From a virus, in the IMG/VR virus record IMGVR_UViG_3300008997_000013, positions 37,419 through 101,418 of that record: a DNA stretch of 64,000 nucleotides; one strand, given 5' to 3'. A program made the position numbers and the translations under genes. Positions 1 through 64,000 of this stretch are shown piece by piece; within the stretch, counting starts at the first letter, position 1, and every line of letters starts with the position of its first letter. Below the pieces are notes generated by a model. That model worked only from the letters and a program-made list of their open reading frames with translations. It ran no database searches and was not told the DNA's origin.

Positions 1-273
1 CTCAAGAACATCTTGGCGGCGGAAGGAGTCACCCCTGGGAGGCAGGTCTCCTTCTCTGTAGAGGTCCTGGAAGAGGGCACCTATCCTGCGGCCCCTCCCC
101 ACAAGAAGAGTGCCTCCTGGCGAAGGGTCCGCCTCTCCGGGCCTCGTAGATCCATTGAAGCCACCCTCACCAAGCGGGGCCGCACAGTGTGTTGGGATTG
201 GGACGAGGACGACAATATGCCAGACCGAGATCAGTGGCTCGCCCGCCTGGTGTCCTCTGTTGCGTTCAAGTAG
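1..273 (+). CDS. Hypothetical protein, 5' end cut by window
   Basis: The frame is open from the first base, so the true start probably lies outside the window; an in-frame TTG at 13 gives 86 residues if used. The visible part has many Arg and Lys residues and an acidic tail (WDWDEDDNMPDRDQW). No family recognised. It ends with TAG six bases before the next ATG, so it is probably co-transcribed with the neck-type gene downstream and may itself be a small virion or assembly protein. Confidence 0.5.
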   Translation, partial: LKNILAAEGVTPGRQVSFSVEVLEEGTYPAAPPHKKSASWRRVRLSGPRRSIEATLTKRGRTVCWDWDEDDNMPDRDQWLARLVSSVAFK

Positions 274-279
274 GATGAG

Positions 280-861
280 ATGCCCAAGGATAGACTTCGA
301 GGTGTCTACGGAAAGCCTGTAGCTCGAGCCGCAGGTTTCTCCATCCCCCTGACCAAAGCTCAGTTGGAGTTCGTCGGAGAGACGATGGTCACGGAGATCC
401 GACGAGAGATCGCCCGTGACACCGCCAAGTCCATGGGAATCCGCGGGAGAGGCGAGCCGGTTCCTATCCCTCGGACACGGGATTTCGCTCGCTCGTTCAA
501 GTCCCGCGTCGTAGGGTCCTCGACCATCGAGATCTACTCGGACGGGCCAACCGCCCAACAGCACGTCTCGAAGGATGTCGATCCGGACGCTCCCAAGAAG
601 GATAGGACACGCCCCTTCCCGATGACGTGGCTCACGCGCCCTGCCGTCCCCTATGCTCGGATCGTCCGGCAAGACGGACAGGTCATCGTTCGGACGACAC
701 CCAACCCCAACAAGGGAGATAAGCCCTGGATCCACCCTGGGTTCCGCAAGTACACATTCTTGGAGAGAGGGATCAGGAAGGGTAAGAAGAAGGCAATCGA
801 GGCCCTCATGGAGGAGCTCATCGGTACAGTGCTGAGCGAGCACGACCTGCTGGGGTCCTAA
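280..861 (+). CDS. Putative head-tail completion (HK97 gp10-like) protein
   Basis: 193 residues, ATG start. The protein is basic. Its C-terminal part (PWIHPGFRKYTFLERGIRKG, then a long Lys/Glu helix) resembles the end of HK97 gp10-type neck or minor tail proteins, where a W-x-HPG loop precedes a final helix. That family closes the head-tail interface. The resemblance is by motif only, so the family assignment is inferred. It sits at the head of a tight cluster: the stop codon is directly followed by the GTG of the next gene. Confidence 0.45.
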   Translation: MPKDRLRGVYGKPVARAAGFSIPLTKAQLEFVGETMVTEIRREIARDTAKSMGIRGRGEPVPIPRTRDFARSFKSRVVGSSTIEIYSDGPTAQQHVSKDVDPDAPKKDRTRPFPMTWLTRPAVPYARIVRQDGQVIVRTTPNPNKGDKPWIHPGFRKYTFLERGIRKGKKKAIEALMEELIGTVLSEHDLLGS

Positions 862-1458
862 GTGTACCTGGTCGAGACCAACTTCCTGTTCCTTGAGGTC
901 CCCGACCTTGGGATCGTTCTTCGGAAGGGAGTACCCTCCTGGGTTGAAGAGGACGACTACCAGCGGAGTTCCTGCCTCCAGGAACTGGTCCGGATAGGGA
1001 ACGCCCGAGCCACTCCCAAGTCAAGGTCTCGGTCCCAGCGGCCAGCGAAGCCCTCCTTGCGGACCCGGAAGAGGACTCCCCCCAAGAAGGTTGCTCCGAC
1101 CCCCAAGGCCCCTGAAGCTGTTCTGACGGTAGCACAGGCACAGGAGCTCGCGGAGAGGGCGGCGGAGAAAGCCGTACAGCGCGTCCTGGAGAGCTTCCCT
1201 ACGCAACCCCCCACCGGGCTTCTGGAAGCCGTACAGGGGCTGCAGGAGGCCCTTGGAGCCGTCCCCGGAGCCGTGTCCGCACCCACGGATTTCCTTTCTC
1301 CCCGAACAAGAGGTCCTGCTCCTGAGCCTATGTTCATCCCTTCGGGTATCGTTGGTCCATCCAAGGAGGCGGAGCTCGAGATACAGAGCTCTGAGTCGGG
1401 CGGAGGGGTCGAAGATGCCGCCCAAGCTCTCCGACGGATGAAAAACCGGAGGGAATGA
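862..1458 (+). CDS. Hypothetical protein, basic Pro/Ala-rich middle
   Basis: 198 residues, GTG start immediately after the upstream TAA. The N-terminal 50 residues look like a small folded domain (LVETNFLFLEVPDLGIVL). Residues about 51-90 are rich in Arg, Lys, Ser and Pro and likely disordered. An Ala/Glu-rich helix follows (VAQAQELAERAAEKAVQRVL), then a Pro/Gly tail. The pattern suits a linker or virion-associated protein, but no family is recognised. It overlaps the actin-like gene by ATGA. Confidence 0.6.
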   Translation: MYLVETNFLFLEVPDLGIVLRKGVPSWVEEDDYQRSSCLQELVRIGNARATPKSRSRSQRPAKPSLRTRKRTPPKKVAPTPKAPEAVLTVAQAQELAERAAEKAVQRVLESFPTQPPTGLLEAVQGLQEALGAVPGAVSAPTDFLSPRTRGPAPEPMFIPSGIVGPSKEAELEIQSSESGGGVEDAAQALRRMKNRRE

Positions 1459-2456
1459 TGACAGCCAAGGGCAGGGGTCTCGATATCGGGACCATGAACC
1501 TGGTGGCCGCAAAGAGTGCGGCCAAGGACAAGGTGGAGACCTCTCGCGTGAGGGATGCCTTCCTCAGCCTCGAGGCAGGAGCCAAGAGACGGCTTCGTCT
1601 CTCGGGCGTCAACTTCATCGATCGAGGGGAGGACGGGATCATCGTAGTCGGAGACGCCGCCCTGGAGATGGCCAACGTCTTCGGTCTGGATGTCCGCCGC
1701 CCCCTACAGGGCGGGTTGATCTCCGCGGGTGAGATGGACGCCCTGGAGATCCTGGGCGCCATGATCCAGAACCTCCTCGGGAAGCCAACCGTCAAGGATG
1801 AGGTCTGCTACTTCTCTATCCCTGCCTCCCCTGTCGATGTGGATCGGGATACCGTCTACCACAAGGGCGTCTTCGAGCGGATCATCTCGGAATGCGGCTT
1901 CCGACCGATCGCTGCCAACGAGGCCATGGCCATCATCTTCTCGGAGACGGCCAAGGAGATGTTCTCCGGTCTGGCGTTCTCCTTTGGCTCCGGGATGTGC
2001 AACGTCGCTCTCTCCGTGAACGCTGTCAAGGGCCTCACGTTCTCCGTGGCGCGAGGCGGGGACTGGATCGACCAGGGAGCCGCCCGTGCCGTGGGGTCCA
2101 CGAGCTCTCGGATGTGTGTCCTCAAAGAGGCTGGCATCGACCTCCTGAACCCCCAGGGACGGGAGCAAGAGGCTCTGGTGCTCTACTACAAGAGCCTCAT
2201 CGAGTACGCCCTGGACGAGACGGCTCGAGAGTTCCAGAAGATCAAGGATCGGTTCGCTCTCCCGCGTCCCATCCCGCTCATCGTTTCTGGTGGCACCTCC
2301 AAGGCGGGCAACTTCTTGGAGTTCTTCACAAGGACCTTTGATTCTCGACGCCGTAGGTTCCCTATCACAATCTCGGAAGTGCGGCAGGCGTCTGAACCTC
2401 TGAATGCGGTGGCTCGGGGCCTTCTCATTCAGGCCCTGCAGGAATACGAGGACTGA
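1455..2456 (+). CDS. Actin/MreB-fold (Hsp70-like ATPase superfamily) protein
   Basis: 333 residues; two adjacent ATGs (1455, 1458) follow a good GGAGGGA ribosome site. Superfamily landmarks occur in order: phosphate-1 loop GLDIGTMNLVAAK (residues 8-20), connect-1 helix ANEAMAIIFSE (164-174), a phosphate-2-like loop AFSFGSGMCN (184-193), the MreB-like GGDWID (211-216), and an adenosine loop LIVSGGTSK (285-293). Relatives (MreB, ParM, FtsA, phage Alp proteins) bind ATP and polymerise. Unusually, phase-2 acidic residues (DxGxGT..D) are Ser and Asn here, so nucleotide hydrolysis may be weak. Possible roles, all inferred: DNA positioning or segregation, or a shape or scaffold function. Confidence 0.75.
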   Translation: MMTAKGRGLDIGTMNLVAAKSAAKDKVETSRVRDAFLSLEAGAKRRLRLSGVNFIDRGEDGIIVVGDAALEMANVFGLDVRRPLQGGLISAGEMDALEILGAMIQNLLGKPTVKDEVCYFSIPASPVDVDRDTVYHKGVFERIISECGFRPIAANEAMAIIFSETAKEMFSGLAFSFGSGMCNVALSVNAVKGLTFSVARGGDWIDQGAARAVGSTSSRMCVLKEAGIDLLNPQGREQEALVLYYKSLIEYALDETAREFQKIKDRFALPRPIPLIVSGGTSKAGNFLEFFTRTFDSRRRRFPITISEVRQASEPLNAVARGLLIQALQEYED

Positions 2457-2460
2457 GTTC

Positions 2461-2826
2461 ATGATCACTCAGGTAGGCAAGAAGTCCGACGGGAAGGGCT
2501 GGTACCCAGTCACAGGGAACCGCCATCCGATTGGGTCTGTGAAGCGCATCCGGACCAAGTGGGCGGCGCGCACCCCGGACCCCCAGACCCGCACGGGTTT
2601 CGCCACTCGAGGGGAGGCTGTGGCGTTCCTGGTGTCGGAATCGGCCTCTCGCATCCCCGCCGAACCGACACCCAAGGCAACCACCTGGACTGATGTCTCC
2701 CATGAGGGGACGATGGTCGGTCAGGTGATCTGCCTTTCCAACGGGACCTGGCGCTCCCGGACTCTCTCGGGGAAGGAGAAGATCAACATCGCCTCCTATG
2801 CCGAGGCGAAGGCTTCCCTGCTGTAG
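2461..2826 (+). CDS. Hypothetical protein
   Basis: 121 residues from the ATG at 2461, which follows the upstream stop by a few bases. A longer frame reaches back to 2404, but that part overlaps the actin-like gene and is unlikely to be used. Basic, Thr/Ser-rich; contains WYPVTGNRHPIGSVKRIR and a C-terminal TWRSRTLSGKEKINIASYAEA. No family recognised. Confidence 0.6.
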   Translation: MITQVGKKSDGKGWYPVTGNRHPIGSVKRIRTKWAARTPDPQTRTGFATRGEAVAFLVSESASRIPAEPTPKATTWTDVSHEGTMVGQVICLSNGTWRSRTLSGKEKINIASYAEAKASLL

Positions 2827-2863
2827 AGTTCTATCTCCGGTAACCTCCTTCCCGGAGGTCGAT

Positions 2864-3502
2864 ATGCCGGAAGCTGCTCTCCCCGAAGTCGCGATCAGAC
2901 ACAAGAAACAGCTGGCGGTGATGAGGGGCTGGCTGGAGGGACGTCGCTACTTCAAGGCGATGGATGCTCTGGAGTTCGTCCGTGGTCTCGAGAGAGGAAC
3001 ACGGAAGGACGGTGAGACCCCCAAGTTCCACCATCAGCTGTCCATTGCACGGCTGATCTCTACGCTCATCCCGCACCTGATCTATCCAGAGGAGACTCTG
3101 GCGGTGGCCTTCCTCCACGACACCAGAGAGGACCACCACGAGCAGGTGACCCATGATGTCCTGTTCGACAAGTTCGGATCTCTGGTCGCTGACGCCGTTT
3201 GGTTGCTGACCAAGAAGTGTGGGGGGCTCGTCAAGTCCCCGGAGACCTACTACAAGGCCATCGCAGGGTGTCCCATTGCTTCCATTGTGAAGCCGGGGGA
3301 CCGCGCCCACAACCTCCAGACGATGGATGGGGTATTCACTCCGGAGAAACAGCTTCGGTACGTGGCCGAGGTCGAAGCCCACTACTGGGATCTCATCCGC
3401 ACCGCGCGCAGGCTCTTTCCTCGTCAGTATGGGGCCTACGAGAACCTCAAGATCCTGCTGCGCTGTCAGACGCGTCTGATTCGGAGAATACATGAAGCCT
3501 GA
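2864..3502 (+). CDS. RelA/SpoT-type HD hydrolase (small alarmone hydrolase-like)
   Basis: 212 residues from the ATG at 2864, chosen because GGAGGTC lies just before it; an open frame back to 2798 overlaps the previous gene. The metal-binding HD pattern of the SpoT/MESH1 hydrolase family is present: His at 56/57 (FHHQLSIARL), LHDTRED (84-90), and KPGDRAHNLQTM with Asp146 and Asn150. No synthetase or regulatory domain follows, so this is a hydrolase-only protein. Members of the family remove the 3'-pyrophosphate of (p)ppGpp in the cytoplasm. The likely role is to blunt the host stringent response; this is inferred from family only. Confidence 0.8.
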   Translation: MPEAALPEVAIRHKKQLAVMRGWLEGRRYFKAMDALEFVRGLERGTRKDGETPKFHHQLSIARLISTLIPHLIYPEETLAVAFLHDTREDHHEQVTHDVLFDKFGSLVADAVWLLTKKCGGLVKSPETYYKAIAGCPIASIVKPGDRAHNLQTMDGVFTPEKQLRYVAEVEAHYWDLIRTARRLFPRQYGAYENLKILLRCQTRLIRRIHEA

Positions 3503-3758
3503 TCCCATCCCGATGCTCCTGTGGTGTCCTGCCTGCAGCGCCCGGCATATCGACGAGGGTGAGTTCGCGACCCGCCCCCACCACACTCACGCCTGTCAGA
3601 GCTGCGGAATGGTCTGGCGCCCCGCTCTGGTTCCGACCTGTGGGGTTCAGTTCCTGCCCGGGTTCAAGGACGCAGAGAAGTGCAAGCTCTGCACGAACCC
3701 TGTCTCCAACCAGGAGTACGGGCTCTGTGCTGACCATCTGGCGGCGGGTCCCGGATGA
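3492..3758 (+). CDS. Small zinc-binding protein
   Basis: 88 residues, starting inside the end of the HD gene. Three CxxC pairs are visible: CPAC (12-15), CQSC near residue 36, and CKLC near residue 60, with several His residues between them (TRPHHTHAC). This implies one or two zinc-ribbon folds. No enzymatic residues seen; a nucleic-acid or protein-binding accessory role is likely but unproven. Confidence 0.7.
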   Translation: MKPDPIPMLLWCPACSARHIDEGEFATRPHHTHACQSCGMVWRPALVPTCGVQFLPGFKDAEKCKLCTNPVSNQEYGLCADHLAAGPG

Positions 3759-3892
3759 GGAAGGGATACGGGAGGGACCGCATCCCGAAAGAGAACCCAT
3801 TCTGGACGTTGGCGAAGAGTCTGACCAACACCTGGGGTGGCGACGATCCTGACAACACCATTTTTCCCTACCCGCACCATCCACAACGATAA
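3755..3892 (+). CDS. Small hypothetical protein
   Basis: 45-codon frame starting at the ATGA overlap with the zinc-protein gene and ending TAA. The product begins MRKGYGRDRIPKENPFWTL and ends in an aromatic/His-rich tail. Its support is the translational coupling and the lack of any other frame here; no family known. Confidence 0.45.
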   Translation: MRKGYGRDRIPKENPFWTLAKSLTNTWGGDDPDNTIFPYPHHPQR

Positions 3893-3920
3893 CGTGTGGA
3901 ACTGGGACTGAGAAAGCCCC

Positions 3921-4205
3921 ATGAGCGAGATCCCAGACCTCCGACTGAACATCCTACTTGGCCAGGCTCTCACCCAGAATGCGAGACTGGAGGACGACTA
4001 CTTTTTCGCCCGGTTCGGCTGGAAGATCTCCAAGCTCCGCGAGATCGAGATGCTGGTCGCCCGGTACTCCACCAGCGACACTCTGACTCCTGAGGGAGAG
4101 CGCGAGAGGGATCAGCTGATCACCAACTACAAGGAGGTCTGGCGTCCTCGCCGGCTCCACATCGAGAGGATCAAGAACGGTATCCGCGATCTACAGAAGG
4201 GCTGA
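3921..4205 (+). CDS. Hypothetical protein
   Basis: 94 residues, mostly charged helix (EIEMLVARYSTSDTLTPEGE, then RRLHIERIKNGIRDLQKG). Probably a small cytoplasmic helical protein. No family recognised. It is the last gene before a promoter-like site at 4213. Confidence 0.6.
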   Translation: MSEIPDLRLNILLGQALTQNARLEDDYFFARFGWKISKLREIEMLVARYSTSDTLTPEGERERDQLITNYKEVWRPRRLHIERIKNGIRDLQKG

Positions 4206-4212
4206 GACCCAG

Positions 4213-4240
4213 GTTTCTACTCGACCGGTTCCGACGTAAC
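4213..4240 (+). promoter_or_regulatory. Phage promoter candidate, site A
   Basis: GTTTCTAC, 12 nt, GACGTAAC, followed by GGAGG and ATG at 4263. It matches the window's recurring pattern at both boxes and at the spacing; see the finding on the promoter family. Confidence 0.6.
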
Positions 4241-4262
4241 TCTTGTGTAAGGAGGCAGGAAC

Positions 4263-4739
4263 ATGGAAATCTGTGGATACCGGAACCGTCGTGGAGCTCT
4301 CGCGATTCGCGTGGACGATGATGGGCCCCTCGTTCTCGAGAACGGTCGCACCATTCCCGGCGAGCACCCCGCATGGGAATACGACGACGATGTCGACATC
4401 TCTGAGTGCTCTGGGGACCAGATCGAGTACATCATGGCTCTCTCCCACGAGGAGGAGCGCGCAGAGAGCATCCGCCGCGCGAAGGCCGCGGAGGCCCGGC
4501 GCAACCTGATGACCAGCTACGTCAAGACGGTCGCCACCAGGGGTCTCTCTGTCACGGACAGCGAGTACCCCAAGGGCCGGGAAGTTCTCCAGGAGCTCGT
4601 CTCCGAGAGTGATGCTCGCGGGATCCTCGAGGCAGGCGCGCAGAAGGATCGCGAGATCCAGGCCCACCGGGATCAGGCGTGGGATCGTATGCTCTCTGGG
4701 ATGGAGAACCTGATCACGGTGCTGTCCCAGGCGCGGTAA
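4263..4739 (+). CDS. Hypothetical acidic protein
   Basis: 158 residues with a strong AAGGAGG ribosome site. The N-terminal 60 residues are acidic and beta-like (VDDDGPLVLENGRTIPGEHP); the rest is a long charged helix (HEEERAESIRRAKAAEARRN onward). No family recognised. First gene behind promoter candidate A, so likely expressed early or at high level. Confidence 0.65.
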   Translation: MEICGYRNRRGALAIRVDDDGPLVLENGRTIPGEHPAWEYDDDVDISECSGDQIEYIMALSHEEERAESIRRAKAAEARRNLMTSYVKTVATRGLSVTDSEYPKGREVLQELVSESDARGILEAGAQKDREIQAHRDQAWDRMLSGMENLITVLSQAR

Positions 4740-4848
4740 CGGATTCCACTGATGTTGGGTTTTCTGGCTATTCTCAAGACCCCTTTCCGGGGGGAGCGGT
4801 CGGTGTCAATGGAGACCCCTTTTGACCTGATCTCACAACAAGCTGGGG

Positions 4849-5113
4849 ATGACGACGGCCAGCCTCGGACCAACCCTCTCGAGGGAAGCTGGTTCGACCT
4901 CCATGTTCGCAGGAGCTGCGGCCCTCGGTGCACTCCCCGGTGCTACGACCATCGGGGAGTGCTCGCTCAGTTGCCCTCGCAGTATCGGATCCCATCGGCT
5001 CCGTTCATCCGATGGTGTCTGTCCAAGACACCATCGAGGCATCTGTCCCTTCCCTGGAAGCCTGCCCACAAGTCAGGGATGAAAATCACAGGAGACAACC
5101 CCTACCACACTGA
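4849..5113 (+). CDS. Small hydrophobic protein, apparently frameshifted
   Basis: Frame 1 from ATG 4849 gives a natural-looking start (MTTASLGPTLSREAG, then SMFAGAAALGALPGATTIG). After about 4960 the natural coding continues in frame 2 (SVALAVSDPIGSVHPMVSVQ) to TGA 5113. Reading one fewer G in the GGGG run near 4958 joins them into roughly 87 residues with an Ala/Gly hydrophobic stretch. This is either a real frameshift or an indel in the assembly. The third frame here is open and fused to the next gene, but it is rich in Arg, Pro, Ser and Cys and looks non-coding. Confidence 0.3.
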
Positions 5114-5552
5114 CTGGGTGGTAGGGGCGGGCGTTTCCCTTGCGATGGTGTATCGTGACCATGCCTTGAGCAAAGCCGCAGACAGGGTTCGTCTGGAAGT
5201 GCAGCAAGAGATCTGTGGATTCAAGGCAGCGGTCCTATGTGGAAATGCTCGGACCTCCTACCTGGAAGTGGTGCACCCGGAGCCCGATCAAGAGCTGAGC
5301 TCCTCAGTCATCGCTGTCTGTCCCTACGCATCTCCTGAGTACTACATCCCTGCAGTCACAGCTGCGGCAACCATCGTAGAGGTAGGGGGCCCTCTCTCCC
5401 ACCTCGCCTGTGTAGGGCGCTCAGAGGGAGTCTCAGTACTCCAGGTTGATGGGGCCCGCGCCTTGTACCCGGAGGGAACTCGGGTACGGGTAGACGCCCT
5501 TCGCGGACTCGTGGAGGTGGATTTCCTCTACGACTTCCGGAGACCTGTTTGA
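5079..5552 (+). CDS. Stand-alone PEP-utilising enzyme mobile (swivel) domain protein
   Basis: 157 residues from ATG 5079; the frame is open upstream to ATG 4752 (266 residues), but that extension looks non-coding. The C-terminal half has the phosphohistidine swivel pattern of PEP synthase, PPDK and rifampicin phosphotransferase: VIAVCPYASPEY, then VEVGGPLSHLACVGRSEGV with the predicted phospho-His in GGPLSH, then EGTRVRVDALRGLVEV. In those enzymes the domain shuttles phosphate between an ATP-grasp domain and a PEP or substrate domain. Neither partner domain is present here, so it may act with a host or other phage protein. Its stop overlaps the next start. Confidence 0.6.
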   Translation: MKITGDNPYHTDWVVGAGVSLAMVYRDHALSKAADRVRLEVQQEICGFKAAVLCGNARTSYLEVVHPEPDQELSSSVIAVCPYASPEYYIPAVTAAATIVEVGGPLSHLACVGRSEGVSVLQVDGARALYPEGTRVRVDALRGLVEVDFLYDFRRPV

Positions 5553-6148
5553 CCACCTACACATATCTCGACACCGAGACCACAGGACTCGACTTCCTGG
5601 TCAGCGAGATCATCGAGATCGCAATCATCCGCGTGGGCCCTCGCGGAGAGGAGTCCCGCTTCGAGACGAAGATCAAACCCAAGAACATCGAGGCAGCACA
5701 CCCCCGCGCTCTCGAGGTCAACGGATACACAGAGGAGGCTTGGGCAGACGCCCCCCAACTTGAAGAGGCAGCCGAAGAGATCGCACACCACCTCCGGAAG
5801 TCTGCTCTGGTGGGACATAACGTCTCCTTCGATGAGGTTCTTCTCAAGGAGAACCTCAAGCGTGTGGGGATGGGTCATCTCAAGATCCCCTACCACAAGG
5901 TGGACACCATCACCTTGGTTCATGAGCACCTGTTTCCCCTCGGACTCCGGAGCGCCAGCTTCGATCGGGTCCGGGAGTTCTTGGGCTGGGAGGTCCGGAA
6001 AGTGCATCGGGCGATGGATGATGCCGAGGACGCCCGGAGACTCCACCTCTTGCTCCAGAGAGCCGGGGTATGGCGGAGATGCACTATTCGGCTGGGGAGA
6101 GTATGGCGTTCACTTCGGGGGCAGATGTCCTCTCCTCGGACCACATAG
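5549..6148 (+). CDS. DnaQ-like 3'-5' exonuclease (DEDDh family)
   Basis: 199 residues, TTG start overlapping the previous stop, with CCGGAGA upstream. All three Exo motifs are seen: Exo I DTETTGLD (residues 8-15), Exo II VGHNVSFDEVLL, and Exo III HRAMDDAEDARRL, with the DEDDh His and Asp. The fold matches the epsilon subunit of DNA polymerase III and RNase T relatives. It would degrade single-stranded DNA or trim RNA; proofreading for a phage polymerase outside the window is possible. The last 25 residues (Arg-rich) overlap the next gene and may not be conserved. Confidence 0.85.
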   Translation: MTTYTYLDTETTGLDFLVSEIIEIAIIRVGPRGEESRFETKIKPKNIEAAHPRALEVNGYTEEAWADAPQLEEAAEEIAHHLRKSALVGHNVSFDEVLLKENLKRVGMGHLKIPYHKVDTITLVHEHLFPLGLRSASFDRVREFLGWEVRKVHRAMDDAEDARRLHLLLQRAGVWRRCTIRLGRVWRSLRGQMSSPRTT

Positions 6149-6654
6149 AGAAGGCTCTCCTCGACCAGATCAACAAGAAAGTATGGGGTCCTCTGGGCAA
6201 CCCTCCTGGTTTCAAAACGAGAGTCCAGAGATTCGACAGCCCGTCTATGATGACACGGGGCTTCTGGATAGAGGTGGAAGTCGAAGGCCGCGCTCGGGTG
6301 GGGACCCGAGTCGAGTTCTCTCATCTTGCGTTGAGCCGGCTAAGCGCCACGGATCTGGGCCAGGCTCTCAAGAACCAGGTCATCGGGGGAATGCTAAAGA
6401 ACTTCCCTCCTCGTCTGTACGAGTATGATCCCCGGAAGGGAACGGCTCGTATCGTCGGGAACATCTGTGATGAGGTGCTGGCCTGTCCAATCATAGATCC
6501 ACCCCCAGGGGTCCGGAACCCGCTCGTTTTCGTGGACACCAAGGACCTCTGGAACCACTGCGCGACCTGTGATGTAGGATTCTCTCACGGGGAGGTGGTG
6601 TATTGGAGGGGTGGGTTTCTGCTCTGGGGATGTGCCCTCTGCACGCACGGTTGA
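6070..6654 (+). CDS. Hypothetical protein with C-terminal Cys/His motifs
   Basis: 194 residues from ATG 6070; ATG 6103, after GGGGAGA, is an equally good start and reduces the overlap with the exonuclease gene. A mid-region reading GFWIEVEVEGRARVGTRVEF suggests a beta sheet. The C-terminus holds HCATC and CALC pairs (WNHCATCDVGF and GCALCTHG), a likely zinc site. No family recognised. Confidence 0.6.
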   Translation: MAEMHYSAGESMAFTSGADVLSSDHIEKALLDQINKKVWGPLGNPPGFKTRVQRFDSPSMMTRGFWIEVEVEGRARVGTRVEFSHLALSRLSATDLGQALKNQVIGGMLKNFPPRLYEYDPRKGTARIVGNICDEVLACPIIDPPPGVRNPLVFVDTKDLWNHCATCDVGFSHGEVVYWRGGFLLWGCALCTHG

Positions 6655-6694
6655 CTCCCTATCGGGGGCTCCTGGGTGTCCAAGGAGCTGTCAG

Positions 6695-7072
6695 ATGTCC
6701 GAAGAGCACCGTTTCAAAGTGTCTGTGGAGCGTGTTGCTCAGATGCACCGTGCTGCCACCGCCCCTCGGGTGGTGGTGATCGACATCTGGTCCAACCCAG
6801 GATACGAGAGGGAATACCAGGGTCCCCCCGGACATCTGGTGAAGCGCCAGATCGACCGGTACAGCATGTTCTCCGGGGGGTCTTGGAAGTTCTCCAAGAC
6901 CTTCGATACCAAGAGGGAGGCGGAAGTCGCAGGGGAGAAGCTGAAGCGGGACTTCCAGAACAGGAACTGGCCTGGAGGGATGGCCGACTTCCCGGTGGTC
7001 ATCGGATGGGATCACGGCGACGGATTCATCGAGTACCAGGCAGCGGTGAGCACGTATCTCTCTTGGTCGTAG
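6695..7072 (+). CDS. Hypothetical protein
   Basis: 125 residues from ATG 6695, preceded by AAGGAG; the open frame back to 6611 overlaps the gene before. Basic, with an aromatic core (RVVVIDIWSNPGYEREYQGP; GGSWKFSKTFDTKREAEV). No family recognised. Confidence 0.6.
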   Translation: MSEEHRFKVSVERVAQMHRAATAPRVVVIDIWSNPGYEREYQGPPGHLVKRQIDRYSMFSGGSWKFSKTFDTKREAEVAGEKLKRDFQNRNWPGGMADFPVVIGWDHGDGFIEYQAAVSTYLSWS

Positions 7073-7081
7073 TCGGGTAAC
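7054..7081 (+). promoter_or_regulatory. Weak promoter-like site upstream of 7176
   Basis: GTATCTCT, 12 nt, CGGGTAAC: both boxes are degenerate but the spacing fits the family. It straddles the end of the preceding gene. A second CGGGTAAC lies at 7148-7155, 21 nt before the GTG at 7176, without an upstream box. The 100-nt gap also holds a short inverted repeat (TAACTAC at 7078, GTAGTTA at 7111). Confidence 0.25.
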
Positions 7082-7175
7082 TACGACCCTCCAGAACGTA
7101 AACCTTCCGGGTAGTTAGGCTCCTGGAGGACTGCATTTACCTCTGACCGGGTAACCCTCAGAAAGAGGGGGTTCC

Positions 7176-7718
7176 GTGACGAGGAAGTTGAGGCCGGTGG
7201 AGATCCCGCTTCCCGAGGACATCCAGGAAGCTGTGTTGGGCCTCCCGGTGAACGGTGATCTGGGAACCACCACCGTGGGCGAACTCCTCAGGAAGGCCCA
7301 GACCTATATGGATCTGGCAGAGGATGCTGTCCAAAAGAACCCTCTCCTTCAGGTAGCGGCAACGCATCTGATGCAGAAGGAGAACCGACGGGGGACCCCG
7401 GAGATACAGATAGGTCTGGGAGGCACTGTCTCCCTGGTCGTCCGGTACAATGGTGTCTCGGAGGAACCCCCGAGAACGCCCCTCCCCTCCCTCGGGGTTC
7501 TCCGGGAGATCGCAGCCAAAAACGGAGTGGACATCTCAGATCTGGGCCGGAAGAAGACGGAGATCCTCGAGCGCCTCCGGAAGTCCGGTATCTCCGCTAT
7601 CTCTTCTCCCACACCGGAGGCTTCTTGGCAGAGTTCGGCTACTGGCAGTTCGGAAAGAGAAACGGACTCAAAGGTGTCGCAGACACTTCCTACGAGCTCC
7701 CCGACGGGAGAATCGTAG
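7176..7718 (+). CDS. Hypothetical protein with SAP-like segment
   Basis: 180 residues, GTG start. Residues about 105-140 (LPSLGVLREIAAKNGVDISD then LGRKKTEILERLRKSG) resemble a SAP helix-hairpin-helix motif, which in other proteins binds DNA. The Ser/Thr-rich tail overlaps the next gene by 94 bases, so the end may be non-essential or the frame may end early. Function unknown. Confidence 0.55.
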   Translation: MTRKLRPVEIPLPEDIQEAVLGLPVNGDLGTTTVGELLRKAQTYMDLAEDAVQKNPLLQVAATHLMQKENRRGTPEIQIGLGGTVSLVVRYNGVSEEPPRTPLPSLGVLREIAAKNGVDISDLGRKKTEILERLRKSGISAISSPTPEASWQSSATGSSERETDSKVSQTLPTSSPTGES

Positions 7719-7957
7719 TTGTCAAGGATCCTAACAACCCTGCGGTCATGTCCGATCAGGACATCCTCTGGGCCCTCTCTCACTCACGCCGTGCCCGCTT
7801 CGACTTCGAGAAGCTGTTCCCAGATCTTGACGCAGATAGCCAGGACCGACTCACCACCCTTCTCAACCAGAACCCACGATACAAGAGCCTGGTAGGGGAT
7901 GACCAAGCCTTCGCTGATGCGATTCAGAAGAAGGAAGTTACCTCAGGTGTCCGGTAA
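7625..7957 (+). CDS. Hypothetical protein
   Basis: 110 residues, TTG start with CCGGAGG five bases before it. Begins MAEFGYWQFGKRNGLKG and contains YELPDGRIVVVKDPNNPAVM, a beta-hairpin-like start, then helices. The long overlap with the previous gene is unusual, but the ribosome site and codon pattern favour this frame. No family recognised. Confidence 0.6.
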   Translation: MAEFGYWQFGKRNGLKGVADTSYELPDGRIVVVKDPNNPAVMSDQDILWALSHSRRARFDFEKLFPDLDADSQDRLTTLLNQNPRYKSLVGDDQAFADAIQKKEVTSGVR

Positions 7958-7969
7958 GGAGTACCAGAT

Positions 7970-8446
7970 ATGAGACGACGCAAGCTCAACCTTCGGATCA
8001 GCCCCGACATCCACAAGAAGCGGGATGCTGCTCGTGCGGCGAAGGATGCGGCCAAGAAGAAGGGAGAGCAGAAGGCTCGACAGGCCGCCAAGGAAGCGCG
8101 TCTGAAGAAGGAGTCCGCACCGGCCCCCGAACCCGATCCAACTCCTGAGCCTGTCGTCGAGCCCACACCGGAGTCGGTCGTCGAGGATGCGCCTGAGCCT
8201 GAGATCGAGGAACCGACCCCCGAACCGGAGGTCTCCGAGGATCCCGAGCCTGCTCCCGAGATTGAGGAGCCGGTGACTCCGGGGCCGAATCTCTCCATCG
8301 TCAACGGATCTATCACCAGCATCCGGGCAGCCCTCGAGACCGGCGAGTACGACGGACACCTTGAGGAGCTTCTGAGCGCTGAGAAGGCGAACAAGGACCG
8401 GAAGGGGGCCAAGGAGGCCATCGAAGCTCGGATCGCCAAGGTCTGA
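7970..8446 (+). CDS. Lys-rich / PEP-repeat linker protein
   Basis: 158 residues in three parts: a strongly basic helix (residues 1-48, KKRDAARAAKDAAKKKGEQK), a Pro/Glu-rich low-complexity linker (49-103) with repeated PEP and PEPE units, and a C-terminal helical domain (LSIVNGSITSIRAALETGEY onward). The basic head could bind nucleic acid or an acidic partner. No family recognised. Confidence 0.6.
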   Translation: MRRRKLNLRISPDIHKKRDAARAAKDAAKKKGEQKARQAAKEARLKKESAPAPEPDPTPEPVVEPTPESVVEDAPEPEIEEPTPEPEVSEDPEPAPEIEEPVTPGPNLSIVNGSITSIRAALETGEYDGHLEELLSAEKANKDRKGAKEAIEARIAKV

Positions 8447-8450
8447 GACC

Positions 8451-8855
8451 GTGCGCGGCCGGATAGAGATGTTCTCCCGTGACGCCATGTACGGGAAATG
8501 TCTCTCCGGACGAACCTCCCACCACTTCCATGCCCTGTCCTTCCGTAGATTGAAGACAGGAGGCCCCTTTCCTATCGTAGGGGAGGAGGTGGAGATAGAG
8601 ATCCAGTTCGGGAAGGTGTTCTCTGTACACCGTCTGGAGGAGCCCGAGGTCTTGACAGGAGAGGTGATCTCCTTCTGGGACGGGTCTGGGTGGATCAAAG
8701 TGGACAACAGCCCGCGATACTTCCTCCACGGAAGCGAGGTGGTATCTGGAGTACCCTATCCCGGTGCTCGGGTACGATTCTTTCGAGGACACCGGAACTT
8801 CCAGCCACGCGCCTGCTGGGTAGAGGTCCTCCAGGGGTCTTATGTCTCAGGATAG
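8451..8855 (+). CDS. Tandem cold-shock-like (OB-fold) protein
   Basis: 134 residues, GTG start. The second half follows a cold-shock domain layout: GEVISFWDGSGWIKVD, a FLHGSEV segment like the RNP-2 FVHxS, then GARVRFFRG and a final RACWVEVL strand. The first half (GRIEMFSRDAMYGKC; HHFHALSF; GEEVEIEIQ) looks like a diverged copy. Classical cold-shock proteins bind single-stranded RNA or DNA. Several RNP-1 aromatics are altered, so binding is not certain. Confidence 0.45.
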   Translation: MRGRIEMFSRDAMYGKCLSGRTSHHFHALSFRRLKTGGPFPIVGEEVEIEIQFGKVFSVHRLEEPEVLTGEVISFWDGSGWIKVDNSPRYFLHGSEVVSGVPYPGARVRFFRGHRNFQPRACWVEVLQGSYVSG

Positions 8856-9429
8856 GAACAGGTTCGGCGGGAAGAATCCACACGGTGGGTACACCCCCAT
8901 GTCAGAGGATGAGCAGGAGGTCCTGGAGAGGCTGATTGCGTCCCGAGACCTCCACGTCCATCTCGTAGGTTGGGGGATCATCCACTCCCCCCACATCACG
9001 TTTGGAGATCTCCGGGTCAATATCCCGATCCAGATCACGTTCTCCGCCCCTGACGTACCTGTCCTGGTCCACTACTTCGACCTGGAACTCCGCACCGGCT
9101 CGGGCATCCTCTTGTTCGCGCAGCGCCAGTCAACTGTGTACAATCACCAGCCATTGGCCATTGGCACAGGAACAGTCCTGACCATGGTGTGGCACATCGC
9201 TATCCAGGACATGGATCCCAAACTGGTCAAGGCCATCAAGCCCGGAGCTATCGGCCTCACCTCACGTTGGATCGACCGAGATACCGGGGAGAAGACCCAG
9301 CTGGGGAACACGAGGATGACCTCTGAGGACCGGCTGGCTCTCCAGAACCTTCGCCAATGGGAACAGATTTCCCGCCAGGACACTCTCCAGCAAGCAGCGA
9401 AGGCCACCAAGAAGGCTGGGGGATCCTGA
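8842..9429 (+). CDS. Conserved-looking hypothetical protein
   Basis: 195 residues, overlapping the previous gene by 14 bases. The core is beta-rich (DLRVNIPIQITFSAPDVPVL; GSGILLFAQRQSTVYNHQPL; GTGTVLTMVWHIAI) followed by DPKLVKAIKPGAIGLTSRW and a charged helical tail. This suggests a compact enzyme or binding fold rather than a virion protein, but no family is recognised. Confidence 0.6.
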   Translation: MSQDRNRFGGKNPHGGYTPMSEDEQEVLERLIASRDLHVHLVGWGIIHSPHITFGDLRVNIPIQITFSAPDVPVLVHYFDLELRTGSGILLFAQRQSTVYNHQPLAIGTGTVLTMVWHIAIQDMDPKLVKAIKPGAIGLTSRWIDRDTGEKTQLGNTRMTSEDRLALQNLRQWEQISRQDTLQQAAKATKKAGGS

Positions 9430-9470
9430 GGCGCGGTAACTGGGGCTGAACCCAACCCCCAGGTGCCCCA

Positions 9471-9800
9471 ATGGCCTCCGTCGCTCCGATCAGCCCCAAC
9501 GACATCACTCCCGCCAAGAAGTTGGCTCTCCCCGACGAGGTGGTCGAGGCGTTCAACCACCTCCTGGCGAAGAATTTCTCTGGGGGTCGGGCTCGGATCA
9601 CCCAGAACGAGGCAATCGCGGAGATCCAGCGTCGTTGGCTCCAGAATCACAGCGCAGAGCTCGGACGACACGACATCTTCGACCGCCGCTGGCTGGACGT
9701 CGAGCCTCTCTACCGGGAGCAGGGCTGGGAAGTCTCCTACGACAAGCCTGGCTACAACGAGCGTTATGGGGCGTACTTCATCTTCAGCAGAGGCAAGTAG
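9471..9800 (+). CDS. Hypothetical protein
   Basis: 109 residues. A helical first half (ALPDEVVEAFNHLLAKNF; RARITQNEAIAEIQRRW) could form a winged-helix-like fold, followed by RRWLDVEPLYREQGWEV and YGAYFIFSR strands. Small phage proteins with this arrangement are common, but no function is known to me. A GCGGTAAC element lies 38 bases upstream. Confidence 0.6.
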   Translation: MASVAPISPNDITPAKKLALPDEVVEAFNHLLAKNFSGGRARITQNEAIAEIQRRWLQNHSAELGRHDIFDRRWLDVEPLYREQGWEVSYDKPGYNERYGAYFIFSRGK

Positions 9801-10088
9801 ATGTCCCAAGGAAGAAACTACACGGCAGGGGAACGCGCGGTCGCGCTCCTCGGCGTCCTGGCAGGGAAGACGGACGAGGAGATCCAGGAGGTCCTGACCA
9901 AGGACCAGACTCGAACCGGCGCCACGCTCCGGGAAGTCTCCTCGAACTCATTGGCCATGCTGCGTCGCTCCTACCTCCCGAAGCTCTTCCCTGGGGTCTC
10001 AGGAGACCAGGAGAGGTGGGAGATCGCCTGGGGCCACATCACGAACCCGAAGACCCTGGGCGACCTCTCCCGCGATGAGTCTGTTTGA
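9801..10088 (+). CDS. Hypothetical protein
   Basis: 95 residues, starting directly after the preceding TAG. Helical, with ERAVALLGVLAGKTDEEIQE, which resembles a helix-turn-helix entry (recurring 'D/E-EIA' type), followed by NSLAMLRRSYLPKLF. DNA binding is possible; not assigned. Confidence 0.55.
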   Translation: MSQGRNYTAGERAVALLGVLAGKTDEEIQEVLTKDQTRTGATLREVSSNSLAMLRRSYLPKLFPGVSGDQERWEIAWGHITNPKTLGDLSRDESV

Positions 10089-10368
10089 TCAGATCACAGG
10101 CCAACCTGCGGCCACCAAAGTCCGGGCTCACCTGTGGCTGTACCACAAGATCAAGGGAGTCCGTGCTCTTGGAGGCCCTCCGTTCCTGACTCTTGGGGAA
10201 GCGGAACAGGTACTCCGAAGCCATACAGGACTCCCCCTCGTGTTCAAGACTCCAGTAGGCGACGTGATGAAGCGCGTTTACGTTGAGAAGCTCAACGTCG
10301 CGGTAACTCTTCGAGAGGATGGCACAGTGCTGTCTGAGGCGCGGCTACCTCTGGAGTACGGGACATGA
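10075..10368 (+). CDS. Hypothetical protein
   Basis: 97 residues, overlapping its neighbours by 14 and 4 bases. Small mixed alpha/beta protein (AATKVRAHLWLYHKIKGVRA; KLNVAVTLREDGTVLSEARL). No family recognised. Confidence 0.55.
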   Translation: MSLFDQITGQPAATKVRAHLWLYHKIKGVRALGGPPFLTLGEAEQVLRSHTGLPLVFKTPVGDVMKRVYVEKLNVAVTLREDGTVLSEARLPLEYGT

Positions 10369-11162
10369 ACCAAGCGAGTCGGTCGGAGCTTCTCAAATCC
10401 TTGGAATGGTCGGGATCTCGCACTCTATGGAGCGTCGCTGGGGAGCCTCATACGGAGGTCTCCTGCTGTCCTCGTTGCCGAGGCTTTGAGACAGTCCCCT
10501 CTCACTTCAAGGTGGGGGGCCCCCACTCCGGGTTCGCTACCGTGAATACACATCCGGACCATCTCGATGAGGTGGGGCACCAGGATGACTGTTCGTTGGC
10601 AGAGGCCATCAAGTCTCTGGAGACCGAACCTCAGATCTCCGAAGTCCTGACCCGCTCCTTCTGCGCCCTCACTGAGATGTGGGGCCGTCGCTACGACACT
10701 CCCTCAGATGATATCCCCGAGGTCTCCGAGGGAGAGCCCTTCGGTGCTCCTGTTGCGGTAGACGTGGGTCTTCTGGCAGAAGCCCAGACCCATCTGTTCG
10801 AGGTGGTCAAACACCTCCTCCCGGAGCTCTACGCGCAGATGACGAACGGAGGGGCTCCGGATGTTCCTCTTGCCAGGCCCCAAGAGAATCTGGTCGATTT
10901 GGACAAGCACCGGATCCAGACGGAGCTCGAGTTCCCCGACGAACAGGTCGCCTATGCCGAGTTCCTCTGGGGCCGCACCACCTTCGGGTACAACCTGGCG
11001 ATACGGGATCTGGAGCAGATGCGCAGAGGGAAGGATGACGGGTCTCTCCGGCCTCCGGAGACGTATCACGAGATCTTTCACCTGATCCGGAATCTCCGAG
11101 AGATGGCCTCCCACATCGCGCAGACCTACGGGTTGGAACCCATCCCAGAGGAGAAAGGCTGA
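10365..11162 (+). CDS. Hypothetical protein with N-terminal zinc-ribbon-like site
   Basis: 265 residues, ATGA overlap. Cys34, Cys35 and Cys38 (CCPRC) and later His residues plus Cys (HPDHLDEVGHQDDC) could bind one zinc. The remaining two thirds are helical and acidic (QTHLFEVVKHLLPELYAQM; YNLAIRDLEQMRRGKDD). No family recognised; it is co-translated with the next gene. Confidence 0.6.
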   Translation: MNQASRSELLKSLEWSGSRTLWSVAGEPHTEVSCCPRCRGFETVPSHFKVGGPHSGFATVNTHPDHLDEVGHQDDCSLAEAIKSLETEPQISEVLTRSFCALTEMWGRRYDTPSDDIPEVSEGEPFGAPVAVDVGLLAEAQTHLFEVVKHLLPELYAQMTNGGAPDVPLARPQENLVDLDKHRIQTELEFPDEQVAYAEFLWGRTTFGYNLAIRDLEQMRRGKDDGSLRPPETYHEIFHLIRNLREMASHIAQTYGLEPIPEEKG

Positions 11163-11746
11163 TGTACTCTACTTGGAAGGAGGGCCGCCTCACGAGGGGG
11201 GTCGTGACCCTCGATTGCTGCGGGGGGGTCTTGAACCACCTGACTGTGATCCTGGCCTACCATCCTGGAGATATCAGCGATAAGCCTGCCGTCATCCGAG
11301 AGGCTCCCGCAGGCCTGAGTTGGGGCTGGTCCGAGGATATTGCTCCTTTCCCGAAGGGCCATCCAGACCACCACAAGTCTCCGATGCGTGTCTGGCTGGA
11401 TTCTCTCCCCGAGGAAGCCAAGAAGGAGACCATCTTCGAGCGCGCGACCCCGTATTGGAAGGCCCGCCCTGCGGTTGAGGTCAGTTCCCTCCTGTGGCGG
11501 AACAAGGAGCACTACAAGGAGCCCCTCCCTTCGGCGAAGTTCTGCCCTCACTGCGGAACCCCAGTCCCCGAGATACAACGTACCGACAACCTCATAGGCC
11601 CTGTCTACAAGCCGTCCGCGGATGGGGACTACTGCGCGACCTGCGAGAGCCGAAGCGGATGTTGCTCATGTCTCCCCCCAACATTCCTCTGGGAGACAGT
11701 TCGTCCCGAGGTTACCCGCCAAACGGAGCCTTCTGATGGCACGTAA
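11162..11746 (+). CDS. Hypothetical Cys-rich protein
   Basis: 194 residues, one-base overlap with the previous stop. It has an N-terminal Cys pair (LDCCGG), a central KFCPHCGTPVP zinc ribbon, and a second CATCESRSGCCSC cluster near the C-terminus. Two zinc ribbons are likely. Function unknown; the position behind another zinc-ribbon gene suggests a shared complex, which is speculative. Confidence 0.6.
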   Translation: MYSTWKEGRLTRGVVTLDCCGGVLNHLTVILAYHPGDISDKPAVIREAPAGLSWGWSEDIAPFPKGHPDHHKSPMRVWLDSLPEEAKKETIFERATPYWKARPAVEVSSLLWRNKEHYKEPLPSAKFCPHCGTPVPEIQRTDNLIGPVYKPSADGDYCATCESRSGCCSCLPPTFLWETVRPEVTRQTEPSDGT

Positions 11747-11963
11747 CTTCAGCTTCCTTCCTGAGCACGGGGAAGGTGGACATATCGACTTGACTCTCCT
11801 GTCCCCCCTCGAGTACCTGCGGAACCGGGATGAGGAGGACCCCCAACCCCGGATGGCCCTGCTGACGGTACGGGGACGGGACAATGAGCTGACAGCAGTG
11901 GAGCTGGAAAAGCTCGGGCGGGCATGTTTCCGTTACGCCCGGCTTATCCGTGATGGGAGGTAG
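11736..11963 (+). CDS. Small hypothetical protein
   Basis: 75 residues from ATG 11736, overlapping the upstream stop; the open frame back to 11622 is a shadow. Contains HIDLTLLSPLEYLRNRDEED and LTAVELEKLGRACFRYARL. No family recognised. Confidence 0.55.
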   Translation: MARNFSFLPEHGEGGHIDLTLLSPLEYLRNRDEEDPQPRMALLTVRGRDNELTAVELEKLGRACFRYARLIRDGR

Positions 11964-11973
11964 TTTCAGGGCT

Positions 11974-12035
11974 GGGGGAAAACCCCGACCTCTGGAGTGA
12001 AAACTCCCAAACTACTTTCGATCTGGAGTTTCCTT
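11974..12035 (+). other. Tandem small hairpins in a 112-nt gap
   Basis: Two adjacent hairpins with A-rich loops: GGGG-AAAA-CCCC (11975-11986) and GGAGT-GAAA-ACTCC (11994-12007), the latter with a GNRA tetraloop. A third copy of the left arm (TCTGGAGTTT, near 12022) follows and could compete for pairing. No U-run follows, so these are not intrinsic terminators. They may form a structured leader for the small gene at 12076. Confidence 0.35.
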
Positions 12036-12075
12036 TCTGCTCTGTGGCGTTTACAATAGAAGTGCGGAGGTCCCT

Positions 12076-12255
12076 ATGTTGGTTTCTTCGTGCACGCCAA
12101 CCTGGACAGAAAGACGGAACCTGAACCTGCTCTCGGAGCGGGAGAGCACCATCTACATCATGGGCCGCATTGCCCGTGGCGAGGATGTCCCCGCTTCGGT
12201 ATGGGAGTTCCTGGTCCGGAAGAACCTGATCCAAGGTCCGGTGGCCAACGCCTGA
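12076..12255 (+). CDS. Small hypothetical protein
   Basis: 59 residues with GCGGAGG five bases before ATG. After a short start it reads LNLLSERESTIYIMGRIARG then EDVPASVWEFLVRKNLIQG, an amphipathic helical protein that could be a mini helix-turn-helix. The good ribosome site and codon pattern support it. Confidence 0.55.
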   Translation: MLVSSCTPTWTERRNLNLLSERESTIYIMGRIARGEDVPASVWEFLVRKNLIQGPVANA

Positions 12256-12300
12256 CAATCCTGTGTCCTGTGCTGAATCCCCGTTCAGTTGGAGCATTCT

Positions 12301-12985
12301 ATGTCTCTCATCGTTGAGATCAGGGCTGCGGAAGGAGGAGAGGACGCCAAGCTCCTTGTCCTTCAGCAGTTGTCCGTGTACTCCAAGTTTGAGGCTCGGG
12401 GGTCCCTTTGACTTCACGTTGGAAGTTGTAGCTGAACGACCAGGCTACATTGCACTGAGGGTCACGGGGAAGGACGCACGGAGAGCCTTCCGCAACGAGG
12501 CTGGAGGCCACCGCTGGCAACGGGTTCCCCCGACGGAGAAGCGAGGGAGAGTCCACACGTCCACGATCACCGTGGCGGTGCTTCGAGAACCCACTCCATC
12601 CCAGGTTCGGCTGGATCCCAAGGACCTGGATATCACGACCTGCCGTGGTTCCGGCAAGGGTGGGCAACACAAGAACGTGACGGACAGCGCTGTCCAGGTC
12701 AAACACAAGCCCTCTGGCATCATCGTACGGGCAGAGGCCGAGAGGTCTCAGAACCAGAATAAGGAGCTCGCCCTGGGCGTCCTTCGGGCCAAGCTCCAGG
12801 AAGTCCGTACAGAGGGCGAGAACACCCGTAGAAACGCTCGTAGAAGATCCCAGGTAGGCTGCGGGGCCCGCGGTGACAAGCGCCGTACAGTACGCCTACA
12901 GGCCGGCCAGGTCGTGGACCACATCACCGGGAGGAGGACCTCAGCGAAGTCCTATCTCAGGGGACAGCTGGAGAAGCTGTGGTAG
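12301..12985 (+). CDS. Class I peptide chain release factor lacking domain 1, with prfB-like +1 frameshift
   Basis: ATG 12301 begins MSLIVEIRAAEGGEDAKLL, the start of release-factor domain 2 (EIRAGxGG), and runs 36 codons to TGA 12409-12411. Coding resumes in the +1 frame at GAC 12410. The junction CGGGGG-TCC-CTT-TGA-C has the same layout as the RF2 gene recoding site (AGGGGG-TAT-CTT-TGA-C). Joined, the product is about 227 residues: GGHRWQRVPPTEKRGRVHTS holds a PxT-type recognition motif (PPT, 76-78) as in RF1, and RGSGKGGQHKN carries the catalytic GGQ (120-122). Domain 1, used to bind RF3, is absent, as in PrfH. It would release peptides at stop codons or rescue stalled ribosomes. Confidence 0.8.
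12406..12412 (+). promoter_or_regulatory. Programmed +1 ribosomal frameshift site (prfB-like)
   Basis: CTTTGAC with an SD-like CGGGGG run exactly three bases upstream (12397-12402). In Escherichia coli prfB, slow UGA decoding plus pairing of the G-run to 16S rRNA lets the CUU tRNA slip +1 onto UUU. All three elements are present here at the same spacing. The alternative explanation is one surplus G in the run of five. Confidence 0.65.
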
Positions 12986-13553
12986 GGGGGACAGCGCAGG
13001 TCAAGCACGTCTCCACACAGCCAGACTCTCCCTTGAAGAGCTTGGCATCGCAGGACTCAGCCCAGCAGCAGTTCTCCGAGGTTGGGTCCTGTCCACACGC
13101 AGCTTCCCATCCGAGACAGGAGGCCCAGGAGAGGTCAGGACACTGAGCCTCACAGTAAGCCTCGTTGTTCGTCTCCCGCGCGAGGGGAGGGAGTCCCACA
13201 TAGCTCTCAGGCAGGAACGTGATGTTCGAGAAGTCCGGACGAGCAGTTCCCGGACTCTCCGCTCCGCCAGGTCCGTCGTTCGGAGGTCCGGGAGGGGTGC
13301 CTGAGCACACGCAGTTGGACTTGCAGTCGGTCTCGCAGTCCCCGTCGCAGAGGACCATGAAGCAGCACGCCGTATGATCTCCGGCGAGACACGCCACGTG
13401 GTAGCCTGCGCAGTCCCAGAACCCCAGGGAATCACACTCAGCTTTGCATCGAGAGTCGAGATTCGAGCAGTCCGGATTCCCAACGGAAGGGGTGGCGGGG
13501 GCCGGGGGCGCTGAGGCCGTCGTGTAGCACGCCAGGACAAGAGCAAGGATCAT
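12957..13553 (-). CDS. Cys-rich secreted lipoprotein with duplicated module
   Basis: 198 residues from the ATG at 13553; GTG 13580 is a possible earlier start. The N-terminus MILALVLAC is a short hydrophobic signal ending in a lipobox (VLA|C9). Two Cys-rich modules follow, about residues 27-82 and 125-190, each with the pattern C-x3-C ... FWDC or WASC ... C ... CC, joined by a Pro/Gly linker. The Cys spacing implies many disulfides and an extracytoplasmic location. It is the second gene of a minus-strand pair and its end runs 29 bases into the release-factor gene. Likely a cargo (moron) gene altering the host surface. Confidence 0.65.
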   Translation of the reverse strand: MILALVLACYTTASAPPAPATPSVGNPDCSNLDSRCKAECDSLGFWDCAGYHVACLAGDHTACCFMVLCDGDCETDCKSNCVCSGTPPGPPNDGPGGAESPGTARPDFSNITFLPESYVGLPPLARETNNEAYCEAQCPDLSWASCLGWEAACGQDPTSENCCWAESCDAKLFKGESGCVETCLTCAVPPTTASPAVP

Positions 13554-13584
13554 GAGATACCCCGGAGGTCCAAGATCCACCAAC

Positions 13585-14046
13585 CTACCCGAGCGGGGCG
13601 TTGGCCGCCCAGAGCTTCTCGAACTCTTCCTTGAAGGCCCGGACCACATAGCTGATGCGGATGATGACGAAGTTTTCCGCATTCCGCTCGGTGGCGCTCT
13701 TGGTGAAGTTGTAGGAACCTGTGAGTACAGCCTTGGGCGCGTTCCGACCGTCTCCGATCAGGAACTTGTTGTGCATGATCCCCTTCTGGTGATCCCTTCG
13801 CACGTCCACACCAGCTGCCTCGAGCTTCTCGTCGTCCGCGTATTTGTTCCCTGCCTGGGTCTTGTCCATAAGCACGCGGACGACGACTCCCCGCTGGTGT
13901 GCTCGGATGATCGCGTCCGCGATAGGGTCATGGGTCAGCGAGTAGATGGCCACGTCGCAGAAGGTATCACATCCGTCTATGAATCCGACCACAACCTCGT
14001 CGGCGCCGCGATCTGGGCTGAAGTAAGTGCTGGCGTATCGTCCCAT
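13585..14046 (-). CDS. Phospholipase D-family nuclease (Nuc-like)
   Basis: 153 residues from the ATG at 14046, preceded by GAGGGGC. It has a single HKD motif, HNKFLIGD (residues 92-99), followed by LTGSYNFTKSATERNAEN, which supplies the conserved GSxNF and downstream Asn/Glu. One HKD per chain and a length of about 150 match Nuc-type endonucleases, which act as homodimers on single- and double-stranded DNA without metal. No signal peptide is seen with this start. It leads the minus-strand pair with the lipoprotein. Confidence 0.8.
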   Translation of the reverse strand: MGRYASTYFSPDRGADEVVVGFIDGCDTFCDVAIYSLTHDPIADAIIRAHQRGVVVRVLMDKTQAGNKYADDEKLEAAGVDVRRDHQKGIMHNKFLIGDGRNAPKAVLTGSYNFTKSATERNAENFVIIRISYVVRAFKEEFEKLWAANAPLG

Positions 14047-14093
14047 GCGCCCCTCTCTGTATAGCCGAGGTAACTGTGGCATAGGAGAAAAAC

Positions 14094-14189
14094 ATGAGGA
14101 TCCTTTTGGTTCGCCACGGTGAGTCCCTGGCCAACGTCGATCGTTCCGTCTACCTATCCACAGCGGACCATGCCGTGCCCCTGTCGGAC
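14094..14189 (+). pseudogene. Histidine phosphatase N-terminal fragment
   Basis: Begins MRILLVRHGESLANVD, the phosphoglycerate-mutase-family RHGE motif with the catalytic His8, and continues VYLSTADHAVPLSD, also typical. The next residues in this frame are Ser/Arg-rich nonsense. The rest of the phosphatase (second His, later Arg) is absent, so the enzyme is truncated. AGGAGAAAAAC precedes the ATG and a GAGGTAAC element lies at 14067. Confidence 0.55.
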
Positions 14190-14533
14190 CGCAGGTCACG
14201 GACGAGCATATCCAGGACCTCACCGACGGGGTCCGGAAGAAGTTCCGGGATCTTCTGTGCGAGAGGGAGCTCACGGAGTGGCTCAAGATCTACGAGAAAG
14301 ATCTCACCCCGGATGAGCGTCTGGTGCAAGGGCACCACTACGTCTACGAGGCCCGGCTCGTAGACGACCAGGCTGTCCTTTGGGAGGTTGGCTTCGGAAG
14401 AGGGCATGTCACTCGGAGGGATTTCATTCGAAAATTCGACTTCGATCCTCTCGAAGTCCTCAAGGAGCGACTCCAGGCCAAGACGGACGCCGCGGATGCT
14501 CAAGACCTCTTCAAAGAGGTCGGACACCTCTGA
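14189..14533 (+). pseudogene. 3' part of an unknown gene, fused behind the phosphatase fragment
   Basis: Frame 2 reads as natural protein from about 14189: PQVTDEHIQDLTDGVRKKF, then LTEWLKIYEKDLTPDERLVQ, YEARLVDDQAVLWEVGFGRG and a charged helical tail, ending TGA 14533. No start codon lies in this frame downstream of the previous in-frame stop, so it must be read from the phosphatase start by a -1 shift, or it is a remnant. It does not resemble a phosphatase C-terminus, which suggests a deletion fused two genes. Confidence 0.4.
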
Positions 14534-14548
14534 CCATAGGATACCTCC

Positions 14549-14872
14549 ATGGCTGAAAGACTCACCCTCAAGACCTACTACGCCCTCGTCGACCGACTTG
14601 CAATCGAGGCAGAGGCACGGAAGGAGGCATGGCCTCGAGAACGCGGCTACAAGGGTGGCTTGGAGTTCTCCCACGAGGTCGTCCAGGAGGAGGAGTCTCC
14701 CCATACCCAGGACCCCATTCTTGGTCTGGTTCTCCTCTCGTTCGCCTCCCGACCCGGTATTGCTTGGGAGGACTGCCCGATGCACAATCCGACCCGGGAC
14801 TTCGCTCGGAACACCAGAATCCTGGCTCGTGAGGCCCTCATCTGGGATGTGTATCAACGCATGACGATTTGA
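14549..14872 (+). CDS. Hypothetical protein
   Basis: 107 residues. Helical and charged at first (TLKTYYALVDRLAIEAEARK), then a hydrophobic stretch (DPILGLVLLSFASRPGIAW). No family recognised. Last gene before the ligase locus. Confidence 0.55.
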   Translation: MAERLTLKTYYALVDRLAIEAEARKEAWPRERGYKGGLEFSHEVVQEEESPHTQDPILGLVLLSFASRPGIAWEDCPMHNPTRDFARNTRILAREALIWDVYQRMTI

Positions 14873-14873
14873 G

Positions 14874-14901
14874 GTTTCCTCACTCCTCCCAGCGACGTAA
14901 C
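14874..14901 (+). promoter_or_regulatory. Phage promoter candidate, site D (old ligase promoter)
   Basis: GTTTCCTC, 12 nt, GACGTAAC, then GGAAGGAG and ATG 14926. It would have served the original ligase start and now precedes only a remnant. Confidence 0.6.
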
Positions 14902-14925
14902 GGTAGGGAAGGAAGGAGAAACCTC

Positions 14926-15021
14926 ATGGCCCAGATCGCCGACCAGATCGCCACTCGCCTCCTCGCGGCCTCCCGCGCCTACTACGGTGGCCGCGAGCCC
15001 TGTGGGCTTTCAGGATTCTGA
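14926..15021 (+). pseudogene. ligA: Remnant of NAD-dependent DNA ligase N-terminus
   Basis: Thirty-one codons: MAQIADQIATRLLAASRAYY then GGREP, followed by CGLSGF and a stop. RLLxASRAYYxG matches the first helix of the intact ligase gene that starts at 16042 ([13 protein letters not shown]). The break falls at 15000 or so, next to the end of the homing-endonuclease gene at 15010. The promoter and a strong ribosome site are intact, so a short peptide is probably still made. Confidence 0.7.
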
Positions 15022-15954
15022 AGCGTTTTGCGCTTTCCTTCTTGCCCAACGTCTTTTTTGGGATTCGCTCATTTTCCTGCGGGTCTCGGCGGATGTTACT
15101 TTCCCCGTATGGGTTTTCCGGACAGCTTCAGAGACCTTATTCCTGAAGTCTGGATCTTCCCATTGAGATACCATCTTTGCTCTCGCCGCTTCTCTCCGGG
15201 TTCCGTCGTCCTGGGACCACGCTTCCAGAGAGCGTTGTCGAACCCTTTCACGAATCGTATTGCCACCTTTCTCCCACCGTTCCCGTTGGGCGGTTGACAT
15301 CTTCTGCCGAGACTCCTCGGAGTGAGTCCGCCCTTCCCAGTATTTGTTGCCTTGGTGTGCCTCGCTGATCTTTCTACGGGTCTCGGCAGACACGGTTTTC
15401 CCTCGGTGGGCTGCTCCAATCTTCTTTTTGGTTTCCGCTGTGTGCTTTTTACCTGTGGCTGCATCTGTTATCCTTCGGAGGGCGTCTGGGCTATGCACAT
15501 GACCCCTCATCCGTTCTCTAATCTGCTCCACATGAGATTCTGACAGCTTCCTGCCCGACATCGCTCTGCTAATCTTGGCTCGGGTCTCCGGAGTGTGGGG
15601 AATCCCTATTCGGATTCGGCCCTTGGGGCATATATTGTATCCGGTGGTATGGGGTCTGAGGCGGTCTAACCATTTCTGTTCCGACTGCTCTACTCCTTCC
15701 GGAGAAACCTTTTCGAGGACACTCACTGAGAATGTCTCCTCCCCGTATTTTTCCCAGGCTCGTTGGAGCTTTTGGGAGTGATGGGACCCTCTCCTGAGAC
15801 TCCGGAAATGTCCCATTAGACGAGTCCTGATATTGACAGATCCTCCGACATACACTTTTCCGTTCAGGGTGTTGCTGATCTGGTAGACTCCCGAGCATTT
15901 CCGAGGGTCTCCCCCTACATCCCGTATCGCAGCTTCAATTGTGGGCACGTCCAT
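15010..15954 (-). CDS. GIY-YIG homing endonuclease with NUMOD3 repeats
   Basis: 314 residues, ATG at 15954. An N-terminal GIY-YIG nuclease domain is visible: SGVYQISNTLNGKVYVGGSV (GVY 22-24, YVG 35-37), then IRTRLMGHF and WEKYGEETFSVSVLE. The C-terminal two thirds contain several NUMOD3-type repeats (HTPETRAKISRAMSG; HTAETKKKIGAAHRG; VSAETRRKISEAHQG; HSEESRQKMS; TSAETRRKMSES), which bind DNA in I-TevI-like enzymes. The gene is visibly less G+C-rich than its surroundings, which indicates recent arrival. It is inserted, antisense, in the first codons of the ligase gene. Confidence 0.9.
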   Translation of the reverse strand: MDVPTIEAAIRDVGGDPRKCSGVYQISNTLNGKVYVGGSVNIRTRLMGHFRSLRRGSHHSQKLQRAWEKYGEETFSVSVLEKVSPEGVEQSEQKWLDRLRPHTTGYNICPKGRIRIGIPHTPETRAKISRAMSGRKLSESHVEQIRERMRGHVHSPDALRRITDAATGKKHTAETKKKIGAAHRGKTVSAETRRKISEAHQGNKYWEGRTHSEESRQKMSTAQRERWEKGGNTIRERVRQRSLEAWSQDDGTRREAARAKMVSQWEDPDFRNKVSEAVRKTHTGKVTSAETRRKMSESQKRRWARRKAQNASES

Positions 15955-15990
15955 ATGATGCCTCTTGAGATAGGCTGTCTATTATTGTAG

Positions 15991-17139
<1,149 letters not shown>

Positions 17140-17167
17140 GTTTCTACACCCAGGTCCTGGACGTAAC
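17140..17167 (+). promoter_or_regulatory. Phage promoter candidate, site B (between ligase halves)
   Basis: GTTTCTAC, 12 nt, GACGTAAC, then GAGGAAGGAG and ATG 17192. The best pair with site A, identical in both boxes and spacing. The second ligase gene can therefore be transcribed separately. Confidence 0.65.
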
Positions 17168-17191
17168 AGTCTTGAGGAAGGAGTGACCAAC

Positions 17192-17986
17192 ATGTTCCAG
17201 GTGCCCACCAACTGCCCCTCCTGTGGTTTCGAGCTCGAGATGGACGGAGGATACCTGAAGTGCTGCGGGCCCACGTGCCCGGCGCAGGTAGTCGGTTCCC
17301 TCAACCGGTGGGTGGGGAAGCTCCGCATCCTCAACATCGGGAACGCTCTGATCCAGGCCCTGGTCGATGCCGGGCGTGTGTCGGATATCTCTGGCCTGTA
17401 CAGGCTGGAAGAGTCCTGGCTGCGCGAGTTCGAGATCGATGGCCGCAAGGTGGGCGGAAACGCCCGGCGCGTGGTGGCCTCCCTGAACGCAGCGCGGGAT
17501 ATCCCCGTCGACATGTTCGTGGGGAGCCTCGGGATTCCTCTCTGCGGCCGCAAGATGGTCAGCATCCTGGTCGACGCCGGCTACGACGACCTCAGCAAGC
17601 TCGCCAAGGTCACGACTGCTCAGATGGAAGCGGTCCCCGGGTTCGGCGCCGAGCGCGCTCGTAGCTTCCGTGCCGGCTTCGATGCATGCCGCTCTCTGAT
17701 GCTCCAGATCATGGCCTCCGGAGTCGACGTGATCGCTCCGGTCCGCGCGGTGGCTACCGGAGATGCGATGGCCGGCCAGGCCGTGTGCTTCACGGGTGTC
17801 CGTGACAAGGAGGCTTCCGCGGCCATCGTGGATCAGGGCGGCAAGATCGCCAGCGGCGTGTCCAAGAACACCACCCTGTTGGTCGCGAAGAACCCCGCCT
17901 CCACCAGCGGCAAGGCCAAGAAGGCTCGCGCCCTGGGTATCGAGATCATCAGCCAGGCCGAGATGCGGTCCCGGCTCGGCCTCTGA
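17192..17986 (+). CDS. NAD-dependent DNA ligase, zinc-finger/HhH/BRCT part (split)
   Basis: 264 residues from ATG 17192 (AAGGAG ten bases before; GTG 17183 is too close). Begins with the Cys4 zinc finger (CPSCGFEL ... CCGPTCPAQ), continues with helix-hairpin-helix repeats (LVDAGRVSDISGLYRLEE; VPGFGAERARSFRAGF), and ends with a BRCT domain (AGQAVCFTGVRDKEASAAIV; VSKNTTLLVAKNP; EIISQAEMRSRL). These are the DNA-clamping domains of bacterial LigA and would assemble with the upstream product into one enzyme. Confidence 0.9.
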   Translation: MFQVPTNCPSCGFELEMDGGYLKCCGPTCPAQVVGSLNRWVGKLRILNIGNALIQALVDAGRVSDISGLYRLEESWLREFEIDGRKVGGNARRVVASLNAARDIPVDMFVGSLGIPLCGRKMVSILVDAGYDDLSKLAKVTTAQMEAVPGFGAERARSFRAGFDACRSLMLQIMASGVDVIAPVRAVATGDAMAGQAVCFTGVRDKEASAAIVDQGGKIASGVSKNTTLLVAKNPASTSGKAKKARALGIEIISQAEMRSRLGL

Positions 17987-17993
17987 GGACGCC

Positions 17994-18146
17994 ATGAACG
18001 GTCCTGCTGGATTCTGGATCACCTACGTCATTGCCCCGCTCGTGGGACTCGCAGCCGGCATCCGCAGACACCGGAACCCGCTGAAGGTCCTCTACGCGGT
18101 GGTCGTCATCGGCCTCTGCTACCACACCTATGGCTGTCAGTTCTGA
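17994..18146 (+). CDS. Small two-helix membrane protein
   Basis: 50 residues. Two hydrophobic segments, WITYVIAPLVGLAAGI (8-23) and VLYAVVVIGLCYHTYGC (32-48), flank a basic turn RRHRNPLK. A hairpin inner-membrane protein with a cytoplasmic loop is predicted. Size and layout would suit a pinholin or holin-type protein, but no lysis genes are adjacent, so this is not claimed. Confidence 0.55.
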   Translation: MNGPAGFWITYVIAPLVGLAAGIRRHRNPLKVLYAVVVIGLCYHTYGCQF

Positions 18147-18156
18147 GGAGGAGCCC

Positions 18157-18446
18157 ATGGATTCCCGCTACGCCGCGATAGGTTTCGTCTGGGATTCGAG
18201 GAGTACTTCTACCGCAGGGATGGGAAGAAGGCCAAGGTCACCCTCCCTGCAGGAACCGTCCTGAAGGTGGACCGCATCTACATCAGGGGAAAGGGCGGCC
18301 AGACTCGCGACTTCGACTCGGTCTCGTTCTTCTGCAACACCCATATCACCCCAGCCCGATCGAAGAAGCGAGGTCTGAAGCGAGGTCGGTTCTGGGTGAA
18401 GCTCGAGGACGCCAACAACATCAACTTCCGACCACTGGAGCTATGA
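18157..18446 (+). CDS. Hypothetical basic protein, apparently frameshifted
   Basis: ATG 18157 has a strong GAGGAGG site, but its frame ends after 35 codons. Natural coding lies in frame 3 (GFEEYFYRRDGKKAKVTLPA; GTVLKVDRIYIRGKGG; SVSFFCNTHITPARSKKRG) to TGA 18446, with no start of its own. One more C in the CCC run near 18164 would join them (MDSPLRRDRFRLGFEEYFY) into about 96 residues. It is a real frameshift or an indel. The product looks like a small beta-rich basic protein. Confidence 0.45.
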
Positions 18447-18653
18447 TGTCCTTCTCAGGATTCGACTTCGGCAAAGCCCTGCGCCACCTCCGCTCTACGG
18501 GAGCTATCCGGATCACCTGGGATGGGGTTCGTCTGACTGTCCTCCCCAGCTACGCGCAGAACAGCATCCATCCGGAGATCCCACATCGAGCCCTTCGAAA
18601 TGGAGCTCAAGGGAGTCCCGATGCTCGCTCCGCCCCCCTTGATGTCTGGGTAG
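18446..18653 (+). CDS. Hypothetical protein, apparently frameshifted
   Basis: From ATG 18446: MSFSGFDFGKALRHLRSTGA, then IRITWDGVRLTVLPSYAQNS up to about 18580. With one fewer C in the CCC run at 18581, the frame continues HIEPFEMELKGVPMLAPPPL and stops at TAG 18651-18653. Without the shift the frame runs on through the promoter-like site C into the next gene, which is unlikely. About 68 residues; no family. Confidence 0.4.
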
Positions 18654-18681
18654 GCTTCTACCAGGCAGGACCTGACGTAAT
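18654..18681 (+). promoter_or_regulatory. Phage promoter candidate, site C
   Basis: GCTTCTAC, 12 nt, GACGTAAT, then AGAAGGAG and ATG 18707. Its presence argues that the open frame spanning it is not one gene. Confidence 0.55.
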
Positions 18682-18706
18682 ACTCCTGCAGAAGGAGTAT
18701 GCTACG

Positions 18707-19273
18707 ATGTCCGTCCGGAACTACCTCGAGATGTTCTCCCAGGTCGTGGGTCGTCATCCCGACTTCTACAGTATGTACGAGTTGGTCGCGGAGCACGGGA
18801 TCCTGTTCGGTCCGGGGAAGCATGAGGTCCCGGAGATAGAGATTGACCTCCTCTTGGCCGCGGAGGTCATGTGGCCCGGCTTCCGAGTCCAGGAGTGCTT
18901 CTTCAACGCACAGCGTCTTTCCGCCCATTCTCTCGGGGGCCTGCGATACTTCGAGGGCTTCGCGATGAGGATCATCCCGGTCCACCACGCATGGTTGGTG
19001 ACCCCCTCGGGGCTCGTCCTGGACCCTACCTGGAGGCTTCGTGATGGTGAGTCGCCCCCCTGCCGCCCTGAGGGGCTCCCGGAACGCTGGCAGGACCGTG
19101 TAGTCCTGGGAAGCGTCCCTGAGGACATCGAATACGTGGGGGTCGAGTTCCCGTACCCCAAGCACGACTTCATCAAGCGGATGGCCGACTACGAGGTGGC
19201 CTGGTCCATGCTCGATTGTCCACGGGACCGGGAGATTCTTCGCCGCGATCGCTGGATTGGGACTTCCTCCTGA
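18707..19273 (+). CDS. Hypothetical protein
   Basis: 188 residues from ATG 18707 with AGAAGGAG upstream; the frame is open back to 18443, but that part belongs to another gene. Contains FYSMYELVAEHGILFGPGKH, HHAWLVTPSGLVLDPTWRLR and FPYPKHDFIKRMADYEVAWS. The segment around 'HAWLVTPSGLVLDPTWR' resembles proteins annotated as transglutaminase-like or 'protein-with-dedicated-substrate' in phages, but the catalytic triad is not evident to me, so no function is assigned. Confidence 0.6.
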   Translation: MSVRNYLEMFSQVVGRHPDFYSMYELVAEHGILFGPGKHEVPEIEIDLLLAAEVMWPGFRVQECFFNAQRLSAHSLGGLRYFEGFAMRIIPVHHAWLVTPSGLVLDPTWRLRDGESPPCRPEGLPERWQDRVVLGSVPEDIEYVGVEFPYPKHDFIKRMADYEVAWSMLDCPRDREILRRDRWIGTSS

Positions 19274-19289
19274 ATCCCGACGACGTAAC
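19262..19289 (+). promoter_or_regulatory. Phage promoter candidate, site E
   Basis: ACTTCCTC, 12 nt, GACGTAAC, 28 bases before the ATG at 19318. The first box overlaps the end of the upstream gene. Confidence 0.5.
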
Positions 19290-19317
19290 ACTATCGAATC
19301 CGCTACCGGATACGAAA

Positions 19318-19584
19318 ATGGCCCGCCGTCGCATCTCCCGCCGCCCCCAGCCCACCTTCCGCATCGGCAACCGCGTGACCGTGGATGGCGACTACAACGG
19401 CGACTACACGGGAACCGTGATCGAGATCGGCCGCTACACCAAGGCGGCCAGCCTCCACGAGCCCAACCCCCAGACCAAGCCCGGGGCTGTCGTCCTGGTT
19501 GACACCTGGGAGGGTCGCTACTACGTTGGCGATGAGCGGTTCGAGGTCGTCGCGTGGGACTGCGAGGCCCACCGCGCTTCATAG
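19318..19584 (+). CDS. Small SH3/KOW-like protein
   Basis: 88 residues from ATG 19318. A basic start (MARRRISRRPQPTFRIGNRV) is followed by TVDGDYNGDYTGTVIEIGRY and GAVVLVDTWEGRYYVGDERF, a small beta-barrel pattern of the SH3/KOW type. Such domains bind nucleic acid or proteins. Assignment is by pattern only. Confidence 0.5.
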   Translation: MARRRISRRPQPTFRIGNRVTVDGDYNGDYTGTVIEIGRYTKAASLHEPNPQTKPGAVVLVDTWEGRYYVGDERFEVVAWDCEAHRAS

Positions 19585-19610
19585 ATTCCACCCCCGATCA
19601 GGAGAACCCA

Positions 19611-20258
19611 ATGATCGACCCCAACATGCTCCAGAGACTCCTCATCGCTGATGCCATGGGCCCGACAGGTCCCGCGCAGGCCATAGATGAGATCACCAAC
19701 ACGATCCAGAAGTGTGCCTCCGGCGTCATCCCCGATCGGGGCGACGTCCGCAAGGCCCTCGACGCCTGGGGGATCTCGTACAAGGAGGGGGCATCCATCT
19801 CGCAGCTCATGTCCCAGACCCCCGCGCTGAACGTGACGCTGCCCGAGGGCTGGGAGATCAAGCGGGAGGGAGGACACCACAACCTCGTCGACAACCGGGA
19901 CCGCAATCGTATCTGGTGGTACATCCACGGCTGGGATCCCATCGACGTCCGCATCAACCGTCGCTTCGGCGTCCGCCGTCAGGACCCCGTGATCGCCACC
20001 GAGGGCATCACTCTGGTCCGGGACGGCGACCAGGTCATCAAGTCCGTGACCATCCACTACCCACGCCCCTTGGAGAGCAAGCCGCGATCCCGTGGAGGCT
20101 TCTTCTACTTCATCGGCAACCTCCGCGACAACGGCTGGAAGGAGGCCGACCGCACCGCCGCCTACAAGGCCCAGAGTGACGCTGAGGCAGAGGCTCGTGC
20201 CTGGCTCGACGACAACTTCCCCGGCTGGCGGGATCCCATCCTGGCTTGGAGTCTGTAG
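19611..20258 (+). CDS. Hypothetical protein
   Basis: 215 residues, CAGGAG before ATG 19611. Helical N-terminus (NMLQRLLIADAMGPTGPAQA), a beta-rich centre (WEIKREGGHHNLVDNRDRNR; IWWYIHGWDPIDVRINRRFG), and a C-terminal FYFIGNLRDNG plus helix. No family recognised. Precedes the sigma-factor gene. Confidence 0.6.
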   Translation: MIDPNMLQRLLIADAMGPTGPAQAIDEITNTIQKCASGVIPDRGDVRKALDAWGISYKEGASISQLMSQTPALNVTLPEGWEIKREGGHHNLVDNRDRNRIWWYIHGWDPIDVRINRRFGVRRQDPVIATEGITLVRDGDQVIKSVTIHYPRPLESKPRSRGGFFYFIGNLRDNGWKEADRTAAYKAQSDAEAEARAWLDDNFPGWRDPILAWSL

Positions 20259-20273
20259 ACCCTGGCTCTTCTG

Positions 20274-20327
20274 AATAACGAGGTTCGCCGTAGATATAGG
20301 GAACGTTTTCCCCAGATCCCCGTTATT
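20274..20327 (+). promoter_or_regulatory. Inverted repeat in the sigma-factor leader
   Basis: AATAACG (20274-20280) pairs with CGTTATT (20321-20327), enclosing a smaller hairpin GGAA-CGTT-TTCC (20310-20321 region). TAGATATAGG inside could be a -10-like element. This may be an operator, a terminator of the upstream unit, or a leader RNA structure. Confidence 0.35.
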
Positions 20328-20351
20328 TAGTATTTGGCCAAGGGGGCAGAA

Positions 20352-21284
20352 TTGGGCGCAATACCTGGAACTCTCTTCACGAGAGTGGAGCACGGCAGCT
20401 TTCCTGTATCTCGAAACGGCAAGGGGGTGCGGGTCCAATGGCCCCAGGGGGAACGTTCCTATCCGAACTGGCGTCGGGCTCTCATCGCCATCTACAACAG
20501 GAATCCCGTCCCCGGAGAAGGGTCTGTCGACCCCCATCTGACCTTCAACCGCTACTTCCGGCTGGGACGGTACGCACCGCGCCGTCCTGCTTCCAATCTC
20601 CTGGATCTCTTCACTCCAGATCCGGAGAACCAGGTCACGATCACGCCTCCCTCCCCGGAGCCCGAGATCGATTCCTCCCTGGCGGTTCAGGAGGAGGCTC
20701 TTCAGGAGCCCACTCTTGGGTTCGATCCTGAGGAGAAGTGGCTCGATATCCGGAGGATCTTCTTCTCCGGATTCGCCAAACAGGCCATCGGGATGGGATA
20801 CGACCCGGAAGATGTTCTCCAGGACACCTATGTGAAGATCCTGGCGCAGAATGCGGGCCCCAAGCCGTTCAATCCCGAGAAGGCCAGCTTCGGCCACTAC
20901 ATCTACATCATGTGTCGACACGCTCTGTCAAACTACAACCGACGGTGGTCGGGGAAGCGGCGGAGGGAGCAGTTCGGGACTCGGAACCTGGAAGGGGAGA
21001 TGATCGACGTGGCCACCTCCGATATGGCCACTGTTCCCGCCCACCAGGAGGAGAAGGTGGCGTGGAGAGAGGCCCGAGAGGGTCTGTTCGAGTACCTCGA
21101 GATGCGAGCCCAGGAGTTGGGCTTCCCTGTGCGGTATGTCCGTCATTGCATGGAGCGATACTGCCTGGATGGAGCCTACTTCAAGACCATCGGAGAGGAG
21201 ATCGGTATCTCTCCCGGTCGGGTGTCCGGTATGGTGCGAGCGCTCCGTGAGGAAGCCCGCACCTGGGTCTATCAGGTCGCGTAG
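20352..21284 (+). CDS. Sigma-70-family (ECF-like) RNA polymerase sigma factor
   Basis: 310 residues from TTG 20352, chosen because AGGGGGC sits five bases before it; TTG 20334 is also open. About 140 N-terminal residues are unlike known sigma factors (WPQGERSYPNWRRALIAIYN, then a Pro-rich linker). Region 2 follows at about 145-200: GYDPEDVLQDTYVKIL, then FNPEKASFGHYIYIMCRHAL. Region 4 is near the end (FKTIGEEIGISPGRVSGMVR). No region 3 is seen, as in ECF factors. It would redirect host RNA polymerase to phage promoters, possibly the GTTTC-CGTAA sites in this window. Confidence 0.8.
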   Translation: MGAIPGTLFTRVEHGSFPVSRNGKGVRVQWPQGERSYPNWRRALIAIYNRNPVPGEGSVDPHLTFNRYFRLGRYAPRRPASNLLDLFTPDPENQVTITPPSPEPEIDSSLAVQEEALQEPTLGFDPEEKWLDIRRIFFSGFAKQAIGMGYDPEDVLQDTYVKILAQNAGPKPFNPEKASFGHYIYIMCRHALSNYNRRWSGKRRREQFGTRNLEGEMIDVATSDMATVPAHQEEKVAWREAREGLFEYLEMRAQELGFPVRYVRHCMERYCLDGAYFKTIGEEIGISPGRVSGMVRALREEARTWVYQVA

Positions 21285-21285
21285 A

Positions 21286-21324
21286 CAGGCTATCTCCCGG
21301 AGCAGTCAGACCTGACTCTGGGAG
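21286..21324 (+). promoter_or_regulatory. Shared 13-mer plus hairpin before fibre gene
   Basis: CAGGCTATCTCCC (21286-21298) is repeated exactly at 32844. It runs into an imperfect hairpin with CTCCC/GGGAG at the base and AGTCAG-AC-CTGACT at the tip, ending six bases before ATG 21331. It could be a late promoter with a structured leader, or a terminator of the sigma gene. Confidence 0.4.
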
Positions 21325-21330
21325 AACGAA

Positions 21331-22089
21331 ATGCCGGGTGTCTCCGGAGGACAGCTTCGAATCTCCTCCAAGAACCCCTGTCGTGTCGCAACTACAGGGA
21401 ACATAGCGGACCTCGCTGCAGGGGCTCCCAACGTAGTTGATGGAAAAACGGTTCTGGTCTCGTCCCGGGTTCTCGTGTGGAAGCAGTCTACGGCATCCCA
21501 GAACGGCTACTATCAGGTAGTCACCCCAGGCACGGGGAGCGATGGGGCGTGGGTGCGGACCGGCGACTTCGTCGACGCTGTAGACAACCACATCAAGGCC
21601 GGCGTCTCCTGCTATGTGCAGGAGGGGGATCTCTACAAAGGCCACACGTTTATCCTGACGACCGAAGGGAACATCGTCGTCGGGACAACAGCCCTCACAT
21701 TCTTCCAGGGATTCCCCCAGCGGTTCTTCGCCCACAAGGACTGGCCTGAAGGCACCGCCCAGGCCGGCAACGAACTCGACTACAAGCTGTGGTGGCCAGT
21801 TCCTACTCGGATCCTGGCAGTCAAGGTCCGGATGGGAACGGTGAACACCCAGGGGACGTACACCCTGGCTGTAACCAACGAGAACACGACGAACTCAATG
21901 TTGGCTGGCGCCACGTTCAACATGAACGACCTCTCGGCGAACACGATCACCGACGTGGGTCTAACCAGCACCGACTCCGACAAGAAGGTCCCCGCGAACA
22001 CTGACGTGACGATCACCCTGAACAGCAGCAGTGGTAGCTTTGACGGCTCGAAGATCTACCTCTCGGTCTACGTCGAGGAGACCGCCTGA
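21331..22089 (+). CDS. Tail fibre / appendage protein
   Basis: 252 residues. The first 140 follow a well-known phage fibre repeat: RVATTGNIADLAAGAPNVVD, GKTVLVSSRVLVWKQSTASQ, NGYYQVV, GAWVRTGDFVD, VQEGDLYKGHTFILTTEGNI, TTALTFFQ. The C-terminal part is Thr/Asn-rich beta sandwich (GTYTLAVTNENTTNSMLAGA; ITLNSSSGSFDGSKIYLSVY). It probably decorates the tail or head and contacts the host. Co-translated with the next gene (one-base overlap). Confidence 0.75.
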   Translation: MPGVSGGQLRISSKNPCRVATTGNIADLAAGAPNVVDGKTVLVSSRVLVWKQSTASQNGYYQVVTPGTGSDGAWVRTGDFVDAVDNHIKAGVSCYVQEGDLYKGHTFILTTEGNIVVGTTALTFFQGFPQRFFAHKDWPEGTAQAGNELDYKLWWPVPTRILAVKVRMGTVNTQGTYTLAVTNENTTNSMLAGATFNMNDLSANTITDVGLTSTDSDKKVPANTDVTITLNSSSGSFDGSKIYLSVYVEETA

Positions 22090-22889
22090 TGGCCACATAC
22101 GGGAGCAGATGGCAGGCGTTCGACGCCCACGGCACCACTGTGATGAACCAGGCGGGAGGCTTGGTTGAGGTGGCAACGTGGGATTTCACGAAGGTGACGA
22201 ACCACACCCTCACGGGAAGTGGGGACATCGACGACGATTTGGGTGCAAAGATCGTCGGATACAACGTCTTCACCCAGACAGGCTCTCCGACCCAGACCTT
22301 CCAAGTCACGGACGGCACTGGACTCACTTGGTCTCGTAGGGCGGTCAACTCCACCGGAGGGATTGCCTTCGACTTGGTAGACGTGAAGGCCCTGCTGGGG
22401 ACAAATCCCTGGCAGACAGTGTGGGTGATTGACGCCTACTTCACGTCGATGACCGGCTCGGAGGTCACAAACAAGACGTTCTGCGGGCTCTGCCTGGCTG
22501 ATGTGAACAACAGCATCTCGAACAATCCCAATCGGGGTGGTCGGGTGATGTACGACGGGACGAACTGGCGGAGAGCCACCCGCGAGTACGTCTCCTCAGC
22601 AACCAATGTCAACTACAGCACGCTGGATGGGAAGCCCGCCTCCGGAGTCGGTCGGCTGGAGGTTCGAGGAAGCTCCGTCACTGCGGGCTGGCAGGATGAT
22701 TCCGTAGCGGTGCCGGGTCGGCTGGTCGCCCCTGCTGCGTCTGCGGGGTCCGCCGCTGAGGTGGACGGGTCGATGCCCCTCACTCCCTGGACGCATCTTA
22801 TCCTCTGGGACAATCCGCTTGATAACGCCACGGCCAACACCTATACGCTAACCAAGATCGTGTGGTGGGCGCTGGGGGGAATCACATGA
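22089..22889 (+). CDS. Putative fibre-associated beta-rich protein
   Basis: 266 residues, Gly/Thr/Ser/Asn-rich, predicted mostly beta. The pattern FQVTDGTGLTWSRRAVNSTG, WQTVWVIDAYFTSMTGSEVT and WTHLILWDNPLDNATANTYT resembles lectin-like jelly rolls found in phage adhesins. Likely the receptor-binding partner of the preceding fibre gene; inferred from composition and position. Confidence 0.5.
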   Translation: MATYGSRWQAFDAHGTTVMNQAGGLVEVATWDFTKVTNHTLTGSGDIDDDLGAKIVGYNVFTQTGSPTQTFQVTDGTGLTWSRRAVNSTGGIAFDLVDVKALLGTNPWQTVWVIDAYFTSMTGSEVTNKTFCGLCLADVNNSISNNPNRGGRVMYDGTNWRRATREYVSSATNVNYSTLDGKPASGVGRLEVRGSSVTAGWQDDSVAVPGRLVAPAASAGSAAEVDGSMPLTPWTHLILWDNPLDNATANTYTLTKIVWWALGGIT

Positions 22890-23116
22890 GTTCCGTAGCT
22901 ATCTGGAATTGTGTCTGCCAGAAGTCAAGCGATGACGACGGAAACTCCAACGACAAGATTGAGGTCCACCTCGAAGTTCAGTCTTCGGAGCTGGTGGGGT
23001 TGCTCCAGACAGCGAGCAAGAACAAGGCAGCCCCACAGGGGAAGTGCCCCTACCAGGACTTCGCGATCTCCATGCTGACCGCGATTGCCGACTGCTGTCC
23101 TGAGTTCCTGGAGTGA
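22886..23116 (+). CDS. Small hypothetical protein
   Basis: 76 residues from the ATGA overlap. Four Cys (WNCVCQ, CPYQ, DCC) and an acidic middle (SDDDGNSNDKIEVHLEVQSS). Could be a fibre chaperone by position; no family. Confidence 0.5.
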   Translation: MSSVAIWNCVCQKSSDDDGNSNDKIEVHLEVQSSELVGLLQTASKNKAAPQGKCPYQDFAISMLTAIADCCPEFLE

Positions 23117-23508
23117 GCTCCAAGGAGTGGTGGGTATACGTCCTACAGAGCCTACAGACGCGCCGTTCTCGGAAGGGGGCGGTACTGCCCGGGTTCTTCT
23201 ATGTAGGGGCTACAACCGACCCTCTTCGACGCCTACGGCAACATAACGGAGAGCTCTCGGGAGGCGGGAAGTTCACTTCCCGGAATCGTCCGCATATACT
23301 CAAGGCAGTGTTCGGGCCATACAAGAACCGGTCGGAGGCAATGAAGGCCGAGAGGGCTCTGAAGAGGGGGAAGAGAGGGATCAACCGAACGAGGTGGACC
23401 CCTCGGGATTCGAAGTGGTGTAGGGGACTGGGAACGGAAGACCCCCGCGTTCTCCAGTCTCGATCCGGTAATGCTGACACGGGGAGTCTGGATGAATCAG
23501 AAACGTAA
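23113..23508 (+). CDS. GIY-YIG nuclease, SLX1/UhbP-like
   Basis: 131 residues, GTG start overlapping the previous stop. WWVYVLQSLQTRR and FFYVGATTDPLRRLRQHNGE form the GIY-YIG core, with FTSRNRPHILKAVFGPYKNR and SEAMKAERALKRGKRG matching the single-domain SLX1-type family (conserved Glu in the last helix). No DNA-binding repeats are attached, unlike the ligase-locus endonuclease. Function is probably structure-specific DNA cleavage, or a defunct homing gene. Confidence 0.75.
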   Translation: MSSKEWWVYVLQSLQTRRSRKGAVLPGFFYVGATTDPLRRLRQHNGELSGGGKFTSRNRPHILKAVFGPYKNRSEAMKAERALKRGKRGINRTRWTPRDSKWCRGLGTEDPRVLQSRSGNADTGSLDESET

Positions 23509-24160
23509 ACTGCCGGGGCGCTACTGCGTCTGCGGGCTCCTGGCCACCAGCTACGGGATGGATTCCCTGGTTCGGTGTCCAAACTGCTTCAACACCTGGC
23601 CTCACTCTCTCACAGAAAGATCCTCGGACGATGGAGGGATCTCGACCTGGTCCTTGCCCCAGCCCAAGGAACCCGCTCTCGTGTACAGCGAAATCGGATT
23701 GCGAGTCATGGCCTGGCGTCGGAAGAACTTTGGCGTGCAGTCCCGAATGCGGAACGTTCTCCAGCTGGTGGAAGAGTGTGGAGAGGCTTGCGAGGCCAAG
23801 CACAGCCAGGAGAACTTCAAAAAGGAGCTTGCGGACTCCCTGCTTGCCCTCGCGGCCCTCAGCGTATCCGAAGGTTGTATACTGCTTCCCCCAGACGACA
23901 TTCATGAGGGGGTGACCACTGACTCTTTGTTCTGCTTGGTCGGGAAGCTGGCGCGTGTGGTGGGGAAGGAGGATGAAGGGATCCGTCCCGAGAGCCGGGG
24001 GAGTGTGGAGCCCATCCTTTGCCGGATGGCCGGAGTCCTCGAGATGCTCTTCCAGCGGAGGTACAGCCATAGCGCCTCCCTTCGTCTGACCGTGTATGAG
24101 AGGATACAGAGGATGGAATCCCTGGACTTCACCAAGGACCCAGAAGGTGGGGAACGGTAA
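23492..24160 (+). CDS. MazG-like nucleotide pyrophosphohydrolase with zinc ribbon
   Basis: 222 residues from ATG 23492. An N-terminal zinc ribbon (CVC near residue 13 and CPNC near residue 31) precedes an all-alpha NTP-PPase helix bundle: VLQLVEECGEACEAKHSQEN then ELADSLLALAALS, which give the EExxE ... ExxD metal-binding set. MazG proteins hydrolyse NTPs or dNTPs to monophosphates and PPi, and phage copies are thought to adjust nucleotide pools or alarmone balance. A second helical region follows (LFCLVGKLARVVGKEDEG), possibly a degenerate repeat. Confidence 0.65.
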   Translation: MNQKRKLPGRYCVCGLLATSYGMDSLVRCPNCFNTWPHSLTERSSDDGGISTWSLPQPKEPALVYSEIGLRVMAWRRKNFGVQSRMRNVLQLVEECGEACEAKHSQENFKKELADSLLALAALSVSEGCILLPPDDIHEGVTTDSLFCLVGKLARVVGKEDEGIRPESRGSVEPILCRMAGVLEMLFQRRYSHSASLRLTVYERIQRMESLDFTKDPEGGER

Positions 24161-24177
24161 CTCTGGGGGAGGACGCC

Positions 24178-24630
24178 ATGATCAACCTGCTCCCCAAAGA
24201 GTTCGAAGCGGAAGTCGCCCAGGCTGTAGAGAGCTCGCGTTCTCTGTGGCCGCGAGTACGCGTCTCCCAATACCGAGATCTGGGCCTGCTTCTGGAGCAC
24301 CACATCTTCAAACGATGTACTGCCCTCCTCACTCTGGAAGGTAGGTCCGGGGAGGACTTCTTGTCTCTTGAGTCCCGAGTCTCTCCTGTCGCCAGTTCTG
24401 GATCTACCGCAGCGGCTCGTTCCTCATCTCGAGCTACGCTGGACGTGTGTGACGCTGTGGACCACCTCATGCTGGTTCTGGGACATCTCCGAGTTCACTT
24501 CAAGAAGGCTCCGTGCGACTTCTGTGAGAGCCGGCTGAACACCAAACCCTGCGAGGTCTGCGCGAACGAGAGGTTCCGGACCTCTCTCCACAGCAGGTAC
24601 AAGAGAGGGCAGTCTACAGACCCCTCATAG
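24178..24630 (+). CDS. Hypothetical protein with C-terminal zinc motif
   Basis: 150 residues, GGGGGAGG before ATG. A helical body (EFEAEVAQAVESSRSLWPRV; VCDAVDHLMLVLGHLRVHF) ends in CDFC and CEVC pairs (KKAPCDFCESRLNTKPCEVC), a probable zinc knuckle. A CGGTAAC element lies just upstream at 24154. Confidence 0.6.
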   Translation: MINLLPKEFEAEVAQAVESSRSLWPRVRVSQYRDLGLLLEHHIFKRCTALLTLEGRSGEDFLSLESRVSPVASSGSTAAARSSSRATLDVCDAVDHLMLVLGHLRVHFKKAPCDFCESRLNTKPCEVCANERFRTSLHSRYKRGQSTDPS

Positions 24631-24642
24631 AGAGGAACGCCC

Positions 24643-24996
24643 ATGATAGGGTACATGAAGGCGCTGATTGCGCAGCTCACGCAGATCTACGGGGAGGATC
24701 CTGGTCCGGGCACCTATCCGATCGTTCTCAAGGGGCGGTTGGACCTGGTTCGGCTGGACGAGGAGAACAAGATCCACTGTGGGAACTTCGTCCCCGTCGA
24801 CACCCGCTTCCGCCATCGCAAGAGGGGCTCTACCTACAAGGTCAAGTCCTTCTCCGCGATGCAGTGCGCCGGACCTCTGGACGGACACCCAATGGTTCGC
24901 TACGTCGCGGAGGACCCAACCACTCCTCCCCAGTTCAAGGACAACGTCCGTCCAGCCGCCGAGTTCTTCGACGGCCGCTTCGAGAGGCTTGGGTGA
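24643..24996 (+). CDS. Hypothetical protein (DUF1653-like pattern)
   Basis: 117 residues, AGAGGAA before ATG. The middle reads FRHRKRGSTYKVKSFSAMQC then DGHPMVRYVAEDPT and VRPAAEFFDGRFERL. This recalls the 'YRHYKGxxYxV...Y....WVRP..xF' pattern of small DUF1653 proteins of unknown function. Confidence 0.5.
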   Translation: MIGYMKALIAQLTQIYGEDPGPGTYPIVLKGRLDLVRLDEENKIHCGNFVPVDTRFRHRKRGSTYKVKSFSAMQCAGPLDGHPMVRYVAEDPTTPPQFKDNVRPAAEFFDGRFERLG

Positions 24997-25235
24997 GCTC
25001 TGGGGTCCTGGTCGCGCCGGCCCTCACCAAGAAGGAGCTCGCCTACATCGTGATGGGGTTAGGACACAAGAAGTGTATGCTGGAGACAGGGGACCCGCTC
25101 TACTCCCACGCTGACCTCATCCGGATGGACGAGAAGAGCCGGAAGAGGTTCCGGCTGAGGCTCGCGGACCGAGACCAACTCGAACAGGCACGCGAAATAG
25201 AGGCCCTGATGGCCAAGCTGATGAGGTTGACATGA
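24993..25235 (+). CDS. Small hypothetical protein
   Basis: 80 residues from GTG 24993, overlapping the previous TGA; the frame upstream to 24864 is a shadow. Lys/Arg/Glu-rich helical protein (ALTKKELAYIVMGLGHKKCM). No family. Confidence 0.55.
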   Translation: MSSGVLVAPALTKKELAYIVMGLGHKKCMLETGDPLYSHADLIRMDEKSRKRFRLRLADRDQLEQAREIEALMAKLMRLT

Positions 25236-25543
25236 CCACCGAGAAGTTCAACCCGGGAGATAGGGATCTGAGAACCCAGTCCCAGATGAGGAAGGTGATC
25301 CTTGCAGATCTCATCCGGAAGTTCGCGCGGGGAGAGACCACCCTGGAGGATCTCGAGAAGGAGTACTGGGAACGCACCAACCCTCCTCAGAGTGCGCTCC
25401 TCCCCGAGGACCTCGATTTCCTAGTCGAGCTGGTCGATATCGCTCTCAGGAACCGCCTGACCCACCTGGGTGTTCGTATCGAGATCCCACCAGGCCTCAA
25501 GGAGCGCCTGGAGAAGGACTGGAAGGCGTCATGCCACAGGTGA
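25232..25543 (+). CDS. Small hypothetical protein
   Basis: 103 residues, ATGA overlap. Helical, charged (MRKVILADLIRKFARGETTL; LPEDLDFLVELVDIALRNRL). No family. Confidence 0.55.
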   Translation: MTTEKFNPGDRDLRTQSQMRKVILADLIRKFARGETTLEDLEKEYWERTNPPQSALLPEDLDFLVELVDIALRNRLTHLGVRIEIPPGLKERLEKDWKASCHR

Positions 25544-25893
25544 TTCATCTCGTAGCAGGAGACTTCACCTCCTGTTCCCGAACCGAGCACCTCAACGCAA
25601 CCACCGAGAGGGAACAGGTCACCTGTAGGTCCTGCCTTCGGATCATGCTCCGACACGCCGAACGAGGTGCTCTCCTCTATGGGACCAGCAAGACCGCAGG
25701 GAAGTGGCTCGAGAAGCTGAATCGGGCGCGGGCGAAACGAGGCCGGCCTCGTTTCGCTGATTCCGTCACGGAGGCCTTCCAGATGAGGATGGGCGCCGCC
25801 AGGGATCTCAGGCGTCGTCTGGGCCTTCCTGAGGATGTTCCTGTGTACCAGCCAGATCTTGTAGGTGTCGAGACCCCTGCTTCCGCAGAGTGA
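25531..25893 (+). CDS. Hypothetical protein with N-terminal Cys/His site
   Basis: 120 residues, overlapping the previous gene by 13 bases. The start (VIHLVAGDFTSCSRTEHLNA, then QVTCRSCLRIM) has the layout of a one-zinc ribbon common in phage orphan proteins. A basic helical tail follows. Its end overlaps the convergent minus-strand ATPase gene by 86 bases. Confidence 0.55.
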   Translation: MPQVIHLVAGDFTSCSRTEHLNATTEREQVTCRSCLRIMLRHAERGALLYGTSKTAGKWLEKLNRARAKRGRPRFADSVTEAFQMRMGAARDLRRRLGLPEDVPVYQPDLVGVETPASAE

Positions 25894-26791
25894 TCCAGAC
25901 CTGAAGCGCGTTCTTCACCACCTCTTCCAGAGGAGAAGCCCCTCTGAGAGCATGGATCTGTCGGATCAAGTGGGCGGGGACGGTTTCCATGAGGAGCGTC
26001 CCCTGGTCCCCGTTCCATTCGATGCCCGCATGGAGGGAGCTCAGCCCCTGCTTGGAGGCATGGGAAAACTCGATGCCCTCCCGAAGCTCGTGGGTGCTGA
26101 GTTCCAGACATAGGGTCTGCGGGTCGTCCCAGAACTCGTCGAACATACCAGAGAACTGGTTCTCCCCGGTGTGGCCGGTTGTCACGTAGACCTGCCGGAA
26201 CTCATTCTGCCGGGGATCCTCTATCCTCAGACTTCGAGGATGGCGGCGGGCGGCCTCATCCACCGCCCCCACGAACAGAATGAGTCCCCTTGTGTCCTGG
26301 GGTTGGGCGAACACCCGGAGGGTCGCCAGGCCATCGTGCTCTGAAGAGAGATCCTTGTCCGTCTGGAAGCAGATCTCCCAATCACCACCCTGGAGGAAGC
26401 GTTCTCGGAGGAGAGGGATCTCCTCTACATCTTCCCGGAGGCTCCGTAGGATCGAGTGGGCATGATTCCGGTTCATCCCGAGGAGGACTCCGGAGAGCGG
26501 GGTGTCTGAGCAACCGACCTTCAGATGGGCTGTCGTTTCGTAGAGGACGATCAGCTTCAGGATATGGGTCTTCCCACTCCGACGGCCGGCGCAGAGAAGG
26601 AGCCTTCGGAACGGCCCGAACTCCCCTGGGATGTGGTTCAGCTTCTTCTGCTCAAGGAGAGAGCTCGGAAGAGCCTCCTTGTAGAAGGGAGGTAGGTCGC
26701 TCAGGTCCAGATCGTAGAACATCCTCAGGACCCATTCTTGGCCTTTGGTCAAGGGGTATCCGATGGACGCGGCAAACTGGATGATGTTCAT
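25808..26791 (-). CDS. Terminase-large-subunit-like ATPase (ATPase domain only)
   Basis: 327 residues on the minus strand. Walker A GRRSGKT (69-75) within LLLCAGRRSGKTHILKLIVL, a coupling-like region VLLGMNRNHAHSILRSL, and a Walker B LILFVGAVDE (170-179) match the DNA-packaging terminase ATPase fold. The usual RNase H-like nuclease domain (about 180 further residues with Asp triad) is not present: the protein ends in a helical, basic tail. Either a packaging ATPase working with a separate nuclease, or an ATPase with another job. Orientation opposite to all neighbours suggests separate acquisition. Confidence 0.55.
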   Translation of the reverse strand: MNIIQFAASIGYPLTKGQEWVLRMFYDLDLSDLPPFYKEALPSSLLEQKKLNHIPGEFGPFRRLLLCAGRRSGKTHILKLIVLYETTAHLKVGCSDTPLSGVLLGMNRNHAHSILRSLREDVEEIPLLRERFLQGGDWEICFQTDKDLSSEHDGLATLRVFAQPQDTRGLILFVGAVDEAARRHPRSLRIEDPRQNEFRQVYVTTGHTGENQFSGMFDEFWDDPQTLCLELSTHELREGIEFSHASKQGLSSLHAGIEWNGDQGTLLMETVPAHLIRQIHALRGASPLEEVVKNALQVWITLRKQGSRHLQDLAGTQEHPQEGPDDA

Positions 26792-26793
26792 GG

Positions 26794-26820
26794 GCTTCTA
26801 TTCCTGCTGCAGGACGTAAC
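26794..26820 (+). promoter_or_regulatory. Phage promoter candidate, site F
   Basis: GCTTCTAT, 11 nt, GACGTAAC, 22 bases before ATG 26842. It lies in the gap between the divergent ATPase gene and the following plus-strand genes. Confidence 0.5.
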
Positions 26821-26841
26821 TGGAACGTACCCGGAGAGAAC

Positions 26842-27075
26842 ATGTACAGAAAAGGAACACCGGTAGTGTTGAAGCAGAGGATCGTCATGGCCGGTCTTGG
26901 GCGAACACAGATGGACATCCGTGCAGGTGTCCGGGGCTTCCTTCTCCAGGAGTGTCTCCCCCCGGACACCTGCATGTACGTGCTCCTCGAGTCGCCGGGG
27001 ATGTCCATCTCCGTCCAGGCCACTCGGAACCACTTCGACGTCATCGACCAGGAGTCTGACAGATGCCACATATGA
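26842..27075 (+). CDS. Small hypothetical protein
   Basis: 77 residues, CGGAGAGAAC before ATG. Beta-like (GTPVVLKQRIVMAGLGRTQM; CMYVLLESPGMSISVQATRN). No family. Confidence 0.55.
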   Translation: MYRKGTPVVLKQRIVMAGLGRTQMDIRAGVRGFLLQECLPPDTCMYVLLESPGMSISVQATRNHFDVIDQESDRCHI

Positions 27076-27527
27076 CCACTGAGCTCCCGACGGAGGCGGG
27101 CTACTACCTGTTCATCGGGGACCGGGGAGATCATGAAGGGGGGCCCAGGGGTCGTGTCCCTGAGTTGGTCTGTGTCTTCTGGTATCGGGGAGAGGTCGGC
27201 GGGAGGCTCTCGTACGTGGGGTCTGACTTTTTCTTCCACCCTGAGAAGGCTCGAGGCGTCTGGCGTCGAGTTCAGGTGGAGGACATGAAGGAAGCGGAAC
27301 TCGAGATGCAGCTCGACCGCTTCTTCGAAAAGGCCATGGCCAAGCTCGACAAGTACTCCTGGTACAAACGGGACCGCAAGAACCTCCGAAGTCTCCTCTC
27401 GGGGAACTCTGGAGACATCAAGATCTACGAGTCGGTATCTCCGCTCTCCATCGATGAGATCGTAGAGCGTGCTTTCCAGAGGGGTCTCCTCACAGACGAG
27501 GTTTCCCAGGATAGCTCCAAGACGTAA
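27063..27527 (+). CDS. Hypothetical protein
   Basis: 154 residues from ATG 27063 (ATG 27072 is equally possible). The start TELPTEAGYYLFIGDRGD and VPELVCVFWYRGEVGG resemble small DUF551/'YYxFxG'-type phage proteins with a beta sheet; the rest is charged helix. Function unknown. Confidence 0.55.
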   Translation: MPHMTTELPTEAGYYLFIGDRGDHEGGPRGRVPELVCVFWYRGEVGGRLSYVGSDFFFHPEKARGVWRRVQVEDMKEAELEMQLDRFFEKAMAKLDKYSWYKRDRKNLRSLLSGNSGDIKIYESVSPLSIDEIVERAFQRGLLTDEVSQDSSKT

Positions 27528-27528
27528 C
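27501..27528 (+). promoter_or_regulatory. Phage promoter candidate, site G
   Basis: GTTTCCCA, 12 nt, GACGTAAC. The -10-like box overlaps the preceding stop codon; the next gene starts at 27549 (or 27537, which would be nearly leaderless). Confidence 0.5.
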
Positions 27529-27548
27529 GTCGGGGAATGGAGACCCTG

Positions 27549-29078
27549 ATGTCCGAAGCCCCCCAGGTCCTGTACCACTTCACGTCGCCTCTCTACGCGC
27601 CGATGATCCGGCAGCAGGGGATCCGGCGGGGAGACATCACTGTCTCCCTGGAGACAGGGTTCTGCGCTCCTTGTCTGACCGCGGACTCTTCCTGGGACAA
27701 GCAGAGCTGGACGCAGAACTCGACCCCTGGTTTCAACAAGGCCCAGACCCGGTTCCGGGTGGAGATCCCCTCGTCCGAAAGACATCGGCTGCGGTGGTGG
27801 AAAGACCTCCTCCGTGGGCACGGCGCGTCGGAAGAGTGGATCCAGAACCAGGCAACAGAGGGACACGAGCACTGGTGGGTGTTCCTTGGTGTCATCCCAC
27901 CTGAGTGGCTCACTGAGGTCAAGGGGTCTCCGGGACACCCTGCGTGGGACTGGTCGATCCTCGGCGCGACCAGTAATCTGCGGACCCTTTCGTACAGAGG
28001 CAAACCTGGGGAACCTCGGGTCGGACGTGTTCGCTTCAAGAGCACGAACATCCGAGATGCTCTGGCTCGGATAGGGCATTGGCCTCTCCCGGACCGCCTG
28101 GTCCGAGGCGGGAATCCTCTCCCTTGGTCCAACATGCCGAAGGGTCTCCTTCGGGTCCTGATAGACGCCTCCGGACCGGAGGAGCGAGTCACCGAAGGAC
28201 TCCGGTGGGTTACCAGGAACCTCCAGGCCCATGCTTGGAAGCCCGACTACCTGGATACCATCCCCTGCTTCATGGTGGGAGTAGGTCGTTGGCTTCGGGG
28301 ATCCCAGAAGGTCATTGAGATCACCCCCGCCGCAGCGAACACTCTCCTGGAGATCGCCCCTCGTTTCTCAGATCTCCCCCCGCCCTCCAAGGAGAACAAC
28401 CTCGCGTTCCTCTGGGACGGGTTGGTGTATGGGGTCTGCCCCACCGTAGAGGAGAACGGGGAACGGGGTGTCAGTGTCTACGTATGGGAGAAAAAGGATG
28501 GCTGTTGGGAGGCGTATGCGCCCGCAGAGGATCCCGATCGGGTTTGGGTAGGCCCCCTCAAGTGGAATGCTCTGGACCAACTCCTTGGAACTCCCAGCCC
28601 CTTGAAGGAGGTGTTTCAGGTCCTGGTCAACGCCTTGGCTGCCATGAACGAGAAGCCCAAGATCGTGGTCGGGAAGAGGAAGCCTCCCCGGAAGCGACGT
28701 CACCGCCGGGCTCCCCAGACCCCTGGGAAGAGCCTCATCCTCGACGAGAGTGGACTCTGCTTGGTCACCAAGAGGTGGGCCTTGTTGGACGCAGAGGTGG
28801 AAGCCGAGAAGCGTCGATTGGAGCAGGAACGGAAGAAGCCCTGTCTCCACACCGTAGAGCCCCACAACTACCGCGTCTGGGTGAACAAGCCTCTCCCCCA
28901 CGAGAAGGCCATCGAGACTCGGGAGAAGGTCTCCTCCAAGGGGGTCCGCTACACCCAGTTCCGTGTTTGGCGGAAGCGGGGGAAGACAGGCCCCGACGGA
29001 AAGAAGATCGCCTTCTCCCGAGGATCAGACGTCAAGGAGAAGAAGTCTCGACTGAAGCGGGGCCCTGCCGACCTGTAG
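27549..29078 (+). CDS. Large accessory protein with YHFT (ADP-ribosyltransferase-like) start
   Basis: 509 residues from ATG 27549 with GGAGA upstream; ATG 27537 is too close to site G. The opening VLYHFTSPLYAPMIRQQGIR then RGDITVS matches the 'LYHxT...I...G' entry of DUF4433, HYD1 and other ADP-ribosyltransferase-like folds, and WWVFLGVIPPEWLTEV follows. The middle is unlike anything I know; residues about 350-509 are very basic (KRKPPRKRRHRRAPQ; KKSRLKRGPADL), probably nucleic-acid binding. Could modify a host target, but the catalytic Glu is not identified. Confidence 0.5.
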   Translation: MSEAPQVLYHFTSPLYAPMIRQQGIRRGDITVSLETGFCAPCLTADSSWDKQSWTQNSTPGFNKAQTRFRVEIPSSERHRLRWWKDLLRGHGASEEWIQNQATEGHEHWWVFLGVIPPEWLTEVKGSPGHPAWDWSILGATSNLRTLSYRGKPGEPRVGRVRFKSTNIRDALARIGHWPLPDRLVRGGNPLPWSNMPKGLLRVLIDASGPEERVTEGLRWVTRNLQAHAWKPDYLDTIPCFMVGVGRWLRGSQKVIEITPAAANTLLEIAPRFSDLPPPSKENNLAFLWDGLVYGVCPTVEENGERGVSVYVWEKKDGCWEAYAPAEDPDRVWVGPLKWNALDQLLGTPSPLKEVFQVLVNALAAMNEKPKIVVGKRKPPRKRRHRRAPQTPGKSLILDESGLCLVTKRWALLDAEVEAEKRRLEQERKKPCLHTVEPHNYRVWVNKPLPHEKAIETREKVSSKGVRYTQFRVWRKRGKTGPDGKKIAFSRGSDVKEKKSRLKRGPADL

Positions 29079-29760
29079 GCTTGCCCAGGATCACCACCGT
29101 GTCTTGCTCCTGCAGCCTGCGGTCGCGCATGAACGCCTCGAACTGTTCCTCGTTCTCCTCCCTCGGAGGAGTGGAGAACAGGGGTCCGGGAACGCCCGGG
29201 AAGAGAGGAACCATGTCCAGGTAGGCCAGTTCCATCTGCCGAGCCGTCGGGCGCTTCCAGATATCCTCGAGCTGCTTCTCTGTCCCGTTCGAAGCCAGGT
29301 CTCCGAACTTCTCCAAGAGCTCCTGCTCGAAGCTATCCCTCTCCTCCTGGGAAGCCTTGTCCCACCGAGACGGGTTGGGAACCTTCCAGGGATGCTCCTC
29401 CTCCCGGACGAAGCTGGTCGGAGTCCACCACCGCGTGGAGCTCAGGGCCTTCTCCCAGCGCTCCTTGTTCTCGTTGGGATCCCGGAGATCGAGCTTGAAG
29501 ACACCCGCGAAGATGTGGCGGACCCAGTCCAGCCGCCTCTGGATCTCAGCCTTGGAGACGTTGTCGTCGTCATCCTTGTGGCGCCCTCCCGAGTAGAGGG
29601 CCGTCGTGAGGTGGAGGGGGCGAAGCTGGACGTGGAGCTCCCCCTTCTCGATCTTCCCGTGCTCCTTCTTGACGAGGATACGGGCCTGGGCGTGACTCCA
29701 CATACCCGCCCCTACAGTCTCAGTCCCGAACTGGTGGCACCAAGGTCCGGTCTGACTCAC
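29032..29760 (-). CDS. Hypothetical virion-associated protein
   Basis: 242 residues, GTG at 29760, 13 bases after the stop of the tail-tube-like gene. Contains HVQLRPLHLTTALYSGGRHK, acidic DDDDNVSK, WVRHIFAGVFKLDLRD and a long charged helix (SQEERDSFEQELLEKFGDLA). Position behind the tube gene suggests a tail role. It overlaps the end of the convergent 27549 gene by 47 bases. Confidence 0.5.
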   Translation of the reverse strand: MSQTGPWCHQFGTETVGAGMWSHAQARILVKKEHGKIEKGELHVQLRPLHLTTALYSGGRHKDDDDNVSKAEIQRRLDWVRHIFAGVFKLDLRDPNENKERWEKALSSTRWWTPTSFVREEEHPWKVPNPSRWDKASQEERDSFEQELLEKFGDLASNGTEKQLEDIWKRPTARQMELAYLDMVPLFPGVPGPLFSTPPREENEEQFEAFMRDRRLQEQDTVVILGKPTGRQGPASVETSSP

Positions 29761-29773
29761 CTACTCAAGAGGA

Positions 29774-30526
29774 TCAGGAGAAAGTTCCCCCGAAAGCGAT
29801 GCTGCCGATCTGGCCCACAGAGGGGTCATTGCCCAGAGACGAGAACTCACCGATCAGGCTGGAAGCGTCGTGGACGTCGGTGCACATCGCGTCAGCACTC
29901 TGGGTCACGAGAGCGGAGTCCCGCATGAAGCCGGAGTTCCCGCCGCCCGTCCACCAGCAGGCCTCATAGTAGGTGATCAGGACGTTGTGGGTGCCCTGGG
30001 TCGCGTCGACGGAGCTTCCCCCGAGGTTCCCCGAGTAGGTCAGGGTCCCGACGCCAGCCTGGGAGCCGTTCCCCGCCTGGATGCTGGAGCCGCCTGAGAA
30101 CTCGAAGTCTGCGATGACGGAGAACACGATCTCCTGTCGGATGTCGAAGGGCCAGCGGTGGTGGCGCAGGGACCGCATCGGACCAGAGACACCTGATGCG
30201 TACCCAGTGGCCTGCCACAGATCGCTCAGGTAGAGAAGCTGCCGCTCGAAGGAGAGGGACATTGGGTCAGTCACGCCGGGGACGAGCTCGGCGATGATAT
30301 CCCCGAAGCCGATCCCCCGGACAGGCTCGACCGAGCGAGACTCAGAGGGAGTGAATCCTCCGAGAACTCCGATCTGATGGAGCACGTCGTTCGCCCCAAA
30401 GGCGGGGGCCAGGATGCGGACCTTCTGCGAGACGACCGACCGAGTGTTGGGCGATGTCCCGAAGCGATACAGGGGAGAGGTCCCCTGAACTCCGCCCTGC
30501 GGGTTGTGGTCGGTGTTGGATGCCAT
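29774..30526 (-). CDS. Putative tail tube protein
   Basis: 250 residues, ATG at 30526. The central part (VEPVRGIGFGDIIAELVPGV, then TDPMSLSFERQLLYLSDLWQ and MRSLRHHRWPFDIRQEIVFS) resembles tail-tube-like virion proteins of large phages. The rest is Gly/Ser-rich beta sheet. Tail tubes stack as hexameric rings around the tape measure. It is divergently placed just upstream of the chaperone and tape-measure genes, which supports the call, although its strand is opposite. Confidence 0.5.
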   Translation of the reverse strand: MASNTDHNPQGGVQGTSPLYRFGTSPNTRSVVSQKVRILAPAFGANDVLHQIGVLGGFTPSESRSVEPVRGIGFGDIIAELVPGVTDPMSLSFERQLLYLSDLWQATGYASGVSGPMRSLRHHRWPFDIRQEIVFSVIADFEFSGGSSIQAGNGSQAGVGTLTYSGNLGGSSVDATQGTHNVLITYYEACWWTGGGNSGFMRDSALVTQSADAMCTDVHDASSLIGEFSSLGNDPSVGQIGSIAFGGTFS

Positions 30527-30586
30527 GGAAGATACCCTCCGTGTTCAGCCTCTTCCCGAGTATAGTGGCGCTATTGTGGAGAGCAT
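30527..30586. promoter_or_regulatory. Divergent intergenic region, tail tube / tail chaperone
   Basis: Sixty bases between divergent genes must hold promoters both ways. TATAGTGGCGCTATTG (30560 region) contains the short palindrome TAG-TGGCG-CTA. No copy of the GTTTC-CGTAA pattern is seen here, so the tail operon probably uses a different promoter class. Confidence 0.35.
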
Positions 30587-31612
30587 ATGGACCTCAGCAG
30601 TCTCACCCAGGCCCTCAAGCCCCTGTCCCAGTTCGGACAGGACGAACTGGATTTCGAGGTCGACGGGACTGAGGTCCACCTACGCCCCCTTCTCCCCCGA
30701 GAGGAGGTCATCTGCCAGGAGCGCGCAGCGGAGATCCTGGCCCAGGCCAAGGAAGAGGAGCAACTCGAGGATAACGATGAGGTCACCAGAGCCCTCTCTC
30801 TGAAGTACTTCGACCAGTTCCGAGCTGAGGTCATCGGGTTCGCCCTGGTTCAGGTAGGCCCACACGACTTCCGAGGTCTCCAGGGCATCCACACGGGAGA
30901 GGTGCTCGACAACGGAACGCGGGTTCAGGTTCCCCTACAGCGCGCCCTCCGAGACCTGATTAACAAGACTTGGTCCCGGGCGATGCTCACTATCTGCTTC
31001 GCCAAGTACGGGGACCTGGTCACCAAGATTGCCGAAAAGGCTGACCGCATCGCCCGAGAGTCGATTTCCGATCTGGACGAGGAGGTCGAGCGCCTGGAGC
31101 GCCGTCTCAAGGCGGTCAAGGAGGAGCGGGCGAAGCGCGCCAAGGGAGATCCCAGCGCAACGACCCAGCAGATCCAGAACCTGGTGTCCGCGGGAGAGGC
31201 GCTCCAGAAGGATGTGGATGCGGCTATCCAAGCATCCCAAGAGGACCGCCGCCTCGCCGAGGAGATCCGCCAGGCAGCCCAAGAGGATACCCCTCCGGAG
31301 CCCGAAGCTCCCAGCGAGGTTCAGGTGCGCCCGCCTGCTCCCCGGCGCCAGAGCGTCGTCCCAAAGAGAGCCCCTCCTCCTACAGCGCCCCCAACCCCGT
31401 CCCCAGAGGATAGGATCAGAGAGGCACAGGAGCAGGCAGACCTGATCGTCGGAGCCAGCGATCCCCTGACGGTGGTCGGAGAGGGGCCCAGGCAAAGGGA
31501 GGTCATCTCGGGACGTGCAGACTCGGGAGGCCGGGGGATGAAGGACGTCAAGGTCCGAACCAACCAGCCAAAGGGCGGGGCGGAGAACCCACACTTCAAG
31601 CGCCGGGGATGA
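30587..31612 (+). CDS. Putative tail assembly chaperone / tail protein
   Basis: 341 residues, GGAGAG before ATG. The N-terminal 125 residues form a folded domain (QFGQDELDFEVDGTEVHLRP) typical of proteins that map just upstream of tape-measure genes; then a coiled coil (EEVERLERRLKAVKEERAKR) and a Pro/Arg-rich disordered tail. Position between tube and tape measure is the main evidence. No classic -1 slippery frameshift to the next gene is evident; the two are separated by GTG. Confidence 0.5.
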   Translation: MDLSSLTQALKPLSQFGQDELDFEVDGTEVHLRPLLPREEVICQERAAEILAQAKEEEQLEDNDEVTRALSLKYFDQFRAEVIGFALVQVGPHDFRGLQGIHTGEVLDNGTRVQVPLQRALRDLINKTWSRAMLTICFAKYGDLVTKIAEKADRIARESISDLDEEVERLERRLKAVKEERAKRAKGDPSATTQQIQNLVSAGEALQKDVDAAIQASQEDRRLAEEIRQAAQEDTPPEPEAPSEVQVRPPAPRRQSVVPKRAPPPTAPPTPSPEDRIREAQEQADLIVGASDPLTVVGEGPRQREVISGRADSGGRGMKDVKVRTNQPKGGAENPHFKRRG

Positions 31613-31615
31613 GGT

Positions 31616-32842
31616 GTGGATCGAGAGGAATTCCTCAAGGCGCTCAATGAGGCAAACGAGGACAGCCTACTCCTCGAATCCCAGGCCCGCCGGTTCCTGT
31701 ACCGTGATGTAGAGACCTTGGTTGGGGAGGGCTTCCTTCACCACACCTTGATCCTGGGACAGCACTCGGTCACTCTCAGGACTCTCTCCCCCAGGACGAC
31801 CCTTCTCCTGAGAGCGCGAGCCCAAGCAGGAGACCTGTATCGATGGACCATAGCGTCCTCGATCTGGCTGATCGACGGATGTGAGGTGCCGCCCCACCTT
31901 ATACCTCACGTGTACAGATCATGGATCAAGGACCTCCATGTCGCGTACGCAGACATCCTCCTGTCCTGCGCGAACGGGCTCCGTAACAGGTTCTCCAGGG
32001 CCTTGAGGCTCGTTGAGGCCTACTGCTACGAGCCATACTCCAGGGGGCTTTGGAGGATGCTTGGGAAGCCCTGTACAGGGCTCGAGGACGCCAACGCCGT
32101 CCGGCGGATATGGGTCGCCTACAACCTGAGTGAGGATCTCAACCAACAGGACATAGAACGTTGGAGCCACACCCAAGCTCTGGTTTCGGCACTCACGAGC
32201 AAGGGAGGGAAGAAGCTCCGGAACGCAGTGACTCGGGATCAGGAAAGGGAGAAGGAACGGCGCCAGAGGGTGATCGAGGACGCTGTGAACTGGGTAATCC
32301 GTGGGGATGAGGAGGCCCAGAAGGTCGTCGTAACCATCGACGGTCAGGACATCGAGGTGAAGCGGGTGGTATCCCAGAGGAGCACTAAGGATCTCCTCGA
32401 GGAGATGGACCGTGTCAAGTCAGGGGAGATCGATCTACACGACGCCCTCATCGCCCAGTACCACAAGGATGTTCGCAGGGAGATCCAGGGCCGAAGGGAC
32501 GCCGTCGCGGAGAAGATCAGAGCAGCACAAGAAGCCGTCGAGCAGGCAATCGATGTAGGCAGGCCCTCCTTGGTCGGATACACACCAGAGCAGCTCAAGG
32601 AGCTCCGTCCGGGGATGGCAGACCGCCCCCGGACCACCGCTACTATTCCTGGGTCGCAGAGGGTGAATCATGTCTACGACCGCTACATCCAGCCTGACTT
32701 GAAGCCCGGACAGATCACCGTAGATCGCCGAGTTGAGGAGATCGGGACTCAGCCCAAGCAGGCAGATAGGCCCTCCCTGCAGGAGCAGATCGCGAAGAGG
32801 AACCCCCGTCTACATCAAGGGCCCCCGCAGAAGGAGCAGTGA
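31616..32842 (+). CDS. Putative tail assembly chaperone / tail protein
   Basis: 408 residues, GTG start. Folded N-terminal half: FLYRDVETLVGEGFLHHTLI, HSVTLRTLSPRTTLLLRARA, YRWTIASSIWLIDGCEV, resembling large-phage proteins found next to tape measures that bind them before assembly. The C-terminal half is charged coiled coil and linker (REIQGRRDAVAEKIRAAQEA). Function inferred from position. Confidence 0.5.
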   Translation: MDREEFLKALNEANEDSLLLESQARRFLYRDVETLVGEGFLHHTLILGQHSVTLRTLSPRTTLLLRARAQAGDLYRWTIASSIWLIDGCEVPPHLIPHVYRSWIKDLHVAYADILLSCANGLRNRFSRALRLVEAYCYEPYSRGLWRMLGKPCTGLEDANAVRRIWVAYNLSEDLNQQDIERWSHTQALVSALTSKGGKKLRNAVTRDQEREKERRQRVIEDAVNWVIRGDEEAQKVVVTIDGQDIEVKRVVSQRSTKDLLEEMDRVKSGEIDLHDALIAQYHKDVRREIQGRRDAVAEKIRAAQEAVEQAIDVGRPSLVGYTPEQLKELRPGMADRPRTTATIPGSQRVNHVYDRYIQPDLKPGQITVDRRVEEIGTQPKQADRPSLQEQIAKRNPRLHQGPPQKEQ

Positions 32843-32843
32843 T

Positions 32844-32875
32844 CAGGCTATCTCCCTCCCTATCGGCAGGATAGG
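32844..32875 (+). promoter_or_regulatory. Shared 13-mer and hairpin before tape-measure gene
   Basis: CAGGCTATCTCCC (32844-32856), identical to 21286-21298, followed by a hairpin CCTATC-GGCAG-GATAGG (32859-32875) ending seven bases before ATG 32882. Likely a late promoter or leader; not an intrinsic terminator, as there is no U-run. Confidence 0.4.
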
Positions 32876-32881
32876 ATTCCC

Positions 32882-35800
32882 ATGCTCAACCTGAAAGCCA
32901 TCGTAGATCTTGTCGTCGGGACCGTCACCCGTGGGCGAGAGGCAGAGCGGGAGATCACACGGATGACTGGGGAGGCCACCGAAGAGGGGGTCATCCGCGG
33001 AATGACGGCCGGAACCAAGAAGGCCCAGGAGAAGCTCTACAAGACATACGCCCAGCTGGGCAAGGTCGGGATGACCGAGGCGGCCAAGACCCTTCGCTAC
33101 GAGGTGGACAGGGCCAACAAGGACCAGCTGGAGACCCAGAAGAAGATCTCCGACATCCGGAAGAAGCTCAAGAAGACGGACAAAGAGGAGGAGAAGGAGA
33201 TCCTCCGGATGCAGGAGGATAGCCTCAAGTTCCAGCTGGCGGCACAGCACGAGGCTCAAGAGAAGCTGATCGATCGAGCCATGGGCGCCACCAAAGATCG
33301 CGTAGCTCTCATGGAAGCCGCCCAGAAGCGCATGGATCGGACCCAGGACCAGGTCTGGAAGGACCGTTCCGACGGGTTCCAGAAGAGCATCCAGAGCGCG
33401 CTGTCCATGGACAGGCTGGACCCGTCCAACATAGCAGAGGGGCTCATGAAGGGTCTCTCAGGAGTGATGGACGCCAAGGCTGGGAAGATGATGGCCTCTG
33501 GCGCCGGAGGTACGGCAGCGGGAGCGGCTGGGATTGCCAAGCTGACGGCCGCTGCCGGAACCCTGGCCGCCGCTGCGGGAGGTCTCGCCGCCTTCTTGGC
33601 AGTCCTGGGAGCCGCCTATGGGCAGACCAAGGATCTGAACAAGGCTCTGATGGAGGGTGTTTCCGCCGCCGACATGTATGGGGCAGGGGCTGTCAGCCTG
33701 GGAGCAACCCTGGGTGATCTCCGGAAGGTGTCAATCGGCCTCGCCGGAGACTATCGGTTGACCAAGGAGGAGGTGCTCGGCGCCATCACAGCGTTCAATG
33801 AGGCGGGCGTCACCCTTGGTGAGATGAGAGGGATGGTCACTGAGACCACCATTGACATGGCCAAGTACAAGACGATCACGGAGATGGCCATCCGGGCGAC
33901 CCAAACTCTGGGTCTGTCCTTCTCCGATGTCGCGGACTTCACCAACAAGATGAACCGGGACCTGGGAGCCGGCCTGGATTCCGTCCAGGGGGCCTTCGGC
34001 ATGATCGCCGAGGAAGCCGGCAAGGCGGGGATGAACACCAAGGACTTCTTCGCAGCCATCAACAACGCGACCTCAGGCATGGCCCTGTACAACTTCCGTG
34101 TCGGGGATACGGTGGGGCTGTTCTCGGACCTGGTCAAGATCCTCGGCGAAGACTTGGCCAAGGAGAAGATCGGTCTCGAGGGAACGTTCCGTGGGATGGG
34201 AATGCAGGAGCGGTTCAAGAGCCAGATGCTGATGGGCCGGGGCCGGGCTTCCGGGATCGTTCGTGCGGATGCTGAGTCCCAGGGAGAAGCCTTCGCGGAC
34301 AAGTTTGCAGGGAAGCTCTCCGGAGACCCCGCTTTCAAGGGGCTGTTCTCCGCGGACGGTCGGTCCATGGATATCGAGGCCCTCTCCAAGATGACAGGCG
34401 AGGAGTTCCGCGCCGCTTATGCTTCTGCCCAGAAAGCTGATCCTGCTGCCGCACGTCAGTTGTTCTCTCTCCGGGGACTCGCCCAAGGAGCCACCGGTGG
34501 GGGCATGGCTGCTGCGGGAGCGCTCGGGCATCTTTCCAAGACAGGAGAGCTCGCGGCCCAGCTGGCCCAGGGAGCCGCGTTCCGAGGAGGAGGGGAGACC
34601 CCGCTTGCTGAGCTCACTGGCGTGAACCGGATGATGATGGAGGAGGTCACAGGACTGACTGGAGAAGCTTTCGACCAGCTGGCCCTCCTGGAGACGGGAC
34701 TCCGAGCCGAATACGAGGCCAAGGGTGGGAAGGAAGTCCTGGGGGACTTCTACGATGCATTGGCCGCTGGGGAGCTCAGCGGAGGAGCAGAGCTTGAAGC
34801 CCTCGGGGAGCTGAAGTTCTCTACCATGGAACGGATCGCCAAGGAGCAGCTGGAGGAGACTCGTAGCTTCTCCCAGGAGCTCAGTAACGTCATCGCCGGG
34901 CTCCTTGAGCAGATTGCCAGCGGCATGGAGATGCTGGTCGGGATCATGGGCGACGATGAGCATTCGAAGAAGATCGAGGCCCGCCGCGCCAGTGTCGGGG
35001 AGTCCCAGAGGATCGGAGACGAGATCGCTGTGCTGGACGAGAAGCTCTCCGAGCTCAAGCAGAAGCAGGTCACCTCTGCGGATGGGGAGGAGGTTGCTGC
35101 ATTGGGGAAAGAAATCTCCCGCCTCCAGGGACAGCGTTCCGGTCTCTCCGCCCAGGGGGACGCCCAGTCCCGGTTCCAGAGGAACCTTTCCTTGGGGATG
35201 ACAGCCCAAGAAGCGATGGAAGCTACGTTCTCCGATGAGCAGAAGTCCATGGTGGACTACGGAGAGAGCACCTACGCCACTCGCACCACGAAGCGTATGG
35301 GAGAGATGCATACGGAGACCTATGCAACGTCTTCCCCTGAGTTTGACAAAGATCGGATGACCCCAGAGAAGATCTCAGAGATGGCCTCCGGGATCACAGA
35401 CGCAGAACAGGAGCAGAAGCTGCGCGACGAGGAACAGCTCAAGCTCCAAGAGAAGCAGCTCAAGGAGGAGAAGAAAGGGTTCGATGCTGTCGTTGAGAGT
35501 GTAGAGAACGCCCAGAAACGGGAGGCCCTGGCCGAGCTTGGGTCACAGTTCGGCTACAAGGCAGTCCAGACGGCCCACCAGACCGGGGACTGGACCTCGG
35601 TGGTGGCCAACGCCCGGAAGGGGGGTCTCACCATGGAAGAGAGCCAAGCCCTGGCCTTGGGTGGGGCAAGCACCGACCTTCTGTACAATCCCATGGCCAA
35701 CGACTTCATCTACCGGGGAGACGGTCGGTCCGGAAACATCACGCCCATCAACAAGTCTGACGAGTTCTTCGGTGCGAAGCCGGGAGGTCCGATTTCCCAG

Positions 35801-35920
35801 GGGATGGGGAACAAGAGCGTCACCATCAACATCAACGGAGGGGACATCAACAAGGTGAAGGAGGTGGTCACCAAAGTGCTCCTGGACACCGGCTACCCGA
35901 GCATGAAGTCCTATGGCTGA
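32882..35920 (+). CDS. Tail tape measure protein
   Basis: 1012 residues. Long coiled coils (KKISDIRKKLKKTDKEEEKE) lead into an Ala/Gly-rich hydrophobic segment (GIAKLTAAAGTLAAAAGGLA then AFLAVLGAAYG, about residues 218-245), followed by repeating helical blocks and a C-terminal SVTININGGDINKVKEVVTK motif seen in many tape measures. It sets tail length inside the tube and helps DNA entry. Length implies a tail of roughly 150 nm by the usual 0.15 nm per residue rule. No peptidase or lysozyme domain was noticed. Confidence 0.85.
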   Translation: MLNLKAIVDLVVGTVTRGREAEREITRMTGEATEEGVIRGMTAGTKKAQEKLYKTYAQLGKVGMTEAAKTLRYEVDRANKDQLETQKKISDIRKKLKKTDKEEEKEILRMQEDSLKFQLAAQHEAQEKLIDRAMGATKDRVALMEAAQKRMDRTQDQVWKDRSDGFQKSIQSALSMDRLDPSNIAEGLMKGLSGVMDAKAGKMMASGAGGTAAGAAGIAKLTAAAGTLAAAAGGLAAFLAVLGAAYGQTKDLNKALMEGVSAADMYGAGAVSLGATLGDLRKVSIGLAGDYRLTKEEVLGAITAFNEAGVTLGEMRGMVTETTIDMAKYKTITEMAIRATQTLGLSFSDVADFTNKMNRDLGAGLDSVQGAFGMIAEEAGKAGMNTKDFFAAINNATSGMALYNFRVGDTVGLFSDLVKILGEDLAKEKIGLEGTFRGMGMQERFKSQMLMGRGRASGIVRADAESQGEAFADKFAGKLSGDPAFKGLFSADGRSMDIEALSKMTGEEFRAAYASAQKADPAAARQLFSLRGLAQGATGGGMAAAGALGHLSKTGELAAQLAQGAAFRGGGETPLAELTGVNRMMMEEVTGLTGEAFDQLALLETGLRAEYEAKGGKEVLGDFYDALAAGELSGGAELEALGELKFSTMERIAKEQLEETRSFSQELSNVIAGLLEQIASGMEMLVGIMGDDEHSKKIEARRASVGESQRIGDEIAVLDEKLSELKQKQVTSADGEEVAALGKEISRLQGQRSGLSAQGDAQSRFQRNLSLGMTAQEAMEATFSDEQKSMVDYGESTYATRTTKRMGEMHTETYATSSPEFDKDRMTPEKISEMASGITDAEQEQKLRDEEQLKLQEKQLKEEKKGFDAVVESVENAQKREALAELGSQFGYKAVQTAHQTGDWTSVVANARKGGLTMEESQALALGGASTDLLYNPMANDFIYRGDGRSGNITPINKSDEFFGAKPGGPISQGMGNKSVTININGGDINKVKEVVTKVLLDTGYPSMKSYG

Positions 35921-36518
35921 TCGGCCGATCTTCACAGGAGCGTTCCCTGCCGGGGAGGAGGATGAGTTCTCCGGGCGAGGGGTCCGCCCCGTGGTGTTTG
36001 ATATTCTGGGCCCGGACTGGGAGACCTCAATCCTCCCCGAGGGGGTCCGGTTGGTCCTCCATGTCAACCCAAACTCGATGACCATCAAGTGGACTCGCTC
36101 GGTCGTGCGGATCCAGACCAAGTCAGGGTTCGTAGAGCAGCACTTCGGGGACAACGCGCAGAACATCGACTTCGACGTCGCTACGGGCGGGTTCAAGAGG
36201 CTTTACACAGGGCTCACCAGCACCACTTCTCCGAACCAGACGGGAGGAACCCGTCGCGAGACCCTCTCCTATGACAGCTACCTTGACCTGTTGGCTTTGT
36301 TCCACAACAATGGCTCTGTGTACGACGCCGCAGGACAGGTGGTTCTCCAGGGGATTATCAAGGTGATATTTGACGGCGGTGTCTATTTCGGTTGGTTCGA
36401 TACATTCAACGTGACGGAAGACGCCAACAAGCCGTTCCAGTTCACCCTGACGGCAGCTATGACGATCTCCCATGAGAGCCAAGTCTGGCGAACCGCAATC
36501 CAGTTGGGGGACTCCTGA
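35913..36518 (+). CDS. Baseplate/distal tail protein, paralogue 1
   Basis: 201 residues, overlapping the tape-measure end. VLHVNPNSMTIKWTRSVVRI, then YDSYLDLLALFHNNGSVYD and FGWFDTFNVTEDANKPFQFT define a fold shared with the next gene (LFVNPANMSVSYSTVQQFSN; FTSLYHFYRNNGYIF; FGHIERFSYSYQEGSPHRIE). Such proteins directly after the tape measure usually cap the tube as baseplate wedge or hub adaptors. Confidence 0.6.
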   Translation: MADRPIFTGAFPAGEEDEFSGRGVRPVVFDILGPDWETSILPEGVRLVLHVNPNSMTIKWTRSVVRIQTKSGFVEQHFGDNAQNIDFDVATGGFKRLYTGLTSTTSPNQTGGTRRETLSYDSYLDLLALFHNNGSVYDAAGQVVLQGIIKVIFDGGVYFGWFDTFNVTEDANKPFQFTLTAAMTISHESQVWRTAIQLGDS

Positions 36519-37582
36519 TGGCCATTGCAAGCCTCCGAGAGGACCTGATTGCCGATCGGTACGCGACCCTCCCTGTGGGGCCAGGGCTGGTGTATTCGTT
36601 CGAGACCCAGGCAGGGATCCCCGTAGACGCAGGGAACCCTCTCACCCGGGACCTGTCTCCATTCACGATCCGGATTGTAGTCCCGGATCTGGTCGCCGAA
36701 AACACAGGGATCGATGTAAACCTGATCGGCCGGGGAGGACAGTCTACCGACGAGTTCAACACAGCCGCGAACGCTGTTCGTTCCTCTTTCGGAATCTCTA
36801 CGATCACCGGAGGGACAGGAGCCTTGTCTCAACTCGAGCGGATCGTGTCGGCAGGCCAAATTGTATCGGGAGCCACGAACACGGAGCGGGCTGTCTTCAC
36901 TGATGCTCTGACCGCAGCCGATGTAGCCCGTCAGGTAGAGATCCTCCTGAACACACCGCCCCTGACGCTCTTCGTCAACCCGGCGAACATGTCCGTCAGC
37001 TACTCGACGGTCCAGCAGTTCTCGAATCGAACCCGCTGGGGATTCATGTTCGAGCGCTGGGGAGAGGGTCAGCCTGCGATCTCGTTCTCTGGATCCACCG
37101 GCGCGTTCATGGCGGGGGCGAACCCTGCCACAGCGATCCCAGGCCAAGCGGAAACGGGCTCAGCCAGCGGAACTCAGTTCGCATCGAAGCGGGACAGCGC
37201 CGCGTTCCAGAACTTCACCTCTCTGTACCACTTCTACAGGAACAACGGCTACATCTTCAATACGATAGAGGGGTCCGAAGCCCATCACATGGTAGGCGGC
37301 CTGGCCATTGACTACGACCAGTTCACCTACTTCGGCCACATCGAGAGGTTCTCCTACAGCTACCAGGAGGGGTCTCCTCATCGGATCGAGTGGTCCATGG
37401 AGTTCACCGTTAGCTTTATGTACGATCACGCGGAGAGGACTACAGTGGTGCAGCCGATGAGGGCCTTGGGGGAGACCCAGACCAACAGTGCAGACCCTGG
37501 GCTTGGCGCTGGTCTATCTTCCGGAGCCTCATCGGTAGATGAATCCCTGGCCCACCTGCCCATTGATCTCCTGGGGTTCTGA
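36518..37582 (+). CDS. Baseplate/distal tail protein, paralogue 2
   Basis: 354 residues, TGATG overlap. The C-terminal 220 residues are the paralogue of the preceding protein; the N-terminal 130 (ATLPVGPGLVYSFETQAGIP onward) are an added Ser/Thr/Gly-rich domain. A duplicated adaptor, probably forming part of the same ring or two stacked rings. Confidence 0.6.
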   Translation: MAIASLREDLIADRYATLPVGPGLVYSFETQAGIPVDAGNPLTRDLSPFTIRIVVPDLVAENTGIDVNLIGRGGQSTDEFNTAANAVRSSFGISTITGGTGALSQLERIVSAGQIVSGATNTERAVFTDALTAADVARQVEILLNTPPLTLFVNPANMSVSYSTVQQFSNRTRWGFMFERWGEGQPAISFSGSTGAFMAGANPATAIPGQAETGSASGTQFASKRDSAAFQNFTSLYHFYRNNGYIFNTIEGSEAHHMVGGLAIDYDQFTYFGHIERFSYSYQEGSPHRIEWSMEFTVSFMYDHAERTTVVQPMRALGETQTNSADPGLGAGLSSGASSVDESLAHLPIDLLGF

Positions 37583-40500
37583 TGTCCTTGAGCAACCGCC
37601 CCTACATCGGGACCTGGCAGATGCGAGGCCAGACTTCGGTCAAGCACTCGCCCGATGCCATCGTCCTGATCAACGGCCACCAGGAGATGGCCACCTGTCC
37701 TACCTGCAACAAGGGTCTGGATCTCAACCGCTACATCACCAACATCTCGGTGGATGGGACCACCGATCCCGTTGCCTCCGCGAACATCTCCCTGAGCATC
37801 CCTCGCTATGACGCGAGTCTCTTCTCCTTCGATGGGAACCATGTCCTGAAGCCGGGATTGGAAGTCATTGTCTTCATGAAGGGATACTTCCCCATGAAGG
37901 GCTTCGCCAGCCTGGGGCAGGACCCCTCGGAGCTCGAAGGCTTCGACCCGGATGGAGTCCCCCTCTATCCCTACTACCAGGTGTTCAGAGGAGTCACGAC
38001 CAACGTCTCCCATGGATTCAGCGGGGGCTTCTACACGGCGACTCTACAGTGCTCCAACCTCCTACACTTCTGGCAGAACCTCAAACTGTCCACCAACGGT
38101 GCGGTGATGGGGAAGAGGCCGGCGGACTCCCAAGTCCAGCCTGATCTTCGGGGACACAAGTTCACCAGCGCCAACCCCTACGCCATCATCTACACGCTGG
38201 TTCGGGTGGGGTTCGGGGCTGCCTATGGCGTCGAGTTCATGCTGGGGAAGCAAACCAGCATCTCGGCCAAGGACGGGGACAACCGCAAGTACCAGTTCAA
38301 GCACGCCGCTGAGTGGTGGGAGAAACGTTGGACGGAGCACTCAGGCAGCCTCCGCATGTATGGGATTGACGGGAGGATCTTCAACGCCTTCGAGCAGGCG
38401 TACCTGGGGGCCTGGTACGACACCCGGGGAGAGTCCTCTGGAAGCTCTGTGCTCTTCCAGACTGCGCAAAGGATCCTGCAGACGGAGGGCCAGGACTACA
38501 ATCCCCAGAGGCATCAGGAGTTCTTGGAGAAGGCCCAGGAGTTGGGATACGACCCCCTGGCTACTCGGGCTGCTGTGTACGATACATCAGGAGGGAACGG
38601 GACGTCCTTCGCGACCGAGGACGTTCTACGGATGCAGGCGTTCACTCTCGATGTGGGGCGTCTTGGGTCCATCAACATGTTCGAAACCGAGTACATGTCC
38701 AAGCTCGAGATCGTCGAGCGGGTCAAGTCTATCACAGGCTTCGAGTTCTACCAGGACGTTGATGGGGACCTCGTCTTCAAGCCCCCTCTGTACAACATGG
38801 ACACCCGAGACGACCCTGTCTACGTGATCGAGGACCGGGATCTGATCTCCATCAACCCTTCTGAGGGAGAGCCCGAGGCCACCATGGTCAAGGGGACAGG
38901 CTCCCACTTTGCCAATCTCTCCGGACACGGGATCGAAGGATGGCTGGGGGTCGGGGGTGTCTTCATCGACTACAAGCTGGTCGCTCAGTACGGATACCGC
39001 GAGGAGACCTTCGAGTCGAACTACCTGAGCTCTCGCCAGGCTCTGTTCGTATCTGCGATCAACCGACTGGACATGGCCAACGTAGGAGTCAAGAGCGCCT
39101 CCATTACCATCCCTCTCCGCCCCGAGCTCCGCCCAGGCTTCCCTGTCTACGTCCGCTCCATGGACTGCTTCTACTACGTGAGGTCCTTCTCCCACAGCTA
39201 CCAGGCCGGTGGGCAGTGCAACACCCAGATCAACGGAGTGGCCAAGAGGGCCAAGTGGCTTCCCCCGATGGAAACCCCAGGAGACGGTTCTCTTCCGGAT
39301 GTCTCCCACGTTCGCCTGGACGCTCCTGGGGAGTTCCCTGCCCAGCCCATGATGGGATTCGACCAACATATGTCGGAGGACGCGGGGGATGCAGGACCCC
39401 CGCGCAACTACGGATTCCCCAACGTTGTCTTGGCATTGGACCCAGACAAGATCAACCTGGCCACTGTGGATCTGGCGAGCGGGGTCATCACTGCGGAGGG
39501 GTACATCCAGATCGCCCTGACCTCAGGGATCCTGGAGCGCGGGGAGACCGACCAGATCTTCTATCTCAGGTCCTCCAATGAGGAGAAGATCGAGATACAG
39601 CTGTCCGAGATCGAGCAGCAGTGGACGGATGTCCAAGAAGCCCTCAAGGCAGGCACCTACCAACCGGATCCCAGCAACAACCTGGGATTGGTCCTGGCCG
39701 CAATCCAACGCCGGACTTCCATAGATGTCTCAGATTCCTCGAACCTGAACAACTACCTGGCGCTGCAGACTTCCTTGAAGGGCACTTTTGCTCCAGGCAC
39801 CAGCGCCCAGGGCCGATACCGATACTTCTCGTGCTCACATCCGGACGCAGAGCATCAGGCGCCAGGGAACCTCTATGTTGATCACGAAACCTCTGAGCAC
39901 TCTACGGTGGCAGGGGGAGTTCCTGATGAGGGCTTCACCACCTCTATCCGCGCACTGACCAATGCAGGGAACGGCAAGGGGATCGCTCTCGATACAGAGC
40001 CCCGGCCTATCCAGAGAGGGATCAAGGTAGCGGCGCTCTCCCAGAAGGAGGACCCGGGAGACTACAGTTTCCAGACGGAGGTCATGGCAACCTCCGATAT
40101 CCGGTTCGTCACATTCGGCCCCCAGACGGTCAGGAAGCGGATCACGGTGTCTCGGACCAAGCCCGGTTGGAGCGCGGGGACCAACTTCGGCCTGTCCCCC
40201 TCCTCGACCAAGGATGCCTACACAGCCCTGCTGGAGTCCCGAGCGGTTCCTGATCCTGGCCTCACTATCGGAGAGAGGTTCGAGGACGAGTACTTCCGAA
40301 TCCTGGGAGAGATCCTTCAGTTCAGTCAGGACCTGGGTGTGGATTCCGCTTCCCAGGTTAGTGCGGCCCAGTCCAAGGTGTCAACCGTGGGTCGGTGTCT
40401 GGATAGCTATGCGAAGCAGCTTGCCGAAGGATCCGACGGAAGCCTGGTATCTGCGGTGTTCATCCGGAAGTCGGACCTGGACGCCGTTCGGTCCTTGGCG

Positions 40501-41451
40501 TCCTCCTTGTCTCAAGGGCTGTGGGCCTATACCCGCCAAGTTGTCAGCGCAGCGAATAAACTTTCACCCGAGGACTGGTCCGAGTTCATGGATGCTCGGG
40601 AGAGCTTCATCCGGAACTACACAGACGGCGTTGTAGAGGTGTCTGAAGGGGAGCCGGGTGTCTTGGTATTCCGCCCAGACTCCTATGAAGAGATCAATGA
40701 CTACACCCCGATCTTCCCTGTCTCCGACGCGGGAGGCTATGAGGTGTACGGGAACCTCCCATACGGTCGGGGAGTGGGGGTAGAAGCCTTCGCGTCCCTG
40801 ATGGATAGCACTACCCAAGGGGACGATTCAGGAGACGCTACAACCACGTCTACGACCTCCACCACATGGGTCGGCGGGGTAGGCTCAAACGCCTCCGACC
40901 TCCAAGCTATCGAGAAGTTCATCATCCTTTTCCTGGCCGGAGAGGATCCCCAGACGATCTTTGGGAAGCTCTCGGCCACCGAGAGGGATGCTGTCCTGGC
41001 GGCATCCAATACCACGGAGGAGGCAATCACACGGGAGGCAGTTGAGAGCCTCCAGCACAACTCCACCAGCCAGAGAGCCCGTATCCGGAACACTCCAGTG
41101 ACCAGCTTCTTCCGGGGAATGTCCCAGACAGGAGAGGTGGCTGCCGCCAACCTCGCAGATCTCTCGGTTACGGGAGACACCTGCGTCTGTAAGGGGGCTG
41201 ACGCCGCGACTCTCCTCTCAGCTTTCTCGGAGGAGTTCATCGACCTCTTCGATGATCCTGTCCAGGGCTTCCTGGAGCAGCAGGCGGCTGGGGTCAGCGA
41301 GAGCCATCAGTTCTCCCGAGAGGCAATGGCGGGCTCTATTGTGGACAGCAGCAACGAGCAGCCTCTCGCCGACTTCTCCCGCGCAATCCAAGATTCCGTA
41401 GGGAACCTCACCGGAGGGTTGGCCTCCGCAACGGATGGGGATACCACATGA
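37582..41451 (+). CDS. Baseplate hub-like protein
   Basis: 1289 residues, TGATG overlap. The N-terminal part resembles gp27/gp44-type hub proteins: ITNISVDGTTDPVASANISL then SIPRYDAS and GLEVIVFMKGYFPMKG, with a 'v.GsvS.....a...l.i.r' hub start. It also has a single CPTC pair at residues 36-39 region. The C-terminal half is Ser/Thr-rich and helical (LSASVE-like spacing with no known fold). The hub links tail tube to the spike encoded next (ATGA overlap). Confidence 0.6.
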   Translation: MSLSNRPYIGTWQMRGQTSVKHSPDAIVLINGHQEMATCPTCNKGLDLNRYITNISVDGTTDPVASANISLSIPRYDASLFSFDGNHVLKPGLEVIVFMKGYFPMKGFASLGQDPSELEGFDPDGVPLYPYYQVFRGVTTNVSHGFSGGFYTATLQCSNLLHFWQNLKLSTNGAVMGKRPADSQVQPDLRGHKFTSANPYAIIYTLVRVGFGAAYGVEFMLGKQTSISAKDGDNRKYQFKHAAEWWEKRWTEHSGSLRMYGIDGRIFNAFEQAYLGAWYDTRGESSGSSVLFQTAQRILQTEGQDYNPQRHQEFLEKAQELGYDPLATRAAVYDTSGGNGTSFATEDVLRMQAFTLDVGRLGSINMFETEYMSKLEIVERVKSITGFEFYQDVDGDLVFKPPLYNMDTRDDPVYVIEDRDLISINPSEGEPEATMVKGTGSHFANLSGHGIEGWLGVGGVFIDYKLVAQYGYREETFESNYLSSRQALFVSAINRLDMANVGVKSASITIPLRPELRPGFPVYVRSMDCFYYVRSFSHSYQAGGQCNTQINGVAKRAKWLPPMETPGDGSLPDVSHVRLDAPGEFPAQPMMGFDQHMSEDAGDAGPPRNYGFPNVVLALDPDKINLATVDLASGVITAEGYIQIALTSGILERGETDQIFYLRSSNEEKIEIQLSEIEQQWTDVQEALKAGTYQPDPSNNLGLVLAAIQRRTSIDVSDSSNLNNYLALQTSLKGTFAPGTSAQGRYRYFSCSHPDAEHQAPGNLYVDHETSEHSTVAGGVPDEGFTTSIRALTNAGNGKGIALDTEPRPIQRGIKVAALSQKEDPGDYSFQTEVMATSDIRFVTFGPQTVRKRITVSRTKPGWSAGTNFGLSPSSTKDAYTALLESRAVPDPGLTIGERFEDEYFRILGEILQFSQDLGVDSASQVSAAQSKVSTVGRCLDSYAKQLAEGSDGSLVSAVFIRKSDLDAVRSLASSLSQGLWAYTRQVVSAANKLSPEDWSEFMDARESFIRNYTDGVVEVSEGEPGVLVFRPDSYEEINDYTPIFPVSDAGGYEVYGNLPYGRGVGVEAFASLMDSTTQGDDSGDATTTSTTSTTWVGGVGSNASDLQAIEKFIILFLAGEDPQTIFGKLSATERDAVLAASNTTEEAITREAVESLQHNSTSQRARIRNTPVTSFFRGMSQTGEVAAANLADLSVTGDTCVCKGADAATLLSAFSEEFIDLFDDPVQGFLEQQAAGVSESHQFSREAMAGSIVDSSNEQPLADFSRAIQDSVGNLTGGLASATDGDTT

Positions 41452-43859
41452 GCACCGCAGCCCTCAAGGAAAAGCTCCGCCCCCGCCAGCTTCGAAAGGA
41501 CCGCGCAGGGGGCCAGCCCGGGGAGTACCCACTTCGGATCGCCAAGGTCACCGAGGTGGACTCTATCCAGCGGACGTTTTCCCTGTACATCCTCACAGGG
41601 AGTGGAGACACCTACGACAAGATGCAGATGTCCTTCCCCGGAGCAGGGGCTCGACACTTCCTCGGCGCCATCCCAGAGGTGAATGACCTCTGTGTGGTGG
41701 GATTCTCCCCTGCCGAGTCAGGGAGCTCAGCTGTCCCTTATGTGGTGGGATGGTTGGTCCCGGGAGCTTCGGCTGGGTACGACTGGTTGATGACCTCTCC
41801 GACCAAGGAGGACGAGGTCTCCCTCACCCCAGCTATGCGAGAAGCCCTCACGGGAACATTCGGCCGGAGGCGCCACAAGCTCCGACACTTGGAGGCCGGG
41901 AACGTAGGGGCCTCCAGCTCTCAGGGATCTGATCTCATCCTTGACGAGGGGGTCCTCCTGGCCAACCGGAGAGGGAACGAGCTCCTCCTCAGGGATCAGG
42001 ATCAAGCTCTCGTCTCCCGGTCCTTGCAGAGGTTCCATGCGGGAGCCGGGGTCCGCACCTATTCGGGAATGGTCCAAAGGGATAGCACTCTCCTTCCGAC
42101 CCAGATGTTTGCTGATGACATCGACTGGACAGCGGGCAAGCAGATCGAATCCGACGGAACCGCCGTGGCGCCTGGAGATCTCCCAGAGACCGACAACCCC
42201 GGAGCACTCACCACACACCCCGTATTTGAAACCAACCTGCAGATGGGGAACGTAGATCCCAACCAGGCACTGGTTCGTGGTCTGTTCATCGACGAACACG
42301 GGATGATGTACGACGAATTGGTGCGTCCTTCGGCGACCTATGGGGGAAAGAACCTCTATCGGGTCTCCATGGATCCCAACGCTGACGGGAGCTACCCGAA
42401 CGCTGCGTTGAGCGAGGATGCTGAGGTCTTCACCGAGGTCCGTTGGGAGGTCTCCCATACGGCAGACGGAACTCTCCCGGTTACTGAGCAGACCGATGGG
42501 ATCGACATCGATCGGCTCCTACCGAACGCTCCCACCGAGGGGACGGACGGGAGTGGGGATGTGAACCCCCTGAACCGATCCCCGAACGCTCCTATGGTTG
42601 AGGTCGTCATGGGAACGGCGATCGGGAACGATCCGATCAACGAGAGGTCCAGTTACGGCCGTCCGTTGGTCCCCGCCCTGTTCGACGAGAACGGAAGATT
42701 CTCTCCAGGTCTCCACGCTGCGGGACCTACAACCCCGGTCTCGGACCACGCCGCCTTCCTGGTTCGGGTCCACAACCCCACTGACCCCAAGGCCCCTCCC
42801 GCCTTCATGGCGATCACCAAGGGCGGAGCATATCGATCCTACTTCCCGGGGTCTGGGTCCGAGAGCCACCAGGAGTTCTACCAGACGGGGAAGAGAATCC
42901 GCGTCGGGAGAAGCGCTGCTGGAGAGAGCTACGTCCTCGAGGGAACAGGAGGTGTCTCTGTCCGAGGAATCGGCGTGGGCCGCTCCGTGGACAACATTGG
43001 TGTGGAGATGCGGGCAGAGGAGTCCGCTGTCTCTATCTTCGGAGGAGCCGCGACGACCTCAGGGGCAGCCTCTCCGACTTCCGACCCCAATCTGACTCTG
43101 GCGGGCAACAGATACGCTGTCCTGATCGAGAGCGCCAAGTCTATGTTGCTCTCGGCAGTAGAGACGCTCAAGATCTCGGGCCAACGAGTGGAGCTCGATG
43201 AGATCGATACTCTCAGGGCCCGCGCGAACACCTCTATGGAGATCCTGTCCGGAGACACGATTGCTGTGTCCTCCAAGAAGCTGAACGTGACCATCACAGG
43301 GAAGGCAGAGTTCACCTACGGAGGGCCTCTCGACTCCAAGCCCACCAACGGTCCCTCGCGGACGACCACGTTCACAGCCACCCCACTGACGGGAGGGACC
43401 GGCGGGGTCGTAGATCGCTTCGACTACGTGTTCGGCGGCCGGAAGTCGGTGTTCCGCGTCGGACGCCAGGATACAGTGATGAACGCAGGGTCGTTCAATG
43501 TCACCACCATGGCGCCAGCCCCAATCACGGTAGGCCAGGGTTCCGGAGTCCATCTCTCCACAGGACTTCCGGGATTGAAGAACAAGCTGGACCTGGATGT
43601 CCTCGGAGCAGCATTGGTGGCCGGAGCGGGGTCCGTGAAGGTACAGGCGACCAAGGGGTCCGCCTCATTGAAGGGGAGTGTGAGCGCCGTGGTCCAGGGT
43701 GGGATATCAGCAACGATCCGTGCGTCCTTTGTCAAGGTGAACACACCTACTCCCTTCACAGGAGGAGTCCTCACTGACGGCTGCCTGAGCCCCATTACAG
43801 GACGTTCGTACGCGCTGTCCGGAGGCCTGGGAGTCGCTACCTTCCGAGTCTCCAACTGA
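41448..43859 (+). CDS. Central spike / VgrG-gp5-like baseplate protein
   Basis: 803 residues. An N-terminal OB-like module (YPLRIAKVTEVDSIQRTFSL, FPGAGARHFLGAIPEVNDLC, VVGFSP) is typical of phage spike proteins; a long middle of loops and strands follows. The C-terminal 250 residues are repetitive beta (LKISGQRVELDEIDTLRARA; ILSGDTIAVSSKKLNVTITG; KVQATKGSASLKGSVSAVVQ), consistent with a triple-stranded beta-helix needle. No lysozyme motif seen. Would pierce the outer membrane. Confidence 0.65.
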   Translation: MSTAALKEKLRPRQLRKDRAGGQPGEYPLRIAKVTEVDSIQRTFSLYILTGSGDTYDKMQMSFPGAGARHFLGAIPEVNDLCVVGFSPAESGSSAVPYVVGWLVPGASAGYDWLMTSPTKEDEVSLTPAMREALTGTFGRRRHKLRHLEAGNVGASSSQGSDLILDEGVLLANRRGNELLLRDQDQALVSRSLQRFHAGAGVRTYSGMVQRDSTLLPTQMFADDIDWTAGKQIESDGTAVAPGDLPETDNPGALTTHPVFETNLQMGNVDPNQALVRGLFIDEHGMMYDELVRPSATYGGKNLYRVSMDPNADGSYPNAALSEDAEVFTEVRWEVSHTADGTLPVTEQTDGIDIDRLLPNAPTEGTDGSGDVNPLNRSPNAPMVEVVMGTAIGNDPINERSSYGRPLVPALFDENGRFSPGLHAAGPTTPVSDHAAFLVRVHNPTDPKAPPAFMAITKGGAYRSYFPGSGSESHQEFYQTGKRIRVGRSAAGESYVLEGTGGVSVRGIGVGRSVDNIGVEMRAEESAVSIFGGAATTSGAASPTSDPNLTLAGNRYAVLIESAKSMLLSAVETLKISGQRVELDEIDTLRARANTSMEILSGDTIAVSSKKLNVTITGKAEFTYGGPLDSKPTNGPSRTTTFTATPLTGGTGGVVDRFDYVFGGRKSVFRVGRQDTVMNAGSFNVTTMAPAPITVGQGSGVHLSTGLPGLKNKLDLDVLGAALVAGAGSVKVQATKGSASLKGSVSAVVQGGISATIRASFVKVNTPTPFTGGVLTDGCLSPITGRSYALSGGLGVATFRVSN

Positions 43860-44425
43860 TGGCGTTCACAGCACCCCCCACCACAGTCGCCATCATCACC
43901 GCAGGGCCTGATTTGACAGGCCCTCTATGGATGCAGATAGCCTCTGCGACCGGCGCGGGTGTCGCGGCATGGATCCGATCAGTCAAGCTCCAAGGCACCG
44001 TATCCGGCTTCCTGGGGGCTGGAACAGTCCAAGGGAAGTTCACTGTAGTCCCCAGCGCAACCCCTGTAGTGGCAGCGTTTGTAGCAGCCGGCCTGAGCGG
44101 ACCTACAGGCCTCCGGATGGCTTCTGCGGTAGGGCTGGGAGTCGCCAACGCTTTGAACGCTTCAGCGACCTACAAGGGGGTCTCTACAGGGGCCGTCGGA
44201 GCGGATGCATCTCGAGTGGTATCTGCCCTGGCGCCTTCCTTGGCCACCTCCCTCATATCCTCTCTTGCAGCTCAGGGGGTCACAGGACCTGTTGCTCTCC
44301 GATACGCGACCGCTCTGAGCAACGGTATCAGCGCTATCGTGAGGACAGGTAGCGGTGTCGGCGTGTCGACAGGGGGAGGAGGTCCTCTACCGGGTATGGG
44401 GGCCTCAGTATCCACGCTGTTCTGA
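43859..44425 (+). CDS. Baseplate protein with three tandem repeats
   Basis: 188 residues, Ala/Gly/Val/Ser-rich. Three repeats begin LTGPLWMQIASATGAGVAAW, LSGPTGLRMASAVGLGVANA and VTGPVALRYATALSNGISAI, each ending in a short glycine strand (GTVSGFLGAG; GVSTGAVGAD; GVSTGGGG). Repeat proteins of this form, next to the spike gene, may ring the tail tip. No known family. Confidence 0.55.
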   Translation: MAFTAPPTTVAIITAGPDLTGPLWMQIASATGAGVAAWIRSVKLQGTVSGFLGAGTVQGKFTVVPSATPVVAAFVAAGLSGPTGLRMASAVGLGVANALNASATYKGVSTGAVGADASRVVSALAPSLATSLISSLAAQGVTGPVALRYATALSNGISAIVRTGSGVGVSTGGGGPLPGMGASVSTLF

Positions 44426-44436
44426 AGGGATCCTGA

Positions 44437-47400
44437 GTGGGCTTCAATCTCTCTGGGTACGTGCTCCGCCCGGCGCGCGTAGCGACTGGGAACGCTTCTT
44501 CCACAGGGGAGGCGACCTCAGGAGTCAGCCGGGATCATCTCTCTCCCGCGGAGATGTTGGCAGCGGGGTACGAGATCCCGGCTCCCCGCGACGTAGAGCC
44601 CTATGCCGACATGTACAGGGCAGCTGTCCTCCTGAGAGGAGGCGGAACGGACGAATACCTGGTGTGGGCAGCCACCTCTGGATCCCTGTCTACAGTGGAC
44701 TCGGATGCGTTCAGAATCTCGGGAGATCCCACCTACGTCCAACCGGCCGAAGGATCCCTGACCGTCGGGACCTACACAGACGGGACCGCTACCTTCTACG
44801 TGAGGGATGAAAACGGACGGGACCTGTCCTCCGTGACCGGGATGACTCTCCTCCGGGGCGACACCTTGGGGCAGGTGGTCGCGGCTTTCGATCCGGGGCA
44901 GGATCCCCTCATCGGGAAGGTGGTCATTGACGCCGCCACTCTCTCTTCGATGGGGGGAGGGTTCTCGGTAGGCAGAGGGGACCAAATCCTCCTCGTCTCG
45001 TACAGGCTCTCAGGCCCTACCTTCTGGTGGTCTCGCAACGATTCCCAGGCGACACGATTCGGGTGGGATGGCAGCAAGGGGAGGTGGGTTCCGTTCCAAG
45101 GCACCACTCCCCAGGATCTCGGGGAGGTGGGTTCGAAGGACTCTTATGAGCTCTCCCCACCCCCGTCCCGCTTCTCCGTCGGAGACACCCTTCCCGGAGC
45201 CTCTGGTTCTCCGGATAGCTTCTCCCTGGTTCGTGGGGGTCTGTTCCCCGACTCGACCGCGATACCCCTGGATATCCTGGTCGTCGCCGACCCCGATACC
45301 GAAGGGGACTATCCTGCAGTGGGCTCGGGATACGACGCTGTGGTCGGAGTCACCAACGGGGTCCTTCTCCTCAACACCACATACACCACCGCCAACGTAG
45401 GCCTCACCCTCTGGTACAACCCCGAGAGCTTCCGCCCTGGGGACGATGGGGATCTCGGGGAGCTCGCCGGCCTTCCCACGGACTCAACTCTGGGATATCC
45501 GGTCCTCTCTCCAGTCCCTGGACCCACCGAGCGACCCTTCATTCGCCTTGGGAGTCGCAGGTACCTGGCGCCTGTGGCCTACGATACAGACGCGGACCTT
45601 CCTGGGGATCCCTCCTCCGTCCCTGAAGGAGAGGTCTGGTGGTCTCGTGCAACTGGGAAGGTGGTGTTCTCCGAGACGGACATCAAGAAGACCCAGCCGG
45701 GAGAGACCGAATACGATATCGCATATCTGGGAGCTCACGCTTTCTACGATGGGGTTTCCCTCTCCACCCAGCCTGTTCCGCTCCAGAGCCCTGTTCCTCT
45801 GGTGGACGAGAACGGGAATGAGCTGGTCGGAGAGGATACTGGAGGCTCTGGTGTTCCTGGGTCTGGGGATCTCTTCATCCAGAGGAGTGCCTCTATGCCC
45901 CCTCCAGGAGCCTCCGGAGTCCTCTATGTTCCTGATAGGACCGGAGAGAGCCCGGATTCCTCAACCGCAGCGAACGCTCGCCCCAACGGCAGCGGACTGG
46001 TCCGTCAGCTTGAGGGCGTCGGAGATACCTTCATCTTTGCAGGCTCTCGTGCTCTGGAGACCCTCGAGGTTGTCGAGTACGAGGAGGATATCCCCACCCT
46101 CAAGATTCGAGTCAAGAAGACCGAGGCAGTGACCTCTCTGGAGCCCGCACCCTCCCAGCCGCCAGGGTTCGCTGCGACCTCCCGAGTCCAGATGAAGCGA
46201 AGAGGCATCAAGGGAGAGGGTCTCTACTTCGCGCAGGCCCAGGTCACTCCAGCCACGTACTCGGACGAGGCGCGGCTCTATTCTCGGAACTCGGAGCCCT
46301 ACACTCTCGTGGGGACAGAGGAGCTTCGCTTCGCCGTAGACGGCACCCCCTACACATGGACGGCCTCTGGAAGCGGAGAGTTCACCGCAGCTCAGATCGC
46401 AACGGAACTCAACACGGTCATCACCGGGACGGGCCAGGCAGGGGTCATCCGAGGTCGCGTCTTCATCGAGGCCGGAACTCCTTCTTCGGGGCGTGTGGAG
46501 ATCGGCTGGAACACCGACGCCGATGACCTCTCCGGACACACCGTCCTGGGATTCCTTCCCGGCTGGAGGGTGGATGCCTCAGGGGACACCTTCCGTTGGC
46601 AGCCCGACAACGGATCAAGCCTCGGCCTGTACCGGAGTCCTGAGAATCTGAGCCGGGAGAATCTGACCGCAGACATCCGAGCGACAGGCTCCTACACTGG
46701 GAAGGTGTTCACCGATAACGTCCAGGCCAGCCCGTTCGTTCATGTCAACAACCCTCCCTTGGTGGACATCCCCGGCTTCGATGAGGACGTACACTTCCAG
46801 ATGAGCCTTGGGCTGAACCTGGTCCGTCTGTCCAACTATGGTCTCCGTCAAAGGGTTGGCCTCAAGTACGATCTGGAGAACAACCGGGTCATCTGGGCCG
46901 AGTTCGGAGAGACCCCCGCCACAACTGTCCTGTCCCCAACGGATACGCTTCAGCTGGACCACACGGGGGTCATCGAGGAAACAGTAGACAGCGAAGCCAT
47001 GGATCCCACTCGGGCAGGCTTCGGTCTGTACCTCAAGCGGCCTGGTCTCATCAGCTATTCAGAACTGGGACAGGGTTCCGAGTTTCTCCTCCCTGGAGAG
47101 GGAGCCCCCGGGCAAGCTGTTCTGATCTCCCCCGAAGGAGGTTCCGTTTACTCCGGGGGTGGCGGAACCTTCTCATCGGGGGTCTTCTCGAACCCTGTCC
47201 TGAGCCCCGAGTCAACCCAGAACGCGATCCTCCAGGGGAATCTCCTGAGCGCCGTTTCGGTGGGTGACAGACTCCATGTCATCAACGGATCCGGGGCCGG
47301 TCTCTACACAGTCACTGGCGCCAACCTGGTCGGGGGGATCGCTGAGTTCACTGTCTCCCCTACACCTGCTGATGAGACAGGACTCTCGTGGAGGATCCTG

Positions 47401-50400
47401 GAAGGCCAGACCACTGATACCTTCGACCCCACGATCCTCGCAGACGCCCAGAGGGTCCCGTTCAACCACTTCCTGAACGAGCCGTTCAGGATTCGACTCC
47501 TGTCCCCCACGGGAACGGTCGGGGGGTCTCTATCCGCCGTCGTATCGGATGCCTTGGGGAGCAACCGGCCTGTGGCTCTGCGGTTCGGTCTTGCGTCAAG
47601 TAGTCCTTCGGCTACGGTCTCTTTCCTCGAGACGGGGTCGGACCTGGGGACATTGGCAGAGACCGGGTTGTCCGTCCCCGACGTAACCGATCCCCATTTC
47701 CTCAACTCCACAGCGCCGGCGACCGCGTATTTCAGGATCCGAGTGGGGTCTCAGGAGTTCACAGCCGGGACCAACATGACGCTGGTTTCGTCGTTCTCCC
47801 CGACGATCGCGACGGGGGAGATCGAAGTAGGGGAGCCCGGCGGCGGGATCGCGGGAGAGATCCGATTCGCTTCTGATGTGCTCACGAACTTCGCGGGGGA
47901 AACGGTCTACTACGATCAGCTGTTCCTGGATGGGAGCCTCTTGGCCTCTGGGTTCTGTGAGATCGATCCCACTGATGGGAGCATTCGCCTCTCTGACGCT
48001 GATACTACAGCCCATACAGGGGAGACAGCCTACTTCCTCGAGGAGCTGATCACTGAGCGAGGATTGGATGTGGTGATGTCTCCCCTCTCCGGAGACATCT
48101 ATATCACCAAGCCCCTGCGGGACGGACAGATAGTAGAGGCCGCATACTACCAAGCGGACACGGACGGAGACCCCCTCACCGGAACGTTGATCACTGAGTT
48201 CCTTCCTCTGATCGTACAGCTGGAGGAGGCCACTCGCGTAGACGACTTCACCTACACGTTCAACCCAACCGGGAGAACTGTATCGGAGGAGATCGAGGCG
48301 GCAATCTGGGTAGGTGTGGAGCTCCAGAACTTCGCTGGTCTCGTACAGGTCACTGCGAGTGGAAGCACTCTCACATTCGCCGAGGCTGTTGACCCCTCCG
48401 AGACAGTCAAGATCACCTATGGGGTCCTGGAAGCCTTCGGTGGGGAACAAGCCTACCAGGTGTCCACCCCTCCTGTGTACAGGAAACCGTTCTTCCTGGA
48501 AGAGGGCCAGGACACAGCAACCGTGGGAGGGAATCGCACTCCGGACGTGCAGGTCGGCGCCCTGATGGTCCTGGACCAGACCCTTTTCTACGTGAAGTCG
48601 GTCTCGTACGACGCCGGGGAAGACGAAACCACGTTCACTGTGTGGCCTCCGCCCAGCACCGAGGTTGGAAGCAGGGCTCCGGCTCGGGACTCCGAGTTCT
48701 CGTTCTCTTCCCAGAGGATCGCCATCACCGTAGACCCCTCCGACCCCGTAGCAGGGGGTGGACAAGAGGGATTCCTCCCAGTTGTCTCCGGGGTTCCTCT
48801 GGTAGAAGCGGACAGAGGGCAGCTGCAAGTTGTGTTCCTCGGGGACCTGACCCAGTACGCCCGTGTAGGTCATCTCCTGGAAATCGCTGGATATCCCTAC
48901 CTGGTTGCAGGCTCTGCTCTGTCCGATGATGGGAGATTCACCCGAGTAGACCTCTCCAACCCCATAGCCACGGGACATACATCCACAGACACCATTCGTC
49001 TCTCGGTCCGGCCCGTCTTTGGTCCTCTCCCAAGGACGTTCCCAGGGATTTCAGGATTCGTAGATACAGAGGAGTTCTCCCTGTTCCTGGTCGGCCGGAC
49101 AGAGGCTGGGGTTGAACTCCCTGGGAAAGAGCTCACGGAGGGCGTCCACTACGAGGCGGATCCTTCCTCTGGCGCCGTGGAGTTCGTCCTCCCCACACAG
49201 GGAGCTCTCCAGCCCGGGGAATCCCTGGTCGCCACCTACACGGCAGTGTCCGAGGTGGGTCCTCTGGTAGACGAGGCGGCCATCCTTGCTCCGGCCTTCA
49301 AGGCCCAGTACCTCTTCATCACAACTCCGTCTCTCCAGAATCGGATCCTTGGAGCAACCCTCACTGCCCAGTACACGTTCTCGAATCCGGACAGCTTCTT
49401 CTACGAGGTCCTTCCAATGGAGGATTTCCTGGGAGAGGTCTCAGGGAAGGCTTTGGGGGCTGTGGCCTCGGACAGCGGAGGCCCCACCGACGCGTTCGCC
49501 GGTCTCCCGGACAACTCTGAACAGGGGCTCCTTGGGCTCCGTGGGGATGTGCGAGACAAGAAGGACCTGGACCGTGCCGCCCGTGCCTTCATCGAGCTCT
49601 ACAACGGGGTGGTCCTGGCCTTCGAGCAGGTCTTGGAGTCTTTCGATGGGCGTGTGATCGGGGACCGGGATGGGAAGTTCCGGTTCTTCATCGGACATGA
49701 CAAGAGGTACGCAGGGCCCGGCTACGAGGACGAAATCTCGGGAGACCTGACGGTTCGTCTCATCTGGAGGGAAGTCCTGGACGAGTGGTCCGGTGGTGTC
49801 GGATTCTACGAGGAAGTGGACCCGGTCTACGACCCAACTACAGCAACCGAGAAGGACCCTGTAGGGCGTCCTGGTGAGACGGACGGGGATACCCCGGACC
49901 CCGAGACTCTGGCCTCTTTCACGGTCCGTCAGAGAGGTCGTGTCAAGAACGATATGGACGACCGGCTCCTCATTGGAATGGGCCGTCCTCGAGGGCTCGC
50001 GCTCATCTTCCCAGGACTCAACGTCCCTGGGCTGTTCCGAGATATGTGGGAGCCTCATGTCTATTCGAGGCTCTTCCCCGAGAGAGCCCGGCACTTCTCG
50101 CGGCTCCTTCCCGGGATCGATGCTGTCCCGAGCGCCTCTGGTTTCACTGATCCCGGATACTACACGTCCGGCCGGAAGGTTGAGACCCCCGGTCCGGAGC
50201 CTGGAGAGACAACCAAGTCCGTTGTCCGAACTCGAGGCACTGCCATTGGGAACATCTCCAATGAAGCTCTTGGGAACATCACGGGGATCATCGAGGTCCT
50301 CGCCACCGATAGACACCCTCGGGCTCGGATCTGGAGGTTCTTCCCAGAGGGAGATGCGGAGATGGATTCCGCTCTCACATCAGCTACAGGGATAACAGTC

Positions 50401-53400
50401 TCCACCGTCGGGAAGGCAACCCTGGTAGCAACGCCGCTGCTTCTCTCTGAGTTCCCTGTAGATCCAGACACGGGATGGCCTGACGCAACCCAGCTCATGT
50501 TCAACCCGCTCCCGGCAGGGGCTTCCCTGTTCTCCCTGTTCACAGGGGATATCGATCTCTCCACCCCGGGATTCGAGACCGGCCAACGGCTACGATTCGG
50601 GAAGCCCGACGGGTCGGTGTTTGAGCTCAGCGATCCAAACGGCAACGGGATCTTCGTCGGGGAAGTCCAGGTAGGCTGTATCCTGACCCTCGTTGGTGTG
50701 GACGGCTCCGACCTCTCCGGATCGGAAGTCCTGGTGGACGGCACAGACCCTCTCGAGGATGTGGTCTCCGAGAACACCGGGCGCGGGGATACTATCTTCG
50801 GCGGGGAGGACCTCCTGGATATCGAGGATATCCCAGAGGACGAAGACGAGATCACGCCAAAGCAGATGCGGGAGCTCTCCCGCATGATTCCGGACTACCG
50901 AGTCCAGTTCGATCTCAAGGTGGCTCGGGGCTCAGGGGAGTTCATCGACGCTTCCCTCCCGGGTCGGGAGGACATCTTCCCACTCCCGCTCCAGGACATG
51001 CTTGGGCAGAAGCCCCCTCAGCCCCTCAGCTGCATCGAAGGTTTGGTAGAGTTCAACAACACTGATCGAAGGCCCGTCAAGCTCCCCTGCCTCAAGGGGG
51101 AGTCCGCTGACGACTCAGGGGATATCCAGATCCCCTACCTCCAGGGAACCGAGACAGAGCTCGCTATCCTCGGGGACGTAGCGGCCAAGTTCCGAATCCT
51201 CCTCGGTGCGGACACGTCCGTGGCAATGCCCTATGGAGACCAGACTTGGAAGGCTGTATATCCGGATGAGATCGTAGCTGTCGATGGCGTTCTGGTAGAG
51301 ACCTACACACTGGGTCCCGACCGAGATCCCGCAACTCTCTATACAGGTCAGGACCTGACCCCTGTCGCCACAGCAGGCTCCTACACAGACGGAACGGCAA
51401 TCGGTGACGGCCGAGCCTACGACCTCATCCTGGTGGAGGCGGATCAGCCCCAGGAAGCTGCCGGAGAGCTCCTGACGGGAATGACAGGGATCCTCTCCGT
51501 TGGCGCCGTATCCTCCGGGAAGGTGGAGACCCCACGGTTCGTGACCCCGACTACCAAGACGGACACCCACAAGTACACAGTGGAGAATGCGTTTGGATAC
51601 CTGGGGGGCGCGTTCCCTGCGACCTCTGGCCTCACCCCCTCCGAGACGAACCCTGGGAACTGGATCACCCTCCTCGACTGCTCATCGGTGGGTGGGCTGG
51701 TGTTCGACTCCAATGGAGGAGGTCTCGCAGGAGGGTTGCTTGCCCTGGTCGCAGGCGGAAACGCCATTGTCATCCGCCTCTACAACCCAGACCCTGCGAC
51801 TGCCTCCGGACAGTCCCTCATAGGTGAGGTTGTCATCCCGACCCTGGCAGCTGCAGGCTCCATCTACGTGAACGACCCCTTCGCGACCGTGACTACTCTC
51901 ACGTTGGCAGGGACAGGGGTCTCGTTGACAGCTGCGGGGATCATCTCGGTAGAGACCTCTGCCTCATTGCTCTCTGCGCTCTCGGGAGTCACCGGTGGCA
52001 ACTATCATGACTTCACCGTCACGATCGACACCTACATCACCAACACAACCCGTGTCTCTTCCGGGAACAACATCCCGGTGGGTTCGGCAGGGGGGTCAAC
52101 CACCTGCGAGATCAAGGCGAATCGCCTCACGTTCGGTGAGCAGGTCTCCTTCGCGACAACCCTCCCTCGGAACTCCAATCCTGCCAACGGAGACGCTACG
52201 GAACTTGGAGTTTCTCTGGAGGCACATGAGTCTCCGATCGGTGCAGGGACAGCTACTGCGGTCAACGCCTCCGCAGAGGTGAACGGAGGGTCCGCTCTCA
52301 CGTTCCTGGAGCGGGTTGGGCCCGACGAGGACAGCACTGTTCTCTCAGGGGTTCCCTACGTGGGAACCTTTATCCCAGGAGCAGCGGGATCCGAGGAAGG
52401 GAAGCTCCGAGCCATGGCCTGGGAGGGCCATGGGAACACGACCTCTCCGTTCACCACCGGAAGCGTGGAGGGGGTGATATTCTCGGTGATCCCCTCTTCA
52501 GACCTGGATGAGGACTCCGTGATCCTGGAAGGGGATGGAACCCTCTGGGATGCCGCCGACGGAGCTCTGACAGTGGATGGACTTCGTCATTGGATCAGCG
52601 CTGTCTCGGCGACCTCTGGGGGTCTCTCCGAGGTGGTTCCAGGAGATATCCTCCTGATCGATCAGACTACAGGGGGCGGCGGGGCGGTCGCGACAGGAAC
52701 ATACCTGGTCCGGCACGCCGTGGACACCAACACAGGAAATCTCTGGGAGCAGGAGATCTATTCGGACGCGGGACAAAAGAACGGATTGGACCTCCGCTTC
52801 CCTTCGGTGAAGTCAGCCATCAGCTTGACTCTCGTGGCTGAGGAGGTCCCCGAAGTTCCACATTCCCCCGAGGATTGCGGATTCCCAACCGGCGACGGCG
52901 CCACGACGTTCGTGTACCTGATCAGGAACTCCCGATACGCCATCTACGATGCGGGATCCTACACCCTTCAGTCCGATTCCGTGTACCGGATGGCCTACTC
53001 CGCTGTCTCCTACGACAGCGCCACGGGGGAGGCCACATTCACTCTGTCTACGGGAACAGCGACCGACGCCAACGGGGGGGCTCTCACCGACGCAGAGTTC
53101 CGGGACGCGGCGAACGAGTCTGGAGTCCAGGTGTCCGGGATGATCTACTTCCCATTCACCCCGCGAGCCTCGCATGGACTTCCCTCGAACAACGTGGTGG
53201 GGAGCTCCGAAGATGGCTCCGGGAACGATGCTACAGCGGGGTTCACCTTGGCTGTGATGGGAAACCGAAACCCCAGCGTCCACGGAACAACAACCGTCAC
53301 CACCATGGCTTGGGACAAGACGAGCACTGCTTCCGATATCCAGTACCTGTTGGGAGACACGAGCACTCCTTCCTCCAGCTCCTTGGGTGTCAGAGTCCCG

Positions 53401-55332
53401 ACTCCTGTCAGCGAGGCGGTCTTCTTCGAGGACCGCGCCTCAGTGAGATATGCGCGGAGCTACGCAGGAGTCTCGATTGCTGAGAAGATCGAAGGCGTCC
53501 CAACCCACGTCTCCCTGGAGGGGATGCAGGCAGCTGACTGGACAGCCGTACATTTTGACACTGGGGCGGGGCTCCCCGGTCAAGTCCTCGAGTGCCTCCT
53601 TCCTCGGGACCGGTTCATTCTCGGCAGCACTCTCGAGGAAGGAGGCACTCCTGGATTCACTGCTCTTGGGGGCGTGTTCCTTGAGCCGACTTTCGCCCGG
53701 CCCTCCACTGATTTGAATCTCGCTCGGCCCCATGTAGTATCTGACTCCCATAGCTTGGCGGGGTTCCCTGCTCAAGTTGGACATCGCAACTACTCAGACT
53801 TCGTCCCAGGGACCTATTCGGAGGCCGTTCACTTCAAGGTCCGGAGAATCCGCCGCTTCCATGAGATTCAGACGGAGATCTCTGATGCGCTGAGTCTCCT
53901 CAAGTATCTGTACGAGATCAGGCGGGGGACCTTCGGCTCCTACGTGGCTGCGACCCGAACCTTCTCCGCGGGAACGAGTCCTGCAACCACGATTGGGGAC
54001 TTCAACGAGGGACGCGTCAACATCAACGCGGGAGACGTCCTCCGTATCCTGGATGTGAACGGAGCCTTGATAGACTCTGCCGAGATCCAAGGAGTGTCGG
54101 GGGCTGGGGACCTCATCCTCCGGCGGCCTGGTCTAACCGCCAGTCTGGTGTCGGCGGCCACTTTCGAGATCTACCTGGAACAGCCGATCGTTCCCCAGGA
54201 GCAGTCCAACGCCCAGCTCCTGGATTGCGTCACGGACTCTGAAGTACTTCGACGTGTGGTCGACTATCCGGGAGGAGATACCGACGGAGGATCCGCATCT
54301 ACGTGGAACACGATGCAGGACAACCTGGTATCCTCCTGGACCTCTGAAGGGGTGGTAGAGGGCGACTACGTGCTTGTACAGCCGGCTGGGGAGCTCTACG
54401 ACCCGTCCGAGAAGGGTGTCCGCCCCGTAGGGGATACCGGAACTGTGGGGCGCTCAGCCTACGTCTCCGGAGCCGCAGCAGCCCTTGATGATAACCGAGG
54501 AGCCTACAAGATCACCGGAATCAGTGGCGGCGACCTCGAGGTTGATGGAACCTCCCGGTTTGGAGGAAGCGATGAGGGCGGGGGGGATGACGTCATCCTT
54601 GGAGGCACGGGTGCTGAATACGTGGCTCTGCCCACCATCCACGTCAGCACCCTGGGATCCGGGAGGGAGGGGCAGAACACTCTCCGCCCGACAGCGCCTG
54701 CCGTGGGGGGTCTCTTCGGGAACCGAACCGGGAACGACGCGGTCTCCAGCATCCAGCCGTTCCCGTACCGAATCATCCGACCCAACTCCATCTTCTCCCA
54801 GGATGCGTTGGACCTGGTGTTCTTCCTGTGGGAGAGGACCCTATCCTGGTTGGATGAAATCAAGGGGATCTACGAGGAAGGGCGTGGGGGGGACTACCAT
54901 GTCTTCCAGGCGGAGGACCACATCAACAACATCGGGTCACCAACTGACCCCACAGACGGAGCCGGGGTGGTGTCGAATCTGGTGGTGGAATCCCTGGAAG
55001 GTCTGGTAGACGAGACACCCTACACCAATACGTCCGACTGCCTCTCTATCCTGGGCCGGCGCTTCTGGCTCTTGGACGGCCGCTTGGATGAGGGGGGTTG
55101 GACAGACTTCGCGGATGATGGATTCGGACAGCGGCCTGTGATCCCTGACCTCATCGAAGACGTCCTCAACCTCGATGACCGGTTCCGGGACCTCCGCTAC
55201 GCATGGATCCGTTTCCGGGCCGATCGAGTAGACGGATCAATCATGGAAGCGCGACGTGCCGAGGACGAACTTCCGGACAAGCTCCAACGCCAGAGAGAGC
55301 TCGTAGCCCTCAAGAAGGGTCTGGACTCGTAG
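44437..55332 (+). CDS. Giant (3631-residue) virion protein
   Basis: A single open frame of 10.9 kb, GTG start after GAAGGGATCC. Rich in Gly, Ser, Thr, Asp and Pro, poor in Lys and Cys, with no signal peptide, implying many tandem beta domains. A distinct, more helical block lies near residues 1650-1900 (VLAFEQVLESFDGRVIGDRD; RFFIGHDKRYAGPGYEDEIS; MGRPRGLALIFPGLNVPGL), and the last 200 residues are helical (FRDLRYAWIRFRADRVDGSI). Position after the spike suggests a baseplate wedge or side-fibre scaffold, possibly an enormous tail-tip appendage. Its 3' end overlaps the antisense SET gene by 23 bases. Confidence 0.7.
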   Translation: MGFNLSGYVLRPARVATGNASSTGEATSGVSRDHLSPAEMLAAGYEIPAPRDVEPYADMYRAAVLLRGGGTDEYLVWAATSGSLSTVDSDAFRISGDPTYVQPAEGSLTVGTYTDGTATFYVRDENGRDLSSVTGMTLLRGDTLGQVVAAFDPGQDPLIGKVVIDAATLSSMGGGFSVGRGDQILLVSYRLSGPTFWWSRNDSQATRFGWDGSKGRWVPFQGTTPQDLGEVGSKDSYELSPPPSRFSVGDTLPGASGSPDSFSLVRGGLFPDSTAIPLDILVVADPDTEGDYPAVGSGYDAVVGVTNGVLLLNTTYTTANVGLTLWYNPESFRPGDDGDLGELAGLPTDSTLGYPVLSPVPGPTERPFIRLGSRRYLAPVAYDTDADLPGDPSSVPEGEVWWSRATGKVVFSETDIKKTQPGETEYDIAYLGAHAFYDGVSLSTQPVPLQSPVPLVDENGNELVGEDTGGSGVPGSGDLFIQRSASMPPPGASGVLYVPDRTGESPDSSTAANARPNGSGLVRQLEGVGDTFIFAGSRALETLEVVEYEEDIPTLKIRVKKTEAVTSLEPAPSQPPGFAATSRVQMKRRGIKGEGLYFAQAQVTPATYSDEARLYSRNSEPYTLVGTEELRFAVDGTPYTWTASGSGEFTAAQIATELNTVITGTGQAGVIRGRVFIEAGTPSSGRVEIGWNTDADDLSGHTVLGFLPGWRVDASGDTFRWQPDNGSSLGLYRSPENLSRENLTADIRATGSYTGKVFTDNVQASPFVHVNNPPLVDIPGFDEDVHFQMSLGLNLVRLSNYGLRQRVGLKYDLENNRVIWAEFGETPATTVLSPTDTLQLDHTGVIEETVDSEAMDPTRAGFGLYLKRPGLISYSELGQGSEFLLPGEGAPGQAVLISPEGGSVYSGGGGTFSSGVFSNPVLSPESTQNAILQGNLLSAVSVGDRLHVINGSGAGLYTVTGANLVGGIAEFTVSPTPADETGLSWRILEGQTTDTFDPTILADAQRVPFNHFLNEPFRIRLLSPTGTVGGSLSAVVSDALGSNRPVALRFGLASSSPSATVSFLETGSDLGTLAETGLSVPDVTDPHFLNSTAPATAYFRIRVGSQEFTAGTNMTLVSSFSPTIATGEIEVGEPGGGIAGEIRFASDVLTNFAGETVYYDQLFLDGSLLASGFCEIDPTDGSIRLSDADTTAHTGETAYFLEELITERGLDVVMSPLSGDIYITKPLRDGQIVEAAYYQADTDGDPLTGTLITEFLPLIVQLEEATRVDDFTYTFNPTGRTVSEEIEAAIWVGVELQNFAGLVQVTASGSTLTFAEAVDPSETVKITYGVLEAFGGEQAYQVSTPPVYRKPFFLEEGQDTATVGGNRTPDVQVGALMVLDQTLFYVKSVSYDAGEDETTFTVWPPPSTEVGSRAPARDSEFSFSSQRIAITVDPSDPVAGGGQEGFLPVVSGVPLVEADRGQLQVVFLGDLTQYARVGHLLEIAGYPYLVAGSALSDDGRFTRVDLSNPIATGHTSTDTIRLSVRPVFGPLPRTFPGISGFVDTEEFSLFLVGRTEAGVELPGKELTEGVHYEADPSSGAVEFVLPTQGALQPGESLVATYTAVSEVGPLVDEAAILAPAFKAQYLFITTPSLQNRILGATLTAQYTFSNPDSFFYEVLPMEDFLGEVSGKALGAVASDSGGPTDAFAGLPDNSEQGLLGLRGDVRDKKDLDRAARAFIELYNGVVLAFEQVLESFDGRVIGDRDGKFRFFIGHDKRYAGPGYEDEISGDLTVRLIWREVLDEWSGGVGFYEEVDPVYDPTTATEKDPVGRPGETDGDTPDPETLASFTVRQRGRVKNDMDDRLLIGMGRPRGLALIFPGLNVPGLFRDMWEPHVYSRLFPERARHFSRLLPGIDAVPSASGFTDPGYYTSGRKVETPGPEPGETTKSVVRTRGTAIGNISNEALGNITGIIEVLATDRHPRARIWRFFPEGDAEMDSALTSATGITVSTVGKATLVATPLLLSEFPVDPDTGWPDATQLMFNPLPAGASLFSLFTGDIDLSTPGFETGQRLRFGKPDGSVFELSDPNGNGIFVGEVQVGCILTLVGVDGSDLSGSEVLVDGTDPLEDVVSENTGRGDTIFGGEDLLDIEDIPEDEDEITPKQMRELSRMIPDYRVQFDLKVARGSGEFIDASLPGREDIFPLPLQDMLGQKPPQPLSCIEGLVEFNNTDRRPVKLPCLKGESADDSGDIQIPYLQGTETELAILGDVAAKFRILLGADTSVAMPYGDQTWKAVYPDEIVAVDGVLVETYTLGPDRDPATLYTGQDLTPVATAGSYTDGTAIGDGRAYDLILVEADQPQEAAGELLTGMTGILSVGAVSSGKVETPRFVTPTTKTDTHKYTVENAFGYLGGAFPATSGLTPSETNPGNWITLLDCSSVGGLVFDSNGGGLAGGLLALVAGGNAIVIRLYNPDPATASGQSLIGEVVIPTLAAAGSIYVNDPFATVTTLTLAGTGVSLTAAGIISVETSASLLSALSGVTGGNYHDFTVTIDTYITNTTRVSSGNNIPVGSAGGSTTCEIKANRLTFGEQVSFATTLPRNSNPANGDATELGVSLEAHESPIGAGTATAVNASAEVNGGSALTFLERVGPDEDSTVLSGVPYVGTFIPGAAGSEEGKLRAMAWEGHGNTTSPFTTGSVEGVIFSVIPSSDLDEDSVILEGDGTLWDAADGALTVDGLRHWISAVSATSGGLSEVVPGDILLIDQTTGGGGAVATGTYLVRHAVDTNTGNLWEQEIYSDAGQKNGLDLRFPSVKSAISLTLVAEEVPEVPHSPEDCGFPTGDGATTFVYLIRNSRYAIYDAGSYTLQSDSVYRMAYSAVSYDSATGEATFTLSTGTATDANGGALTDAEFRDAANESGVQVSGMIYFPFTPRASHGLPSNNVVGSSEDGSGNDATAGFTLAVMGNRNPSVHGTTTVTTMAWDKTSTASDIQYLLGDTSTPSSSSLGVRVPTPVSEAVFFEDRASVRYARSYAGVSIAEKIEGVPTHVSLEGMQAADWTAVHFDTGAGLPGQVLECLLPRDRFILGSTLEEGGTPGFTALGGVFLEPTFARPSTDLNLARPHVVSDSHSLAGFPAQVGHRNYSDFVPGTYSEAVHFKVRRIRRFHEIQTEISDALSLLKYLYEIRRGTFGSYVAATRTFSAGTSPATTIGDFNEGRVNINAGDVLRILDVNGALIDSAEIQGVSGAGDLILRRPGLTASLVSAATFEIYLEQPIVPQEQSNAQLLDCVTDSEVLRRVVDYPGGDTDGGSASTWNTMQDNLVSSWTSEGVVEGDYVLVQPAGELYDPSEKGVRPVGDTGTVGRSAYVSGAAAALDDNRGAYKITGISGGDLEVDGTSRFGGSDEGGGDDVILGGTGAEYVALPTIHVSTLGSGREGQNTLRPTAPAVGGLFGNRTGNDAVSSIQPFPYRIIRPNSIFSQDALDLVFFLWERTLSWLDEIKGIYEEGRGGDYHVFQAEDHINNIGSPTDPTDGAGVVSNLVVESLEGLVDETPYTNTSDCLSILGRRFWLLDGRLDEGGWTDFADDGFGQRPVIPDLIEDVLNLDDRFRDLRYAWIRFRADRVDGSIMEARRAEDELPDKLQRQRELVALKKGLDS

Positions 55333-55717
55333 AGACGGGGAACCCGACGGGCTCTCCGGTCTCCAGATCTACGAAAGGAGAGGCCAGGATCTTCTCCTCG
55401 TTCTCGATATAGTTGAAGGTGATCTCACCTCCAGGGTTGATCTGAACGAGAGCCACCAGACACCCCCCTTCTACCTTGCAGGTGGGGTTCACAGAGTGAT
55501 TCGTGTATCTCCCAAACTCGTCATCTATGTGGACATCCGGAGCAGTGCGAATGGACTCTCTGGTAGGATGGAGGTACACATCCCCATCCAGGAGGCGAAC
55601 CACCTCCCCGGGAGAGAAGGACACCTTGGCAACCAGGCATAGGTGTCCCCGACGGGACACGACTCTGAAGAGACTGTTCTCGGGCAGCACGTTCCCTCCG
55701 GGTGTTCGGGAGTACAC
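55310..55717 (-). CDS. SET-domain protein (putative lysine methyltransferase)
   Basis: 135 residues from GTG 55717; GTG 55690, with CGGAGGG four bases before it, is the better start (126 residues). The SET core is recognisable: NSLFRVVSRRG, VSFSPGEVVRLLDGDV, HIDDEFGRYTNHSVNPTCKV (the NHSxxPN motif, residues 73-79) and INPGGEITFNYIENEE (GEEi.fdY, 96-103), then ASPFVDLETGEPVGF. SET enzymes methylate lysines with S-adenosylmethionine. The post-SET cysteines are absent, as in small viral SET proteins. Target unknown. Confidence 0.7.
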   Translation of the reverse strand: MYSRTPGGNVLPENSLFRVVSRRGHLCLVAKVSFSPGEVVRLLDGDVYLHPTRESIRTAPDVHIDDEFGRYTNHSVNPTCKVEGGCLVALVQINPGGEITFNYIENEEKILASPFVDLETGEPVGFPVSTSPDPS

Positions 55718-55750
55718 TGACTATATCCCCAACACCCTACGGGAGAACAC

Positions 55751-55987
55751 ATGACTCCAGAGGAAGCCCGGAGAAGGCTCCGAGAGGCGGGGATCCCCGA
55801 GGGGTGGTCTCCCAGCACCGATGGGTTGGTTGAGGGTCTCCTCTTGGGGAGACAACGAGCTCTCCTTACCTCCCTGGAAGGGTTGGTTGAGAAGCAGATC
55901 GAGCAGGACCAGAAGCAGGTGTCAGAGCTACACTCAGCCCTACAGAAGCTGAAGGCAGGCGGGGGAAAGGCGGCCAAGAATGGCTGA
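55751..55987 (+). CDS. Small coiled-coil protein
   Basis: 78 residues, GGGAGAACAC before ATG. Helical, Glu/Gln/Lys-rich (GLVEKQIEQDQKQVSELHSA LQKLKAGG). Likely a chaperone or linker for the co-translated next protein (8-base overlap). Confidence 0.6.
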   Translation: MTPEEARRRLREAGIPEGWSPSTDGLVEGLLLGRQRALLTSLEGLVEKQIEQDQKQVSELHSALQKLKAGGGKAAKNG

Positions 55988-58502
55988 ATGGAAGTCCGTA
56001 GAGGTTTCGACAGAGCCGCTCCTCGAGAAGGTGCAGCCCCCTATCGATTCGCTCACCGCGGTCCTCGATTTCCTAATCACCATCCTCTCCATCGCCCAGC
56101 AAATCCTCAACGTCCTGAAAGCGTTCCTGGTAGGCCTGCTGGACCCCATCCGCTCCCTGGTTGAGCAGATCATACAGGAGATCCGGGACCTCATCCACGA
56201 CCTCCGGCAGCTTGGCCTGTACATGTCGGGGGACTGGGATCTGATCAAGTCCGAGGACCGCTACATCTACTTGGTCGGAGGCTACCAGGCGTATGAGCGC
56301 CGGATGATTGGGCGGTTGCTGGACAACACGGACCCCGGACGGCCGGATTTCACCTCCTCCTCTACAGTGGTGGCCCTGTTCCTGTATGTGTCCTCTGGAG
56401 ACCTGGATACGGTCATCCGACTCATCAGGGCCATCGTCAAGTTCTTCCGGAGAGAGGACCTCCTATCCTCTTCCATGCCCTATGGAACACCGAACACACC
56501 GACCATCAAGTACGGGACAGACGGAGCAGGAGTCGCAGCGTTCCGTCAGATAGGGTCACTGTCGGTGACTCCCACAGCACTCACTGTGTCCTGGTCCATG
56601 CCGGCTCCCCTGGGAGGCAAAGGGTTCTCTCCGGCCCCCAAAGGGTTCCTGATCCATGTCTCCACCATCCCTGATGGACTACAGGTGATCAGCGCCACAC
56701 CCAAGGCGGAGACTTCCAGTGACGTAGAGGACCTGGCTCGGGTCCTGTCTGGCGCCGTGGATCCCCTCACCAACGGTCCTCTCAAGTTGTATGGGGGGAT
56801 CACTGACCTCAACACGACGGTCCCGGACTTCTCCGACCTGGCTCTCCCGGATCCTCGAGCCCCTCTCCTGTTCCTCCAAGCTGGCGCGAACACGCCCCTT
56901 ATCCAGCCGGCCACACTGATCCATGAAGGAGCCCCGCTCCTGGCGACGACGTTCTTCGCGAAGGCTGGGTTCGTCTCCAAGCTGGGGGCTGGCGCCACGT
57001 TCTCAGCTACGATCTCGAAGTCGGATCTCCCACTCCATGCCACATTTGTCGCGGGATCCGAGGGTTTCGCCGAGGTGGATGGATCTCCCTTCGAGGCCCA
57101 GACCTACTGGATCCGGATCCGGGCGGTCACCAAGGACTACATAGACGAGCTCCTCCCAGGGGTATCCGGGACCCTACAGAACCCCTCTCCCGTGTATCCT
57201 TCGGGAGCAGCCCCCTACTACTTCACCGCCAACTCAATCGTCCAGGCGTCCGGAGGCATCCTCCTCCCCGAGCAAGCATCCAAGTTCAGCTCGGAAGTGG
57301 GATACACCTGTATGACCCAGGCATCAGGGCCTGTAGTCGCCGAGTTCCCCTCCGAGAACCAGGTCAGGTACACACAGGCCGTCCAGGCAGCCATAGCTCT
57401 TGCTGTCCTGTGTCGCGCGGATCTATCCGAGGCTCCGGACTCCGGATTCCGAGAGAGCACCTACCTCCCGGGCCAGGGGCTCAAGGGCCTGGAGAACGCG
57501 GCTCGAGACATCCTGGCTCGATACGGATTCCAGCCTCGATGGTTCAAGGGACGTCGTCCAGGAGCATTCCGCCGCAAGTTGAAGGCTGTTCTTCTGCGGG
57601 TCTCTTCCGACCTGCTCAACCGAGCTCTTCCTCCAGAGGGAGTCGCTGACGCCATTGTTTCCGGGGCCAAGGACCTCTTGGGATTCGTCTGGAAGGACGC
57701 CCACGACGATTTCCCCGAGCAGACCATCCTTGAGTCCTTGGGCCTTGGAGCCACCTCTTCCTCTGAGGACAGCGGGGTAGGTGGGAACCCTTTCTGTCGG
57801 ACCATCAACAAGCGGAACCTGCGTGGCCAGTACCAGGAGGGACAGGGACCCCCTCGAGCCCCTGCTTTCTCCGAGTCCCCCAAGGTAGAGGTCTTGGACA
57901 CCACGGGGACGGTGGTATGGGTCTCAGGAGGGGGGTCTGCCGACGACTCTCCTGTTTTGTTCAATGACTCGACGGGAGAGGTTCAGTTCATCCGGAACGC
58001 TGTCTCGCAGTACGATGGGGGTTCCTTGCTGGACGCTGCTGTTGCAGTCCTGCAGCTGGCGGGGGCCTGGGTTTCCCGTCCCGTAGCGGATACCCAGTGG
58101 GTGACGATACGCCTTCTTCCCCAAGCCCTCACTCCTCTTGATGATCTCCTTGAGAGGCTGGACCGTTTCCTCCAGGCAGTCCTGGATGGCCTGGAGGGGA
58201 TCACAGATAAAATCGTTGCCTACATCGAGGCTATCCAGGCGCGGATCTACCAGTTGCAGGCCCTGTTGGTGAAGATCCGCGCTCTCCTGAACTCCCTTGA
58301 GCTGCTCCGCTTCGGCCCTGCGTCTGGATTGGTGCTGGCCGAGTCGGGGACCGCAGGAATCGTCCAGGCTCTGGTTGCCGCAGAGGAGAAACCAGAGGAT
58401 AGCGCCACCGCGTATGGCGCTGGAGTGGTCCTGGTAGCGGGAGGTCTCCCAACACTACTGCTTGATCTCCTCAAGAAGATCTTCGACGGAGGATCGGACT
58501 GA
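55980..58502 (+). CDS. Virion protein with FN3-like segment
   Basis: 840 residues. The N-terminal 100 residues hold amphipathic helices (LTAVLDFLITILSIAQQILN; VLKAFLVGLLDPIRSLVEQI). Around residues 180-360 a fibronectin-III-like stretch occurs (VTPTALTVSWSMPAPLGGKG, FLIHVSTIPDG). The C-terminus again is coiled coil and hydrophobic helix (AIQARIYQLQALLVKIRALL). Probably an outer baseplate or tail-fibre attachment protein; placement after the giant protein gene supports this. Confidence 0.55.
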   Translation: MAEWKSVEVSTEPLLEKVQPPIDSLTAVLDFLITILSIAQQILNVLKAFLVGLLDPIRSLVEQIIQEIRDLIHDLRQLGLYMSGDWDLIKSEDRYIYLVGGYQAYERRMIGRLLDNTDPGRPDFTSSSTVVALFLYVSSGDLDTVIRLIRAIVKFFRREDLLSSSMPYGTPNTPTIKYGTDGAGVAAFRQIGSLSVTPTALTVSWSMPAPLGGKGFSPAPKGFLIHVSTIPDGLQVISATPKAETSSDVEDLARVLSGAVDPLTNGPLKLYGGITDLNTTVPDFSDLALPDPRAPLLFLQAGANTPLIQPATLIHEGAPLLATTFFAKAGFVSKLGAGATFSATISKSDLPLHATFVAGSEGFAEVDGSPFEAQTYWIRIRAVTKDYIDELLPGVSGTLQNPSPVYPSGAAPYYFTANSIVQASGGILLPEQASKFSSEVGYTCMTQASGPVVAEFPSENQVRYTQAVQAAIALAVLCRADLSEAPDSGFRESTYLPGQGLKGLENAARDILARYGFQPRWFKGRRPGAFRRKLKAVLLRVSSDLLNRALPPEGVADAIVSGAKDLLGFVWKDAHDDFPEQTILESLGLGATSSSEDSGVGGNPFCRTINKRNLRGQYQEGQGPPRAPAFSESPKVEVLDTTGTVVWVSGGGSADDSPVLFNDSTGEVQFIRNAVSQYDGGSLLDAAVAVLQLAGAWVSRPVADTQWVTIRLLPQALTPLDDLLERLDRFLQAVLDGLEGITDKIVAYIEAIQARIYQLQALLVKIRALLNSLELLRFGPASGLVLAESGTAGIVQALVAAEEKPEDSATAYGAGVVLVAGGLPTLLLDLLKKIFDGGSD

Positions 58503-59350
58503 TGGCGGTGTTCTCCTGGTCCTCCCGATTTCGTGAGGGACAGTGGCGTGCGTTCCGAAGGTTCATGCTGGAGGAGCGCCGGGACGTGGCTGCACGCTTC
58601 CAGGTGATAGACGCAGAACTCCAGAGAATCGGAGAGATCCAGGTCCTCTTCGAGAGGGACGAGGCAGGGAACACCACGGAGAAGCGGAAAGGGATCGTCG
58701 TAGAGCCTGCGGACTCCTCCCTGGGCAAGCTCCTCCTGGCGTACACAAGCTTGGGCGGGAATCCTCTCGACATCTCCCTGTTCCTGACACCAGAGAGGGC
58801 TATCGAGATTGACGGGGAATACATCCCAACGATGCCTGGAGGGGGTCAGCTATACCAGAAGAACATCAGATACAGCTATGATCAGGGAGTCCAGGACGGG
58901 GACGCAAGTCTCCAAAAGTACAGGCCCTCCCGGATGGGAGGCAAGGGGATCGCGATTCGGGAGAAGGACATCTCCGTTTACGTGGGGGTGGGTCGCCGTT
59001 GGATCTCCCAAGCAATGCGGACCAAGCGCACCCGGCTCGAGGAAAGGATCATCAAGTTGATGGACCTACGGGAACAGCTGGAACAGGAGGTCCAGGACAT
59101 GATTGGAGCGACTGGGTTCTCCTTGGGCTCCAACTTCTCAACTGACGAGTACAATCCGAGTCTCACGGCAGCCAGCATCGCGTATTTCTTCGACTCGACG
59201 TTCCGTGTTCCGGATTCTGATGACCCCACGTCCATCCCGGTTGACGATACAGCTGACGCAGGACAGTCCGGCTCCTTGAACACCAGCGTGTTGGCCGGTT
59301 ACGACTCGTTGATGGTAGACGAAGACGAGGAGGAGAACACCGCTCTCTGA
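58502..59350 (+). CDS. Putative baseplate/fibre-linked virion protein
   Basis: 282 residues, one-base overlap. Helical first part (WRAFRRFMLEERRDVAARFQ), then a middle with RYSYDQGVQDGDASLQKYRP and a disordered acidic tail (MVDEDEEENTAL). No family; last gene of the tightly coupled tail block. Confidence 0.5.
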   Translation: MAVFSWSSRFREGQWRAFRRFMLEERRDVAARFQVIDAELQRIGEIQVLFERDEAGNTTEKRKGIVVEPADSSLGKLLLAYTSLGGNPLDISLFLTPERAIEIDGEYIPTMPGGGQLYQKNIRYSYDQGVQDGDASLQKYRPSRMGGKGIAIREKDISVYVGVGRRWISQAMRTKRTRLEERIIKLMDLREQLEQEVQDMIGATGFSLGSNFSTDEYNPSLTAASIAYFFDSTFRVPDSDDPTSIPVDDTADAGQSGSLNTSVLAGYDSLMVDEDEEENTAL

Positions 59351-59396
59351 CGGTCGACAGCCAATATCCAGGCTCCCGCGTTCAAGGAGATCGGAT

Positions 59397-60047
59397 ATGA
59401 AGCCCTCTGCTGCACGCGTCGCCAAGAAGTGGAAGAATCTCCCCAAGGGCTGGACCGACGAGTCCGTGCGGAAGTTCTGGGACACGATGACCAAGGGAGC
59501 TCCGAAGCACCCAGTGACCAAGTGTATCAAGGAGATGGACGGCAAGGTCGGGGATCCGGGGGCCTTCTGTGGGGGGCTGGCCGACTGGATGGAGGGGAAG
59601 TCTTGGAGGAAAGAGTCCGCGACCATCAACGACTCCGTCACATACACAGGTTCGGATGGAGATATCACATATACGGTGGTGGAAGTCCGGGGGGCCATCT
59701 ACAAGGTCCGTGCCCGCCATTCGGAGAAGGGAGAAGCCCCGAAGCTCCTGACTTTCACCAGGAATGCATGGGACAACCTCCTGGAGCAGGCGGACCGTCT
59801 TGGGCCCCGGTTCGCAGGAACCAAGGTCGCGAAGAGGATTCGGATCGTCTTCTACGAGTGCGAGCACACCGGAGACGCCCAACACTACCAGGCAGACCTG
59901 GAGAGCAGCGGAGCGCGGGTGATCACCCGACGCCTGGACCTGGATGAGGAGACCTGTTCGTTCCTCATCAATGTCGACGACCCTCGGGACTTCTCGAGAC
60001 GCTTCCGGGATACAGTATCCGCTGAGTTTTCCAACCTTGGATATTGA
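59397..60047 (+). CDS. Hypothetical protein with W-T-DESV / AFCGGLADW motif
   Basis: 216 residues, CAAGGAG before ATG. The first 75 residues (WTDESVRKFWDTMTKGAPKH, then KCIKEMDGKVGDPGAFCGGL, ADWMEGKSWR) are a small domain seen in many phage proteins, often fused to capsid protease or other factors. The rest (RIVFYECEHTGDAQHYQADL) is unassigned. Confidence 0.55.
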   Translation: MKPSAARVAKKWKNLPKGWTDESVRKFWDTMTKGAPKHPVTKCIKEMDGKVGDPGAFCGGLADWMEGKSWRKESATINDSVTYTGSDGDITYTVVEVRGAIYKVRARHSEKGEAPKLLTFTRNAWDNLLEQADRLGPRFAGTKVAKRIRIVFYECEHTGDAQHYQADLESSGARVITRRLDLDEETCSFLINVDDPRDFSRRFRDTVSAEFSNLGY

Positions 60048-60066
60048 TGTCGGGGTAACACCAACT

Positions 60067-60276
60067 ATGCCTTGCTATCATGTCCAGCTGGAAACCGAGA
60101 GCGATACCTACGGCTTCGAGGTATGGACTGACGACTTCAACTACGTGGACCTGGCGCGCCAGGGCCTTGCCAAGATCATCGGTCCTGAGCAGGCTCAGAG
60201 AGCCCATGTAGGGGGTTGCTCCAACATCGGATTCGATCCGGATATGGGTCGTCCCAAGATCAAGCGGATCTTGTGA
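60067..60276 (+). CDS. Small hypothetical protein
   Basis: 69 residues from ATG 60067; the frame upstream to 59944 is a shadow. MPCYHVQLETESDTYGFEVW and a helix. A GGGGTAAC element lies at 60052. Confidence 0.5.
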   Translation: MPCYHVQLETESDTYGFEVWTDDFNYVDLARQGLAKIIGPEQAQRAHVGGCSNIGFDPDMGRPKIKRIL

Positions 60277-60728
60277 TCCGGGAACTCTCCCTCAAGGACC
60301 ACACCGAAGAGATCCTATTGCTGGCGACCCCTGGATCCGCCGAGGACTGGGGAGACTTCGAGGTCTTCCGAGGAACCAGCTGGGAAGGCGGGGTATGTGT
60401 GGTCTCCGGAGCGTCCTATTCCCATGCCCTCCATGGACATCTCATACCTCTCCTCCGAGAGTTGGGGAGAGACCCCCGCGCCTCTGGGAGAAGGGTGTCT
60501 GAGGAGGAAGGGTTGTGCGGGGTTCGCTCTACCTGTATGTCCTGGAACCCCAAGCTCTGTCGACCTGGCGGCCAGCACAAGGGATCCCCCGGCCCGCCGA
60601 CTTGCTACGATGCCCCTCTGGAGAGCCCGGACCCCGAGGTTGCCCACCTATTCCGCCGCGTAGCCCTGGCTTGGTCTGAGGGGCGCCACACTGTGGTGGT
60701 GGAGGGCCCTGGCTTCAACTATCGGTAG
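60273..60728 (+). CDS. Hypothetical protein
   Basis: 151 residues, GTG at 60273 overlapping the previous stop. Three Cys (GLCGVRSTCMSWNPKLC) and Gly-rich loops. No family. Confidence 0.5.
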   Translation: MIRELSLKDHTEEILLLATPGSAEDWGDFEVFRGTSWEGGVCVVSGASYSHALHGHLIPLLRELGRDPRASGRRVSEEEGLCGVRSTCMSWNPKLCRPGGQHKGSPGPPTCYDAPLESPDPEVAHLFRRVALAWSEGRHTVVVEGPGFNYR

Positions 60729-60737
60729 AGTAGTCTC

Positions 60738-61631
60738 ATGTCACTTCCTGATCTATGGGACAACTGCTATGATGGGAAGGCTCGCAGCCTGCTCTCTCCT
60801 GAAGCCTTCCGGAACGAATACTGTCGGAAGTGTATCAACTTCGGATGCAGGAACGCCCGTGGAGAGGATAGGGGTCTGACTCTCTGGGACAAGCGGATGT
60901 CTACCCAAGCAGATCGTCTGCTCCACAACCCCAACTTCGGGAACCCCCAGGATCCAGCGTATCGGAACGTGGTACAGGCCCAGTTCCAAGACATCGTACA
61001 GAAGGCCCTGGCTATTGAGGTCGCGGAGAGGAAGGGGGACTGGTCTATCCCCACCCCAGAGGAAGTTGGGACGGAGGCTGCGTCCTTGATTGGACTGACC
61101 CCTTCAGGATTTCGTAGCACCCCCGAGCCTGATGATGTCAAGCCCCCAGAGCGCCTCGTAGATGAAGTCAAGGTCTCCAAGTTCGAGAGGATGCAGGAGC
61201 TCCAGCAACTTCCACCCCCTCCCGAGCCAGAGGGCCTCTGGCGTGTCCAAGGGTCCAAGAAGGGAACCTTCTACGAGGTTTCTCAGTTCCCTGGGGATGT
61301 ATGGAGATGCACCTGTCCTTCGAGAGAAGATCCGTGCAAGCACATACAACACATACAGAAGAGGGTACGTCGACTCCCCGTTCCGGAGGCTCCCAAGAAG
61401 GTCGAGCCTCCAAGGCTCCCCCCACCGGCCTCAGCGGCTCCCGTATGGGCTCCGGGACAGGGGCTAAAGAACACTTCTGAGCCCTCCCAGGGGATCATGG
61501 TAGGGGGTGGCAAGCCCTCTCCCTCCGAGGACCCCTGGGCCCCGACACCGACGCCAAAGGTGAGGGAGCGGAAGATATCCGTTGGGGGGAGAATCAGATT
61601 CAAGAAGAGTTCCGGACCCAAGAACAGGTAA
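60738..61631 (+). CDS. Protein with SWIM-like zinc finger
   Basis: 297 residues. N-terminal Cys cluster (EYCRKCINFGCRNARG) and, at about 185-210, VWRCTCPSREDPCKHIQHIQ, a CxC ... CxH SWIM-type zinc site. Flanks are Pro-rich and disordered (PPPPEPEGL; RLPPPASAAP). SWIM fingers often bind DNA or protein; a recruitment role is possible. Confidence 0.55.
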   Translation: MSLPDLWDNCYDGKARSLLSPEAFRNEYCRKCINFGCRNARGEDRGLTLWDKRMSTQADRLLHNPNFGNPQDPAYRNVVQAQFQDIVQKALAIEVAERKGDWSIPTPEEVGTEAASLIGLTPSGFRSTPEPDDVKPPERLVDEVKVSKFERMQELQQLPPPPEPEGLWRVQGSKKGTFYEVSQFPGDVWRCTCPSREDPCKHIQHIQKRVRRLPVPEAPKKVEPPRLPPPASAAPVWAPGQGLKNTSEPSQGIMVGGGKPSPSEDPWAPTPTPKVRERKISVGGRIRFKKSSGPKNR

Positions 61632-61642
61632 TCAACCCCGTG

Positions 61643-62647
61643 ATGACCCAACCAACCATCCTCAGCCTCCTCGGAGCCGTCAACGAGAAGTTGGCCGCGA
61701 CTCCAGAGGGGCGAGACATCTTCGATCGCCTGAAGAGGGGTGAGATCGACATGGAGAATGCAGCCGTTGCTCTTCATGACATCGCCGCCCGGTCGGGATT
61801 GATTCCAGACCTGACCTCCCTCTCCAAGAGGTTCTCCGAGATCTCCCCCGGAATGCTCAAGGGAGGCCGCCCCGTAGCGGTCAAGCTCACGGGATTGCCT
61901 CAGCTCAATCCTCTGGTGGAGGCCGCCATCATGGAGCGGGCCTCCCTGGACGGAGATGTTCCCGAGATGAGAACAGGGCAACTCCCTCCGGAAGGACGTC
62001 CCGCCGTCCCGGTGATCGCCGATGTAATGGAGCCTGCAACCCTGGGCTCCATGCTCGAGACCGCCTCGGAGCATATCTCTCGGAAGCTGGTAGCGGCTCG
62101 GGCGGGGCACACGGAGACCTGTGGCCGGCTCATTGAGCTTGCTCGGGAGACCGCAGCGCGCAATGGAGTGGATCAGGTCACGGCCATGATGATCGCCTCC
62201 CAGAACTTCCCTCCAGTCCCTACTGGAGTTCCGGGCTACGAGGCGGGGCAGGCCCCCACAGCACTCAGGATAGCGGAGCCCAATCCACTGGCGATCGCGG
62301 CTCTCCCAGAGACCCAGAAGCGCGCCCTGTCCTTCAAGGTCCTGTCAACGACCCAGGGACGCAAGTCTGCCGCTTTCTGCATCGAACAGGACCTCACCCG
62401 CCGATCAGGAGTCCCAGAGGGGAAGCCTTCCGAGATCAGCCCTGCCGTCATCTGGCAGGCCGAAGCCCACGGAGCGGAGGACCTCGGAGACTCAAACAGC
62501 ATGGCCCAGGCCGCCGCTGCTTTCCTGAGGCTCCTCCGTCAGGCCTCCCGGGAAGATCCCTCGACTGTCTTCTCCGTGAGCCCTTGGGCTGACATCCCCT
62601 CGCGAAAGTTCGGGTGGGTGATGGAATACGGACCCCCAGCCAAGTAG
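61643..62647 (+). CDS. Hypothetical protein
   Basis: 334 residues from ATG 61643 (GTG 61640 is in frame). Mixed helical (LLGAVNEKLAATPEGRDIFD; AALPETQKRALSFKVLSTTQ). No family recognised. Confidence 0.55.
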   Translation: MTQPTILSLLGAVNEKLAATPEGRDIFDRLKRGEIDMENAAVALHDIAARSGLIPDLTSLSKRFSEISPGMLKGGRPVAVKLTGLPQLNPLVEAAIMERASLDGDVPEMRTGQLPPEGRPAVPVIADVMEPATLGSMLETASEHISRKLVAARAGHTETCGRLIELARETAARNGVDQVTAMMIASQNFPPVPTGVPGYEAGQAPTALRIAEPNPLAIAALPETQKRALSFKVLSTTQGRKSAAFCIEQDLTRRSGVPEGKPSEISPAVIWQAEAHGAEDLGDSNSMAQAAAAFLRLLRQASREDPSTVFSVSPWADIPSRKFGWVMEYGPPAK

Positions 62648-62656
62648 GGAGACACC

Positions 62657-62959
62657 ATGGACACGTTCGCATCCAACCTGGTCGGGTTCCTCCGCCGCTG
62701 GGATACCGACAGCCTGGTTGTGGTGGTTCACCCTGGAAGGGATGTCACCCGTGCCCACGCGCTCATCTCCTCGGAGTTCCCAGAGTCCGTGTTCACCACC
62801 AACTTCTGGGCAGCCGGGGACCGGGAGATACGAGTCCGGTCCACAAAGGAGTCTCCGGGGGACCTCTCAGGATACACCCTGTTCCTGTGCAACGGGGGCC
62901 AGTCCTTCCCCTCCGAGGCCCAGAGGTGTCTTCAGGAGTGGGAGACACGTGCCCTCTGA
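62657..62959 (+). CDS. Small hypothetical protein
   Basis: 100 residues, AGGGAGACACC before ATG. A Rossmann-like start (DSLVVVVHPGRDVTRAHALI) suggests a small alpha/beta fold. No family. Confidence 0.55.
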   Translation: MDTFASNLVGFLRRWDTDSLVVVVHPGRDVTRAHALISSEFPESVFTTNFWAAGDREIRVRSTKESPGDLSGYTLFLCNGGQSFPSEAQRCLQEWETRAL

Positions 62960-63356
62960 TCTCCTTACTGTCCAGATCCGTGGGGGAGAGCCATTCGAGA
63001 TCTCCCTGGAAGGGAATCCTCTCTTCACGCACAACGGGGCGACCACAGTCCAACCGTTGATGATCACCCCCGAAGAGGAAGAGGCCCTGAGAGGCTTAGC
63101 TCTCAGGGCAGGATCTCAGATAGAGTTTTTCCGGCCGGGGAAGCCAAGCGAGGAGCAGGAGAGGATTCGCTCCCTTCTGATGGGAGAGGCCGGCGCCGCT
63201 CGTGTATGGCCCTGTGTCCAGTGCCCAACCTGTCCGTGGGCCAACCCCTTCCACGAGTACCCTTGCGGACTGGACACCATGGAGGCCGCAACCATACAGG
63301 GACTCATGGGAGATCCCCTGTACGAGAAGGCAATCGAGGAGTGTCCGGTAGCATAG
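62949..63356 (+). CDS. Hypothetical protein with CPTCPW motif
   Basis: 135 residues from GTG 62949. A beta start (LLTVQIRGGEPFEISLEGNP), a charged middle and a C-terminal CVQCPTCPW plus EYPCG site that could bind zinc. No family. Confidence 0.5.
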   Translation: MPSDLLTVQIRGGEPFEISLEGNPLFTHNGATTVQPLMITPEEEEALRGLALRAGSQIEFFRPGKPSEEQERIRSLLMGEAGAARVWPCVQCPTCPWANPFHEYPCGLDTMEAATIQGLMGDPLYEKAIEECPVA

Positions 63357-63357
63357 A

Positions 63358-63385
63358 GTTTCTTGGGCTATCCCTGTGGGGTAAT
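63358..63385 (+). promoter_or_regulatory. Phage promoter candidate, site M
   Basis: GTTTCTTG, 12 nt, GGGGTAAT, 23 bases before ATG 63408. The second box is degenerate in its first bases. GGCTATCCC between the boxes resembles part of the 21286/32844 13-mer. Confidence 0.45.
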
Positions 63386-63407
63386 GCAGGTGAGCCAGGG
63401 AGATACG

Positions 63408-63812
63408 ATGAGCAAGCCCGACACCACCCCCAACATCGGCTGGACTGTCACCCTGGCTGGAGGACATCCCGCTTTGGTCCTTCAGACCAACACCCGAGGC
63501 CTCTGTCGCAAGTGGGCCCTCTCGGACTTCTCCACCCTCTGGATGAACAATGAACACGGCCTGTTCATCGTCCGTGACGGTGTTGATACGGTGTTCTCCG
63601 ATCCAGAGCAGGCCGTGACCTCATTCCTCTTCGACGCTCTCGAGGCAGGGAACCCCTGGTTCCTGGTCCTCCAGTACTACACGGAGGAGGGAGATCCCGT
63701 CACCTCCTGTTGGCTGACCCAGGAGGAGGACACCCAGCTGGTCCGCATGCTTGACCGGTGGCTCTGCGTCCTGTCCACCCCGCCCGACTCCGAGAACACA
63801 TTCGCCGCATAG
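63408..63812 (+). CDS. Hypothetical protein
   Basis: 134 residues from ATG 63408 (GGGAGA upstream). NIGWTVTLAGGHPALVLQTN, WMNNEHGLFIVRDGVDTVFS, an alpha/beta protein with no family recognised. Confidence 0.55.
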   Translation: MSKPDTTPNIGWTVTLAGGHPALVLQTNTRGLCRKWALSDFSTLWMNNEHGLFIVRDGVDTVFSDPEQAVTSFLFDALEAGNPWFLVLQYYTEEGDPVTSCWLTQEEDTQLVRMLDRWLCVLSTPPDSENTFAA

Positions 63813-63867
63813 GTTTTTTCGCCAAAAGAGTAGGCGCAGACCCAAACGCGGTTATACCTCAATCGTT

Positions 63868-63948
63868 ATGACCAACGTCTCCTTCAGCACCTTGTCCTAT
63901 TCAAGCTGGCTTTCGAGCCTGTTTGGCACAGGGAGGGTGCGCGAGTAG
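63868..63948 (+). CDS. Possible 26-residue microprotein
   Basis: MTNVSFSTLSYSSWLSSLFG then TGRVRE. Ser-rich with aromatic/hydrophobic residues. No strong ribosome site, but it lies alone in 155 bases between a gene and a terminator. A short hairpin CGCC-aaaagagta-GGCG (63821 region) precedes it. Confidence 0.3.
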   Translation: MTNVSFSTLSYSSWLSSLFGTGRVRE

Positions 63949-63973
63949 ACCAACGAGGTCACCGACCAGGAAC

Positions 63974-64000
63974 CCCCTCCGGCCCAAACGGCCGGAGGGG
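63974..64000 (+). terminator. Strong intrinsic-terminator-type hairpin
   Basis: Perfect 11-bp stem CCCCTCCGGCC / GGCCGGAGGGG (63974-63984 with 63990-64000) and a CAAAC loop. The downstream U-run, if any, is outside the window. Ends the small-gene cluster. Confidence 0.7.

What the first reader, a model, noticed from the sequence alone, without database searches (positions are those of the whole stretch)
12301..12985. Phage release factor read through a prfB-like +1 frameshift
Codons 1-36 of a release-factor domain 2 run into TGA, and the rest of the protein is in the +1 frame. The junction has CGGGGG, three bases, CTT TGA C: the same SD-like run, spacing and slip site as the RF2 gene of Escherichia coli. 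The site sits in domain 2, not in domain 1 as in prfB, so it would be an independently placed recoding signal on a virus-encoded termination factor. It would tie the factor's synthesis to how slowly UGA is decoded in the infected cell. Counter-hypothesis: one surplus G in the GGGGG run, since three other genes here seem shifted at homopolymers.
Basis: partly seen in the sequence, partly recalled or inferred. Interest (0 to 1): 0.85.

Follow-up and report, generated by a model that had tools for sequence, protein, structure and literature searches.

The report
Phage release factor made by recoding
A virus of bacteria carries a short version of the protein that ends protein synthesis, and its gene, like nearly all close relatives examined, can only be read in full if the ribosome slips past or ignores a stop signal in the middle, which looks like a built-in gauge of how well stopping works.

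Summary
At 12301-12985 a release-factor gene meets TGA at codon 37 and continues in the +1 frame across CGGGGG-TCC-CTT-TGA-C, the prfB cassette. The product is RF1-like (PPT, GGQ) and lacks domain 1. A frameshift-aware alignment of related loci left 136 distinct short genes: 95 have a +1 site at CTT-stop (72 TGA, 21 TAG, 2 TAA), 37 have one or two in-frame stops (the first always TGA), 3 are uninterrupted, 1 has two indels. They lie in phages up to 735 kb, chromosomes (Nannocystis, Minicystis) and megaplasmids (Variovorax, Rhizobium). An SD-like run 3 nt before CTT exceeds codon bias, both sides of the shift are under purifying selection, and the 105 other matches, full-length RF1-type, in 188 Myxococcota genomes hold no stop. 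Published surveys describe no recoded RF1-type bacterial gene, no UAG in prfB and no in-frame readthrough in bacterial RF genes. Best reading: a self-throttled backup release factor made when termination is slow. Recoding is strongly supported by comparison; the regulatory role and codon range are inferred. No frameshifting was measured.

The parts
12291..12294 (+). likely ribosome binding site (GGAG), 6 nt before the ATG
   Evidence: sequence; inference
12301..12411 (+). zero-frame ORF, 36 codons plus TGA: first part of RF domain 2 (signature GGEDAK)
12397..12402 (+). internal Shine-Dalgarno-like element CGGGGG, 3 nt before the slip codon
12406..12412 (+). slip codon CTT, stop TGA and following C
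   Evidence: CTT in 91 of 91 distinct FS contexts, C after the stop in 68 of 91
12410..12985 (+). +1-frame remainder: rest of domain 2, domains 3 and 4, stop TAG 12983-12985
12527..12535 (+). codon-recognition motif P-P-T (RF1-type PxT; RF2 has SPF)
12659..12667 (+). GGQ peptide-release motif
   Evidence: GGQ in 135 of 135 short proteins aligned

Best explanation
The gene encodes a stand-alone, domain-1-less class I release factor of RF1 type. Full-length protein is made only when the ribosome, paused at CUU-UGA with the SD-like run paired to 16S rRNA, slips +1 instead of terminating. The stop therefore works as a throttle: quick termination gives a 36-aa peptide without GGQ, slow termination gives the factor. 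The factor then acts as a backup terminator or rescuer when canonical termination falls behind. Where relatives use UAG or UAA at the site this can be direct autoregulation by an RF1-like factor; where they use UGA, as here, it senses RF2 capacity, or the factor also reads UGA. Shown here: the architecture, its conservation, selection on both frames, the motifs, and the predicted RF fold of a relative. Inferred: that frameshifting happens, release activity, codon range and the regulatory role.
For: 24 of 24 loci of the first search are recoded. In the wider set 132 of 136 distinct short genes are recoded: 95 at CTT-stop, 37 in frame (four rows classed by eye). Of the 95, 93 have at least 170 open codons after the shift; L021 has 169 and L169 is cut by the contig end. 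Consensus CGGAGG-NNN-CTT-TGA/TAG-C over 91 distinct contexts. Anti-SD pairing averages -7.4 kcal/mol against -3.3 for synonymous-codon redraws and -2.3 elsewhere in the same genes; CGG+AGG are 116 of 126 Arg codons at the two SD codons against 627 of 2233 after the shift (94 loci). dN/dS 0-0.33 before the shift (16 pairs) and 0.09-0.45 after it (14 of 16 pairs; dS saturated in two). Control: 105 other places matched in 188 Myxococcota genomes have open frames of at least 341 aa and no stop inside. Recoded copies in 5 of 6 huge-phage records analysed, up to 735 kb. 12 of 13 host genomes searched show two further intact RF-1-domain genes of at least 351 aa. Predicted fold of an in-frame relative: best PDB hits are ribosome-bound RF1, TM 0.87. 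Same cassette layout as E. coli prfB.
Against: No translation data. The site stop is UGA in 109 of 132 recoded genes although the motif is RF1-type (UAA/UAG), which simple autoregulation does not predict. SD-like pairing is weaker than -6 kcal/mol in 24 of 94 FS loci, and in 11 no better than elsewhere in the genes. Short genes without interruption exist: L031, L037, L071 (viral), L188 (one huge phage) and L166 (cellular, below the score cut), so recoding is not indispensable. Two separately made polypeptides are not excluded by sequence alone: an ATG/GTG/TTG lies within 28 codons downstream in the +1 frame in 69 of 95. The motif alone is not rare.
Confidence: 0.82

Rival explanations
1. Sequencing or assembly error (one surplus base in the G run), or a decaying pseudogene.
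For: The site contains GGGGG. One relative, the Nannocystis pusilla copy L138, shows two single-base losses that look like such errors.
Against: The same kind of shift occurs in 95 of 136 short genes from many separate records, 88 of them with the slip Leu at one alignment position, including named isolate genomes and huge-phage records. dN/dS is well below 1 on both sides. CTT, the SD run and the base after the stop are conserved beyond the amino acids.
Confidence: 0.02
2. Two polypeptides: a 36-aa N-terminal fragment and a separately initiated C-terminal fragment that assemble, or a C-terminal fragment that works alone. The Variovorax copy is annotated in this way.
For: The Variovorax megaplasmid copy is annotated as two CDS split at the in-frame UGA. 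In the window the +1 frame is open upstream to a GTG at 12263.
Against: The first ATG of the +1 frame is 28 or more codons after the shift in 86 of 95 loci, and the first ATG/GTG/TTG in 26 of 95, past conserved domain-2 residues; the +1 frame is closed within 36 codons upstream in 64 of 95. CTT is invariant in 91 of 91 contexts, which reinitiation does not need.
Confidence: 0.06
3. The in-frame UGA members simply use code 4 (UGA = Trp), so there is no recoding in that part of the family.
For: Many lie in AT-rich phages and 14 of 37 have two in-frame stops. In 22 pooled read-through loci 22 of 54 long code-4 ORFs hold a TGA.
Against: In 49-kb stretches of LR756501 and LR745206, 4 of 7 and 8 of 9 long code-4 ORFs hold no TGA (0.96 and 0.62 TGA per 1000 codons) and TGA also ends ORFs there. 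No UCA-anticodon tRNA in the 33 read-through loci scanned (flanks only, 4 of the 37 loci not scanned). Members lie in Variovorax, Rhizobium, Thalassospira and Jiella, which use the standard code (recalled). In the +1 members the question does not arise.
Confidence: 0.04
4. Recoding is real but only sets a fixed low level of a factor that would be harmful if abundant; it is not a sensor.
For: UGA is preferred although the motif is RF1-type; UGA is the leakiest stop (recalled). The base after the stop is T in only 1 of 95 FS sites and 0 of 49 in-frame stops, as expected for weak termination. PMC12421855 (passages) reports toxicity of unregulated RF2.
Against: A weak ribosome binding site would do the same, yet recoding sits at several places in the protein and in two forms, which points to termination itself as the input. 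This is an argument, not a test.
Confidence: 0.3

Closest known systems
Bacterial prfB (RF2) programmed +1 frameshift
   Same: SD-like G run, 3-nt spacer, CTT slip codon, stop, C: compared with an E. coli prfB record and the survey consensus in PMC12421855 (section 5 read)
   Different: Site in domain 2, not near the N-terminus; factor RF1-type without domain 1; stop can be TAG (21 of 95) or TAA (2 of 95), while the survey found no TAG in 8,164 prfB genes; part of the family uses in-frame UGA instead
Mimivirus/Megavirus eRF1 gene (R726, mg280)
   Same: Virus-encoded release factor whose gene needs recoding: UGA-C readthrough plus a frameshift at UAG (UAA in Megavirus) (PMC3521657, abstract and passages)
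   Different: eRF1-type protein in viruses of amoebae; here a bacterial RF1-type protein in phages, plasmids and chromosomes with a prfB-like cassette; no gene here was seen to combine a CTT-stop shift with an in-frame stop
PrfH / RFH (RtcB-PrfH system)
   Same: Class I RF without domain 1 (PMC1586002, passages)
   Different: prfH model 82.1 bits against cut-off 166.65, RF1 models about 200; RtcB found in only 7 of 38 records that carry the family, none in G000; PMC1586002 reports intact prfH frames
Canonical RF1 (prfA)
   Same: PxT motif, Gln of HRxQ, GGQ, fold of domains 2-4
   Different: No domain 1; Asp at 140 in 134 of 135 and Lys/Arg at 142 in 128 of 135, where six full-length RF1s have Glu and Ala/Gly; loop 172-177 mostly missing (E. 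coli RF2 numbering); recoded, whereas PMC12421855 saw no compelling programmed shift in prfA

Membership tests
prfB-type programmed +1 frameshift | CTT slip codon directly before an in-frame stop, rest in the +1 frame | tested here: met
   CTT in 91 of 91 distinct FS contexts
prfB-type programmed +1 frameshift | SD-like element 3 nt upstream of the slip codon | tested here: met
   window CGGGGG-TCC-CTT; family statistics, with 24 of 94 loci weak
prfB-type programmed +1 frameshift | the gene encodes RF2 (SPF motif) and the stop is one that RF2 reads | tested here: not met
   PPT motif, RF1 models score highest; in the family TAG at 21 of 95 FS sites, though the window's own stop is TGA
prfB-type programmed +1 frameshift | frameshifting responds to the level of the factor | not testable with these tools
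   needs a reporter assay
canonical RF1 (prfA) | domain 1 present, about 350 aa, above the curated model cut-off | tested here: not met
   227 aa, PCRF match starts at profile position 101; 206.9 and 199.1 bits against cut-offs 400 and 423
canonical RF1 (prfA) | PxT motif, Gln in HRxQ, GGQ | tested here: met
PrfH | prfH model above cut-off; RtcB gene upstream | tested here: not met
   82.1 against 166.65 bits; no RtcB in G000, 7 of 38 records in all
functional release factor | peptide release on UAA/UAG/UGA | not testable with these tools
   needs an in vitro release assay

The most novel reading that the evidence does not exclude
A third kind of bacterial class I release factor with PxT motif, carried by large phages, megaplasmids and some chromosomes, whose synthesis is gated by failure of termination itself. 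The gate seems to have arisen or moved repeatedly, as +1 slippage at CUU before UGA, UAG or UAA and as in-frame UGA readthrough, at several positions of domain 2 (E. coli RF2 positions 160-183). The factor may read all three stops or work on impaired ribosomes, so that any loss of termination capacity during infection switches it on.
Probability: 0.5. Interest if true: 0.93.

Novelty: new variant of a known kind. Interest (0 to 1): 0.86.

Why it matters
Programmed recoding of a bacterial release factor is described for RF2 at UGA. [quoted passage not shown] A 2025 survey of 12,753 genomes (PMC12421855, section 5 and passages) found no compelling programmed shift in prfA and no TAG in 8,164 prfB sites. 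This family supplies such cases for a domain-1-less RF1-type factor. It makes the question of why release factors are throttled by their own substrate testable on natural variants (UGA, UAG, UAA, slippage, readthrough, none), and it shows huge phages carrying a gene that standard annotation splits.

Tried and rejected
Homopolymer error: rejected by relatives. Code 4 for the in-frame group: not supported. Link to RtcB-PrfH: RtcB in 7 of 38 records. Conserved neighbour: clustering 1914 ORFs around 135 loci and the window gave no partner shared by more than 11 of 136; two larger clusters (24 and 22 loci) appear to be antisense ORFs over the gene. Association of stop identity with the PxT variant: none apparent by eye in the counts. 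ORF coverage under other codes was uninformative because dropping any stop tends to raise it.

Rows dropped before the count of 136 (from 184 loci plus the window): 23 exact duplicate genes; 21 loci with alignment score 600 or less (among them L173 with a CTT-TAG site on a short contig, L166 short and uninterrupted, L177 weak with a TGA); 3 full-length RF1s (L143, L147, L148); 2 matches lacking the site region (L130, L142). Classed by eye: L127 and L164 (in-frame TGA that the alignment drew as paired shifts), L144 (CTT-TAG plus later disruptions), L123 (CTT-TGA plus a C-terminal shift), L076 (in-frame TGA despite an early -1 step), L154 (in-frame TGA plus a later indel), L138 (two indels). The relatives are the best 80 of 373 viral and best 80 of 297 cellular matches plus the first 24, so more distant ones may differ. 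Of 92 plasmid records 4 were analysed: two in-frame UGA, one full-length RF1, one (Bosea) unresolved. Of 187 matching phage-collection records 6 huge phages were analysed: 5 recoded, 1 not. In the Myxococcota search only 15 candidates a genome were scored and the cut was E 1e-40, so short genes may have been missed.

Literature: ten searches listed no paper on this family; they cover an open-licence library only, and only the listed hits were seen. Passages or sections were read in PMC7162821, PMC5009743, PMC6514570, PMC1586002, PMC10274946, PMC12421855, PMC13245932 and PMC3521657; none was read whole.

Full report
The observation. The window is a 64-kb part of a 101,418-base IMG/VR virus record. 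At 12301 an ATG opens a 36-codon frame that ends at TGA 12409-12411; the rest of a release factor follows in the +1 frame to TAG 12983-12985. The junction reads CGGGGG-TCC-CTT-TGA-C; in an E. coli prfB record the same stretch reads AGGGGG-TAT-CTT-TGA-C. The joined product is 227 aa, begins at position 101 of the 194-position PCRF profile and covers the RF-1 domain. It scores highest with RF1 models (207 and 199 bits), then RF2 (129) and PrfH (82), below the curated cut-off of each. It is the only RF-1-domain match in the record.

Is it an error? All 24 relatives found with the joined protein in IMG/VR are interrupted: 14 by a CTT-stop +1 site at the same place, one (L021) by a CTT-TAG site further on, nine by in-frame UGA. 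Those aligned are 36-70% identical to the window protein. The nearest relatives L002 and L027 share the window's G run. A wider search returned the best 80 of 373 viral and the best 80 of 297 cellular relatives. A frameshift-aware profile alignment of 184 loci and the window, after the removals listed under Tried and rejected, left 136 distinct short genes: 95 with CTT-stop +1 (72 TGA, 21 TAG, 2 TAA), 37 with an in-frame TGA as first stop, 3 uninterrupted (L031, L037, L071) and one copy with two indels. Viral: 55 FS, 23 in-frame, 3 uninterrupted; cellular: 39 FS, 14 in-frame, 1 with indels; plus the window. Fourteen in-frame genes have two stops; in L089 and L098 the second is TAG.

Signals of selection. 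Over 91 distinct FS contexts the consensus is CGGAGG-NNN-CTT-T(GA/AG)-C; CTT is invariant and the base after the stop is C in 68. Pairing of the 12 nt before CTT with the anti-SD averages -7.4 kcal/mol, against -3.3 when synonymous codons are redrawn and -2.3 elsewhere in the same genes; 84 of 94 loci beat their own synonymous mean; CGG or AGG make up 116 of 126 Arg codons at the two SD codons but 627 of 2233 after the shift. Against this, 24 of 94 loci pair more weakly than -6 kcal/mol and 11 no better than the average elsewhere. T after the stop occurs at 1 of 95 FS sites and at none of 49 in-frame stops. In 16 chosen pairs of relatives dN/dS was 0-0.33 before the shift and, in the 14 where it could be computed, 0.09-0.45 after it; the two pairs with the window have dS above 2 after the shift and are rough. 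Of 95 FS genes 88 have the slip Leu at the column of the conserved Trp of RF1 (E. coli RF2 position 161); seven have it elsewhere (160, 166, 171, 178 twice, 179, 183). Of 49 in-frame stops 12 fall on that Trp column and 37 on six others (columns near the deleted loop depend on the alignment). A tree of 141 rows needs at least 17 changes among FS, in-frame and none, a figure inflated by four rows that the script had labelled clean (L127, L138, L144, L164). Repeated origin or movement of the site is therefore likely; the exact number is not known.

Controls. In 188 Myxococcota genomes the joined protein matches 106 places at E up to 1e-40; one is the recoded gene of the Nannocystis centre genome, and the other 105, with open frames of at least 341 aa, have no stop inside. 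So interruption is a property of the short family, not of RF1-type genes in these organisms. Only that one genome showed a short gene at this cut, which may miss others. Of 13 host genomes searched (L161 was not held), 12 show two further intact RF-1-domain genes of at least 351 aa; G002 shows one of 399 aa and a 274-aa frame that may be the recoded gene. UGA acts as a stop elsewhere in stretches of two huge phages. Among 38 records chosen because they carry the gene, each has exactly one RF-1-domain match.

Where it occurs. Many IMG/VR contigs. Huge-phage records LR745206 (634,780 bases, two in-frame UGA), LR745208 (485,034, CTT-TGA), LR756504 (636,363, UGA), LR756501 (735,411, two UGA) and LR756502 (642,428, UGA), but not LR756511, whose short gene is uninterrupted. 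PMC7162821 names 634, 636, 642 and 735 kb as its largest curated complete genomes (passages), which fits four of these by size. Chromosomes of Minicystis and Nannocystis, and contigs of Pyxidicoccus and others. Plasmid pRlX5 of Rhizobium leguminosarum. The Variovorax WDL1 megaplasmid copy is annotated as a hypothetical protein and a release factor-like protein, split at the UGA.

What the protein is. Aligned with E. coli RF2 and six full-length RF1s, 135 short proteins have GGQ in all, Gln at 202 in 134, Pro at 205 in 129, Thr or Asn at 207 in 126: RF1-type recognition. They differ from those RF1s by Glu at 136 (134 of 135), Asp for Glu at 140 (134), Lys or Arg at 142 (128), Gln for His at 214 in 36, and a loop at 172-177 that is missing in 128 or more. 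A model of an in-frame relative (L007, mean pLDDT 83.7, pTM 0.68) matches ribosome-bound RF1 best (TM 0.87 on the query; PrfH 0.62).

How it probably works. By analogy with prfB, a ribosome that pauses with peptidyl-tRNA on CUU and an unfilled A site at the stop re-pairs in the +1 frame, helped by SD-like pairing (PMC5009743, section 29 and passages). Fast termination yields a 36-aa peptide; slow termination yields the factor. Since the motif is RF1-like while the site stop is UGA in 109 of 132, strict self-control is expected only in the 23 UAG/UAA cases; elsewhere the gene reads RF2 capacity, or the factor has a wider range. In the window 35 of 53 greedily picked ORFs of 100 or more codons end in TGA, which would make RF2 demand high during infection; this is a suggestion, not a result.

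Novelty. Atkins et al. 2016 state that an in-frame UGA with the rest in the same frame is not found in RF2 genes, that the UAG/RF1 counterpart is unknown, and name a giant virus as exception (section 29). That exception is Mimivirus eRF1 with a UGA-C readthrough and a UAG frameshift, UAA in Megavirus (PMC3521657, abstract and passages). A 2025 survey found 34 prfA pseudogenes without conserved frameshift elements and no TAG in prfB (PMC12421855). PRFect notes that all CUU-stop +1 cases in RECODE are prfB (PMC10274946, passages). My ten searches listed nothing on this family, within an open-licence library only.

Noticed in passing
window 16009-17139 and 17183-17986: A gene that looks like NAD-dependent DNA ligase (by eye) lies in two ORFs; the first ends in an ordinary TGA, not at a CTT-stop site, and the second has its own start and a purine-rich stretch before it.
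   Followed up: partly
L072, L073, L076, L083, L085, L094, L102: Phage loci of the clade with two in-frame stops carry tRNA genes with a CUA anticodon (called tRNA-Pyl by ARAGORN), possible amber suppressors, 1-4 kb after the release factor gene.
   Followed up: no
L105:4490-4566: tRNA-like gene with a four-base anticodon (ccta) in a locus whose release factor gene has two in-frame UGA.
   Followed up: no
L023:2220-2295: tRNA-Trp(CCA) about 300 nt downstream of a release factor gene with UGA at the Trp column; it could supply the readthrough tRNA.
   Followed up: no
L012, L016, L039, L051, upstream of the release factor gene: Same-strand gene with a KxDG motif that looks like an RNA ligase (motif recalled, no family search made), 0.2-0.8 kb upstream.
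   Followed up: no
L094:2036-2395 and L102:3723-4077: tmRNA genes in phage loci that also carry the recoded release factor.
   Followed up: no
L138:4001-4670: Nannocystis pusilla copy with two single-base losses relative to its close relatives; probably long-read errors.
   Followed up: partly
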